64,000 bases of DNA, taken from the NCBI GenBank assembly GCA_015039465.1, contig MU130567.1, positions 77,239-141,238 of the forward strand. The letters are read 5' to 3'. A program made the translations under genes and the position numbers. This document shows, piece by piece, positions 1 to 64,000 of the stretch. Each line of letters opens with the position of its first letter. Within the stretch, counting starts at the first letter, position 1. Under the pieces are notes generated by a model. It ran no database searches. It was not told the DNA's origin and saw only the letters and a program-made list of their open reading frames with translations. Source of the stretch: Phlegmacium glaucopus. Lineage: Eukaryota; Basidiomycota; Agaricomycetes; Agaricales; Cortinariaceae.

Positions 1-2700
1 CTTATTTTCTCTGCCATACACCTATATAGAATTTTATAGTTCCTTCTAGTGAGTGGTGTTTGTCCTGGTCAAGTTCCTCGAAAGCTCGTGTCGCCAGAAT
101 GGGAAGTTGCTCGGACAACTTCGTTACCTGATGCTATTCTCGTTCTCGTCCGACCACGACAGCTCGGTGTGACCGTTCTAATTCCACAAAGTATATCTTT
201 TTTTACCATGCCTTAAAGAAATGTCTAAGAAATTTCTACGTATTCAAACTGACTATCTAAGTCCCTGCAACTAACGCAATACCCGGTTCTTGACCTTGCT
301 TTAGGTCCTCCGCTTCCCGTATTAAGGTGCTAGACAAGCCAAATGACCCTTCCCTCTCTTGTAGTAATATAAACCCAACGTTAGACCACAGTACATTCGT
401 AAAGTAGATCGTCTTCCTATATCGACTGTAGTACAATTTATCCGACAGCTTTCACCGACGATGTCCGTGCCTGTTAACCAGGTTTCACAACTTTAGTTCG
501 TACATACAGTAACTACAGTAAATTAGTTCAAAGGTCATGATTGGTTCTCGCAAAGATCACCGTTATAAACAAAATCACAACTAGTCTTCACCGACGAGCA
601 TCTGTTGGAACGATTCCCCAAACTGGAGATGCTAAAAGGGGTATGGAGCGGTAGTCTAAGTAAGGGGCAAAGGGCGTGCTTCCGAAAGTAAGTTGTTCCT
701 TAGAAGGACCTCCTACTCTGTAGTTATCGTACACCTTCGCTGGTACCTGTTTAAGTATATAAAAGCGAGCCTTGTAGGTTTAGAGAAGTCTTCAATTTTG
801 TCCCTAGACGTTTCTGCTACCAAGTCCACAACCTGCATACACTTTAAGGTGATTATGACCAAAATAAGTTGACTATCTACTTGAGTCCGAACAAGTTGAT
901 GCTTAGTCGTGGAGTAGCGTTCACCTTGACTACTTTTCTTTGGCCAATAAGTACAAACCCTTTTCTTTCATTCCAGCAAAAAACAGTTCTTTACAATTCT
1001 ATAATTGGTACGGTTGGATCCGGTTTCCTGCAGTCCTTCTCGTCGCGTGATCACCTACGTTAAGGTAATGTAACAACCAGAAGGAATTGTAGAAATACTA
1101 GAACAAACACCAAGACACCTGCCAGCCTAGTCGTTTTCTTCACGAACTATTACGCCTCCCTAAGAACTTCGCTTTACCCTAAGGTCTCACCGTCACTGTA
1201 CAAATCATACTCTTACATTAGAAACCTCTCATCAATTCTTCACGAACTATTACGTCTCCCTAAGAACTTCGCTTTACCCTAAGGTCTCACCGTCGCTGTA
1301 CAAATCATACTCTTACATTAGAAACCTCTCATCAAAAAATTTACCTGTACGATACAATAACATGGTCTAAGTACTATGGACTTGTTTTCTCTGCCTTTAT
1401 CTTCCTTGACGTAACCTACTAGGTAACGTGTAACATGTTCCTTGGGTGTGGGTGACCACGGGTGAATGTAATGGAACAGTGGCTGTGAGTGTTGGCTGAG
1501 TCCGTCCGTCATACTCCTTATCTATCAGGTTGTCTATTTATTTAATCTCCCATATTATGTAAGTTACAACCAGCTCCTACCCATAATGACGTAATTATAT
1601 ATTGATCTACAGCTTATATTCAAAAAAACCCTTTGCCTTACCACTAAAAACAGCCTGAGCTTTCTATTTAGACATACGGTTTTATAGTTTACGGACCTCA
1701 CTGGCTCCCTTTCCCACTGGATGAGCAACTACCGGACTAGTTGGACAGGTCGTAGAACATCTGCGTACAGTTGATGTGGTGTCTGTAGTGAAGGCCGAGA
1801 GTAATGCTACTACAGTGGAGAGGTTCGAGGATACTGTCGTAACAACTTCCCTTCCGCTGTCACCAAAACCGTCTTGTGTTTTTTAAATACAAGGAACGGT
1901 AGCACTGCCTACCACTCCCTCCATAGTACTTATTTCCCAACCTAAAATGCTACAAGCTTCCGAGGGAGATGGGTCCCCATGGCTGCTCTCCTTACCTAGC
2001 GTCGACACGCCGCAAAGCTTCACTAGACACAGACATGTTCAAAGGTCTATCCCGCCAACGCAACTGGTATTTTAGCTGGTGTGTCTATCTGTCAAAATAG
2101 GATTCTTTGATAGTCTTTTCCCACTCGTTATTATTTTTACGTATGTATGTGAAGCTCTGCCACCACCCCCATCTGGTGCCTAACTTCCGTAACTTATTCA
2201 AAAACACGCTCCTAAAACCTTAACTCGACGTTCAACTGCGTATTTCGTCGAGGTTATATTTGTGGTGTTTGTTAATCGTAAATCTTTTAATTTAACTGCA
2301 TCTCTTACATGAACTATGTAGTTATCTATTGTCCGACTTGTGTTTTCATCCTCCTTCCTAGAACCTCTACCCCTACTGTATCGCGTAGTTTTAAGCGGTT
2401 TAACCCTTCTGTGGGCTCCTTACCTTTGCCATATGGGCTTATATAACTAATACCTGTTATCCTAATAACCCCTTCATGTCTATATACCTTCTCGTGTCTT
2501 CTACCGAAATGAGCATTTGTTATTCGTGTTTTTTGGTCTTTTAACTTAACTAACGTTTGGTTTCAGTCGGATTCTTAACTGCTTTAGGTTACAGTAGTTT
2601 ATATTCTGCTTACGGTATCCTCTCCGGATTAGGACGTTTTGTACCTGATAAAGCATTTGTTCTATGGGAAGGAGGTCGGGTTGGCACCGCTGTATCTCGA
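1..2700. other. Block displayed reversed but not complemented (mirror-image sequence)
   Basis: None of the six normal frames holds a convincing gene here. Read from high to low coordinate without complementing, the text becomes gene-like. From 2280 to 2152 an open stretch ends at a GTGTAT donor. A 51-nt intron ends in TTTCTTAG at 2101. A 126-codon open frame then runs from 2100 to a TAG at 1720, including SDVCGVVDMRLQDAGQVDQA. A second mirrored frame at about 847 to 687 contains TSEEIWMFRAKIYEFVHGRF and ends in TGA. A third short mirrored frame lies at about 205-60. Another mirrored intron with a TTTTGCAG acceptor lies near 2660-2630. The right edge is between about 2640 and 2715, where the normal WD40 gene begins; the left edge is outside the window. 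I do not recognise the mirrored protein. DNA replication cannot make such sequence, so I infer an assembly or data-handling error. Confidence 0.8.
1136..1335. repeat. Tandem duplication of a 100-bp unit
   Basis: Units 1136-1235 and 1236-1335 are identical apart from two substitutions (near 1155 and 1195). They lie inside the mirror-image block, so the true orientation is uncertain. The 100-bp period is not a multiple of three, so the duplication would shift any reading frame that crossed it. Confidence 0.9.
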
Positions 2701-2712
2701 CCTGTTATATCT

Positions 2713-3311
2713 TCACCCATCGTCCGGATGGGTGGTAGGGTTAGGAGAGTTGCAACTGTCGTCCAGACAGGGGATGCGAAGAAGACAGGTGAGTCCGTCG
2801 CCCAGACGGGGGATGCGAGGAAGAGAAGTGAGTCCTTTGTCCAGACACGGAATACGAGGAGGAGACTTGCGCCTGTCGCCCAGGTGGCTATTGGGTTTGT
2901 GATACAGACAGCTGTGTTGGTACATCAAGACGAGCCCTCTTCCAGTCCCGAAGCAGAGTGTGTTACCATGCTCAGACACTCCAGACAACCACTGGACACA
3001 AGTTATTTGGCCCCATCTTTCCAGGTCATCCTCAATAACTTGATAGATCTGCTTGCGGGTAATATCCCATATACGTAGTTTCTCGTCGTCACCTACAGGT
3101 AACCTGTCAGCATTATCCTCACATCAAGGTGTAGCACATACCTCCACTGGCAAGGAATTTTGCGTCCGGCGCAAATGCAAGGGTATTGATAGGACCATCT
3201 GTCCCAGATAAACGCGTGTACAATCTATAGTCCTATAAATAGTTAATATGGGGAATTGACATTGGTGTAGAGTCCTACTTGATCCACGGGTTGTTGTCGG
3301 AAGAATGACAT
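2713..3311 (-). pseudogene. Truncated WD40-repeat protein (mobile-element-associated agaricomycete type)
   Basis: Minus-strand exons 3311-3279 (start MSFFRQQPVDQ), 3232-3142 and 3092-2713 join in phase with GT/AG introns. The second exon gives GTDGPINTLAFAPDAKFLAS and the third DDEKLRIWDITRKQIYQ, one good WD40 blade, followed by FGTGRGLVLMYQH. This resembles the N-terminus of a multicopy WD40 family common in agaricomycete genomes. After YQH the expected following blades are absent. The frame instead enters a 39-bp minisatellite and stops at about 2713, next to the edge of the mirror-image block. The gene is therefore truncated, or its remainder was lost at an assembly join. A function as a protein-interaction scaffold is only family knowledge. 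Confidence 0.65.
2757..2885. repeat. Minisatellite, about 3.3 units of 39 bp
   Basis: Imperfect units begin near 2759, 2797 and 2836, each with a core like CCAGACNGGGGATGCGAGGA. It is read through by the end of the WD40 fragment. An ORF on the plus strand across 2557-3078 is produced largely by this repeat. Confidence 0.8.
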
Positions 3312-3534
3312 TATGGATGACAGAGGCGGGCAGTGGATATGAAGACGAGGAAGAAAGATGAGGACGAAGTGGCAGAGAAACGCCTTTTAAATCCATTCAT
3401 TAATTGTTATTGATCCATGGCAACGCCTATTGTTGCTAGCTCCGAAACCTGTTATGAATCTTCAGGGACGCTTCAAAATTCGAAACAAAGAGGATGGTAT
3501 GTATAAATAGGACTGAATTTGACAATCGGACGTC

Positions 3535-4355
3535 ATGTCGTCTTTCCCAATCAAATCTCATCTCCCGCTTATCACAACTCGTGTCGAGTTCAATTTCAAC
3601 TCACTGCCCCCTCCCCCTCAAATTACACCTCGCCGCGACTTTGGTGCGCAGATTCGTCATCAGGCTCAGTATAGTTCAGAGCTCCACAGTCGCCCCAGGC
3701 CTCGCAAAAAAACTCCTGCCAGGGCTCAGTCTGTTGAATTTGACCTTCAGTCAGAGTCCGACCTGACCAACCTGTCAGACGGGGAGGATTCCGATGATGT
3801 GGGTGATGTCCAATTGGCCCTAGGACCGATCCCAAAGCCAGCAGGAGAGGCAGGAAAAAGAAACAGCGGGGGCTTTAACCTCGAAAGAGAGATGCACTGG
3901 CCCAAGAAACACTTTAACGAATTTAAGGTAAGCATTCATTGGTAAATTGATTAGAATGGCACTTACCCCTCGTCAGAAATATATCAAGACCGAAGTCGCT
4001 GCAAAACTCAACATTAAGAAATGTTTCACTAATCAGACGCCGGCGCAAGTTGAGAGCATTATTCAATCAGTAAGTTCCGGATAATAGAAGATAGAGATAG
4101 TTAACTTACCTCTGTGTGTAGACTGCCCAGAAGTTTGGCATCGAAAACGTCTATGTCAACAATTGGCCAATACGAGAGGCGTTGAAGGCAAGGCTGAAGT
4201 ATACGAGTGACTGGGAAAAGAAGAAGGAGGACAGGAAGATTCAGGCTGAACTGAAGGAGGTATGACCCATTTAATGAATACAGACGACATTCGGCTGACA
4301 GTCAGCATAGGTTTTAAAGCCATTCAAGGGCAAGGGCAAGGCTAAGGAGGGTTGA
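3535..4355 (+). CDS. Small lysine-rich hypothetical protein, 222 aa, four exons
   Basis: Exons 3535-3927, 3977-4069, 4122-4259 and 4311-4355 join in phase with GTAAGC/GTAAGT/GTATGA donors and TCAG/GTAG/ATAG acceptors. The predicted product starts MSSFPIKSHL and has an acidic Ser/Asp-rich middle (LSDGEDSDDVGDV). A conserved-looking helical C-terminal half follows (YIKTEVAAKLNIKKCF, WPIREALKARLKYTSDWEKK), and it ends KPFKGKGKAKEG. I do not recognise a named domain. The layout, with a variable N-terminus and charged helical C-terminus, resembles short multicopy proteins found near transposons in agaricomycetes. It lies just upstream of the Plavaka transposase on the same strand, but nothing shows that it belongs to that element. 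Confidence 0.65.
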
Positions 4356-4692
4356 GTCGCTTGGGTAGTGTAACAATAGTAGCAGCCGATCATAGCCCCG
4401 ACAATAATGAGAGCCGTTTCGAAGTTCCTTGTAGGAATAAAGCTTTGGATGGAATAGGGATTTGGATTGTGATCAGGATGATCCTAATCAACGAGGTGAT
4501 GAACAAACGTGAGGGAGAAGTTGGAGCAACAACAACCTTGTCTGACACAAAAATTTAGACTCCAGCCAAACTCAGATCTTGCGATGGTGGTTCAACTCAG
4601 TCGATATCTGTCTGACTGTCATCAACGCCGCGTCAACAATAATGAACAACCCCACTCTCAATATATCGGATCATCCAATGTATTGTATTTAT

Positions 4693-4727
4693 AAAGGAAT
4701 ACTTTGGATCATCCAGAGTATTCCTTT
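4693..4727. repeat. Perfect 11-bp inverted repeat (hairpin)
   Basis: AAAGGAATACT at 4693-4703 pairs perfectly with AGTATTCCTTT at 4717-4727 around a 13-nt loop, about 290 bp before the transposase start. It could be a regulatory or transposon-internal structure; no function can be assigned. Confidence 0.7.
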
Positions 4728-5016
4728 TTGTGGAGGCTACTCAATCTCTTGTTCACCATTCGTTGCTTCGTTTCATGGACCGGGAGCCCTTGTTTTTTTT
4801 TGGTTCCATCCACTCGCTCTCTTTCAGGGATGGTGCCAATGGGTCAACACCGCACCAACACCTTGTTTTCGTCGAGCAACAGGTTTCTTGGGTGCGTTGT
4901 TCTGTTTCATTCTTTGAGATACTGTGGCTAATATAAATGGCCACAGACTTTGTCGTCCACTCCCTACAAGTGTTCTGGTTTACCACTGCACTTTCCTCCC
5001 TTTCCTAACCGATACC

Positions 5017-8000
5017 ATGCCGGTCTGCTTCTGTATTGCGGCAGGCTGCTCCACTGCTGGAGGCATTCATCCCGTTTCTCGTGAACCCCTTGGGAGAAAG
5101 GTCGATGGCCGCACGTTCCTAGCCCATAAAAACGCCGACAGACGGGCGGCCCTTTGTACTGCACTGCAGAATACTGAAGCCACCGTCGACAGTCAGCTCG
5201 AAGAGATCACGGCACATCTTTCAGCAAGTGTGCTCGCAGATGAAGTTTCCGGACCGCCTCAGAACCCTGGCGGCTCACTTTGGTCGAGACTTGACAGTTC
5301 TGAGGATTACTCACCCAGAGATAAAAGTTCTACATCTGAACGAACACAAACCCAGTCATCAATACCGTTACCAGCTGCTCAAAATTCTCATCCAAGTTCG
5401 CATCCCCAAAATTCTCATCCAAGTTTGCATCCCCAAAGTCGTAGTGCCACCTCCTTGCACTCTCCACCTCTTCAAGCCGGTTCGAAGCGCTCTCGAGAGG
5501 CTGCCATCCTCGCGTGCTTGACTGATATTGAAGTAGAGGTCGACTCTTTCCGTCATGAAGCCCAGGACCACCTTATCCATCTAGGCCGACCACCCTCCTC
5601 TGGTCCACCCACTTCCTTTCCTCACGCGGACTTGTTACAGCTATCCAATGATCTCAAATCTCAATTGGAGACAATAACGTTTAAGACGCCGGCTGTTCTC
5701 ACACTCAAGGACTCAATTATGCGCAAGTTGCAAAATATCGACTTCAAAGTGACAACTGCAAAGAAAGCTTGGAATCAGGAGCTATCTGACATCAAGGCCA
5801 TGAAGACACCCAACTATGGGCTCCCTCATGAAACAGGTAATATTAGTTTTCATTAATGTTCAAATTTATATACCGACCATCCTCTACTAGGCCATCATTT
5901 CAAACCCCTCCTTCAAAATGTCAACCCAGTGCTTCAAGTGGCTTTCTTCATGATTACCGTATGTCATGTTTTGCTTGGTGTGAGCCGTCGCGGTTGCACG
6001 TTTATGTTGAGGATGGTCCAATACATCATTCACCTGTCACTTCTTCGCCTCGGCCCCAATCTATCCCAAGGAGACGAAAAACTCCTCGGCGACATCCCAA
6101 CCGACCCTCGTGCAACCGAAAAGGCTTTTTCCCTTGATAACAAAACCACGATCCTTGCTGTCTGTCCAAACCCCAACTGTCATTTCACATATGAGCCAAC
6201 CTTCAAGGCAGATTCTCCTATTCCTATCTATCCCGATATGTGCAATCATCGTGAATTTTCAGGTGCAAAGAAGTGTGGCACACCTCTTCTCAAACCACGA
6301 CGTGTGGACGGACACACAATATACCTCCCGATTAAGCCCTTTGTCGCCTTCAGTTTCAAGGACTGGTTGGGTGGCCTGTTGTCACATTCTGGGTTTGAGG
6401 GAAAGATGGACAATGCCTGGGCATCATACAAAGACAGGTCAACTCCCCCAAAGGAAATGAAGGATATTTTTGATGCCGAAATCCTACGTAACTTCAAGGG
6501 ATTTGATGGACAGCACTTCAGTGCTGGTGGCGATGAAGGCCGGTACATCTTTTCCCTTTGTGTGGACTACTTCAACCCACTGGGCAACAAACAGGCTGGG
6601 AAGAAGAAGTCTATCGGCCTGATATCACTCGTTTGTCTCAATCTTCCTCCAGAAATGCGTTATAAACCAGAAAACATGTTTCTATTTGGGATCATTCCAG
6701 GTCCAAATGAACCCCCTTTAACCTGTCTCAATCATTACCTTCGCCTACTCGTAGACATGCTGTTGGAATTTTGGTACAATGGCATTCGTTTTTCTCGCAC
6801 TGCTGCCTATTATTACGGGAGGGTCGTTCAGTGTGCTCTCATATGTCTAGTCTCCAATCTCCCTGCAGCTCGTAAAACCAGTGGCTTTGCATCAATTCAC
6901 CATACGCAAATGTGTGCAATGTGTCACTGCACACAACGACCAGAAGATCCCTTGAATGATTCATTTGCAACCTTAGGCAAGCAACGAACGAATGAAGACA
7001 TCCGCAATTCAGCTCAGGTTTATCTCAATGCTGAGAACGAGAAGGACAGATCCGAGGCTGTCCATAACACTGGGATACGGTGGTCCGAATTATTCCGCCT
7101 TCCATATTTTGATACCTCTTGCTTTGTCGTCGTTGACGCCATGCATAACTTATTTCTTGGCTTGGTCCAAGAACATTTCGACATTCTCGGAATTCGATTG
7201 AACAATACGAACAGCAAAACAACACCATCTATCGTCGTTGATATTCCGGAAGGGTCGATCAATAGGCTAAACATCCATGAATGCAAGAGTGTCACTCGCT
7301 TGATCAATATCCTGGAAGCTCCTATCAAAAAAGAATTGAAGTCAGGAGCTGGGTATGACGTGTACTTCAAGCGATTATTTCCCCTACATCGAGCAGCACT
7401 CGAGTTAGTCTGTACATCGGTTGGCGCTCCCTTGAAGCGGAATTCCGAACATATCAAAAAAAGTAAACTCAACAAACCTGAATTCATTCACTCAATTCTC
7501 GCATGGGTGAGTATTGATACATACATTTCTAAACACAGACTCTTATGCTTACATCTTATCTATATAGCGACTCACCCAAACTGAAACTCCTCAGAATTTT
7601 ACCAGTGGGGCTATTCTTACAGCTCAGGAGATGGCTGAGATCCGATCCGACATTGAAAACATGATCACACCTTCCTGGCTCACATCAGTTCCGACCAACC
7701 TCGGTGAACCAAGCCACGGCAAACTCAAGGCTGACCAATGGCGGACACTTGGTACAACTTACCTCCCTATTTCACTTATTCGCCTTTGGGACCAGTTGGA
7801 AGACAGTAGCGACAAGCATTCCCAGCAATGTAAGAAGTTGCTCGAAGTCACGCTGTCTCTAATCTCAGCAGTTGTCATCGCCTCCTCTCGGACCACTTCG
7901 AAGGAGAAAGCTGATCTCTATCTTCATTACATGCAAAACTACCTCCAAGGACTTCACGAATTGTTTCCTCAATATAGATTCCTTCCAAATCAGCATATGG

Positions 8001-8860
8001 CACTCCATCTTGCTGAGTATTTGCGGTTCTATGGTCCGGTACATTCATGGTGGACCTTCCCCTTTGAACGTTTAATCGGAATGTTGCAACGTATTCCGAA
8101 TAACTTTCAAAATGGTAAGCTTCTTTTCATCTTCATGAACTTGTCTCAGTGTTCCTCCAGGTAAACTTGAAGAAACAATATCTACCTCTTTTGCAAAGTC
8201 TGCTAACCTTCGAGCTTTTATGCTCAAAGACGGGTGTCCTCCAGCGATCAAGAATTGCAGCGGCCATTTCTCTAAATTAATTGACCCACAAGTACGCAAC
8301 ACCCTACGTACGGACATTGCTCGCTTCCTGTCTCTCGAAGATGAGGCTGATGCACCTGCTGATATTACGGGTCGGATGACCGTTATTGCAGAAGGGCCAT
8401 ACAAAGCGCTGCAAACCTATTTCAATTCCACGAAAGGAACCCCACGCGAAGCCAAAATCTTGAATAGTTATACATTAAATGGCTTGACCTTCTCCACCTT
8501 TACTCGTCACCGGGGCAACAGCTTCATTCTTGTTCGTCGCCCTTCACTTCCTTCACTTCCGGCTCGGATTGAAAGTATCCTTCAAGTACCAACTGGGGAA
8601 ACTTATTTCGTTGTTCGGTTCTACCTCAAAACTATGTCTGAAGACCCATTTGAAAAATATCCTCTTCTTCAGTCATCACTCTGGTCTCAAGATCTTGGAC
8701 AACTTGTAATCGTCAAGCCGCAGGATGTTGAGTCACACTTTGCTGGGCTTTCTTTTGTATGGCTTGGTGCTGAATGTCTGGCTGTTGTATCTTTATCTCG
8801 GGTAAGTACTCCTTTTTCCATCCTTTGAATGAATATTGACCTTTCACGCAGGAATACTAG
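5017..8860 (+). CDS. Plavaka-type (CACTA-related) transposase, five exons
   Basis: Exons 5017-5836, 5891-7506, 7568-8114, 8161-8801 and 8852-8860 join in phase to about 1,210 aa, in the size range of full-length Plavaka/Tnp2-like transposases. The start ATG at 5017 opens a Cys-containing N-terminus (MPVCFCIAAGCSTAGG). A Ser/Pro-rich linker follows. The transposase core contains the diagnostic VVVDAMHNLFLGLVQEHF (about residue 690), WWTFPFERLIGMLQRIPNN near residue 990, and GKLEETISTSFAKSANLRA across the third splice junction. The core therefore looks intact. The family is thought to use an RNase H-fold catalytic domain to move DNA by cut-and-paste; activity is not shown here. Possible weak points are the 9-nt last exon (Glu-Tyr-stop) and the absence of a visible left terminus. 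Confidence 0.85.
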
Positions 8861-9099
8861 TTCTCTATTCAACTTTTCTCTGTAGCATGCGTCAATTCAA
8901 CCTGTTTTAATCCTTATTTTCCCGCTCTTGTACCTTGTAGTTGTTTATCCAGGAAATCTGTCTCTTTTTGGTCCTCCGGGGTCATCTGTTCTATACTTTT
9001 ATTCTTAGTGGACAAATCACCCTGTACTTGAGCTTTATCCAACTCGATTGTACCATATCTTCAGTCACATTAAATATATTGCATTTCATTGGATTTAAT

Positions 9100-9563
9100 A
9101 TTATTTTGTCCTTGTCGGGGGCGATGTCAGGTCAGATGATGTACCCACGACAGAGGGAGATGTATTCTGCACGGGGCGGAATCAAAATTTCTGATCATGT
9201 TCTGCGATTTGCTAAATCCATCCAGAATCCATCCAGAATGATACATTCTACAAATTGCAGAACGAAAAATTCTCATATCATTTTGCATTATTGCAGAAGG
9301 ATACATTCTGCATTCAGCTAAATTTAGGTAGAATTTTACATTCTGACTAGATTCTAATTGTTTCAAAACCGGTGCAGAAGGAAAAAATCTGCGAAATGCG
9401 GAATTAAGGCAGAACTCAAAATTCTCACTAAATTCTAATTGTCTTCTACGTCTCGGCAGAATTAATTAAGAATTAATCATTCTACCATATAGAGAATTTT
9501 ATGATCTTGCAATTCGTTCTGCAAAGATTCTGCGCGCCGCAGAATATTCCCCTTCCAGCAGTG
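9100..9563 (+). mobile_element. Right terminal region of the Plavaka element with subterminal repeats
   Basis: A stretch of about 440 bp is packed with short motifs in both orientations: TTCTGCA or TGCAGAA, with AATTCT variants, at least 15 times (for example near 9164, 9278, 9290, 9310, 9374, 9456, 9515, 9537). Read on the minus strand the right edge begins CACTGCTGGAAGGGG at 9563, so the terminus has the CACT(G/A) end expected of CACTA-like elements. Dense subterminal repeats are the usual transposase binding sites of that group. I did not find the matching left inverted repeat upstream of 5017. Confidence 0.6.
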
Positions 9564-9734
9564 TCACTGACTTTGACTAGTCATCATGACCTGACTATCG
9601 ACTTTAGTCACCGACTGTCCAACACTGTAGCCACGGTATCGGCATCTGCCCGGGCCTCGGGGGAGACTACTTAGCAACACATGATAGGTCACTACTTTGA
9701 AATTGGGATAAGCATTTTCCTTATATGTAGCGGC

Positions 9735-11695
9735 GTAACAATAAATGATACTAGTAGCAGTGGCACTAGAAATTTAATACGCCAGAATCAAAATGCCGTT
9801 TGGCATCTGGGTAGATAGTTGAACCCGATTTCCAAGGAAGCCAACACTGTATGAAGAGTCAAATTTTGTTAATGAGCTTATACTACCGTTACATGAGTAG
9901 TCAAGTCGCACTTCGACAACACCCAACCTGTAATCATGCATATGATTGAGCATGGCGTTTCGAGTTTTACAGAACATTTCCAAAGTACACCTCAATTGCA
10001 ATATTTAATACAGCGTACATATTACATATATGTTACCCCTTGTTACCTGGAATGATTTTTTTTCTAGATTGCTGATGCGATTTACATACACACTAAGCGA
10101 GGAAGCTTGCAACGTCGTCTAGGGAATGTAAATCCTTGAGTAACCTTCCACTCTGAATAAAAGTAACAAGAGGTTAGGTTATATTTGCTAGTAACCAAAA
10201 AAACATATATGGAACTCACGTTCGACGACAACATGGACAGCAAAGCTTCGAAGATGCACTCCGGGAAGACACTGCTTCTCGGCAATTATCGCACATCGCC
10301 AAACACCTGTTGGAATTTATTAGATGAAGGCTACAAGATTTCGCAAGGACATACCAACAAGGCCAACAAATAATATCCCTCCGCTCATTTGTACGTATGA
10401 TGCATGTAGTAGTAAACAATTGTTGTTAATCTGCATGCATAATGCGTTGCCTCGTTTCCACTGAAGGGAAGTTAATTTCATATGTCGTCATGATCAATAT
10501 CGTCCTCGTCTGTCGTGAGATTCGACCTGTAGTCGCTTGCACCTCCAACACCTCTTTTCAACCAACTCTCTCCAGCCCCGTTTCGTTAGAGGGGGCCTGA
10601 TGAAGTTGCCTGGCTGTGAAATAAATGAGCAAGTACCATCTCCCCGCATCCAGCTCCCATAGGAGTCGTTGGAGAGCCACGTCCGTTTCGGAGAAAGTCG
10701 GTAAATAATCGTACAGCTTCGCCTTGACCATCCTCCTCTCCATCCTCTTCCTCCTCCTCTTCCTCCCCCTCTTCATTTTCATCTTCGATGCTTCGACATG
10801 AATCCCCAGTCCCCAAACGAAGAGGTAAAATTATCATCGTGCTCGTCGTCACTGATTTCTCGGTCTCATGGCCCCTGACCTGACACCTAGTCCACCAAAT
10901 ATACGATCCACTCTTCCTGTAGTCAGCAGTTGTACAAGAGCATTAAGAAATATGGTTAGCATTATAGCTCTGATGAGAACAGTTTCAAATATATTGGGGA
11001 CATAGTTGATTAAGGGGTAGGTGAACCTTGATCCTCCTAGGTATGGCGTAGATTTCAGCCTTGCTAGCGATATAGTGGGACCGGTGGAAGAGACGGACGA
11101 TGACCCAAATAAACGGTGATAGAGTGTACCGTTAAAATGGGAGAGTTAGAGGAAAGAAGCGAGTGTTGTTGGGCTTAAATGATGTCTATAGTGGCGCTTG
11201 GAGACAGAAAGAATGTGAAAAACTGTCAGCTAAGACAGAAGCATCGTAGTTATTTAATGATATCTCATGATAAGAGTAACAACACACACCTGGAAAAGAG
11301 GAATTGCGATGGTAATGATCGCATGCTTGTTAAGGCGTGAAGGACTATCCTTGGTCGATTTGTGGGAATGTGCGATGGGGAAAGGACAAGAAGGAATATC
11401 TGCCATTGTGACAGATATCAGTAAGTAACACAGTCAGCATATGATGGGATAAAAAATACCAGATTGAACGGCGATGTATTGCTAGTGACATTAGCAATCA
11501 GCAAAGCACTTCCAATTCCATTCTATTCCATATAATGCCTTCACGAGCCCTTCAACCAATAACGTGGCACAAACAGTGCAAAAAGTCGCCCAGCAGATAT
11601 CTGCATTTCCTTTTGGCTGCTCCAAACACCCAATCTCTCGACATAGCCAGGATACAACAATGAGCACTGTTCTGGTCTTCACTGCACGAGGGTAT
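9735..11695 (-). pseudogene. Decayed duplicate of the ASI3-like RING gene
   Basis: This is a diverged copy of about 28296-31080. It keeps the last exons: C-terminal GYSRIYIP-stop (10145-10119), the RING half CLAMCDNCREAVSSRSASSK, and the acidic exon (10560-10852). The exon matching 29410-30245 is missing: the sequence jumps from the acidic stretch near 10870 straight to the intron-proximal region that lies at 30250 in the intact copy. The similarity ends at about 11695, so the first membrane segment is also lost. It cannot make the full protein. The duplicated block includes the 3' flank down to 9735. Confidence 0.75.
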
Positions 11696-12013
11696 TGTCA
11701 GGATCATCATTTCGAGCAGCATTGATCCAATGGCCGAGCCGGTGAGTATATTTGATGGTTTCTGTAACGAAGCAGCCCTCTGAAAGGTCAATACCTTCTT
11801 CAACCCCGCAGCCAAGCGGGATGATACATTCGAGACAGGGGCTTGTGCAAATTAGCCAGTGATGGAACTAATGGGAAAGGTTTGACCGAGATGCGGCTGC
11901 GACGTGTTAGCAGTGACTATTCTGACAGCTGGTAAGCTGGTAAACTTGTGATAACGCTGCTGATGTTCCTCAGAAGTGCTGAAGGAATGCTAGACTCGTG
12001 ACCAGTCGTCGAT
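11696..12013. other. Intergenic / unassigned
   Basis: A minus-strand 87-codon frame (11815-11552) straddles the end of the pseudogene, but no domain or splice structure supports it. I see no other gene or repeat here. Confidence 0.4.
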
Positions 12014-12627
12014 ATGAGATGTGTGAAAAAGGAACCTCTTGATATGACGACTGGAAAGCCAGGACTTCCCGTGAGTGAGCGCCCCTTACGAGCTTTTGGA
12101 CATCACCGGCCTTCCAAAAAACGGTGCGTTGCTCAAAAAAGAAAGTGCAAATTTTGGCAGAGCGTGTTGACAATGGTGGCTGTTTCTCTCCATCTTTCGT
12201 CTCTACTCTTATGTACACTATGGAATTTACCACAGAATGTGATGAAATGCTTCACTTCCTGTTGTACACAGCATGAGGCTTCAGTGCTGGGGCTTCTCGT
12301 AGCAGATCCACCGCTGACCCAGGTAATGCAAATGTGACAGTGGTCGGTGGTAGTGGTGGTACATTTTCTTGCGCACTGGATGGGATTTGGACGCGGAACG
12401 TAGGTTTTGTAGGCACAGGAGGAAATAGGGACGAGTGAGAGTGAGGGGAACAAGTAGAATGGCAAGCATGGTCAACGGTACTCGTCCAGCATTGATAAAA
12501 TTTGTACTTTCCTTTTTGAGTGATGCACCTTTTTGGAAGGCCGGTGATGTCCGAAAGCTCGTAACGGGCGCTCACTCACGGGAAGTCCCGGCGTACAGGT
12601 CGAGAGGTTCCTTTTCGCACATCTCAT
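12014..12627. mobile_element. Fold-back element with ~130-bp imperfect inverted arms
   Basis: The left arm (12014 to about 12155) and the reverse complement of the right arm (about 12503-12627) share GGACTTCCCGTGAGTGAGCG and a second block around GACATCACCGGCCTTCCAAAA, with scattered mismatches. The 350-bp interior has no convincing gene. Length and long arms fit a non-autonomous fold-back or MITE-like DNA element. Target-site duplications were not identified. Confidence 0.7.
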
Positions 12628-12695
12628 GTGACGGCCTGTCACAGGTCTAATGTTTTGCGTGATTTGGCGCGTGCCGCATTTGGCAATTGTTTCGC

Positions 12696-13800
12696 CACCT
12701 TAGGTTCCCACCCCCCCTGTCATATTAGTTGACATCAATCGATCACATCATGTCATCCCGTGTGTATCCGAATCCCTTATTCTCCCTTACCCTCCGTGAT
12801 TCCAGTCCGTAGGTAGTCACTTGTAGACTGAGACTGGGGCACAGATAAGACAAGATATAGATTAGAGATTAAGATATAGATTAGACATAAGATATAGATT
12901 AAGACAATGATAAGAGATAATAGATTAGACGAGATTGCCGTTATCTTGTTCAGGCACACTCTCAGAGATGATGCCGCCCGTTGTCTCTACGTTGCCTGTC
13001 GGTATCTGTCCACACTGCCATTGCGCCCTTTCCTTTTGTGTCCCCGCTGACAGGTCTGTGCATTCTCACTTACTCCTTCCCTTTCTGGTGTTCCCCCGCC
13101 TTGTCCCATCCCGTCCCTTCCCTAAATAGCTTTGCCCCATCCTCCCATCCCTTCCCTAAATATCTTTGCCCCGTCCTCCACATTCCCTTCCTCCCTCTGC
13201 AATCACTCCCCTTCCCCTCTTCCCTTCTGTCCTTTGTGGTTTTCTTAAAATAATACTACTATACTTCTTTATTCATAGTATATTCAATTAATTATGCTAT
13301 TCATGCTCACTAGCAAGGCAGAGGGAACAGGGGTATGTCTGGAAAGGAAATGGTTCATATCCATAAGCGTACTGGAGATGAACATCCATCAATGGCGCAG
13401 TGGCACCAACCTGAACCCCGAATAAGCATCCCCACCCGAATAATACACTATGTCACCCAAATAAACATCTTTAACCGAGTAGGCACCCTAGGACTCTGAA
13501 ATGGTTCATTTCCACTGAACCCAATTAAGTCCCATCAGTGGCGCCCAACCCGATTATCAACCCGAATAAGCTGTATATCCCTTATACAATTGCAATCTCG
13601 AAACAGTAAACATCCTTATTCGGCAGAGAAAGATAGTGACACAGAAATATTCGAAACAGGCACTCAGTCATCCTCGGGAACAATCTCCATACTCTTCGGA
13701 ACTCGACGCTTACGGGGCCACTCCTCTTCATCCTCGTCGTCCTCTTCACCATCATCCTCGGCATCATCATTCACGGCATTCTTCTTTCCCTTGCGTGGCC
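12696..13800 (+). repeat. Left arm of a ~1.1-kb inverted repeat
   Basis: It begins CACCTTAGGTTCCCACCCCC and matches the reverse complement of 20016-21126 almost throughout. Matching parts are an AT-rich stretch of ATAGATTA-type repeats (12840-12925), a C/T-rich stretch (13020-13250) and a low-complexity run of CCGAATAA-like motifs (13420-13570). Its inner end overlaps the 3' end of the gene at 13668-15870. A third copy of the same family ends at 24547. All three diverge right after the sequence AACCTAAGGTG, so this is probably a true element terminus. Confidence 0.85.
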
Positions 13801-15870
13801 TCTTGATCCCACGATCCTTGCGTGGTTTGCGTGTCTTCACAGGAACCGTGCTGTCATCCTGTTTCTTCCACAGCTCCTCGCGACGTCTCTTTACTTCAAG
13901 AGGACTGAGTTTGACAAATTTGCAGTTACCATCATTGATTGCATCCAGCAAACGTCGAAGGCTGGGAAGCGATGTCGAAAGTTGGCTTGGATTGACAAGC
14001 TTCTCGAAGGTCCAACCCTGAAGTTCAACCCTGTATTTTTGAATAATGAGCTCATCGTAGTTAGCGTATTGCATCACTGCCTTTTCATCACAGGTTATCT
14101 CAACTTCGGAAGGTCAAGATGTCAGTGCCAAGACACAGTACATATGTAGAAGAGGCCTACCGAGCAAGTTCCCAATTTTCTCTCTGATTTGGCGCTTCAT
14201 GTCATCTGCTTTCTGTTTTGAAGTTCGGTTCAAATCTAGATGATGCCATGATTCCTATCTCGGATGCCAAGGTGGATGATAATAGACTTACTAACAACAT
14301 CACACCCTGCAATTGCAAACGCCTCCAACTTAGCACCAATGAATGCCAAGTCCCACAGCTTGTGAAGGGGGACGGCAGTGGGCATGTAGTTCATAAGCGC
14401 CTCGGATGTAAAAAACCATACAGGATTCATATAGTAACTTGGAGTATTATGGACAACGGCAGAAGAATGCCTCGATGCCCACGTGAACATTAAGACCCTT
14501 GAGCTGATAATGAAACAATTAGATGAGAATTTACATGGAAAATAGGACACCACTTACCAAATGGCGGATAGTCTGAAGAGTTGCTGTGACATCTTGGACA
14601 CGTGCCTGTGCCGTTGGGCGCTTGCGATCGGTATCATTGACTTCGTGTGCAGCAACAATTTCAGCACGCTCAGCCTCATCCAGCTTGTCATACTCTTCCT
14701 TGAATGCCTCAGAATGGAGTACAGATAATGTTGGGGTTTCGCCATCTGTGACCAGTGAGAAGTAGATAGGAAGAAAATGAATGTGATGACGCACTGTCAC
14801 GTAACTCCTGTGCCTTCATTGACAAGAAGGCATTATGTGGATTGACCTTTGTCTGCTTGCACACGAGATGGACGCCACTTTGAAAAAACAGGTCAAGAAA
14901 ATAGCGTTGTTTTTTGTTGAAACGACAAGCCAGATCTGTGGCCAATGTCAAGGTGGAGGCTTTCCATTCACGAACAGCATCATCAATGTCTTCCTGGCGC
15001 TTGCGTGATGCAGCAGACCTCGCTTTCCGTTAGGCATCACTCAGAGGGGCCCTTTTTGAGATGGTGTGGCGCTTGCATGAAGAAGGGATGCGAAGTGAAT
15101 TTGCAAAAGGCATTTTTTTGCAGCCATTATTTCACATTCTTTTTATTAGAGGTACAACTGAGAAGGGTCGACGCAAAAAAATATATGAATTGAATATACA
15201 AGAACCAAAAAAAGCCATATGAACAGGATCAAGTAGACTAAACTCACTATGAACAAGATGGCATAGACTAAACCTCGCTACGAACAAGATTGTATAGACT
15301 AAACCTCGCTACGAACAGGATTGTATAGACTAAACCTCGCTACAAACAAGATCCCATAGACTAAACCTCACCTGCACTAACCATTGAAATGATAAGGCGA
15401 TCAATCAGGGTTGAAGATACACCAACTTGCTCCAATTCTGTGGCCCACAATGAAATAGGAAGGTTGCGACGAATGACATCCAGGGTACTGCTCAGGTGCG
15501 TGATATTGTGATTTTCCAGAAAGTGTGTCAAACTAGTGGTCTCCCAAGTAGTAGTTGATACTTCAGGTTCGCCAGGACCCTCAGAAGGGTTAGTGAATAA
15601 CCTACGGGCAATTGGCTTCTGACGAGATGGTGAGGCAAAGGCATTATGGCGGGGAGAAGCAGATGTAAGGGAAAAACAGTCAAAGTGATCATGCAAGGCC
15701 AGGGGTGATGCGATGTAAGAAGCAGGTGGAGTGTGATGGGCAATACAACGAGGGGGTGAAGCAGTGTGATGGGCAATGTGAGGAGTAGGAGAACCGTGAC
15801 AGGATGCAGATCCAGCTTGGCAACGACTGACATTGACGTTGGAATCAGTGCCGTCCATGCTAGTTGACAT
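13668..15870 (-). CDS. Mobile-element-associated hypothetical protein (acidic tail), multi-exon
   Basis: Several minus-strand open blocks read as one gene. An N-terminal exon starting MSTSMDGTDSN (15870) is Ser/Pro/His-rich and ends LIDRLIISMVSAG. A middle exon (about 15030-14800) reads DDAVREWKASTLTLATDLAC then HLVCKQTKVNPHNAFLSMKA. Further exons are at about 14750-14560 (RAEIVAAHEVNDTDRKRPTA) and 14510-14290 (YYMNPVWFFTSEALMNYMP ... KLEAFAIAGCD). A final exon (14077-13668) holds ELQGWTFEKLVNPSQLSTSL and an acidic tail ending KSMEIVPEDD. Exact splice sites were not all resolved. I recognise the layout as a multicopy agaricomycete family near transposons, but no enzymatic domain. The large intron near 15370-15110 contains a 31-bp minisatellite. 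A truncated, inverted copy of the tail is at 20016-20153. Confidence 0.5.
15236..15376. repeat. Minisatellite, about 4.5 units of 31 bp, inside an intron
   Basis: Units beginning GACTAAACCTCGCTACGAAC repeat directly with no unique spacers. They occupy the intron directly after the first coding exon of the gene at 13668-15870. Confidence 0.85.
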
Positions 15871-15959
15871 AATGGCGGTTGCATTTTCAAGCTGACACTG
15901 AAGATCCTCTTCACGATATAAATCCTTGTTGTTGTTGTTGTATATAAACACCAACCAGA

Positions 15960-17420
15960 GAGCAGTGGACCAGACCTTAGGTCAAGAGACTCCCTGTTGT
16001 TCGTTTAGGGAAGGTATAACCTTGACTTTTAACACACAGAGGTAAGGGGAAGGAATAGAGAAGAGAAGGAGGAGGATGAAGGTCTTGGAAGATGAATGAG
16101 GTATAAGACGAGGATGAGGATGAGCAAGAGAGAGTCTTCAGTAAGACTATAGCGGTTGAGGGATAGGGGATAGATTGACAGTAAGGGGCAAGAAAAGCGA
16201 ACTTAAGGGAGGAATTCACTGGAATTCCACTGAGATGATGACTGTGAACCAGGTAGTAAAGTTCTTGCCGGGGACATACCTGCGTAGTCGGTGTAGAGGG
16301 TAATACAGTTTCCGAAACAGTAACAACAACACCGATACCTGGGTGTTCAGAAGCGGAGTCGATAGATAGAACGGTATGGAGCGAGGACCTAGAGTGAGTC
16401 AGGGGATAGGAGTTAGTAGATGGAGAATAGAATAGTAGGTGACGGTTTTGGTAGTAAGTGTGTCATGGACTTCGGAAGGGTGGGAGAAATACTGTTAAAT
16501 CCTTCAGGTCCTCCTAGTGCTGATTCGTCCTTAACGTCTACTTAGTCGTCGTCTCCTAATAAGAGCGTCACACAGTTCACAATAGTTCCGACGCGTTGTA
16601 CCCTGGTACCCGTTCATCACAAAAAGAGCCCTTGTTCCGACGCACAATCCCCTGTGGGCTGAAATTGGGTTTGGAGTTGAGATCTTAGTATGTGGGGTGG
16701 AAAGGCTGCTGGAGGCTGGAAGGCAGGTTGAGGCGAAGGCAGTGGCCAACTGAGGCCTTAGGGCATCAAGGCGAGGCTGAGGCCAGGAGGCTAAGTGAGG
16801 CAGAAAATAAAGATAAAAAGTATAGCGTGGTGAAGAATAAATTAATTAATTAATAATAGCATAGTAAGGAAATAAATAAAATATAGAGGCAATACAGGTA
16901 TAATCATGAATTTGTGGGGGTCGGATCGTCCCTAGGGGTAGGAAAGGAGAAACCTAGGGGACGATCCATTCAGTGAACATCTATAGAAAAGACTTTATAA
17001 TAATTGAAACCTAGGGGACGATCGAACTGATTCAGTCGTAACGTCAACGGGATTGTGACTCGGTGATTACAGAAGGTATCCTGTGTAGTGTGACGCGGAA
17101 AGTTCACAACTGAGTCCTGGAAAGTGTAAAAACTGTACTGGTGTGCGGATACCTCAGCTATATAAAAACGATAACCTGATACATGTGACGGAAGAAAAGA
17201 AAAGAGAGCGTGAAACTGTGAAATGTCTAAAAAAATAACAAGGAAGAAGAAAAGGTAACAAGAAAAGAAGAGCGTCGACAGGAGAGAAATAGAAAGAAGG
17301 AAACTGTCGCGCATGAAACAAAGAAAAATAACAAAATGTATCGGAGTAGGAATCCCATATTTATGACGAGAAAACATGGTCCTATCCATCAAGTCAAGTT
17401 AAGTAAGAATGGGGGGTGAA
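15960..17420. other. Unassigned sequence flanking the assembly gap, with a hairpin
   Basis: There are purine-rich stretches (16030-16180) and a GAGGC-rich stretch (16700-16800). An inverted repeat at 16923-16970 (GGATCGTCC-CTAGG against CCTAGGGGACGATCC, one base different) has a third half-copy near 17010-17025. No supported gene is seen. A 140-codon minus-strand frame at 17392-16970 is low-complexity Phe/Ser/Leu text and is not called. Confidence 0.4.
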
Positions 17421-17942
17421 NNNNNNNNNNNNNNNNNNNNNNNNNNNNNNNNNNNNNNNNNNNNNNNNNNNNNNNNNNNNNNNNNNNNNNNNNNNNNNNN
17501 NNNNNNNNNNNNNNNNNNNNNNNNNNNNNNNNNNNNNNNNNNNNNNNNNNNNNNNNNNNNNNNNNNNNNNNNNNNNNNNNNNNNNNNNNNNNNNNNNNNN
17601 NNNNNNNNNNNNNNNNNNNNNNNNNNNNNNNNNNNNNNNNNNNNNNNNNNNNNNNNNNNNNNNNNNNNNNNNNNNNNNNNNNNNNNNNNNNNNNNNNNNN
17701 NNNNNNNNNNNNNNNNNNNNNNNNNNNNNNNNNNNNNNNNNNNNNNNNNNNNNNNNNNNNNNNNNNNNNNNNNNNNNNNNNNNNNNNNNNNNNNNNNNNN
17801 NNNNNNNNNNNNNNNNNNNNNNNNNNNNNNNNNNNNNNNNNNNNNNNNNNNNNNNNNNNNNNNNNNNNNNNNNNNNNNNNNNNNNNNNNNNNNNNNNNNN
17901 NNNNNNNNNNNNNNNNNNNNNNNNNNNNNNNNNNNNNNNNNN
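17421..17942. other. Assembly gap (522 N)
   Basis: Run of N. It lies between the two arms of the 12696/21126 inverted repeat, so the true distance and content between the arms are unknown. Confidence 1.
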
Positions 17943-20015
17943 ATTCAGTTATCAGAGTAGGAAATTCAATGAAGCGCATGACGCAATAGCAAGCGCCTGA
18001 AACGATAGAAGCGCCAGATGAGCAGATCGCATAAAGCTTTGGCGCTTGAAGGGAAATTTAAGATAGCTCCTTTGGATGTAATTGGGGAGGCTTGATACAA
18101 TGATGAACGCCAGACTAGGGTGGCGTCCATGTAGTTTAACCTCGGGTGGCGCTCCCCAAGAACAAGTAAAAAGGAGCTTTTAAGGTCAGAGATGAGCAGA
18201 ATGCTTCGCCAGTGGCCTTCGAGTTGACCAATGATGTTAAAGAAGTGGTCTTTAATGGGGTTTCCTGCCCAAGCGAAGCGTAGGTTATCCACTTGGGTGC
18301 CTTAAACTCAATTGGGTTAGCAAGAACCTGCTCGGATAAGGTTGTTGACGAAATAACCAGCTGGGATGATATAGTGGTCTCGGCCAGAACGTTGCTGCAA
18401 AGTTTATGGGATCAAAACTCTGGCCGTCTCTTGTTCACCTTCCCTCCTACTTGCTACAGGTACTTAATACAAGAGTAACAAGCTAAGCCAGGTGCGGGTA
18501 TGCGAAACAGTAATGTAAAAATTGAGCTAGTGCGAAGTCACATGAGCCCAGTAGTTTGGTAACGAAGGAATAGGGGATAGAATAAAAATAGAAGTGATAA
18601 GTAAGGAGGTCAGTTGAATGGCCTCCTGTTTCGAAGGAGATGATAAAATAATAATATATATGGAAAGTTAAAAGAAATTAAGTTGAAAACAACATGGACC
18701 ATGATCAAACCAGTGAAAGGGATGCGTATGCGAGCCGTGAAGGACCGCGAGATTAAAGAGAAGCTGTGTGAAGATGTGGTTGTGAAGGAAAGAAATGGTT
18801 AAGTCCGGTATTGATAGAGAAAGCTGAAGATACGTCGAAGTATGAGGTGCGAAGAGGAACGGGGGTGCGTTGGATAGTTACGAAGGTCGTAGGAGTGATG
18901 TGCGAAGGTTATGCGAGGCCTATATCATGTTGTGTGATGTGCGAAGGATGTGCGACAACCGCGAATGAGAGTGCGAGTGAAGTTGGTACCCGCGAGACAT
19001 CCGCGTATACTGCGAAGTTGTTAAATCGCAAAAATAACCAGTTTACGAACCTAGAGGCTATATGGATCCTATCACCGTCTACACCTCTTTCATTGCATTC
19101 CTGATTCCACACGCACAGCTTGATTATCATGTATTTTGCTGCAATTATGGGTTCCCAATTTATTGACAATATCCTGCTTCAAAACAATCTCACTATGCAT
19201 GGCAGGATCTCGCGAAAGACAGCCCAGCTTTGGTATACTCAAATTTGTTGTAAATTTGTTGTTAAGCCGCTTCATTCTAAAATATATGTCTATAGCACAG
19301 AGGCACTTTCTACTCCAGAGAAAATTAGGACCACGACAGCCAGTGAGAGTTCAACTCCAGCAGTCACTGTGGCTCTCAGTGATATCCTCCACTACTGGGA
19401 CGTCGACAACTGAAGGACCATTCACACTATCCGCATCAAGGACTATATCTCAAGCGCTCTGAAAGGTATGTACTATATTCTCACTAACATCATTGACGAG
19501 GAGCAGGATGATGGTTCTGCTGATCAGGAGATGCCGAGGGACGTTATGGCAGAATGGGTTGACTCCTGAGTTGGTGGGTGAACAAGGACAAGTTCTATCC
19601 AATCTGTGGAGCTCCGTACCCTCTATGTTAATGCATATTTTCAAAGTAATAATGAAATTATATCCAGCTTTATCTCTCCAGTATGTGAGTGAGCCACGAC
19701 ACTGAGGAAAGTTATAATTGTGTGACTGGTTCTTGACAATCATTGCGCATGCCTTCTCCAAGTCCTTTTCTTCTCTGTATGAAAATTCCACTTTTGTTTC
19801 CCAATCCATGCAACATTTTATGTCAATGTCTTACATTGAATTCAAGCATCTTTAGAGCTCTTGATTCAGTATTTGCACTGTCTGTTGACTGGTGGACAGT
19901 TCTGGAGGCGCTAGATATTTCAATTTGCGCTGAATTTGATTTCCACAAAGGATATTTAGGAACACATTTCTTTGATCAATTTCTGCCTGGTGAGATGGTT
20001 AATCTTGTCAGGAAG
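17943..20015. other. Unassigned repeat-rich sequence
   Basis: Minus-strand open frames at 18292-17966 and 19809-19450 (MDWETKVEFSYREEKDLEKA) look protein-like, but I cannot assign them to a family. Near 18893-18955 the motif GTGATGTGCGAAGG occurs twice, as in some long terminal repeats. No complete gene is supported. Confidence 0.35.
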
Positions 20016-21126
20016 GGGCCACGCAAGGGAAAGAAGAATGCCATGAATGATGATGCCAAGGATAATGGTGAAGAGGACGACAAGGATGAAGAGGAGCAGC
20101 CCCGTAAGCGCCAAGTTCTGAAGAGTATGGAGATTGTTCCCGAGGATGACTGAGTGCCTGTTTCAAATATTTCTGTGTCACTATCTTTCTCTGCCGAATA
20201 AGGACATTTACTGTTTCAAGATTGCAATTGTATAAGGGATATACAGCTTATTTGGGTTGATAATCGTGTTGGGCACCACTGATGGGACTTAATTGGGTTC
20301 AGTGGAAATGAACCATTTCAGAGTCCTAGGGTGCCTACTCGGTTAAAGATGTTTATTCGGGTGACATAGTGTATTATTCGGGTGGGGATGCTTATTCGGG
20401 GTTGGTGCCACCGCACCATTGATGGATGTTCATCTCCAGTACATTTATGGATATGAACCATTTCCTTTCCAGACATGCCCCCTGTTCCCTCTGCCTTGCT
20501 AGTGAGCATGAATAGCATAATTAATTGAATATACTATGAATAAAGAAGTATAGTAGTATTATTTTAAGAAAACCACAAAGGACAGAAGGGAAGAGGGGAA
20601 GGGGAGTGATTGCAGAGGGAGGAAGGGAATGTGGAGGACGGGGCAAAGATATTTAGGGAAGGGACAGGAGGACAGGGAAAAGCTATTTAGGGAAGGGACG
20701 GGATGGGACAAGGCGGGGGAACACAGAAAGGGAAGGAGTAAGTGAGAATGCACAGACCTGTCAGCGGGGACACAAAAGGAAAGGGCGCAATGGCAGTGTG
20801 CCTGGAGGCGGGACAGATACCGACAGGCAACGTAGAGACAACGGGCGGCATCATCTCCGAGAGTGTGCCTGAACAAGATAACGGCAATCTCGTCTAATCT
20901 ATTATCTCTTATCATTGTCTTAATCTATATCTTATGTCTAATCTATATCTTAATCTCTAATCTATATCTTGTCTTATCTGTGCCCCAGTCTCAGTCTACA
21001 AGTGACTACCTATGGACTGGAATCATGGAGGGTAAGGGAGAATAAGGGATTCGGATACACACGGGATGACATGATGTGATCAATTGATGTCAACTAATAT
21101 GACAGGGGGGGTGGGAACCTAAGGTG
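20016..21126 (-). repeat. Right arm of the ~1.1-kb inverted repeat
   Basis: Reverse complement of the left arm at 12696-13800, with a few small indels (for example an extra ~30 bp around 20660-20690). Its first ~140 bp encode on the plus strand the same acidic tail as the gene at 13668-15870, ending KSMEIVPEDD at 20153. The 5' part of that gene is not next to it, so this is a truncated copy. Confidence 0.85.
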
Positions 21127-21316
21127 CCTTATCGCCACTACTTCCAGGTCCTGAGTGCCATCACGACACTCAAATTCAACTTGGGGGTAATCCGTGCTAG
21201 GTAAGTTGTTGAGTATTCTGGAATTCAAAAAACTGATATGTGATTAGATGATCCAACAACAAAAATCTTGACTTACAAAACATACTCTCTGTGGAAGCCT
21301 GGGAGGCCCAATTTCA

Positions 21317-21747
21317 ATGCCCAGAAGCAGACCTTCCAACCTCGCAACAGACACCACTCATCTCTGCAAATCCTCTGGAGCCAAAAAGCTGCTGCCATCA
21401 TCCACACCAGCAGTTCCTCAAACACAGACGGTTCCAGCTCATACAGTCTTCCATGAAACAACAGTGGCATTGGGCCCATTGATGAATGGTGTCCAAACCC
21501 AAGAGCAATTGGATACTCTGTTGGCTGACCTTGAAGAGCTCAGGTGAGATTGAATAAGTGACACGCCCTAATAGTCTTACCAACATTAAATATAGGGCCT
21601 CACGTCGACGTGACACCAAAAATGATGACTTCCATGAGCCACCGATCCTCAATCCAAAGGGCAGGCCACGTGAACGAAGGATAACAGGAGCTACCGAAGG
21701 TCGACCGCAAGGAGGAGGGGGAAGGGCACAGCTGAAGGCATCCCAAA
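21317..21747 (+). pseudogene. C-terminal remnant of a MULE-like transposase
   Basis: An exon ending TLLADLEELR (21542) has a GTGAGATTG donor and continues after AATATAG at about 21593. The second part reads RRDTKNDDFHEP and LNPKGRPRERRITGATEGRP. The NPKGRPR-x-RR-x-TG signature close to a C-terminus is typical of SWIM-zinc-finger MULE transposases in agaricomycetes. No catalytic domain is present upstream, so it is a fragment. Confidence 0.45.
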
Positions 21748-21756
21748 CTAGGGCTA

Positions 21757-21925
21757 CCAAAGTTCGGTTCAGAACCGATGCGGAGAACCGGAACCGACTG
21801 AACCGAACCGAAAGTTCGGTTCAGTCCGGTTCCGGTTCAGGCCTTTGGACCATCGGTTCCAGTTCGCGGTTCGGCCCTTTCAAAATTTTTGAGAACCAGG
21901 TTCAAACCAGTTCAAACCGAACTTT
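21757..21925. repeat. Low-complexity AACCGAACC / GGTTCGGTT cluster
   Basis: At least ten copies of GGTTC or its complement occur within 170 bp, in both orientations. This is the kind of short palindromic array seen at ends of non-autonomous elements. Confidence 0.6.
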
Positions 21926-22094
21926 CTGTGCATATTTTTCTCTAATTTTTCTGAAAATAATTGACTTAGATATTAATATTATGATAATAAAATCTTTCAC
22001 TGATATTTTTGGAGTTGAAATTATTTTGAATCAACAGTCAAGCGCTCACGCTTATCATTGTTTACTCACCCTTACTCAAACGGTCTCACCTGGT

Positions 22095-22400
22095 CTCACC
22101 CATCATCGCCAGCCGCAGTGGCATGAAGGACAACGGTTACTATCCGTGGTCATCACAGTAAGTATGTAGTTTCTAATACACCAACAATCAACATAATACA
22201 ACCCCCAGGATACCACCAACCCGTTATCGCCCATTGGCACCTCCTATACAACACATCAGCCACAGTGGCATGAACGACGACCACGGTTCTATCCATGGTC
22301 GTCAAACGGTAAGTACATCATTTTCAATACATATTTTGCACTAACCATATGAACGACAACCAGTCGGTATCCGTGGTCGTCAAAAGACCAAGGTCAAATA
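22095..22400 (+). repeat. Three diverged copies of a ~50-bp exon-like unit
   Basis: CAGTGGCATGAAGGACAACG (22115), CAGTGGCATGAACGACGACC (22264) and a partial ATGAACGACAACCAGTCGGT (22349) are each followed by (A/C)TATCC(G/A)TGGTC(G/A)TCA. The first two then have a GTAAGTA donor-like sequence. They look like duplicated exons of a small repetitive gene; the last is followed by a Pro/Ser/Ala-rich open frame to about 22636. Confidence 0.5.
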
Positions 22401-22867
22401 ACCCACAACCTCAACCACCAGCGTCACCAGCGTCACCAGCACCACCTTCCACCAGCATCACCAGCGTCATCAGCACCGCCTTCACCACCTTCCTTCATCC
22501 ACTAGTACTGACTCAACAACCAGTACCCGGCCACCGTACTTGTGTCGCATCACCAGCGCTAACGACAATGATCATCTACGATTGTCGACGATCAAACACA
22601 CCACGCAGGATGTACAACACCTACCACCATCCCTAAGACTCCGATGAACAATCGGCAGGCCTATACCAAACGACGTCGTCGTTTGGGCCCCAGGTATGTT
22701 TTGTATAGTTGATTTCTCCTTTTACCTGACTTTCTAAATCTTCAATCATATTACATGATCTTCTTAGGTTGGACAGTATAGCCATATGACCCGACGGTGC
22801 CAAATACGTGTGGTAACCTATATTTAACATATATAGGGTAGGATTCCATCTTCCTCAGATTTTAAGA

Positions 22868-23480
22868 ATGATGTTTTATCCCCTGTCACTCTTTCCTTTC
22901 ACCCTATTAAACTTAGGATGGATAACAAACACGACTCGCGCTGTCACTGACTCGAGAGAAACTCCAACCTACGACTTCGTCGTCATCAGCAGAGGTAACG
23001 TGTATGTGGATCTCGTTTTTGCTCAGGATTTGCTTTTGATTGATGGATAATTGAAGAGGATTGGCAGTTTCAGGCCGTCTTGCTGAAGATCCTTCGATCA
23101 CTGTCGCCGTGTTGGAAGCGGGGGCAAATGTTGAACACCTTCCTGAGGTACGTAGGCCTAACCCCCCTTCCGCGTATCCATTTTACTCAGAATAATCAGG
23201 TGTTTATTCCCAGTCTCATCGGAACAGGAGAATCCTTTATGACTCTGAACTGGGCTTATCGAACAGTACCACAAGAACACTTGGGCAACCGATGGTCCTC
23301 ACTAACTCCACCGTAACTCGTATCATATGGGCAGCACCCTCCCCTTCACCTCTGCAAGCGCGTGGAGTATAAAGCATCCGATGGACAAACATACGAGATC
23401 AACGTCAGGAGGGAAGTCATATTGTCAGCGGGTGCAATAGGCAGCCCCAAGGTCTTAGAGCTATCTGGAGTGGGGAATTC
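22868..23480 (+). pseudogene. 5' fragment of a GMC oxidoreductase (aryl-alcohol-oxidase-like)
   Basis: The predicted start MMFYPLSLFPFTLLNLGW is signal-peptide-like. TPTYDFVVISRG follows, where intact GMC enzymes have the dinucleotide-binding Gly-rich motif. Then come LAEDPSITVAVLEAGANVEH (about 23068-23130), IPSLIGTGESFMTLNWAYRT (about 23210-23270) and EINVRREVILSAGAIGSPKV with LELSGVGN (to 23480), in different frames separated by plausible introns. GMC enzymes are secreted FAD-dependent alcohol/sugar oxidases. About half the enzyme is present; it is cut off just before a poly(A) run and the mirror-image block. The SRG in place of GGG also argues that it is non-functional. Confidence 0.7.
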
Positions 23481-23536
23481 AATTTTTATATTAATCATTT
23501 CGACTTTTATGTGTCGGTTTTACTGAGTTCGATTGT

Positions 23537-23561
23537 AAAAAAAAAAAAAAAAAAAAAAAAA
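23537..23561 (+). repeat. A25 homopolymer at the edge of the mirror block
   Basis: Twenty-five A residues directly abut the first base of the reversed block at 23562. It could be a retroelement tail or an assembly breakpoint. Confidence 0.9.
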
Positions 23562-24338
23562 GTTACTATTCTCTATTATCTAATCTGCTCTAACGGCAAT
23601 AGAACAAGTCCGTGTGAGAGTCTCTACTACGGCGGGCAACAGAGATGCAACGGACAGCCATAGACAGGGCGGAGGTCCGTGTGACGGTAACGCGGGAAAG
23701 GAAAACACAGGGGCGACTGTCCAGACACGTAAGAGTGAATGAGGAAGGGAAAGACCACAAGGGGGCGGAACAGGGTAGGGCAGGGAAGGGATTTATCGAA
23801 ACGGGGTAGGAGGTGTAAGGTGAGCCCAAACACAGAAGGGAGGACGTCGGGGTGGAACGTACAAATTCAACGGCAGGGCGGTAAGAAGTGTGGGACACGA
23901 CAGTAAGACAGATGATGGGCTCCAATCACAAGGAATAAGGGGAGTTCAAGTACGGAAAACGAGTTACGAGAAACGTCGATGGTTTGCTGCCACGGGGGAG
24001 TCGCTCGGGGCGTGAGTACGTTCAAGCAACTGCAACCCGACTGTATCCAAGTAAAGGTCCGTGAGGGTGAAACGGAAAAAACCGATTTCAGACTGAATGG
24101 GCTTTATGTCTAATTAGTGTCTAGAATCAATACCTCGATACGGCGACTGTACGTTTTACGGGAAAAGGAAAAAGGACCTAAGGAGGGTGGGACGTTCGAG
24201 GAGAGATCACGTGTGTTGGCGGTACAGAGAGGGAGTAGAGAAGGGTAGGGGCTACAATGGAACGGTAACAGTACCCCGAGAGAGTGCCACAGTGACAGGT
24301 GACACCATGGTCAAAACGGTTACTCGCCGTATGTGCAG
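23562..24338. other. 777-bp block reversed in place without complementing
   Basis: Read backwards, 23562 to about 23800 equals the repeat arm ending at 20917, base for base apart from a few differences. For example 23594-23613 CGGCAATAGAACAAGTCCGT is the letter-reversal of 20866-20885 TGCCTGAACAAGATAACGGC. At 24339 the same repeat family resumes in normal orientation at exactly the next base (TCTTAATC, matching 20918). String-reversing only this block therefore restores a continuous third repeat copy. Beyond about 23800 the reversed text is not similar to the other two copies. Confidence 0.9.
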
Positions 24339-24547
24339 TCTTAATCTATATCTTATGTCTAATCTATATCTTAATCTCTAATCTATATCTTGTCTTATCT
24401 GTGCCCCAGTCTCAGTCTACAAGTGACTACCTATGGACTGGAATCACGGAGGGTAAGGGAGAATAAGGGATTCGGATACACACGGGATGACATGATGTGA
24501 TCAATTGATGTCAACTAATATGACAGGGGGGGTGGGAACCTAAGGTG
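24339..24547 (-). repeat. Third copy of the 12696/21126 repeat terminus
   Basis: Nearly identical to 20918-21126, ending GGTGGGAACCTAAGGTG. Its continuation to the left is the mirror-image block. Confidence 0.85.
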
Positions 24548-24854
24548 GTTTCGCCACAGGAATTGGAGATCTGTAAGAATGGCTGATAAACCTTCAAAGC
24601 TTGTGAATCAATACAATTTCTTTTTTTTAGAGCTATTACACAATAAATATCGCGACTGAGCTTGTAAATAGTCCTGCACCAGTGTACTTAACATCTCAAA
24701 TGTATCCCTGCTAAAAAGGGAACGCTCGTACCGTTGAATAACTTTAGGAACGTGATCAGATCCACAAGAGTGCAGTGTATGTACAGATATGTCCACCTCG
24801 CATGATATTAAACTTCCTTCGGGGCCGGGGGGGAAGAACATCTAATATCTGTAC

Positions 24855-26528
24855 TCAGTCAGCAGTGTACAAGGGTGGAAGATCCATCAATATGTCCGTC
24901 GTTGGAGTACTTGGGGGCATCCGAATCCCACTGTCTTCATGTAGTCGTGGGTTTGTGGGGGACCTGGTACCGTTATTCTGCATGGAAACCATATCTGGCG
25001 GTCCATCGCCCCGTAGTTGAGGTCCGAGCACAGCCAGCCCCTCCACCTGTCTGTTTGTTTCGCTGGGTAAAGTCAATGGGGAAGGACGTGACACTACGGG
25101 CGGCAGAGTAGGTAACAAGGGGTTGATTGTTACCAAAGGAGGTCTATGAAGGGGGGGAACATGACGTAGATTTGTTGTATTTGCAATAGCATCAGGCGAA
25201 GCATTGAGACTAGGGATTGGTCCATATCTGTGCCCTTTGGTGATCTGCGGGGCTTGAGAATGGGAAATACCACCCGATGGGGTATTTAGCATGGTGCTTG
25301 ACGGGTGTAGAGGAGGAGTATGATTAAAGGGCTGAGGCATGGAGTTAATAACAATTGCCTTTGCGCGTTTCTGGCGGCGGCGTAGGAGAAGAAATCCAAA
25401 GATAATAAAGACGGTGAGAGCAAGGCCGCCAACCACACCTCCAATGATAGCCCCGACTGGAGTAGAGCTCTTCCTTTGGGTTGATGTTCCGGAAACACTA
25501 CTACCAGTAGCGGAAGGGGTCACATATGGGGATGCAGATGCTGTTGTGGACGGTAATATTGTTGTGGACGGTAATGTCCCATTTTGGATTATGAGGTAGT
25601 GTATACTAAGAGGTGTTGTATTGTTGCCGCCATAATCCAATACATTCAACGTGTGAGGTCCTGCCGGAAGTTGTGCGATTTCAAAGAATTTTTGTTGAAA
25701 GCGTGCCTTTGTAATTTCCCCATATTGCACCTCAAAGTTGATCGGTGTTTGCCCATCAATGGAGTACGTTGCGACAGGGTGAATATAGTTTCCAATGAGT
25801 AAAAATCCATACCAGCTTAAAGAAACACCTGACATCACGACAAAGTAAGTCAGACGATAATCATTTACTGCGGTAGAGGCATACCAATGAAACTGAAATT
25901 TAATGTTGCGAGTCCACCGACAGATTCAGACTGACCATGACCAATAGCGTCTTCCGGTTCCGGAGTCAATAGATAACTCCACCCTGGTCCATACTGTAAC
26001 TGGGGGTCTCGATATTCGACAAGGATGATTTCCTGATCCAGTGGTACGCTAGCGGATGGAGCGTATTGAATATTATCAAACCAAAATGTTTGGTTTTGTA
26101 CTGTAGCATTGACAGTTATGATATGTGGCCCATCCGAAAGCGAAAGGTTGCTGCAAAAAACCTGCTGATTCTGTGGATTGTTGAAAGTAATATCTGTAAA
26201 GGTTGCATCCACATTGATCCTGATGTTGTCGATAAAGCACTGCCATGTTGGATCTAATACCCCGGAATTGTTGCGAATATCAAGGGTGCCAATTACTTCG
26301 ACCTGAGTTCCTGGACAATCGATTAACAACTTGATGTGGTTTGAAAAAATAGTGCTCACCATGAAATGTAAACGAAAGGCTTGCATCAGCTTGGGTGCCG
26401 TGGAGTGTACTTCGAAAAGGAGTACCAAAATCTCCTCGAGAATCCTGACTGCCTTGGTCTGAAAACCATGGTCCATTATACTGAATTCTTGGGTCAACGT
26501 CATCGACTATTATCCATCTTGTCGACAT
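24855..26528 (-). CDS. Single-pass membrane protein with two extracellular beta-type domains
   Basis: Exons 26528-26360, 26310-25885 and 25828-24855 join in phase to 522 aa. The N-terminal part has two similar segments (starting VDDVDPRIQYNGPWF and VEYRDPQLQYGPGWSYL), each followed by a beta-rich stretch (TQVEVIGTLDI; SLSWYGFLLIGNY). This suggests two carbohydrate-binding-like jelly-roll domains. A Ser/Thr-rich stalk follows, then the membrane helix IIGGVVGGLALTVFIIFGFL at about residue 325 with the stop-transfer LRRRQKR. A Pro-rich cytoplasmic tail follows. No signal peptide is visible at the chosen start, which is unusual for this family. This architecture is common in agaricomycetes and of unknown function; a wall- or sugar-sensing role is speculation. 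Confidence 0.8.
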
Positions 26529-27637
26529 TAGAATTTAGTAGCGGTCAAAGTAGGGCGATTATAAGTTGCCAATGATTGGATGTTGGCCTGAAATGAGTGA
26601 AGGGATAGGGTGTGGTCTTTGTATCAACAAGGGCAGTCGGAGATTTCTCATGCTTGCATTTTTTTCTTCTCTCGACTGTCATCGTTTCAAGAGTAGGGAC
26701 GGTCGGGGTTGAAAATTGGATATAATTACAGTGGTGCCTTAGCCGCCAACTTCACGCTCTGTGGCAGCTCAAGCGCTCAAGATCCGTTTCGGGTCTTGTA
26801 GCCTCGCTTCAGAAAGAAGGTTTGACGTGCCATCATCGTGACATCAAAACTCGCCGGGAAAATTTCGGTTATTTCCGCCGATGCATGCTTGTGTGGTACC
26901 ATGAACAGCAGAAAACGGCTCCGCAGATCCACACAGAGCTGCAGATTGTCAAACGAGGCTCGTGAGTTATGAAGCTAGCATGTGAAGCTTGTGAAGGGGT
27001 CATCGTCAGAACCTGAAAAGGCTGCCAGGGTTCAGGCCTCAGGGTTACTGTGAGAAAGTGACGACCATCGCTGGAAAATTTCGAGTGCAAAACAATATAC
27101 AAGACACTGTAATTCGAACTAGATATATGGACTCATTTGAATAATACCGAAGACATCAGGAATCTGTCCGCTAGGTTTCCAGAGGTTACACCACCTCAAA
27201 AAGGTCCAAAAACCTGCGAAAACGTAGGAAACTCGAAACCTATACAAACTATGGAAACTTAGGAAATCTACTACTATGTAACTTGAACTAAATCGACGGA
27301 ACTAAAGGAAATAGGTAATACACTCACACAAAGTTCTTACAGGTTGATATTTTGTCACAAATTTTCATCTGTAGATTCATTTTCATACTAAATAGTAGTA
27401 AGTTTCCAGTTTCCAAGTTTCAGGAAACCTGGAAACGAGTGAAAACCTGTGAAAACCCATGAAAACACGGAATCTAGGTGAACAGATTCTTGATGTAACA
27501 TTGAATAACTTGTGTCAACCTTGTGAGATTCTCGCTTGTAAATACATTGTAACACATGCTTTTGCTGTTGATAGGACTATGCACTGATGGGTACAGCCGT
27601 ACAATTGACAGTCAAGGGACAGGTATATATGGCTTAT
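26529..27637. other. Intergenic with GGAAACCTGG-type repeats
   Basis: Between 27165 and 27480 short motifs such as GGAAACCTGGAAACGAGTG and GAAAACCTGTGAAAACCC recur in both orientations. No gene is supported. Confidence 0.5.
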
Positions 27638-27968
27638 AGCTACCTGCAAAAACGTAGGCAGGTTTACAAATTTCCTAGCTCCGCCTATGTTTACACCAAA
27701 CAACCAGGGCACCCTGAGCAATCACCCTTTTCTAGATTGCGTCGGGCTATATGCTCCCACAGGTGGAGCCACCGCCCCACTCCGATGTTTGGAGTGTTTG
27801 GCCGTTGTCGATGACATAGTGTTTCTATCGAGCGGCAACCTCAAAAATGGGTGGTGTTGGAGCGAGAATGATTGCGCCTGAAGGGTCTTACTAAAAATGG
27901 TTGTTTACAACCAAATATAGGCATAACTATGGAAATTTGTAAACCTGCCTACGTTTTTGCAGGTAGCT
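27638..27968. mobile_element. MITE with perfect 38-bp terminal inverted repeats
   Basis: 27638-27675 (begins AGCTACCTGCAAAAACGTAG) is the exact reverse complement of 27931-27968. The 331-bp element has no coding capacity. Perfect repeats suggest recent insertion. No unambiguous target-site duplication is visible in the flanks (TTAT left, GTAA right). Confidence 0.85.
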
Positions 27969-28657
27969 GTAACCATCCACCATCTGTCAATCATAACAAG
28001 CAGAGCCCTGACGGCTACGAGATGGGTACAGTGTCGGATAGATAAACCTGACCTCTGTTTTTTGAACCCAATTCTTCGAATTTTGGGAAGATTTTTTCAC
28101 TTTTGGAAGGAAACAGGCAAGAAACAGGTAAGATCTTTATTCCGACTGTACCGTATATCACAACTCATTCCCTGTTACTATCACCTAGAACTATTCTCTA
28201 GGTACATAACAACATCAGTTCTTCACTGCCTCATTGACGTTAACACTGAGAACTATTCTCTCCTTACATGACAGATTGATGAACAGCTGGTGTAAAAATA
28301 AATGATGCTAAGGCTAGTAGTGGTACTAGAAATCATTTAATACGCCAAAATCAAAATGCAAGGCTTACAGCCGTTTTGGAAAGTCTTCATCAGACATGTG
28401 GATGGTTGAACCCGATTTCCAAGAAAGTAAGCCAACACTGTTGACATTAGTGAGCTTTTACTGCTCTTGTAGTCAAGGTCACAGCTCGACAATTTCCCAA
28501 AGTACACCTCTACTGCAATATTTAAATAATACGTATGTATTACATAGTTGTTACCCCTTGTATACAAACAAAATAACACGCAACTGAATGATTGTTTTTT
28601 TCTAGATTGCTGGTGCGATTTACATAGGCGCTAAGCTTGCAAAGCTTGTAACGTCGT

Positions 28658-31600
28658 CTAAGGAATGTAAATCCTTGAGTATCCTTCCACTCTGAATAAA
28701 ATAACAAGAGGTTAGGTTATAATTTTCTCCATTGCTAGTAAACCAATATATATATGGAACTCACGTTCGACGACAACATGGACAACAATGTTTTGAGGGT
28801 GCACTCCGGGAAGACAGCGCCTCTCGGCAATTATCGCACATCGCCAAACACCTGTTTAGAATTTTATTAAAAGAAGGCTACGAGATTTGCGTTAAATCAT
28901 TTCAAGGACGTACCGACAAGGCCAACAAATAATATTCCTCCGCTCATTCGTACAGATGACGCATGTGGTAGTAAACAATTGCTGTGAATCCGCAGGCGGT
29001 GCCTCGCTTCCACTGAAACTTGAAGAAGGTTGATTCCATATGTCGTCATCATCGACATCGTCCTCATCTGGCCTGAAGTTCGATCTATAGTCTCTTGCAC
29101 CTCCAACACCTCGTTTTTCAACCAACTCTCTCCAACCCCGTCTGGTTAGAGGGCCTGATGAAGTTGCCTGACCGTGAAATAAATGAGCAAGTACCATCTC
29201 CCCGCCTCCAGCTCCCACTGAAGTCGTCGGGGAGCCACGGCCGTTTCGGAGAAAGTCGGTAAATAATTGTACAGCTTCGCCTTGACCGTCCTCCTCTCCT
29301 TCCTCTTCCTCCTCCTCCTCCTCTTCGTTGACATCTTCAATGCTTCGACGCGAATCCTCGTCCCCAAACGAAGACGTAAAATCATCATCCTCGTGCTCGT
29401 CATCACTGATTTCCTCGTCTCTTAGGAATCGTGAATAAACTTCCCTCTCTCTGTCCATCCGTCGTGTGTCATCTGCATCATCGCCATCGTCCTCTACACT
29501 TTGATCATCTTGCCAATGCCCCTCAGTGCTCGTTCGAATTGTGATTGATGCCTTTTCAACCCTGTCACCCAGTTGGCTTCTTCCCCTGGACCTCGCTTTA
29601 TCCCATAAAAAGAATACCAAGCCCTTCAATACCTCCCACAAAGCAACGAGAAACGGCCAAATTTGCTTTATCCGTCTCCACCATCCGGTGATTCCGCGGG
29701 GTGGACCAGACGTGTTAGATACACCCACTTCTACAGTTCGCACTTCATTGAACAGGCCTCGTTGCTGTCGCTGCTTTGGTTGCCGCATTTCACCGGGTCC
29801 GGCGAGCCATCTCCTCCGTATTGAGATCTCTTCATAAGGATTAAGAGGGTTGGACGAAGAAGATTCTACCCGAGATGTGGAAGTAGAAGGATAAACGCGT
29901 GAACCATATTGAATCTCGGCTACACCCATCCGTCCCATCCTCACCACACCATGCGTCTGTGCAGGTCCCCTCGAATAATTTCCTCTTGCGCGTTTTCGAG
30001 TTATAGACTTCGAAGGCAAAGGAATGGGAGCTACTTCATTGTTCCAACCTCTCAGGCCAGTCGCTTCGAGACTCGCAGTCCCTACGCGGAGGAGAAGGAT
30101 GCCGAAATCTTCCTCATACGGAAGCTGTTGGAAGAAACCCAATGTTGTAGTTTCATCTTCTTCGTCTACGGAACCAATACAATCAGCGTGGCATCTAAAT
30201 TAGGGGGACTTGAAGGCGGAACAAGCAGGGTTCGACTTACCTTGCGAATTGACCCCTGACCTGACACCTAGACCACTAAATATCCGATCGACTCTTCCTC
30301 TGGCCAGCAGTTGTACAAGAGCATTAAGAGATATAGTTAGCAATATAGTTCCAATGAGAACAGTCTCAAATATATTGGGGACATAGTTGAGTAAGGGGTA
30401 GGTGAACCTTGATCCTCCTAGGTATGGCGTAGATTTCAGCCTTGCTAGCGATATAGCGGGACCGGTGGGAGAGTCGGACGATGAGCCGAATAAATGGTGA
30501 TAGAGTGTACCGTGAAAATGGGCGAGTGAGAGGAAAGAAGTCAGTGCTGTTGGGATTAGACGGTGTCTAGAGTGGCGCTTGGAGACAGAAAGAATGTGAA
30601 AAACTGTCAGCTAAGATAGAAGCGTCAAATTTATTTTGTGATATCTCATGATAAGAGTAATAACACACCTGGAAAAGGGGAATGGCAATAGTAATGATCG
30701 CATGCTTGTCAGGACGTGAAGGACTATCTTCAGTCGATTTTTGGGAATGTGCGATGGGAAAGGAATAAGCATGTAACAAGAAGGCATATCCAACCTGCCA
30801 TTGTGACAGATGTCGGTAACACTGTCAGTATATGATGGGATAATAAAACATACCAGGTTGAACGGTGACGTATTGCTAGTGACATTAACAATCGGCAAAG
30901 CACTTCCAATCCCATCTAATGCCTTCACGAGCCCCTCAACCAATAACGCGGCACAAACAGTGCAAAAAGTCGTCCAGCAGATATCCCCCATTTCCTTTTG
31001 GCTGCTCCAAACACCCAATCTCTCGACATAGTCGAGGATACCCCAATAAGCACTTTTCTGGTCTTCACTGAATGAAGGTAATAATTCACAAGTTTGCAAT
31101 ACGAGGAGGCACCAAAGGAGAAGCATCCTGCATAAGAAATATATTGACGGTAGATGTAAGGCGAGGCGAGTGGTTGTGCGAGAGAAATCGAGTGGTAGAA
31201 TGGAAGAGAACATTCGTCGGGAGATGTATGGATACTCAAAAGGAGAAATAGGAGCTGGAAAGGGGAAGGCCTGACGACGGCGGCGAGCTGGTATCCGTGA
31301 GGGGATAATTACGTTTCGCATACGGTGTAGCACGATAGTCTGCCGATGTATTTCAGGAGAAATTCATGAATAAGCTTCGAGTTTGACTGACCATCAGTAG
31401 CAGCCCAAGCATATATCCAGATATAAAGAAAGCCCATGGACCTGGAATGAAGACAAAGCTATCTACTGCGGCCTCTACGGGAGGGGTAGTGTCCACGTCC
31501 ACGTCGAGCACCACGTCAAGCGAGCTTTCTGTGATCCATTCCTCAACGACACTTGCAGCAGGGTGAGGCGTGTCTATGGAGGATTGGTACACCCCTTTTC

Positions 31601-31745
31601 GCAAACGGGCAAGGAAACGAGAGCCTGGAAGCTTGGCCAAGATGGAACTGAAGTTGAGGGAGATATTGTAAGACATCACAGATAGAGATGGTGGTGCTGC
31701 TAAAAACGATTGAGGCTGAATGCCAGCAGGCAGGACGTCTGCCAT
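28658..31745 (-). CDS. ASI3-like multi-pass membrane RING protein (putative E3 ubiquitin ligase)
   Basis: Minus-strand exons: about 31745-31393 (MADVLPAGIQPQ, first membrane segment FFISGYMLGLLLM), about 31340-30857, 30814-30669, 30611-30246, about 30170-28910, 28860-28770 and 28689-28658. The middle exons hold hydrophobic segments (IYFLCRMLLLWCLLVLQTC; FETVLIGTILLTISLNALVQ). The large exon carries LRVGTASLEATGLRGWNNEV and a long acidic region. The C-terminus is a RING split by an intron: CVICTNERRNIICWPCR, then CLAMCDNCREALSS...CCPCCRR, then VEGYSRIYIP-stop. In yeast, Asi1/Asi3 are inner-nuclear-membrane ligases in protein quality control; that role is inferred by similarity. An upstream in-frame ATG at 31793 is possible. 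A truncated duplicate lies at 9735-11695. Confidence 0.8.
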
Positions 31746-31793
31746 ATCTGCAGCCACGCTCCTTCCGGCAGGTTCGCAATGACGGGAGCCCAC

Positions 31794-32232
31794 AAGGTCA
31801 ACAGATTCGTTTGGAATTTGGATAGGAAGAGTTTAAGGGCAAGTACTAGTAGTCGATTAAGGCCTTGAAGATGTCGCCTAGTATACAGAAAGCATCATTC
31901 AATGGCTAAGCAAGAATTTGAAGAAACAACTGCGGTTTCTCGGAGCTTGTTGCATCATTAATAATCAAATAACTGTGATGTAAGCAGATCGGTATATAGG
32001 AGTATATAGGCCCAAAAAATATATCATAGTAACTGCTCGCGGAGAAAAAATAAACGCAAGAGTAGATGTAGTGGTACAGAAACAACAGAGAACGAAAGAA
32101 AATAATATCTTCCTCTTTTTTGCCGTTTGATTTTGATTCTTTTCCTTCAATAACACTTCAATATTTGTTAGTTTGAACTTCTTCGTCCTTCCAAAAGTCT
32201 CGTCGTCATCTTGATAGGAAATGGTCAGATAT
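31794..32232. other. Intergenic
   Basis: Region between the RING gene and the end of ILV2 (opposite flanks of two minus-strand genes). AT-rich, with no supported gene or RNA; it should hold the RING-gene promoter and the ILV2 3' end. Confidence 0.5.
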
Positions 32233-34565
32233 TCACGACTTTTGGGGCTTCGGCATCAAAGAAGGATGCATCAGCTGTTCGTGGAGAGCTTTTCCAGCAG
32301 GCACCTACAAACGGTGAGACAGACAAGATTAGCACAAGAAAAGAGGAAGACAGAAATATAAAAGAAAAACGCACCATAGGGAATACATGCTCATTCTTCT
32401 CTACCAAACATTCCAACAATATCGGTCTCGAACCGTCATATTCCAAGAACTCCTTCATCTTGGCTGGGAGATCTTCGGCCGAATGACAGCGGATGCCATG
32501 CACACCCATAGCCTTAGCTAGGAGGACAAAGTCTGGGTTGACCATGCGAGTGTGGGAATAACGGTTGTCATAAAATAGATCTATTGGGTTGGAAATAAAA
32601 TGGGTGATGTGAGAAGGAAGAGGAAACGAATGAAACGAACCTTGCCATTGTTGTACCATACCCTGGAACTCGTTGTTGAAAACAAGGACCTTGACACCAA
32701 TGTTATATTGCGAAGCAGTAGCGAGTTCCATTGCCGTCATGCTGAAGGACGCGTCGCCATCAATGTCCACGACGGTTTTGTGTGGTGCAGCTACTTTAGC
32801 ACCAATGGCCGCCGGAAGACCGAAACCCATGGTCTAAGGAATAGTAAGACATCACGATAGAAGAAAATGGAAGAAAAAAACATACCCCCAGTCCGCCAGA
32901 AGTAACCATCGACCTCGGGTGCGTCCATCTAAAGTGCTGTGCAGCCCACATCTGATGTTGTCCCACGCCTGTCGAGATAATTATCTCATCCTTTCTCTCC
33001 TTTGTCTGTCTGTCCAGTTCCTCCACCACTTCCTGAGGCTTCATCTTCTCCCCTTTCAACGATTTTTCATATGTAAACGGATAACTCGTCTTCCAGTGTT
33101 TTATATCCTTGAACCATTCCTCCCTTGGCGCGCTCTTGATCAAAGGGACAAGTGCGGCCAAATTGGCGACAACATCTCCTAGGATGGGAATCTGAGCTTC
33201 CATAACTTTGTTCACGTTCTTGGGCATGATCTCGAAGTGGATGATTCCACCTCGGTTCTGGAGGGCTGCAGCACGTGCAGCGGGTGCAAAAGTGTCGACC
33301 TTGCCAGTCACACGATCGTCGAAACGGGCTCCGAGAGCAATGATAACATCAGCGTGTTGGATGGACAGGTTGGCATAAGCGCTTCCGTGCATGCCAAGCA
33401 TGTGCAAGCTCTTGTCGTTCAACTCGTCGAACGCGCCGAGACCTTGCAAAGTGGTGCATACAGGGATGTTACCCTTCTCGGCAAGCTCTCTCAGGAGCTT
33501 GGGACCCAAGGGCGATGAGAGAACGCCGTTTCCTGCGTAGATGATCGGTTTCTGGGCTTGGTTGATCATATCGGCAGCTTGTTGGATGAGAGCGTCATCC
33601 CTCGGCGGATGGTCCAATATTTGCAGAGGGTTCATTGGCAAACCAAGGTTGATACCTGGAGTTGTAGCCCTATAAGGGAGGGGCGTACGCAAGATACCAG
33701 CCGTAATATCCTTTGGCAAGTCCACAAGAACAGGCCCCGGTCGTCCGGAAGTAGCGATTTTGAAGGCCTCATTGATACGTCTAGGCAGTTCCTCGATAGT
33801 CTTCACCATAACATTCCATTTTGTGCAACTCCTCGAGATTCCCACAATATCTGCTTCTTGAAATGCGTCCGAACCGATGGCAGCAGTAGCTACTTGACCG
33901 GAGAAAACGACGAGGGGCACACCATCGGAGAGGGCATCCTGCATGGGGGTGATAACATTGGTCGCACCGGGACCAGATGTGACGAGGACAACACCAGGGA
34001 GACCCGATATACGAGCATACCCTTCAGCCATATGGCCTGCACCTTGCTCGTGCCGCGGAAGAACGAACTCGAAATGAGGTGAATTGTAGATGGCATCAAA
34101 CACGGGGAGGATAGCGCCTCCTGGGTATCCGAAAATGTGTTTGACACCATGACGGAGCATCATCTCATGGAAGATCTGACCTCCCGAAAGGCCGACGAAG
34201 GTATGGTCCAATGGTGCATTGGGTGCTGGACCTGGGCCAGAAATGTGTGAAGGCAGTTTTACAGTGTTCGGTGTAGGCACCTGGAATCCAGGTGGTGGTG
34301 GTCTCGGCCGACTTGTAAAGTTAGAGGTGTGAGTTTTGAAAAAAAAAAGAAAGGACTGGAAAAATAATACATACGCTACGGGTGCTGGAGTAGCTTTTGA
34401 TACAGTGGTACGACTGATATGTCGCGCATGTTCTCTCACTCTCGACTTTGCGTCGAGCATGGAGAGTGTGGTTGCTGGTACGACTGTTGATTTGCATCGG
34501 GCGATGGTAGATGCTGCTGATTTTGGTGCGCCTGGTACGCGGATTCTTGAAGCTGGCAATGCCAT
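32233..34565 (-). CDS. ILV2: Acetolactate synthase, catalytic subunit (mitochondrial)
   Basis: Exons 34565-34375, 34311-32886, 32833-32641, 32580-32375 and 32304-32233 join in phase to 695 aa, the usual fungal size. The enzyme condenses pyruvate (or pyruvate plus 2-oxobutyrate) with ThDP, FAD and Mg as the first step of Ile/Val synthesis. The N-terminus is Ser/Arg-rich, as expected for mitochondrial import. Landmarks: FGYPGGAILPVFDAI with the catalytic Glu in LPRHEQGAGHMAEGYAR, RFDDRVTGK, VGQHQMWAAQ, SGGLGTMGFGLPAAIGA, DIDGDASFSMTAMEL and NNEFQGMVQQWQ with DLFYDNRYSHTRMVNPDF of the ThDP fold, ending MVPAGKALHEQLMHPSLMPK. Plus-strand ORFs across this locus are antisense shadows. The regulatory subunit is not in the window. 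Confidence 0.97.
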
Positions 34566-35108
34566 AGCTGATGGAAGGAGGACAAGATCTTTTGGAACCC
34601 CAAAGCAAACTTTTCAATTGACTCAACTCCACCGGTGTTCGTCGGCCGATGATATAGATCACATGATTAAATTTACCCATAAATTACTTTACGTAACCCA
34701 GTCACAGGCCGAACTCGAGCATGAGAGGCTCTGTTAAAGAACTGACACTCGGCCTTGATCTCCATCGATGCAGAATCAAAGGAGAATTCAGCGCACCATG
34801 AAACAATTATGGAAGCAATGCGCTCAATAGTACCACCATTCCCAATAATAAGTATTAATAACGTCGTAATTTTTAAGACGGAGGCTCCTCTTGGAAGTGT
34901 TTCATCGCGGGGTCACTTATACTCGAAAGCGGGTTTATTCTGGATATTGATTTCGGTCGAGCGTCCTTGATCTCCAACGAATTTGATCTACATCGTGCGG
35001 GCTATAAATGAAGAACACAAAAGACATCATGAGTAGCAGTAAAGATGAGGTAAAGTGTGCATTGTTGGACGCCACAACGGGCGCTAAGCACAAAATAAAA
35101 TAAATTCG

Positions 35109-35915
35109 TCACAAACCACTCACTTTGGGAATATCAACAACATGTTCACTCCCTGAAACGCCCCCCGTAACAACGTCCATTCGCAGTGGCACCGTATCCT
35201 CTTCAAAATCGACAATTTCCTCGCTCCCCAAATCATTCGCATCCGAATCTCTGGCTTTTGTCATGCGAGCCTTGTTTCGTCTTCGTTTCTTTTTATTCGA
35301 TATCGAGGTCGGAGTCAGAGGTCGGTTCCTATCGCTTCTGGCGCCGTTCGCAAGTCCTATACCACGAAGGCGGTTTCTTCTTCGATTGTACTGACATACG
35401 ATAACAGTCAACAAGGCGAGCATGACAATGACTGTTTGTACAGATCGAGAGGGTAAGCATATGTCATATTTTGATATGGGTTTCAGTGGTATCGTTGGAG
35501 AAATAATGAAGGGGTCGGGTGGACATATGGTGCAGATACATAGGCCAGAATTGATTAGCGATCCTCAACAGCATGGTCGTAGTAAACTTACTCACCAAAT
35601 GCAGAAATAACTGCTACTTCCCATCCAAGGCTAAGATGAATTACGCGTCGGCTGATAACGATGAGACCCATGATAGATATGTATTTTAGCGGCGGTTTCG
35701 CAAACTGAGAAATGGAACGGGGATTCGTATGAGATGCAATGAAGAGGCAAAATACTACAGATCCCATCCATCGCAAGTCTTTGCAGAATACACAGGAGTG
35801 AGATGAATCGGGTCAAAAGGGACAAGCATGTTGCAAATGACAGCCACGAAGACAAACCATAAAAATGATTTGCATCACCAGAATCTGATTTGGAGTTGGG
35901 AAGCATGAGACTTAC
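35109..35915 (-). CDS. Hypothetical small membrane protein (exons uncertain)
   Basis: Minus-strand blocks with protein-like character are FCKDLRWMGSVVFCLFIASH...ISIMGLIVISRRVIHLSLGWE (about 35800-35595) and MLALLTVIVCQYNRRRNRLR (35423 onward). The second block is followed by a basic then acidic tail ending VDIPKVSGL. Three hydrophobic segments suggest a membrane protein. I cannot name a family, and the intron between the blocks and the true start are not resolved. Confidence 0.35.
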
Positions 35916-37303
35916 CCTGGTCGGCTAGGAACTATCGGCATAGTCGGCAAATATGGCTAATCCGATGGGCAAGGACTACGATTCGTCAGAGGTTGAAGTG
36001 TCTCCTCAGCGTGCAAAACCCAAAAAAGGCTGAGAAGCAGAAAGGAAGAGCAGGTAAGCACTAGTTTATAGCGGCAACGTCATTTTATAATCCACTGCCG
36101 CCCGGGTACGCCGTGGGCTTGTTATAGGCGCCAAGCAACTACCCAAACAATTTCTAAAAGGACCGGTCTGGCACCTTGGACTGCTCGATCCGAATTTTCC
36201 AAGCCTTTCCTTCAGCTGAGCGAACAGCAAAAGGAACTCGTATGAGACTCACGTAAAAGATCCAGACGCTTCCACAAGAGATAAAGGATGCCAAGCATAT
36301 TACTGCCGGAGCTGAGGCCTTACGGGCTACATAAGTTATGCCAAGCTTTAGGGATCAAGGGACCGGCATCTTTATGTAAGTTGCTTATTACTGTAAGCGC
36401 CAAGCTTAGCAAATGGGCGTCGGGATGGGAATTCCGCACCAGAGGACTCGGAGACCAGAGGGTTGCCGAAGGCTGAAAATTCTTTTTTGACCAGTGAAAA
36501 CGGCGCCGATAGGCATCATTGAGTGATGGTTTGTCCTTTTCGATTCCTTGAATCGGACACACAATGTTGTATATTATCTGTCAGGTGACGTAACATGTTA
36601 CTTTGACGTGACATATCAGTGTCACGTGTAAAGATGTGTATGTGATCGAAACCAGTTTCAAGAGCCCCTGAAAAAATCGAAATTCTCGTCCCGAGTCCCG
36701 ACATCCAAAAAGTTGTGTTCACTAGATTGTATCTATCCTAATCATTTTTTATACCCCTTTCAAATCAGCAAGAATCTGCAAGAATATATGTATTTGTTGT
36801 GCATGGTTCTGGGCTTACATAACTAAGGGTAACGGTTCCTGAGAGTAGTTAAAGCCCCGTGCAGACGAAATTAGGAAGTGTACATGCCACGATCGCCTCA
36901 TGTCACCAAGCTGAGCTGTGAGCAACACCGCACGGTAGGTGAAGATTAGGTGCCTATTAGGCTCTCTCTTTCTATCTTTCGAATATGTTTGGAATATTCT
37001 ACCATCAAGCCTAGAAATAGAGTATCCTAATCCCCCGACATTTCATACCAATTTGTTCCTGAGGTTTATTGGCTTAGGTTATTCATCCTTGACATTCCTT
37101 GAAAGCTGTTGTCATTGTCAAACTGCCCTCCCTTTTCATCATTCTCCTTCGCTTGAAGTCTCTTCCGATCTTTCCCCTTATGTGGTAGAACGCCTCAAAT
37201 AAATCTATATATACGTTTTTGTGACGGCATGAACGGCTAATTCATCCGGGATATTTAGTCACATTTTCCCGTTCAATCGCAGTCACGAACGTTGGACACG
37301 AGC
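35916..37303. other. Intergenic, no supported gene
   Basis: I see no coding block with convincing frame, splice sites or domain. The last ~250 bp, including a TATATATACG stretch near 37206, probably contain the promoter of the FAHD1-like gene. Confidence 0.45.
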
Positions 37304-38706
37304 ATGGCCTCCTTCATTCGAAACGGAAAGAAGGTATGTCTTGGCTCTTGTCATGAAATTTAAAGGCATACATCTTCCACTTACAAAAAACTTTTTTGTA
37401 GATCGTCGCCATTGGAAGGAACTACGCTGCGCATGCCAAGGAGCTGAGTAACGCCGTTCCAAAGGAGCCTTTCTTCTTCATCAAACCTACTTCGAGCTAC
37501 CTGCCCTCCGGTGGAAAACTTGAAATCCCACAAGGGATTATCGCACATCACGAAGGTCTGTATATGATATCACAATCGTTCTCGTAATTTCTCCCCTCTT
37601 GAACTCAACACCATTCCAATTTCATCAAACGATGCATTACCTTGGCATGCTTCTGGTGCTCACACCTTCCCTTATTCGTTCATTACAGTGGAACTAGGCC
37701 TTGTTATTGGCAAAGGGGGAAGGGACATATCACAAGCCAATGCCGAATCTCATATCGCAGGATACAGTATGTCTGTTCTATCAGTGTCACACCCAAACAA
37801 GCAAAGTCAGTAGGCTAACTGCGCACACTTATCTCCCTCTACATGCGTCTTCCTGCCCCCTCTGTCCTGCCCTGGATCCCCGACGCCAAGCCTTGGCTGT
37901 GGATATGACGGCTCGAAATCTACAAGATAAGGTGAAGAAACAGGGCTTACCTTGGTCTGCGGCCAAAGGATTCGACACGTTCACTCCAATAGGGTATGTT
38001 TCGATCTCTTTCGTTCTCGTTTAATACATGAGCTAATATTCCCGCTTAACCAACTATGAAATATAATATAATTATCTCTAATTCAATGATGACGCACATT
38101 ACAGATCCATGATCCCTAAAACGGCTGTTCAAGATCCCCATACCCTCAATCTCTCTCTCACAGTTCGTTTATATATTATCCGCATTGTCCAATTAACGTT
38201 TCATTCAACTTTTTGTTTGTCTAGATCAATGGCATCACGAAACAAGCAGGTTCTACAGGTGATATGATCTTTCGTATACCTCGTTTGATCGAACATATTT
38301 CGTCTATCATGGCTTTAGAGGTGAGAGTTTGGCCTCTGCTTATTCTTCGATTTCGGAATCGATTATTCGTTATTTAATTTGCTACCTTTCACTTGGAATC
38401 TCACACCCTCCATGATTCGCTTCCGCTTTGATGTTGGGTTTTGGGACTAACTTTGTTTCTTTTCTCGTTTGATTGAAATTCTCCATTGCTTAATCTTCCT
38501 CCCCTCCTCTTTCACTGCTAAAAAAAAACAAACCCAACCAGGAAGGAGACTTGATCCTCACCGGAACACCATCAGGCGTAGGCCCCGTCATCCCAGGCGA
38601 TCAGGTCGAATGTCTTTTAGCCGACTCGCAAGGCAAAGAACTGATCAAACTGGAGTTTACGGCGATACAAAGGGAAGGTGGTTATCGCTTCCAACCTGAG
38701 GATTAA
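37304..38706 (+). CDS. Fumarylacetoacetase-family hydrolase (FAHD1-type acylpyruvase/oxaloacetate decarboxylase)
   Basis: Seven exons (37304-37333, 37402-37555, 37689-37766, 37891-37993, 38105-38162, 38225-38320, 38542-38706) join in phase to 227 aa, matching the ~220-aa FAHD1 group rather than the longer Tyr-degradation enzyme. Motifs: IVAIGRNYAAHAKEL, PFFFIKPTSSYL, the metal site Glu pair in AHHEVELGLVIG with the following Asp in GYTLAVDMTARNLQ, the substrate Lys in PWSAAKGFDTFTPIG, LTINGITKQAGSTGDMIF and GDLILTGTPSGVGP. Members cleave acylpyruvates or decarboxylate oxaloacetate, usually in mitochondria. The fifth intron uses an unusual GTTCGT donor. Confidence 0.95.
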
Positions 38707-39640
38707 AACCGATAAACAAATCGGTCGATTATCTATATAGAACTAGAGTTGTCAAATGTGATTATCGAATTGGGAACGGTGGTGTATTTGCAGACTTTTT
38801 TTATTTATAAGATGGACCGAACACAAGTTGACAAAGTTCCACAGGAGTTACTGTCGACCAACGATATCATACAACTGGGTTTGGGGAATGGCAACAACAT
38901 ATGCCTCGTTGGACCTGGTCTGAGTCTTCTACCCGATTAAACCAAAGTCTGAGAACGGAAAGAGGGCCCGAATGGGACGCCCAAGAACAGGGTAGAGGAC
39001 CAACTTGAACGTCTGATCACGTCGTCAGGATAGAATCCAAAGGGAGCTTGGTACGAGATTAGAGGGAAAATTGGTATGATGAAGATCTTACCTATATCAA
39101 TTGTGGGATACCCACCTAGGTACCCAGCGATAGCTATCAAAGATCATTATAAGTTTTGGGATAACATAACCGCCATACCTGCAGGATGCCTTGCCAGTCC
39201 AGGGAGGCACAAGGGGCGTCTAACTGATGTGCCTTCGAGGCAGCGTCAATTCCTCAAGTCGCACTCAGTATGTACTTCACCTTTACAACAGAAGTCTTCT
39301 GGCATTGGATCAATGAATGTTGAGTGACGTCTAAGGCCTAATGGGCCGGCCATTAGACTGACCGTGGTGTAACCCTGGGTAACCTTACTTTCAGCAAGGT
39401 ATTTTCTTCGTGCTTATAGTCTTATGAGGAGGGCAGCAGACAAATGTCATGTACATTCATACTCATCCCTAAGCCCTCTTTAATAAATTATCACACTGCC
39501 GAAGCGGCTCTATCTTTATGTGCTAAGTACGGTTGAAATCGCACGCGCGAGCACACTGCACAGACCGAAAGAAGGAAGGGGGAGAGAAGATGAAGATGAA
39601 ATGAGCATCGCAAATCAACAATTAGTCAAAAGCCTGAAAC
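38707..39640. other. Intergenic between convergent genes
   Basis: 3' flanks of the FAHD1-like (+) and GDSL (-) genes. Small ORFs only; none supported. Confidence 0.5.
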
Positions 39641-41181
39641 TCACTCATGAACCGTAAACAAAGGATGCAATGTATTCAACCAGCTGATAAAAAAAAGAAA
39701 CAGCGTTTCACTACCCCCATTTAAACCGCTCATAGCGGTAAAATTAAACTCACAAATAACTAGACACAGGAGCACAAGGCGGTATTTGCGTCGCCGACTT
39801 GGGCGTCCCATTCTGATAGGCTTCACAAAATCCTGTTTGGTTGACAAATCCAAGAGTATGAGCGTTATCCAATAAAGTGTTGAATATGGGTTGAGTGTCG
39901 AATAGTGTCATTTGGACTTGTCCTTCCCCCTTCCCATTCCCAGTAGCATGTTTAGCCTGGAATTTCAAACCTGTGTGTTTAAGCTGTTTATTATAATCGG
40001 CAATTAGGCCATGTAACTTCGCAACTGCTGATGGACCTTGTTGGATGGCGAGTGGAGCTCGATCGGTAGGTGGGACGGTTAAGAGGAGGAAGGAACGGGC
40101 CCCGGATTCGTAGAGGATGTCTAGCTAGAAAGAAGTGAAAGAGGGAGTGTGGTTATTATGTTGATCAATTATATGGGGAAGGATAACCATACTTGAGTAG
40201 TGAGACGGTTCATAAGCACGGTATGAAACGCATCAGGTTGGCTAATGTTCGTCTATCCATCACCGAACATATGGTTTTTTTTTTGGCATTCGCGAAAATA
40301 TATGGACGTACCCATCCAGACGAAGTTCCCTGTGGGGGAAGCACAAAATTATATTCAAGTTCAAACTGATCTATATTATGAGATCGGTTACTCACCACAT
40401 CATTAATGCCAATCCAGATTGCAAACAATGTATTATTGCTCGCCCAGTTCGCACCAGGAGCTAAGATGTCTTTGAATTGAGTCACCTGGTCGACGATTGA
40501 TCTGTGGAATTTGTTATATCTTGGATTGTACGTTAGAGTAAGACACTTACAGTACGGTTGGTGTATACGGAGGAACGAGCGCTGCGTCGATCGTAGCTCC
40601 TCCCGAAGCCAGATTGAATACCTGCATGTTTTTATTTTTTATCACTAGGTAACACGGGCAATCGTTCTATCTTGTAATTTACCTGTATGTCTGGGTTGAC
40701 GTTATATGTAGATCCTAGCAGAGTTGGAAAGGCCCAGTAAGTTGAGGATCATTAGGAGGTCAAATTTATTATATTTACCAAGTTTTTGGACCCAGTTTGG
40801 ACCATTTGATGAAGTCTAATAAGGGTGGAGATTCAGCGTTCTCAAATACATTTTCCGCGGCCAAGGACTGGGAGAGCCAAGCAAATCAAACATACATAAC
40901 CCGGAACAGGCGAGTTCACGCCTGCAGAGATATTGAATCCTAAACAAAAAAAAACAGTTAGCACTATTATTCATATCATATTACCTATGGAAAGAAACAT
41001 CAAGACGCGCCGCCTGTGGTTTACAAGCGGTACTATAGAACTCAAGCTCACCATCTGTCGTATACGAATCCCCAAAAGTGATCAAGAACCTGGTATCGGC
41101 CCATGAAAGGCCATTGGTTGAAGTGGCAGCAGCCAGAAGGATGGCAGTGAGAAGGAGAGGACGTGTCACTTCAAAAAACAT
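39641..41181 (-). CDS. Secreted GDSL-family esterase (CE16-like)
   Basis: About nine small exons on the minus strand. The start at 41181 was chosen over 41223 because it opens directly with the signal peptide MFFEVTRPLLLTAILLAAAT. Block I is FLITFGDSYTTDG with the nucleophile Ser. Following exons give GFNISAGVNSPVPGY, SSNGPNWVQKL, STYNVNPDIQ and VFNLASGGATIDAALVPPYT. Block III is ASNNTLFAIWIGINDV. QPDAFHTVLMNRLTTQ follows, and block V is WLNTLHPLFTVHE near the stop. Block V normally supplies Asp and His (DxxH); here the aligned text is NTLHP, so the Asp position is Asn and the Ser-His pair remains, as seen in several fungal members. The family removes acetyl groups from plant polysaccharide fragments. 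Substrate is not determinable. Confidence 0.85.
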
Positions 41182-41613
41182 CGTTTTTGACGGAGGTTGG
41201 GTCCAAGAAAATGCTCTCGGCATCTGACAACAATGCTTGATTTTAGTGTGGAAGAAGGATTGAAGATTCGAGTTTCCGGCTGTTGCGCTTGTCCGTAGAT
41301 CGCATGTCTATTACATGAGTCAAAGATATTTGATGTCTTACTCCAGTTGAACTGCAAGCACTCAGTCAAAGACAAGTAATTCCATATCATGTTCCATGGT
41401 GAAAGCCTGATAACTAGCATGTGATCTGGCGGAGGCGGAGAGGCGGTTATTGGAAATACATCCTCAAGCTCAACACGACCACTGCTAGATCACGGACGTG
41501 CTGGTACGTCGAATATGTAAAGATGTGTGACATCATCGACTGTTCTGGCGAATGCGTTCTGCACGTGGGATCGATGAGACCTCCACCAGAAATCCCAAAA
41601 AAAAGAGGATAGA
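41182..41613. promoter_or_regulatory. Divergent promoter region, GDSL esterase / isochorismatase-like gene
   Basis: 432 bp separate the two divergent start codons, so both promoters must lie here. No specific motif stands out. Confidence 0.4.
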
Positions 41614-42249
41614 ATGATAGACACCCAAATCTCCATCACTGAAACAAACGAAATCACTACTCCTACCAGCAGCAGCAGCAGCAATGGAGGATATCACAGT
41701 CGTGTGCTCTTGCTCTTGGACATTCAAGTGTCCATGCTCGCACCACCTCCCATCGGCGTACCTGCATCTAGCTCCGTACGAGATAACCTCGCACAAATCC
41801 TCAGCTATGCCCGATCCGCTCAGCCACCTCCACTCATAATCCACGTCCGCAATAACGGCGATACCGGTGACCCCGATGAAAGTAATACAGATGGCTGGCA
41901 ACTCATCTTCCCTCCACTTCCTTCGGAAATCGTCATCGATAAAAGGAAGAATAATGCCTTTGCCGGAACTGAATTGGGAGACGTCGTCCCATCCACGGCT
42001 GAAATCGTGGTCGCTGGCTTTCAAACCGATTATTCGATTAGGGCTACTTGTAGTGCTGCTTTAGGGAGAGGGAATGAAGTGTTGTTGATTAGGGAGGCGC
42101 ATGCTACATATGATAGGATTGAGGTGTTGCATGGGGGTGGGGTTACTTCTGCGGATAGGATAGAGGCTGAGATAGAGGCTGAACTCGAGGAGGCTGGTGT
42201 ACATTTGCTGGAAATGAAGGATTTACCCAACTTGTTCACCGATAGATGA
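41614..42249 (+). CDS. Isochorismatase-like hydrolase family protein with Ser at the catalytic Cys position
   Basis: Single-exon gene, 211 aa, full length for the family. The conserved Asp is in VLLLLDIQ (Asp36), the Lys in VIDKRKNNAFAGTEL (Lys110 or Lys112), and the late loop in VVAGFQTDYSIRATCSAALG. The nucleophilic Cys normally follows the T-D-(F/Y/I) motif (as in TDYCV); here residue 141 is Ser, with a Cys five residues later (Cys146). The family includes nicotinamidase, ureidoacrylate and isochorismate hydrolases, and many fungal members have no known substrate. The Ser could mean a changed mechanism or a pseudoenzyme. Confidence 0.88.
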   Translation: MIDTQISITETNEITTPTSSSSSNGGYHSRVLLLLDIQVSMLAPPPIGVPASSSVRDNLAQILSYARSAQPPPLIIHVRNNGDTGDPDESNTDGWQLIFPPLPSEIVIDKRKNNAFAGTELGDVVPSTAEIVVAGFQTDYSIRATCSAALGRGNEVLLIREAHATYDRIEVLHGGGVTSADRIEAEIEAELEEAGVHLLEMKDLPNLFTDR

Positions 42250-42334
42250 TCTCGCATCAATACACTATGATCTTTCGTTGTACACTATACTAGGTCTAAG
42301 ATTGACGTCATATTCATGCTCTCTCTGTACACCG

Positions 42335-44242
42335 ATGGAAAGCGATGAATTCAGTGGCATTGAGCAGCGCATTCGCACTCTCACTACCATTCTCCAAAAT
42401 ATGAATATAACACATCCTCCTACTCGTGAAAAGGGGCAAATTCCTTCATTCCTTCGTCACTTTGCTACCCTCCTAACATGTGGAGACACACATTATACCG
42501 ACGCCAAGAAGGTTGTCGCAGTGACCGGATCTATCACCCCTACTGGAATACAAACTTTAGTTGTGACACAGAACTCTTATCTGTCATCGTCTGATCCGTG
42601 TTTGGAGGTGGAGTATTTAGTAAAGTCCAACAAGACATTCCAACAAGTGGTTAATGACAAGTAAGTCCTTTTGGAATACCGTTTCCATTGGGTCGCGATG
42701 CAAATTTTTTTACAGTGATGATAATCTTGGTCTAAAGGCCTATACCTCGGATCTCTGGGCTGCTTTAGCATCCTACGATCCCCAAAGGCAAGATAACCGC
42801 TATGCCTTGACTTGTTTCATCGTCCGTCGTTGCTTCCCGAAACTTTCGGCACGTATAGTCCAAGACTTTCAAGCTTGGAAAGTTCACGTGTATCAAAAAT
42901 TACTCGATTGGAATCCTAAAGAGGACGATGTCCCCGTTCCTCGATGGGTAAATCGACCTTTATGGGCAACTAAATTTGACATCCAAATGGAAGAACAAAC
43001 AATTCAAAAATCTGGTCAGCCATGTCTCCAATGGGAGTTTTCGAACGCCTCTGCGAAGCGCTGGGCTCAGCTCCTAGGGCTAGTATTGCAAAATCTACAA
43101 GTTGCAGTTGATCTTGTGGATAAAGCAAAGGCGGACAACCTGGATCCCACGTTTCCATTCAGGGAGGTTGATGCATGGTGTCGCACTTTGCATAGTTTCG
43201 TCAATGGGGAGGAAGGGATCGTTGTCCAGACCCTTTTGACCCGGACATCACTCGCAAATGCCTTCAGGTTCCACCCTGACGCCGTACCACTTAAAGACGG
43301 TATGTAAACCTAAAATTCTCCTATTCACCACCGTAACATGTGCTTTGATGAAGATGAAGATGCAGAATACGGTAAGTTGGGATGTATTTCAGTTAGTCTG
43401 AGCTGCTCTGAAGGTAATTGTATCCAGACGGTGTAGCGGACATGCGACCAGGAACACTGGACACTGAAGGTCATCAGGTTATCCGATATTTAAAGTCTAT
43501 CGTGGCCTGGCATACCGCCATTCACAATCTCTGCAACCCCCGATCAAAATTTCGAGAGTTTGCTCAAAATCTCACCGTTGGTTTTGTAGAAATTCAAAAG
43601 AGCGATAACCTGAATACACCCAGAGACGAGATATGTCAAGAATTCTTTCGTCGAAATCCCCCTCTTTCTGCTGAGTCTCGCATGGCTACTCAGGAACAAC
43701 TTTTCCAGCACTATCGACCAAATTTTACTGGTACCGTTCATGCTGAAGCAACTCTGATGGGGCTTCTGAACTACTTCTCTCCGGAGAGCCGTGACTACAA
43801 GCCAGTGAAGTACAAGATTTTTATTACAAATGAATGTTTATTGTGGCAAATCACGAGTCAGGTATGTTCTTTTTTTCTTCCTTATTCAAAGCCTATCATA
43901 AATAATTTGTTGCAGATCCTACCTCAGAAAGCTATAGCCGTCAGTAAGAGGTGTTGCTGGTGTTGCGATTGGCTTGGCAAAAAATTGACTGGCATTCATT
44001 TGCCTGGATCACACGGTGCTCTCTACGCCTGGAGCCCACCTCGTATGGGAATTGATGTTGATGTTCTTCGGGATCTGGAGAATATGTTATGGAATGAATT
44101 GGAACTTGGTTTGCGGGAGTCCTCTTTCTCTAATTCTACTAAGGCATATAATTGTCACGGTTCTAATAGTATGAGCATTATTGTATCTGACCACAAGCCA
44201 CTTTTTCAACATGACATTTATAGTTATGGCGGGGGGAATTGA
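42335..44242 (+). CDS. OTT_1508-like putative deaminase-fold protein
   Basis: Exons 42335-42660, 42716-43299, 43354-43371, 43428-43861 and 43916-44242 join in phase to 562 aa. The start MESDEFSGIEQRIRTL is the first in-frame Met after a short upstream ORF stretch. The C-terminal half shows the deaminase-type zinc site: FTGTVHAEATLMGLL (His-Ala-Glu) and, about 70 residues later, VSKRCCWCCDWLGKKL (Cys-x-x-Cys). That arrangement is characteristic of the OTT_1508-type deaminase family (PF14441), which is expanded in agaricomycetes and of unknown substrate. The N-terminal ~350 residues are helical with no family I recognise. One exon is only 18 nt. No signal peptide, so probably intracellular. Confidence 0.75.
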
Positions 44243-45479
44243 AGATTTTTTTTAAGGCTCGTTTACTAACTTAGGGCCTCTAGCTTTGACGCCAGCTTAC
44301 CCTTCGAATAAATATATCCGCGATCCATTTAGAACTCGCTCCGAGCTCAGCGCAGGGTAGAATGATGTAATCCGGTGAGGAGAGATTGATGAGCCCATTT
44401 TGATTGCATTTTGATGGCGGCGCTGATAGTGTTCATTCAAGCATGGGTTGGACAAAGCTCGAGATGCATTTCAAGCTGCCGGTTATCATGTTGAAATCAG
44501 AGAGCTTCTCAGAGCTCGAGGCATTTAGGTCTGTATCTACTGAGCCTGGTGGTAATCTGGAAAGAGTGGCGTTTGTGAATGGGTTTACCGTTCATAGTAC
44601 TGGGTATCCAAAAAATGAAAAAGAGGTGGGAGAGAATTAAAAATGGAAAAATATGCCTAATTATTGCCTTGAAATATGAATGACCCTTTTTTTTTCTCGC
44701 GCGCAAAGCGCACATGTACACTATCTTTTGTACTTCTTTTGTAGTGTTCACAATTCTGAATAACTTCTTTTTTTTACAGAATTATAGTTGCACATCCATT
44801 AATTAAATTAAGGTCAGCTTGCATTTGTATTTAATAGCTTGACAGAGTCTCAATGTATAAATCTGTAGGCATGGCAGATAACATGTGGCTATGCAGGCAA
44901 GAAATTTACATTCGGAACAATTTTTCTCTTCCAGCACACTAGTAAAATATGAAAATATTCATGATGGTAGTAAAATTCTATTTGGTTGTAAATTAAAAAA
45001 TTGGGAGTATAATAATTTAAACTGAAGTAATGGGAACAAAATGTTCCAGTTGGCAGATAACAAGGCCTCTGATTGGCTATGGTAGATAACATAAGTCTCA
45101 GGCAGATAACATATTGATCTTTACAGCCTCAACAAAGGCACCTTTCATATATTTTAAGAGATAGGATCATTCAAAACATAAGTTTTCATGAATTCACGCT
45201 GAGAGCTCACTCAATCCTCATTTTTGAGCTCACAATGGTTAAAATATTGGCGAACCGTGCTATTTTCGGACTTTGCCGGGCAGATAACAAACCCAGCACA
45301 ACCAACAGTAAACCTGTGTGAATGTGACAAGATTTTGGTGAACTGCGGTCGCGACCGGCCCGTCGTTTCAACCAACTCTCGACACCTGTAGCGTAGTCAG
45401 CCTTATGTTATTACCATTACCATCACATCTCCAGCGATAGACACAGATTACAACGACCTGGAGTTCTTGATAACAAAAG
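44243..45479. other. AT-rich intergenic region with clustered AGATAA motifs
   Basis: GCAGATAACA or a one-base variant occurs at about 44874, 45054, 45085, 45102 and 45280. No gene is supported. It includes the upstream region of the AP-2 mu gene. Confidence 0.5.
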
Positions 45480-47320
45480 ATGATATCTGTGAGAAAAGCT
45501 AAATCCTTTTAACAGTTCCTAAAATCTTATAATTATTACACTCAGGCTTTTTTCATCTTCAACCAGAAAGGAGAGGTATGTGTTGTGTCGTTTCAATGTA
45601 ACCGCGAAGCATTTATCACAACAACTTGCGAAAATTAGGTCCTGATATCTCGCCTGTACCGAACTGATTTCAAGTGTGGTTTCTTTGTCTTCTCTGTTGG
45701 TCGTCGCCAACTTACTCGTTTCCCCTTTGCCTTGCCCTTTTATCTCCTTGATTTACTAAATCCAAAACAGACGCTCTATTTCAGACGTATTCAGGATCCA
45801 AGTAGTATCCAACAGCGATGTCAGGTCACCCATCGTCACTCTTGGGTCCACCAGTTTCTTCCATGTGAGGATCAACAATTTGTATGTTGTGGCTGTTACC
45901 AAGTGAGTTAAAGGTTGACAGCCGATGGGTGACTGACTGACGGTTACATTGGATGGACAGGACGAACGCGAATGCAGCGCTCGTCTTCGAGTTCTGTTAT
46001 CGTTTCATCAATATCTGTAAATCATATTTCGGCAAGATAGATGAAGAATCGGTTAAGAACAATTTTGTGGTTATATATGAGCTCATCGATGGTCAGTACT
46101 TTGCGTTTATTTAAACCGAAAAGTACTCACTCATCATTCCACAGAAATAAACGATTTCGGATACCCCCAAAACAGTGAAATCGACACGCTGAAAACGTAT
46201 ATAACGACAGAGAGTATAGTTTCTGCGTCCATCGCTGCTGTACGTCTTTCCTTTCTTCACAAATCCAACCATGCCCTCATCTTATTTCCATAACAGGAGG
46301 AATCATCAAAAATCACAAGTCAAGCAACTGGCACTACGAGTTGGAGACGTGCGGATGTGAAGTACAAGAAGAACGAGGCGTTTGTGGATGTTATCGAGAG
46401 TGTTAATTTGAGCATGAGTGCGAAAGGTAATGTCTTCTCTCTCTCGCACACACTTTCTCTCATTCACTCACCCTTACCTCCAGGCACGACCCTCCGTGCC
46501 GACGTTGACGGTCACATCCAAATGCGAGCCTACCTCTCTGGCACCCCAGAATGTAAATTTGGTCTCAACGACAAACTTGTCATCGACAAAAATGGAAAGG
46601 GCGCAACCGACAATGCGGTTGAATTAGACGATTGTCGATTCCATCAATGTGTGAGGTTGAATGATTTTGATGCTACGAGAACGATTAGTTTTATACCTCC
46701 TGATGGAGAGTTTGAATTGATGAGGTAGGTTTTTTTTTAAAAAAAAAAGTTGGTTCTGAACTGGCATTGGAACTAAACAGATATCGCTCAACCTCAAACG
46801 TGAAACTACCCATTCGCATCATCCCAAGCGTGACCGAAGTCGGGACGACCCAAGTACAATACACGATAACCCTCAAAACGGTCTTTAACAACAAGTTGTC
46901 AGCTACGAATGTGGTGTTGAGGATTCCTACACCTTTGAATGCTACGGATGCGGATTGTAAAGTAGCGAATGGAAAGGCGAAGTATGTACCGGAAGAGAAT
47001 GTTATTGTGTGGAAGTCAGTCTTCTCCCTATTTACCTGCTTGTATCATCCACATCGCTAACCACCCTCAAACTCATCCCTAACAGAATAGCCAGAATACA
47101 AGGCGGTCAAGAATGTACTTTAACAGCCACCGCGCTCCTAACTAGCACGACCACCCGCCAAGTCTGGGCACGACCCCCCATCGACGTCGATTTTCAAGTG
47201 TTGATGTTTACAGCATCAGGACTGATAGTGAGGTTTTTGAAGGTGTTTGAGAAGAGTAATTATCAGAGTATCAAGTGGGTGAGGTATTTGACGAAGGCTA
47301 GTGGGAGTTATCAGGTTCGG
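45480..47320 (+). CDS. APM4: AP-2 complex subunit mu (clathrin adaptor medium chain)
   Basis: Ten exons resolved: 45480-45488, 45546-45575, 45639-45673, 45771-45902, 45961-46091, 46145-46239, 46297-46426, 46484-46724, 46781-47014 and 47086-47320. The product begins [20 protein letters not shown], the longin domain of mu2. It continues [24 protein letters not shown] text (here [16 protein letters not shown]), the linker [20 protein letters not shown], and the mu-homology domain with [18 protein letters not shown] and [19 protein letters not shown] ending (here [15 protein letters not shown]). It recruits tyrosine-motif cargo into endocytic coats. The first exon is just nine coding bases. The last codons lie in a further exon, possibly VDI-stop near 47524, which I could not fix. 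Confidence 0.92.
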
Positions 47321-48409
47321 GTATGTGTTTTCTTTTATATCGTGGTATTTGGGTTTGGAAACTGATTTGGGCTATACGATTTTTAGTTTTGATTTAATAT
47401 GTATGTACTTGTGGATTAGTCAAGATCTGAGTGTGTACCAAGTAAGCATGCTTGGATCCTTAATTAATGTCGTTTCTTTTTTTTGTTTTGGACTGCTTCA
47501 TCTCACGATCGCAGCTGATCGCAGGTCGACATCTGAAATATAGGTAACCGTATAGCTTTATAATTGGCAAATACATGGTGAACATATCAAAATCGCAGAC
47601 GAAGCAGGACTTCTGCCGCCGGTATATCTCTCTGCTTCTCATATGATCAGGGCTTTCCGTTTGGCTACAGCCTGTGGGACCTGGGTGACTCGGAAGGAGA
47701 AAAAGACTCCCTTGACTTTGGTCCGACCACGCAGCATACACGGATATCAGTGCCTTCGGAACGAACTTCTCATCTGTGAACTGGACAAAAACATAAGGCA
47801 TGTGCATGTGAGGGGGTATACCCAAACAACAGGACAGGCTGTAGCATATGCTCCCTTCGCTTTATAACCACGAAAGAACAATAGAAAGATGCTCTCCCTT
47901 CTCTTGACAATGTGTGATCAATCATGTTAGATATTACTACATCTCCAACAGGCTCACCTCATTGTTTTGCGCATTGCCAAGCCAAGAAGATCGATTTCAT
48001 GCTGCTGTTACACCGGCAATTGTTGTCCAAATCTGAAGATAGGATAGCTCACTGTCAAACATTTTTTCATCTTATGTCATTTTCCTTGAGGAATGAGAAA
48101 TAGAATCAAAGAAGAACTGGAGAGTACGGATAATGAGCAGATGACAAGTCTTGGCCGTTGTTCCGTAGGGAACGCAACCATAGAGAGACCTAATTTAGCG
48201 CATATCTCTGCGAATGTTTGAGCAATAGCTCCTGCAGTTACACTGTAGAAATTCTGCTATCTGGATGGCATTTAGGCGTTCTCCAAAGCGTCAGAACCTC
48301 GAAGCAGTACAGATAGAGTCACCGTGAGACCCCAACTATCGGCACGCTCTCTCTCTCTCTGTTACTACTTGCTTCCGCTGGTTTTCTCATTGACGAGCAA
48401 CGAGACCTC
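47321..48409. other. 3' end of AP-2 mu and intergenic region
   Basis: It contains the unresolved final AP-2 mu exon. A plus-strand 74-codon frame (47643-47867) has no supporting feature. Upstream of 48410 is a CT-rich run (48348-48360), typical of fungal promoters. Confidence 0.4.
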
Positions 48410-51400
48410 ATGTTTTGGAGGTAGTCTGCTGCTCCGGATAATGCACCATTATCTAACCCCCCTTCCCTTCCCTTTTATACCCCCCAACCCGATCCTTTTT
48501 TTTTGCAACTAGATTTGGGTTCCACAATGCATCAACCATCGACAGTCTGCTAGACAAGGAAGACGTCGTCCTAGAAGCCATCTTAGACGAAGATGACCTC
48601 ATACAAGAATGTAAAGCTCAGAATACCAGGCTTATCGATTACTTCGGCAGGGTTGACGTTTTACACAAGTTGTTGGGCTATGTGACTGGACAGATCGAGA
48701 GTGATGAGAAGGGAAAGTTCAAGTCAGTTGGCTTTACTGTGCAATGAGTTTTTTTTTCACTTACATCCTGTGTTTTGCCCAGGTATCCTTATATCGCCAC
48801 AGAAGTGCTGTGCTGCGAGATATGGTCGATAGTCGATACTTGCGTGAACGAACGGCAGCAACTCCTGGTTCCCTTCTGGGAAACCGTCTTGGAGAAATCT
48901 CCAGATGAAATGAAGTCTCAAATGATAATCGCTTCTCATTTTGCAAAGATAAACTCTGTCTTTATGGCTAAAAAACCGGCGGAAGTGAGTTACAGATCCT
49001 TCTACTCCCTTTTTTTTATTGGTTTTCTTTTGCTTCCTAGGATTTCTTTGAAAAGTAATACTAAACATCCCCTTCAAAGATGCTGGAATTTATCCAAGCC
49101 CAACCTTCAATCGTGGATCGTCTGCTCAGACACGTTGAATCGCCTGCTTTTATAGATCTTATTGGCAGAATCCTCCAACTGGACGAGAACGTCCAAAATT
49201 GCAATGTCATCGAGGTACCCCTCTCATTCCACCACTTCTCCACTTCCACTTTCTAACTATCATTCTAGTGGCTCGCCTCCCAAAACTTCATGGGTCGACT
49301 AGTAATCCTCTTATCCCCCAACTATTCACCTTCTATCCACAACATCGTTTCTGACTTGCTCAAAACCATCATCTCATTAGCCACGCCTTCTCCAGGTGCA
49401 GGTATCACCGACACCCTCCAAAACGGACCTGCATCCAACCTCTTAGTAAGAGAATTGGCGTCAAAGAAAAGAGCGGCGACCTTGGTTGATTATATGCTCT
49501 TCGATTTTTCATCTGATGCCTGTAATACACCTACGTCATCAGAACGAAAAGAACACAGTTTTCAAACAGACGAACAGAAGCTGGGACAAGAAACCGAAGA
49601 TTGTGCACTCCCTTGTCCAACATACGATTCCTCCATCTCCTCCATCGTCCAATCAATGGGTCTACTAGTCGAAGTGATCCGTAAAAACAATTCAGATTAT
49701 TTTGAGCCTTATCTCTTCCATACTCTCCGAAACCGGCTTATTCAAGTACAGCAGCATTCACATTTGAGTGGAGATGATGTTAGGGAGGCTTTGGAGGGCG
49801 TTATGAGGGATATGGTGGATAGGATGGGAGTTGTGCATTTAGGTCCCATGTTACAGATTTTGGCGGAGAGGTTGGGTGAGTTTCAGAAGTATTTGAGGCT
49901 TCCGAGGTCTTTGGTATGTTCGTGCTTTTTTCTGCTTCTGTTTTATTGTAACCTTCCTCCCTCACAGCAAGGTCCAATAAAAACCACGATTGGTCCAATG
50001 ACACCATTCACGCTGGAACGCTACCGTATAGTGGAGGTATATGCTGAACTGCTGCATTGTTCCAATATGTCCCTCTTGAATCGACCTGCAAATTATTCCC
50101 GGATGTATGATTCGGAAGGCAGATTACAAGGTGGACTTGGGGGGTTGGAGGAATTGGCTCATGTTATTGCGCTTAATGGGTCTTATCGGAGTGGTGGAGA
50201 AGGAGGTGGGGATGGAGTAGGGATGGATGAAAGAGATGAAATTGAACCTGCTTTGGACTTTCCCATACACAGTGCCGGTGCTGGTGGGGATGAGATGTTA
50301 GGTTCAGACGACGACGATGAAGGGATGACAGATTCAGAAGATGAACCAGGGAGTTCTGATGATGAAGCAATGGAGGAGATCGTGATGTCTGATGAACCGC
50401 CTATTGATGTGCGGTTGTCACCTTTGCCTGTACATGATGATGGTCTTTTGTCAATTTCGTCGGAGTCGGGTATGGGGTTGCTGGGGAATATGGCTTCTGC
50501 TTCTTTTTCGTCAGTGGCGGATGTTAGAGACCTGGACACACGGACAGTCCAGTTAACTAGGAATGGGAGTGGAAGTAATTTGCCTCGATCAAGTCCAGAT
50601 CATTATCCTCCTACTCCTCCACCAGGATTAACATCCTATCCTTCTTCTTCCTCTTCCTCCTCCTCCTTTAGACGTAATCCGCAAGGCTCCAGAAGAAGTT
50701 CACGGTCAAGGAGACGTGCGACAATGGACAATTCAACGGAATCATTGATAGTTGTGGGTGAGTATATGAAGAAAAGGTTGTTAGATGAAGGTGTGGTTGG
50801 TATGATTGTTGTCAGTGAAATTTCATTCTTTTCCCATTCTTTTCATACCTTAACTGTTTCTTTCGGCCTGTTCAGGACCTATTCTTCCAATATCCATGGA
50901 ATAATTTCCTTCACAGCGCCGTCTACGACTTTTTGCATCAAGTGTTGACTGGAAGAGTGGATTCGGGATACAATCGGGAATTGGTAATCTCGTTGTTCCG
51001 GGATGCGAAAATATTGCATAGGATTATAGAAGGTCAGGCTAGGAATGATGCTGAAAGGTGTGTATCATTCTTCCCCTTCCCTTTTTTTTTTGCATACAAT
51101 ACTGACCTTCATTTTCGCCTTACCCAGTTCAAAACCAAAAGGCGTCCGACTAGGTTATATGGGCCATCTAATGCTCATCTCCGAAGATGTCATAACTGCT
51201 CTAGCTCGTTTCCCTCCAGATTTACGTCTCATCATCATCCAATACGCACCTGAACCTGAATGGGACCAATATGTGACTGGGAGGTATAATGAGACAAAAG
51301 AAGAGGACGCTAGGCTGTTGGGGGGTGGGAAACCGGTTGTGGTAGGGAAGGGAGCGAGGGGTGGGAGTGTTATGCAGTGGAAGGTTGATGAGGATGATTT

Positions 51401-52342
51401 GGGTGTTGGTGGGAGTGGGGGTGGAATTGGGGGCGGGGGCAACGGGAATGGAGGCGGAGGCGGAGGTGTTAGAGGCGAGTTTAGAAGAGCGAGTAGCGTT
51501 GAGCCTTCGTCTGGGCAGGTTACTTCTACTGCTGATTTTGGACCTGCCCCTATGGAAGAAGATGAAGATGAAGATGACGATAATGTATTATCTGGCCGAG
51601 CACCACATGTAAGTATATCTATCTCTCCGCACTGCTAGTCTCATTCAAATTGATTCTTTTCATCTTTTTTTGTTCTAGTTCGCTCGATATCTAGCACAAG
51701 AAATATCTTCAGATCATTTCGGGTCATCATCATCTGATGACGACGATGAAGATGAAGGATGGTTGGCTCAATCAACGTTCAATAGTATCGGTAGTGCGCC
51801 CGTTTCGACACGTACGTTTGGTGAACAACGAAGACCATTGAGTAGTGTTGGTACGTTTGACGTGAGTGTTTGAATTAAACCTCGCAAAGTCTCTGAAATC
51901 TGACGTGCGATCTTTTCTTCTTCTCACTGTGTATTTAGGATTCATTTGATCCTACGGGTTCAGTTTCTCTTGCCATGTCTCAAGACCCGTTCAGTCCACA
52001 TGACGATGTGGGTGTCATCCCTCTTTTTTCTTCTCTTCTAACTCTTTTTCACAGGACGGCTTCGGACCCTTCTCAGATCCAAGCGGAGGCACCGTCAGCG
52101 ATTCATTCACATTCAGCTCTTCTCTCTCAGATGAAGATTCTTCTTTTGAGAATTTTGGAGATTTTGGAGATTTTCAAACAGCGGAGGATGGGGAATTGAC
52201 GCCTACGTCGGGTAGCTGGACTTTTGCTAATGAGGGTGGAGGAAGCGTTGATAGTAGCGGCACCGGTGCTGGAGCTGGTGGAGCCGGAACTGGATCAGAA
52301 GCGGATGACGGATCGAGTTCAAGTTCAAGATTGACGAGGTAA
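48410..52342 (+). CDS. SAPS-domain protein (SIT4/PP6 phosphatase-associated, extragenic suppressor of kinetochore type)
   Basis: Eleven exons (48410-48420, 48513-48722, 48783-48984, 49080-49214, 49269-49913, 49968-50810, 50876-51057, 51128-51608, 51679-51861, 51939-52007, 52055-52342) join in phase to 1,082 aa. The 11-nt first exon encodes MFW plus part of Arg, giving the family's hallmark start MFWRFGFHNASTIDSLLDKE. The SAPS helical domain covers roughly residues 1-650 (DEDDLIQECKAQNTRLIDYF; KYPYIATEVLCCEIWSIVDT; DLFFQYPWNNFLHSAVYDFL; RLGYMGHLMLISEDVITAL). It is interrupted by a low-complexity acidic/Ser loop (about 400-570). A Gly-rich and acidic C-terminal tail follows. The family are regulatory subunits of PP6-type phosphatase in G1/S and TOR signalling. 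Confidence 0.93.
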
Positions 52343-52649
52343 AATGCGGAAGTGACCTGGACCATTTTACTACCTGTAGGTCTTTTGCTTTTTATATATG
52401 TATACATTCAGCTTTTTGTATATGTATGTATTACATATCTTACATTCATTTTTCGTCCTGCTGTGTGTGTTTTTTTTTTTTTTTTTTCATTTTCATTAGA
52501 CTCGTGACCAACTGTCATGACTTCAAGAGTATATGTGGCTTGCGCTTGCATCTCTTTCTGACTACCTTCGCAATACCCAAAAGCGGAGCCTTGTGACCAA
52601 ACTTCGAAATTGCAGCAGTGGAAGACTCGAGCGCTAGTCCCGCGACGTT

Positions 52650-55147
52650 ATGTTTCCAAGAATTTCCAACCTTGCAATTTATGGAGGAGTATTCAATAGT
52701 CAGACCAACCATTCTACGTCACGAGGTATGCCAGTGCAATCGTCTTATAATCATGGACTTCCTAATCAAAAAATTGGAACTTCAGGGATGGACATTCTTC
52801 TAGAGTGGATCGAATGTGGCGCATTCCACGACTCAGATGAACTCTACGATGCACCAAAATGTCATCCTCATACCCGTGTTGCTGTGATAGCCGATATCAT
52901 GCAATGGGTCGACGAATTTCAGTTGGTGGAGGACGATTTCATGTTGTGGCTCTTTGGACCAGCTGGCGCTGGAAAATCTGCTATTGCCAAAAGGATTGCG
53001 GAAGAGGCAGCTAAGAAAGGCCTACTCATTGCCACCTTTTTCTTCTCAAGAACATCACCGACCCGAAACAATAAAGACAGGCTTGTCGCAACGCTAGCGT
53101 ACCAGCTAGCATTATCAATTCCTGACACCCGCATTCATATAGAGAACGCAATCGAGCGGGATCCCGCCATCTTCAAGAAGAACATTCAAATCCAACTCGA
53201 TACTCTCCTTATCAAACCTCTCCAATTCACATTATCAAATCAGGCCGTCCCCTTTCCAAAATTGTTTGTCGTAGACGGTCTCGACGAGTGTAATGATAGC
53301 CAAGCACAAGTGACAATCCTCCACGCTATTTCATCTCTCCATAAATACAAACTACCCATCATGTTCCTTGTTGTCAGTCGGCCCGAACAAGACCTTATCA
53401 CCTCATTCAACAACAGCAACCCGCTCAAATTCATCCACCGTCGGCTTGCTTTGGATGATACATACCATCCAGATAATGATATTCGCCTCTTCTTTTCTGA
53501 CAAGTTCGAGGACATCAAGCGCACCCATCCTTTGAGATCGACCATTCCAATCTCTTGGCCAACTCCACAAGCTTTAGAAGTGCTGGTCAGGAAATCATCT
53601 GGGCAGTTCATATATGGTGCCACAGTTGTCAGATTTGTTGAATCGAACCGCCATCGACCAACCAAACGCCTGGAAATTATCCTCGGAATCGAACCGCCTG
53701 GCATTACGAACCCATTCGCCGAGCTGGATGCTCTCTACCATCACATTTTATCTTCTGTGGATAACATACAAGTCGTATTGCGCGTTCTCAGTCTCTATCT
53801 TGCGACACCCTACATTCAACTGATGTTTTGGGGAAATAACCCCTGTGAGTCAGTTGACCAGTTTTTGTGTCTGGAACAGGGAGATGTCCACCTCGTCTTA
53901 ATCGCCTTGTCATCCGTTGTTTCATACGATGAATTGTCTGGAGTGGTCAAGATCCTGCATACCTCTCTTGTCGATTTCCTGTCTGATAGACGCCGATCTA
54001 CTATTTTTTACATTGATATGGCAAGTGCATGTACTGATTTTGTCCACCATATTTTTCAATATGTCAAAGCACCCGATGGAATACGAGGTAGGTTGCCACC
54101 CTGATTACACTTTGACTGACTGAAACATCCTGGACTCCAGCCGGAGATGTTGACCTGTTCTGGGGACTGTCTGAGCTGTTTCGCTGGGTTCTCAAAGACC
54201 AACTCCGGAGTGATATCTTGGACTTCGACTTTGATGCCTTTATGAAGGCGGTCACTGAACGTTATTTTCATAGAGGGCCTTTCTACAATCGTTCTGGAAT
54301 CGGGAACCGTGTGATCTGGACCTTCCAAACCTGGACGGCAATTCTTGCTACCGCGGTGAGAATCGAGATGCACATTCATCCAAAGTCTTCATGGCTCATA
54401 TCATAACGCATCTACCGGTAGGATCTTGAAGATGAAGATAGAAAAAAAGCTGTTGATCAATGCAACAAATCTTTCGAGACTCAGCTACAAATCTATCAAT
54501 CCGACCCGCGATTACAACTATTACTCACTTTGGCAGCTGCCAATATCAAGACTGCCACGTATCTACGATCTGAATTGGAATATTTGGTTCCGTCTTGTAG
54601 ATGTAAAGATATCCTCCTGGACTTGGACAACCACGCCCTTCATCTTATCGATCAGCGTGCATTGGACCTTCGCCACGGATACCTCGCACCCTTTTCGTCT
54701 GCCGGGCTGATTGACATAATAACCCCTTTTGTAGATGGTGATAAATATGCCTTTGCTGCCTTACATTGCATGCATTTCCTGTCCAATCCGCCGTAAGTTA
54801 TTCAATACTTTCAGAAACCCCAATTGACAAGGTAGTCTTGCAGAGCCTACTCCGAGGGCATTGATGATCCCAACATGGGCCCCGTATATCCGGAATGGAA
54901 GGCAACCTGCGACATGACTCTCAGTATGCTGCGTAAACTGCTGCAAGAGTCAAATGCTTCGCCAGAGCTAGTACAATTTATTAGTAATCACGACATCCAC
55001 CCAATGATTCGGAAAAGTTTTCCTGTTATCCTTGTATGGTGGGTAGATGTGCATATTCTTGCATTTCTGAGTGTAAGTCATTTTCTGGAACTGGGATTAT
55101 CTCTTTCATCTTCATTTGATATTTTTGTTTTGAAATGGAACTCATAG
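52650..55147 (+). CDS. NACHT-domain NTPase (fungal NLR-like)
   Basis: Exons 52650-54087, 54141-54355, 54422-54792 and 54844 to about 55070 (or the stop at 55147) join in phase, about 850 aa. A short N-terminus ends in TSGMDILLEWIECGAFHDSD, a frequent opening of agaricomycete NACHT proteins. The P-loop GPAGAGKS is at residues 103-110, and the Walker B/NACHT motif LFVVDGLDEC at 205-214. IMFLVVSRPEQDL (sensor 1) and a winged-helix-like region with LHTSLVDFLSDRRRS follow. The C-terminal third is helical without WD40, ankyrin or TPR repeats I can recognise. Such proteins act in non-self recognition and programmed cell death; the role of this one is unknown. The 3' end is not certain. Confidence 0.85.
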
Positions 55148-55981
55148 CGAGTAACTATGTGCATCAACTGGAGGATAACATCTGTGATACAACGAGCTCC
55201 ATTTGCAACTGGTTTGTGAAACAAAAAAATCTCAGAAATCTAGTGATAACTTTAAATTTTCTATTAGACCAGCGGCAGTGTAAAGTCAAAGAGAGTGATG
55301 CCAGAGCTAATGAACACAAGAGCTTGCGTCGATCACCACATGTTGATCAGTGTTGTTTGGAATGGCACATCAACGAACTCGGATTTCGAGCTATTATGGC
55401 CCATAGCATGGGTCTATCTTTTCATAGTGCCTTGACTGCGTAGTGTAGCGCCATGATGCGTAGTGAACTTAAATATGACTGATGTAACAGGACTGCAGGT
55501 TTCAAGTGCAACTCCAAGAAGGGAATCAAAACCAAATGAACGACATCTTTGATGCTGTACTAATTAATGTGGTATGACTGTGGGGAATATGGAACTAATC
55601 TTGAGAAAAACTGTAATAACACGGCAATGCTGTGACTTTGAATAGATGTCATTTGCATACAAACACAGAAGGTACCTGTGCTCAGTGCTATTGAGTTGAA
55701 CAATGTGATGATGAGTATTACTATCATGATACTACTAGCAAATGATTCATGAGTGACGGGGCTTCTTGGAGGTCCAGGTGTGTGAAAATGTGGTGCTGAC
55801 TTTCCGCAACACCACTGGCAGGGCTGTATGTCAGATGGTAGGTCCTCAGCCATCGAAATTCGATGGTCAAGTTGCCCAGATCTGGCATAGAGTTGAATGA
55901 TCGCCGAATAAGACGATCACGAAGGTGCGAGATAAGCGCTCGTGGTTCATGACAATAAACATCGGAGTGTAAAAATGCCGC
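55148..55981. other. Intergenic / unassigned
   Basis: A plus-strand frame 55135-55443 (102 codons) directly overlaps the end of the NACHT gene and may be its final exon in another frame, or nothing. No other support. Confidence 0.35.
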
Positions 55982-57339
55982 TTGTTCCGAAACGAGGAGT
56001 TTGGTTCACTTGATGTTGAATCTGGATTGTGGAATGTTTTTTTCAAGCAACTCCACACCCAGCCTGGGACTAAGAAGTGTGTCGCAATTTTCTGCAGCTA
56101 TGGCAGCCCAGGGCGACACACCATCTCTAATGATGCACCCACGCCTCATATTTTGGAAGACTCCGCAAGAATTTCCTTACTACCGGACTCAACAGCCCGT
56201 CTGCCTGTTGGCTTGCTTTTCACGGACATTGAATATAATGAAGCTATTGCAGCTTTTCGACACAATAGTCTTCCGGGGCTAATGGATGCCACTCTCAGAC
56301 AGTATATTTTCGACTTGACTACTAGTGGGCACCCTGGTGCAGTAGCGAGCCTTCTCCGACTTATACATGCTAGGTACAAGGTATTATATCAGTACCAATC
56401 TGTTGGATTTACCCATTGATTACGTATTTGCAACTGAAAAGGTGTTTAGACGAATTTCAGAGACTTCTACCGCCAGAATCGCGGCCCGATGTTCTTTTTC
56501 CAGCTCTGAAAAATCTGCTGTTTACCCGCGGTCATCTAAGGCTGGCAGACGTGCAGAAGGTAGATTATGCAAGATTCTTCAAGCTCATTATCTTGGAGGG
56601 CTTCCCTTCGGAATAATGATCCAGACGACAAAGTAACCAAACAGTGTGTCCGCAATGGGTGGGTACATGTACTAGATTCCGTGGACGACATCGACCAACT
56701 TGTGTTCGCGTCACTTGAATTATTTGGCTTGGTTACTGTTTCCACCATCGGCCCTCACTAGTGACGACCTTCCGTATCCCACCGTCCTTGATTTTGCTAA
56801 AGCCGCCATTCGTCTTTTTAATCCGAATCAATCATCTCAGCCTAAGCGAAAGTCCAAACGCATCCCAGAGTCGCAATACAAGCAAGAACTGTATCGGTCC
56901 ATTCACACCTTGGTCCTTGACTAAAGGCAAATTATGGCCAACTCCCGAGTTCGACTCCACTCTACATATGGGTGACAAATACTAAATTCTACAAAGAACC
57001 CATTACGTCAGGCTGGCTACGGGAGACTAACTCCACTCCAAATGCTAGACTTGGGTGACTAAATCTTTTCATTCCAGTAAAGGATTGGGGGATAGAACTG
57101 ACTCCGAGTCGTGATGGCGACAAGTTGGCAGGGCGTGTATCATGGTTCCATTCAGGCGGTGCGTACACTTAAATGCAAGAGATAACATCGCATATATTCT
57201 CGACTTCCGAACTAGCATGCCAATAAGAAGGCATTCTAGTGAGATATTCATGGTAGTATCTGATACAGCATTACGTAAACATACTGTATCACGTAGTCTT
57301 CAGAGGAGTACCGGCAAGTGCAGATTGTCAGCTTCATAG
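55982..57339 (+). pseudogene. Crinkler-RHS-type protein remnant, frameshifted
   Basis: Protein-like blocks occur in changing frames. They are LWNVFFKQLHTQPG / AIFCSYGSPG / DSARISLLPDSTARLPVGLL (55982-56360), QRLLPPESRPDVLFPALKNL (56416-56616), NGWVHVLDSVDDIDQLVFAS (56650-56720), YLAWLLFPPSALTSDDLPYP (frame +1 from about 56708), ESQYKQELYRSIHT, then KDWGIELTPSRDGDKLAGRV (57081 on) and IAYILDFRTSMPIRRHSSEI (another frame). Order and wording match the fungal Crinkler-RHS family: an NTPase region, then a nuclease-like domain with GIEL...ILDFR. The N-terminal header and P-loop are missing, and at least two frameshifts not explained by introns are present. It is most likely a dead copy. Confidence 0.7.
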
Positions 57340-57689
57340 ATTCTTTCCACCTAATTCCTGATTGAATAATGGCTACCTGATGTTTTGTGAAATAATATAC
57401 AATGTTGTACGTCATTATACATGTTTTTTAGGCCATATATATGTGATTCAAGAGGAGCTCTGATTGATCCAAAGGCAGTCAAAACCAAGGACGGGGCATT
57501 ACGAGGAGAGGCGTCGAACGAAAGCGTCTGCTATTCAAGTTGGCATGGCAGGGTGAGTATTTGGAGCTCCTTGATGGGCCCACGGCTGGTGTTGAATAGA
57601 CGCACTCAAAAATCTATTCTCTCCTAAATACTCGAATCAGTGAGTCCCCCTCTGTCCCAAGTCTGAAAATTCTCATCAGAATATTCCTA

Positions 57690-58911
57690 TCAGATTATTC
57701 CCGTTGTGTTTTGCTGCGACATCCGATGATCAAACAGGCGATCCGAAAGTGCAAGTTCGAATCGCTCTTTCCCTTCCCTGGTTTCCGAGATCTTGGGGTT
57801 TGACAGATCGAAGCTGCCGTTGCCAAAAGTGTCATCATATTCTTCGTATGTCCATTCCAGCTCGCTTGCGCCTTTCATATGCTTGAAAAGGCCCTGCATA
57901 AAGTGATCAGTGAACAGCTCGTCGATTGGGCGGAGTGTCGGGTCTTGGATATGATCCAGTTGGAGATGGAGGCCGTTGATATCTGCATTGCCGTTGGTGA
58001 ATGCAGTTATGCGATAATTGTTCTACGTAGAAAATCAAGCCCTGAGGAATGGAGCAAGTATCCTACAACAGAACTCACGTTCGGATTTACCCCAAATTCA
58101 TAATTGTCCCATGCATCATGTAAATCGCTTCGTAGGGTAATTACGTTTTGTACTGAGTCGATCTTCATCGGGCCACCCATACAGGCTTCGTCTGCCGTGT
58201 CGGTGATCTTGCTTGGGTACCCTTTGCGTATCCACTATGGTAGCGACAGTGGTAATGCTCAAAAGGAATGTAGTAGAGACAAATGACCCACTTCAGCATC
58301 ATGTGTCCGTGGAAATATATGCGCAACCTTAAGACGACTGTACGTCTGGGTTTGCATGCCCGTGATGAGGCATTTGCCATCTCTAGCACGTCCACGGGAG
58401 CGGTAGTGGTGCCCCTATAAGGTAAGAATAGTCAGCCAAATCTGTATTGAGGAGAATTTCAGCATTTGCTGACGCGGGCAGGGGTGTTGGAATGGGTGGG
58501 GTTGCGAGGTCGTGCGAGCGTGGCCACCAGACCAACACGAATGGGTTCACCAGCTGATTTATAATAAGCCAAGCTTGACATCTCGAAGATTTATCGGCTA
58601 CTCACTACTGGAGAGCAATATGTATTGCCCTGGTTGTACGACCTGAGCTCCTGACGGACATGGTGCACCATGTTGCAATGTTGTAGCATCATATGGGAAA
58701 ATCGACCAAGACGTCGTAGTAACGATGAATGTGATCAAGTATCTGTAAAACTCGTCCCACTGGAGGGTACCATACTGCCAGAACCCTGCAAGCGCTGTTA
58801 GCACAGATGAGACTACAAAGTAATCAGTGAAAGTGTTGTACCAGCAATAACACCACCTTCAAAATCGAATACTTCCACATTGCGTCTCTGCAGCCGAGGT
58901 GGTCCGTCCAT
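57690..58911 (-). CDS. HNH endonuclease-domain protein (agaricomycete PF13391-type)
   Basis: Six exons (58911-58842, 58785-58606, 58553-58474, 58414-58292, 58234-58079, 58022-57690) join in phase to 313 aa. N-terminal part: MDGPPRLQRRNVEVFDFEGG. The nuclease core is split over three exons: DGKCLITGM, VAHIFPRTHDAE + WIRKGYPSKITDT, KIDSVQNVITLRSDLHDAWD. The His of AHIFP, the Asn of VQNVITL and the final His of DLHDAW give the HNH pattern. The C-terminal region continues LQLDHIQDPTLRPIDELFTD and a helical acidic tail. The family is highly expanded in mushroom-forming fungi and uncharacterised; the sequence supports a metal-dependent nuclease fold, not a substrate. No frame breaks. Confidence 0.85.
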
Positions 58912-59032
58912 ATCTTCAAAGTTTCAGACATAAACTCAAGTCCAACAACGCGTGAACTGTAATTGATCCGCTAATCCAAAATAAATAAATAAATAAATAT
59001 TTTCAACTACAGAGTCCCACCAGTCTTTTCTG
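58912..59032. promoter_or_regulatory. 121-bp divergent promoter, HNH gene / TRF4
   Basis: Only 121 bp separate the two start codons. It contains an AATA(AATA)n run at 58980-58998 but no clear TATA box placed for both genes. Confidence 0.5.
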
Positions 59033-61453
59033 ATGGCGTCTGGCCTGTCAATGTCTACAGAGAAAACTACGGAAAACTCTCGACCACCCCTTGCCGAATC
59101 TCGCAAAAGGCGTCGCATGCGCCGGCGGCGCGAACCACAAGATTCTGCTGCTATTGATACCACACCCATAACTAGTGTGCCTTCCACACCAAGGAGCAGA
59201 CAGCTTGACGAGTATAGCCACAAGGAATCTAAAGAGGCGACAACTTCATCGAATATCGCTACAAATGGATTAGCGACATTCGAAGAAGGGGAAGATTTCA
59301 TACCATTCGTCATTTCGGATCCGGCAGATGACGAGCCCGGTCCAAGCAGGAGGGGGACAGATCGAACGAACGAGCGTCACCATGAAACTGAAAAAAATTC
59401 CGATCCAGATGTTACAGCTGGGCGTCAACTCCCTGAACGACAGGCAATGTCGAGTAGTGATTTGAATGAAGTTCCGTCGCCGGACCGTGTTAGGAGAATA
59501 TCCAAGATGCTTGGATCAGAACGGGAGTGGGATCGAGGAAAAGAGGTCGCTGCTGATGATAGGTATGATAGAAAGAATGGACGTGGGAGGGATCGTAAAC
59601 GCAAATATGATGAGTACGACGATGGGTACTCGAACCAAAAACAACGGGTTGAAGTTAGGTCGCGAAAATGTCCATGGGTAGCTGGTTTGGACTTGAACCG
59701 TTGTTCGAATGTTGCTGAAATGTGGGTGGGACGGTGTTCAGGTTTTGAGATTCTCTAATTACTATATATTTTAGGTTCCACCTCGAGGTCGAGTCGTTCG
59801 TTGACTGGATATCGCCATCGCCGGTTGAAGACGAAGTCCGTGGCTTAATTGTCACTCAAATCACTCAAATTATCTCCGCGAAGTTTCCAGACGCTCATGT
59901 ATTTCCCTTTGGAAGCTACCAAACCAAGCTATATCTACCAATGGGGTGGGTACTGTTGATTCTCCATGTTTTTTTCCGTTGCTTCACGCACTGATAGTGT
60001 CCTAGGGATATCGACCTAGTTGTTTTGTCAGAGTCCATGGCGTATAGCGACAAGTCAACCGTCCTACATGCACTCGCAAATGCTTTAAAGCGAAACAAGG
60101 TTACCTCAAATGTCACGATCGTCGCAAAGGCCAAGGTTCCAATCGTAAAGTTTATAACAACCCATGGTCGGTTAAAAGTTGATATCAGCATCAACCAAGA
60201 AAATGGGCTAGTTGCTGGACAAATCATTAGTGGTTTCTTGAAAGATATGGCACCTGGCATTAATGGCGGAGAGAGTAAAGCTTTACGGAGTCTAGTCATG
60301 ATAACAAAGGCCTTCCTTAGCCAGCGAAGCATGAACGAGGTCTACACTGGAGGGCTCGGAAGCTACAGCGTCGTTTGTCTAGCCGTCAGCTTCTTACAAA
60401 TGCATCCGAAAATCAGGAGAGGAGAAATTGATCCAGAGCGTAACCTTGGCGTCTTGGTCATGGAGTTTTTCGAGCTATATGGATTACATTTCAACTATGA
60501 TGAAGTTGGAATCTCTTTGAGGGATGGGGGCACTTATTTCAACAAGCGACAGAGAGGATGGCATGCGGAGTACAAGAAGAACATGATATCCATCGAAGAC
60601 CCAGCGGATCCATGTAAGTAGTTTCATCATTTCCGCAATATGTATGTACTGAGAGGAATTTTGTTCAGCAAACGATATCTCCAGTGGCTCGTATAATTTT
60701 CACAAAGTCCGAACTGCTTTTGCAGGTGCTTATGGAATTTTGACGTCAACTGCATATCTTCGTGCTGGTATATTAAGCTCGCGGCAATATGGAAGAGCTG
60801 TACACCTTCGAAGCCATTATGAACCAGAAGACCTTAGCATACTCTCAACGGTAATGGGCATTACGCAGGAGGTAGATCATGGTCTTTATTTATCATGTCG
60901 ACTTATTCACAAGAACTTGGCTTTTCAGACGATCAACCACCGCAAGCTTGTGCAAGAGATATACGATCAAGGGGTCCTACATTCAATCCTTGGTGTAAAG
61001 CCCCTGCCAACGGTAGTTAAACACATTCAAACCGATGAAGAAATCATCTATCATAAACCACATTCACCATCATCGAAACGACAAGCTTCAAAGGTCGTTG
61101 AGGATGCATGGGAAGAGAGGAGGCAAAGCCGTGACTATGCTTACGACGAACCTCCTTCTCGTCCTCGGCAACATCATCGGGTAGCAGACGAAGGCGGACG
61201 TTACGATATTGGACGACAGCCACCCAAAAAGCGACGGAAGACAGGTCGTAGAGTAGATGATCACCCTGTCATTTTCGTTGACGATGACGATGAGGAGCGT
61301 CGTGTGTATGATGACCCAGAAGTGGGTGAGTATGAGAGTGATGAAGGCGATGTCGACAAATACCCATCATATTTTGAGAAGCCAAGGAACGATAGGCGGA
61401 GGTCGTATTGGTTGTCGAAAGGCATTGGACCTGGAAGTATAGATGATGATTGA
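59033..61453 (+). CDS. Non-canonical poly(A) polymerase, Trf4/5 (TRAMP) type
   Basis: Exons 59033-59721, 59775-59945, 60006-60613, 60669-60871 and 60929-61453 join in phase to 731 aa. A basic, Arg/Ser-rich disordered N-terminus (1-220) leads to the catalytic domain: MFHLEVESFVDWISPSP, the helical-turn FPFGSYQTKLYLP and MGDIDLVVLSES with the metal-binding Asp pair (about 288/290). DISINQENGLVAGQIISGFL contains the third acidic residue. The PAP-associated domain includes GGLGSYSVVCLAVSFLQMHP and NLGVLVMEFFELYGLHFNYD. The tail is basic then acidic (KKRRKTGR; VDDDDEE). It adds short A-tails to RNAs for nuclear exosome decay (TRAMP complex) in the nucleus. Confidence 0.95.
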
Positions 61454-62080
61454 TGATATATCATATTAGGTTTTCTTGTCTTGTGTTATACAGACATGGA
61501 GAATAGATGGAGTGGTACATGCGACTCGAGTTGGACCGGAAACACTTCTCCTGTCACCTCATAGTTGTGAAGCCTATTTACCAGGAGCAATCTATCGAAG
61601 TGGCGACGCAACCCAGTGTAGGAGTAGGAGGCCAGCAGAAGACTTTCTTGATGAGCCATGACATATGACACTAGGATCAGACTTTTGGTAGTAGCTGAAT
61701 ATAAACGCAGACTGCGCCGTGGGAAGAGCAAACGCCTGTGCTGACAGTGTATAGCTGTATCAGTCGATGGCCAACAATGTAAGGCAAAAGCTAACCCGCG
61801 TACCGAGTGAGTTCTGTCAGATCCAACATGTGGCCAGTGCTTAATTGATGGGACGAAATCGAGATTTGAGAATAACACATTTTCGAGTAGTGAGTTGTAA
61901 CTGGATATTATCTCTCGTGGCTTCTTAACGAGATGATCAATATCATTAACCCAACCAGGAGCTTTCCTGATCAAATGGTAGATAAAGCTAGACCGATCGT
62001 CGTCAATATCTCGTCCCGTCGTAAGCTGTTATTGCTTTTGCAAGCATGAGATGTCTATGAACATAGCTAGGGCTCGTTGG
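61454..62080. other. Intergenic / 3' flanks, no supported gene
   Basis: A 162-codon minus-strand frame (61974-61486) has no recognisable domain and could be only a chance frame downstream of the TPR-like gene. Confidence 0.35.
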
Positions 62081-63860
62081 ATGTGAGCGGTTTTGTCCAG
62101 CATCAGATTTCCCCTCCCGCATTTGCTAAACAATATCGCCCAACCTAGCAAGATCTCGAGCTTCGCCGTATTTCCATTCCGAACACATGAGCATCTCCAG
62201 TGCTGCCGATTTGTCAGGAAAATAGTTGACAGAATGTACAGATCATCGCCTTGGAAAAGCCTCTATCTCAATGTCACGATGAAGCGCCAACACTTCTGAA
62301 ATTGTCGCCAAAGCTTCCTTTAGATGTCCTTGTAGTAACAAAGTCTCGCATATCTGGTTCATGTCATCAGCTTGACTTTGAAAGTTTCCAATTTGAATTT
62401 TGCATGCCTCGGCGAAATCATCCATCGCTAGTTCAAATTTGGCCGCTCGGAGATGAACGACGCAAACTGCTTGGCCAGGTGAGAAGTCTACCTGTGACTA
62501 GATATTGTCTGCTTTGACCAGTAGACGCTGCACTAGTTCCAAATCGGCACGACGAATCAAGATGACAGCATTGAGTACAAAGATATCCCAATTTCGGTGC
62601 AAAGATCTAGGGCTTCCATGAAATATCTGGCTGCTTCAGAGTATGTCAGACGAGCTTGTATCATGGCACCAAGTCCAGTCAACGCCGATATACGGCCAAA
62701 ACGACCCCTCAGCTCAGAAAAGTGTAGCGGCGGTGTCGGATCTTCGTTATACCTCAGCTTATCTCTAAGGTGCCCAGCACCTCATAGACCGTGAGCTTCC
62801 CTGGAGCGTTGCTGACAGCCTCGTGCGATTTGATGGACTCCCGGGAAGTCAGTAAAGCTTCGTCAAGATTCTTTCGGCGTTGAGAGAGAACTAGACGGAT
62901 GTTGAGCATGCCATATACTTGCTGAGGCTCCTGCCTTCAACTGGGGGTCTTTAGGGAAATTGGACTTCTCTCGGGTAAGGTCCATTCGGGATTGCCAAAG
63001 GGTCGCCTGTTGCCGGCACTCCGGGCAATCGGCTTGCAGCTTGAACGTTTGATTAACGTTGGGGGGGTGAACCTTCCTAACGAGGGTTGGCCTTTTCCTG
63101 CATTGAATCACAAACGACATGATCCATTACGCCACGAGGTTCTATTCCCTGGCAGTGAAGATACGTTAAACTGGTGGTGCTCCCAACGTCGCAGTCGATC
63201 GACCGCCATGGCGATGCCTTCTGACGAACTAACTCCTGAAAACGACAAAAGCTGACAACCTTTCTATGATTTCTTGCTGGTGCTGGTGCCTGTGAGCGTG
63301 TCTATGAGTATGGCACTGATTTTGCCTAGTTCTGCGACCGAACTGTCGAGTCGTGAGAGGAAGATTCAGAACCTTGGAGGGCCAAACGAATGTGCTCGTA
63401 AAGGAATTGCCGTGCTTGTGGGGATGGAGGACACAATGTGCGCATAAAAAATCGAACGGGACTCAGGATACGGAGAGTACCATGAAGGAGCCTTCGTAAA
63501 GGGCATTTTATAGTAATGCAGATTCGGTCTTCTTAACGGATATCGATTTTGTACATGCGCGAAGCGTGTTGGTCAACATTCCATCAGAAAGAAGAGCAAG
63601 CAAGCTCAAAAAAGCCACCGCAGAGAGATGCTGCATCCGTGGGTTCGGTGGAGAAATTTGGACCGATATATCCAAACCGGAGAGATGATCCAGCGTGATC
63701 ATCTGCTCAACCACGCCTGCGACCATTTTGACCTATGGGACCCCGAAAAACAGTGTAGAGCCGTCCTTTATATGAGGCAAAGGCTCGCCTGTGCAGTAGC
63801 ACACCAAAGGGCTGATTAACACATACTGCTGGCAATGATTTAGGCCAAAATACATCGATG
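62080..63860 (-). pseudogene. NLR-type gene with TPR-like repeats, damaged; upstream part outside the window
   Basis: Minus-strand blocks in order are ISPPNPRMQHLSAVAFLSLL with LALLSDGMLTNTL (63640-63540), SPVRFFMRTLCPPSPQARQF (about 63450), NLDEALLTSRESIKSHEAVS (about 62870-62810), LTYSEAARYFMEALDLCTEI (about 62660-62600) and GHLKEALATISEVLALHRDI (about 62330-62270). The first two resemble the region after the NTPase core in fungal NB-ARC/NACHT-TPR proteins (the LSP-(V/I)-R motif), the rest are TPR-like helix pairs. The frame changes between blocks are not all explained by introns, so the gene looks damaged. The NTPase domain would lie beyond 64000. Confidence 0.5.
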
Positions 63861-64000
63861 TGCGACGTTGATGAAGTATCCTTCGCCATAGTCGGAGCGT
63901 CTATAACATACCAGTCAGATTGACAGAAAAAACCTTAGTCTAACAATAACGTCATACATACCATCCGATCCGACTATGAGATTTGTATTGGCAGAATCAA

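Follow-up and report, generated by a model that had tools for sequence, protein, structure and literature searches.

A block of 777 letters in the genome assembly of Phlegmacium glaucopus is spelled backwards without being complemented, and it is almost certainly a gap-filling artefact, in which extensions of both contig ends were written in reverse with a run of 25 A letters (A25) between them. The feature is a property of the assembly file and not a biological one: both extensions are reversed in place, the A25 run is fixed to one strand of the file, and the same layout is found at other gaps. Positions refer to the window, that is, the whole 64,000-nucleotide stretch analysed (contig C201:77239-141238), unless a contig or another locus is named, and whole-assembly searches covered 60.5 Mb in 259 contigs.

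Results

Repeat copies match the block only in letter-reversed form

The block belongs to the following arrangement of gap extensions, filler and repeat copies.

23483..23536, no strand: putative left gap extension, 54 letters, reversed without complementing (comparison with paralogue L044)
23537..23561, no strand: A25 filler for an unclosed gap (assembly-wide run counts, strand bias)
23562..24338, no strand: putative right gap extension, 777 letters, letter-reversed (alignment, in-place continuity, Markov statistics)
24339..24557, plus strand: onward part of this repeat copy, in normal spelling (alignment to the other copies)
20667..20917, plus strand: repeat copy in normal spelling, to which the reversed block aligns (alignment)
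12905..13148, minus strand: second normally spelled repeat copy (alignment)

When string-reversed and compared with the window by blastn, the block matches 20667-20917 at 98.0% identity over 252 columns (E 1e-124) and, on the minus strand, 13148-12905 at 95.3% over 256 columns (E 2e-112). As displayed, its best non-self match on both strands has E = 1.3. An earlier reading made from the letters alone (the sequence-only reading) had proposed a backwards, uncomplemented spelling from the similarity of the reversed start of the block to the repeat arm ending at 20917, and these alignments bear out both the spelling and the similarity. The same reading held that reversal in place would restore the repeat at its right edge; turned in place, the block indeed gives an unbroken repeat from 20667 via 20917/20918 to about 21138, the junction running directly into 24339. 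Normal spelling takes over at this point, 24338-24557 matching 20917-21138 at 98.2% and 24338-24548 matching 12905-12695 at 99.1%. Because the block starts and ends with G, limits of 23562-24338 and 23563-24337 are indistinguishable. Aligning the string-reversed block to the whole assembly, a check that the sequence-only reading had proposed, returned the two window copies only, a result that is no proof of rarity.

The reversed copy carries 11 letters that are absent from the copy at 12905-13148, and a C of the copy at 20667-20917 corresponds to a T in it. Differing from both in this way, it looks like a third real repeat copy whose letters were turned round, and not like a duplicate of either. 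The 11 letters are missing at 13010-13011 and present in the two other copies. The two normally spelled copies belong to an inverted duplication of 1.1 kb (20013-21126 and 12696-13804, 95% identity), of which the repeat at 23562-24338 is a third, partial copy. The repeat had no match in a phage collection.

A chance match to reversed letters is excluded, because 260 kb of the contig, with the blocks masked, gave nothing below E = 0.018 when letter-reversed and compared with itself. For the 518 letters at 23821-24338, which form the start of the reversed block, no homologue was found in the genome, and here word statistics show the back-to-front spelling. Under Markov models of the contig (orders 1 to 5) this part favours the reversed reading by 8.0 to 13.7 nats, while background stretches of the same length favour the displayed reading by a mean of 9 to 15 nats; from order 1 up to order 5, scores this low are reached by 10, 14, 14, 13 and 2 of 956 background stretches, respectively, with training masked at 23450-24360 only and with background stretches that overlap and include other reversed blocks.

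The reversal extends to the left of the A25 run

The gene left of the gap has a paralogue, L044, that is 97% identical and follows the window up to 23482. At 23483-23536 the displayed letters depart from L044, and the reversed letters match it at 53/53 positions, with an alignment score of 106 for the reversed form, 18 for the displayed form and 29 for the best of 500 shuffles. Reversal in place from 23483 gives 73/74 matches to the paralogue across the junction (49/74 as displayed), and 23483 is the best of all reversal starting points tried. The layout is thus normal to 23482, reversed at 23483-23536, A25, reversed at 23562-24338 and normal from 24339. The sequence-only reading had taken an A25 run as the left edge of the reversed block: the run is present, but it is not the edge of the reversed area, since the letters beyond it are reversed as well. 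As displayed, 23470-23562 finds only itself in the assembly.

Copies of the gene at 23060-23482 that are 96-97% identical lie on contigs C130, C237 and C53. By its motifs only, the gene resembles a GMC oxidoreductase; three frames of it in the paralogue L044 gave no match to Pfam. On the other side of the gap, 24855-25922 gave two weak membrane-segment matches to Pfam and nothing else.

The A25 run is a filler

Exact runs of A were counted over the whole assembly. There are 157 runs of exactly 25 on the plus strand and 1 on the minus strand, 0 and 1 of exactly 24, and 72 and 1 of exactly 26. This fixation to one strand (157 vs 1) and the sharp minimum length of 25 identify A25 as a filler and not as sequence; genuine DNA could not so strongly favour one of the two strands as written in a file. 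The observed ratio of A26 to A25 is 0.46, below the value of about 0.57 predicted for a fixed 25-letter filler that sometimes meets a flanking A, and under the filler model about 305 fillers are implied genome-wide. The run at 23537-23561 accordingly stands for an unclosed gap, and it lies inside the reversed area.

Further reversed blocks flank N gaps on the same contig

We scanned C201:1-260000 by comparison with its own letter-reversed form and by Markov score, block B below coming from the alignment and blocks A1 and A2 from the score. These three further letter-reversed blocks flank two N gaps, and the 260 kb contain no others.

Contig 75474-76215, no strand: block A1, letter-reversed, left of a 1023-N gap (Markov segmentation, coding, match to L025)
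Window 1..~2705 (contig 77239-~79943), no strand: block A2, letter-reversed, right of the 1023-N gap, its right edge placed within about 50 bases (Markov segmentation, paralogue L029)
Window 16246..17420 (contig 93484-94658), no strand: block B, letter-reversed, adjoining an N gap (alignment)
Window 17421..17942, no strand: assembly gap of 522 N

The 1023-N gap ends just before the start of the window. Block B, when reversed, matches contig 4494-4820 and 4816-5210 at 97-98%. At its left join, normal matching (84%) stops at contig 93483, corresponding to repeat position 4493, and reversed matching resumes from repeat position 4494; three additional letters stand at the join. The repeat in block B is present in many copies, and the copy here is interrupted by an insertion of 448 bp. 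As displayed, most of this inserted segment finds 14 more matches, with 40 of 107 candidates scored.

At order 5 the Markov score is -37 nats per kb for A1, -29 for A2, -36 for 23562-24338 and -15 for the region of B, against +32 for the remaining contig. Segmentation calls just the A1/A2 region at order 3, all three regions at order 4, and A1/A2, the block at 23562-24338 and part of B at order 5; the three regions were masked in training, and this evidence is weaker than the alignments. Weaker Markov candidates, for example contig 205757-206601 and 228057-228573, were not called by segmentation. To the right of the 522-N gap, neither segmentation nor the masked self-comparison showed any visible reversal. 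Altogether, reversed letters amount to 5,453 in the 260 kb (2.1%) of a contig that was not chosen at random.

Coding sequence is readable only backwards

Reversal lengthens the longest open stretch of A1 from 79 to 123 aa and that of A2 from 84 to 160 aa. The genome contains 87 matches to the 123-aa stretch of reversed A1, with up to 99% identity over the whole length, and over 734 bp of DNA reversed A1 and locus L025 are 99.5% identical. A WD40-like stretch is encoded by reversed A2; its paralogue (L029), 75% identical, lies on the same contig. Once A2 is turned round in place, the normal sequence to its right continues the same gene. In displayed form, A2 does not match this paralogue. In Pfam, two reversed frames gave weak WD40-like matches that all fall well short of the curated cut-offs (E 0.012 to 0.097), three other reversed frames gave none, and four displayed frames gave one chance-level match (E 0.07). 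Since this Pfam support is weak, it is chiefly the look of the sequence and the paralogue that justify the WD40 label.

The layout recurs elsewhere in the assembly

Searching the assembly with A1 as displayed gave 13 rows including A1 itself. A reversed segment is present in 9/9 of the non-self loci fetched, meeting N in 7 and A25 in 1; these loci are the best rows and were picked for matching reversed DNA, so that they do not sample gaps at random. In their segmentation, for which the three regions were again masked, N scores zero, so segments run through N. In L039 an A25 run at 2557-2581 lies near the end of the reversed segment, and in L034 the 3.4 kb examined contain a reversed segment but neither N nor A25. 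Reversed copies of the block B repeat are found at at least 25 other places when B is searched as displayed (40 of 107 candidates scored), a count made from 50 of 65 rows, those for the repeat part, paired by eye, leaving out the self row and the 14 rows of the inserted segment. Another search scored the best 40 of 779 candidates, and no ratio of normal to reversed copies is derivable from these numbers.

Eight loci taken from normal translated matches (L025-L032) all score normal overall. In one of them, L025, segmentation missed a short reversed piece: the locus is normal to 1965, reversed at 1966-2222 (97.7% identical to L026 over 257 bp when turned round) and followed by A25 at 2224-2248. 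An N edge in L027 looks normal, with no reversal. Some gap edges are therefore spared by the fault, as this N edge and the right side of the 522-N gap both look normal.

Discussion

The findings that mark a gap-filling artefact are a reversed stretch lying against a gap or filler, in-place continuity at the contig-facing edge and recurrence in the assembly, and all of these are observed. The sequence-only reading had named an assembly, gap-filling or file-handling error as the likely cause; our tests support this and single out the gap-filling kind. Under the reading that we prefer, a gap-filling step would have lengthened both contig ends at the gap, adding 54 letters to the left one and 777 to the right one. 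The two extensions would have failed to join, leaving a 25-letter filler between them that now appears as A25, and the letters of the extensions would have been written into the scaffold in reversed order without complementing. A single software step was presumably responsible.

Long-read flank extension of the PBJelly type fits best, and the chances that such a tool was at work are roughly even. PBJelly treats 25 or more N as a gap, extends its flanks with long reads and leaves a reduced gap open where the two sides fail to join (English et al. 2012, PMC3504050), and by default shorter gaps are inflated to exactly 25 (gapFinisher paper, PMC6733440); hybrid assemblies of fungi made with ALLPATHS-LG and PBJelly exist (PMC7550596). 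The likeness lies in the extension of both contig ends and in extensions that do not meet and leave a residual gap. As to the default length of exactly 25, the fillers here have a sharp minimum of 25 but are spelled A, whereas the placeholder of PBJelly should be N. The method as described also reverses no letters. Titles and the starts of abstracts yielded no literature report of such a letter-reversal fault.

Other readings of the block fare poorly against the same observations. The displayed letters themselves, together with the normal spelling in other copies, would speak for a true reversal of 777 bases without complementing, brought about in the DNA by some unknown mechanism of recombination or replication, which we regard as extraordinarily improbable: no process would put reversed stretches at N gaps and beside strand-biased A25 runs, reversed letters lie on both sides of the run, and no process would leave coding stretches readable only backwards. 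The least credible reading of all is an ordinary inversion or inverted repeat mistaken for a reversal. The window does hold inverted copies of the repeat, but blastn covers both strands, and the unreversed block matches neither beyond chance while the reversed block matches at 98%; a chromosomal inversion, which would give the reverse complement, was rejected on this comparison. Mirror repeats, too, read alike in both directions within a single strand. Here, by contrast, the block is 777 letters long, and this class was rejected because the partners lie in distant copies, about 2.6 and 10.4 kb away, and the block ends at a gap filler.

Next to a repeat, an A25 run resembles a retroposon's poly-A tail, in which case the adjoining block would be an insertion. 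Retroposon tails would vary in length and fall equally on both strands, whereas the exact runs show a sharp minimum length and the ratios of 157/1, 0/1 and 72/1 for A25, A24 and A26, and the letters left of A25 are the reversed sequence of the neighbouring gene copy; retroposition was therefore rejected as an exceedingly improbable source. A later reversal of the letters, during copying or preparation of the file and not in assembly, gains some room from our having consulted a single copy of the assembly, and is still very unlikely. The reversed pieces, which range in size from 54 to about 2705 letters, start and stop at gap extensions beside normal sequence in the same record, and file handling has no knowledge of where extensions end.

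As a gap-filling artefact, the reversed block is a matter of data quality and says nothing new about DNA. Reversed stretches of this kind hide genes, split repeats and mimic novel sequence for gene finders and for models that read sequence. A simple screen, in which an assembly is letter-reversed and aligned to itself and its gaps and exact A25 runs are inspected, would reveal such stretches. It is possible, although we would sooner bet against it, that some gap-filling chain in wide use has a fault not yet reported, which left letter-reversed stretches at many gaps of several public hybrid assemblies and not just of the present one. If so, genes and repeats at such gaps would be missing from annotation and would appear as seemingly unique "orphan" DNA.
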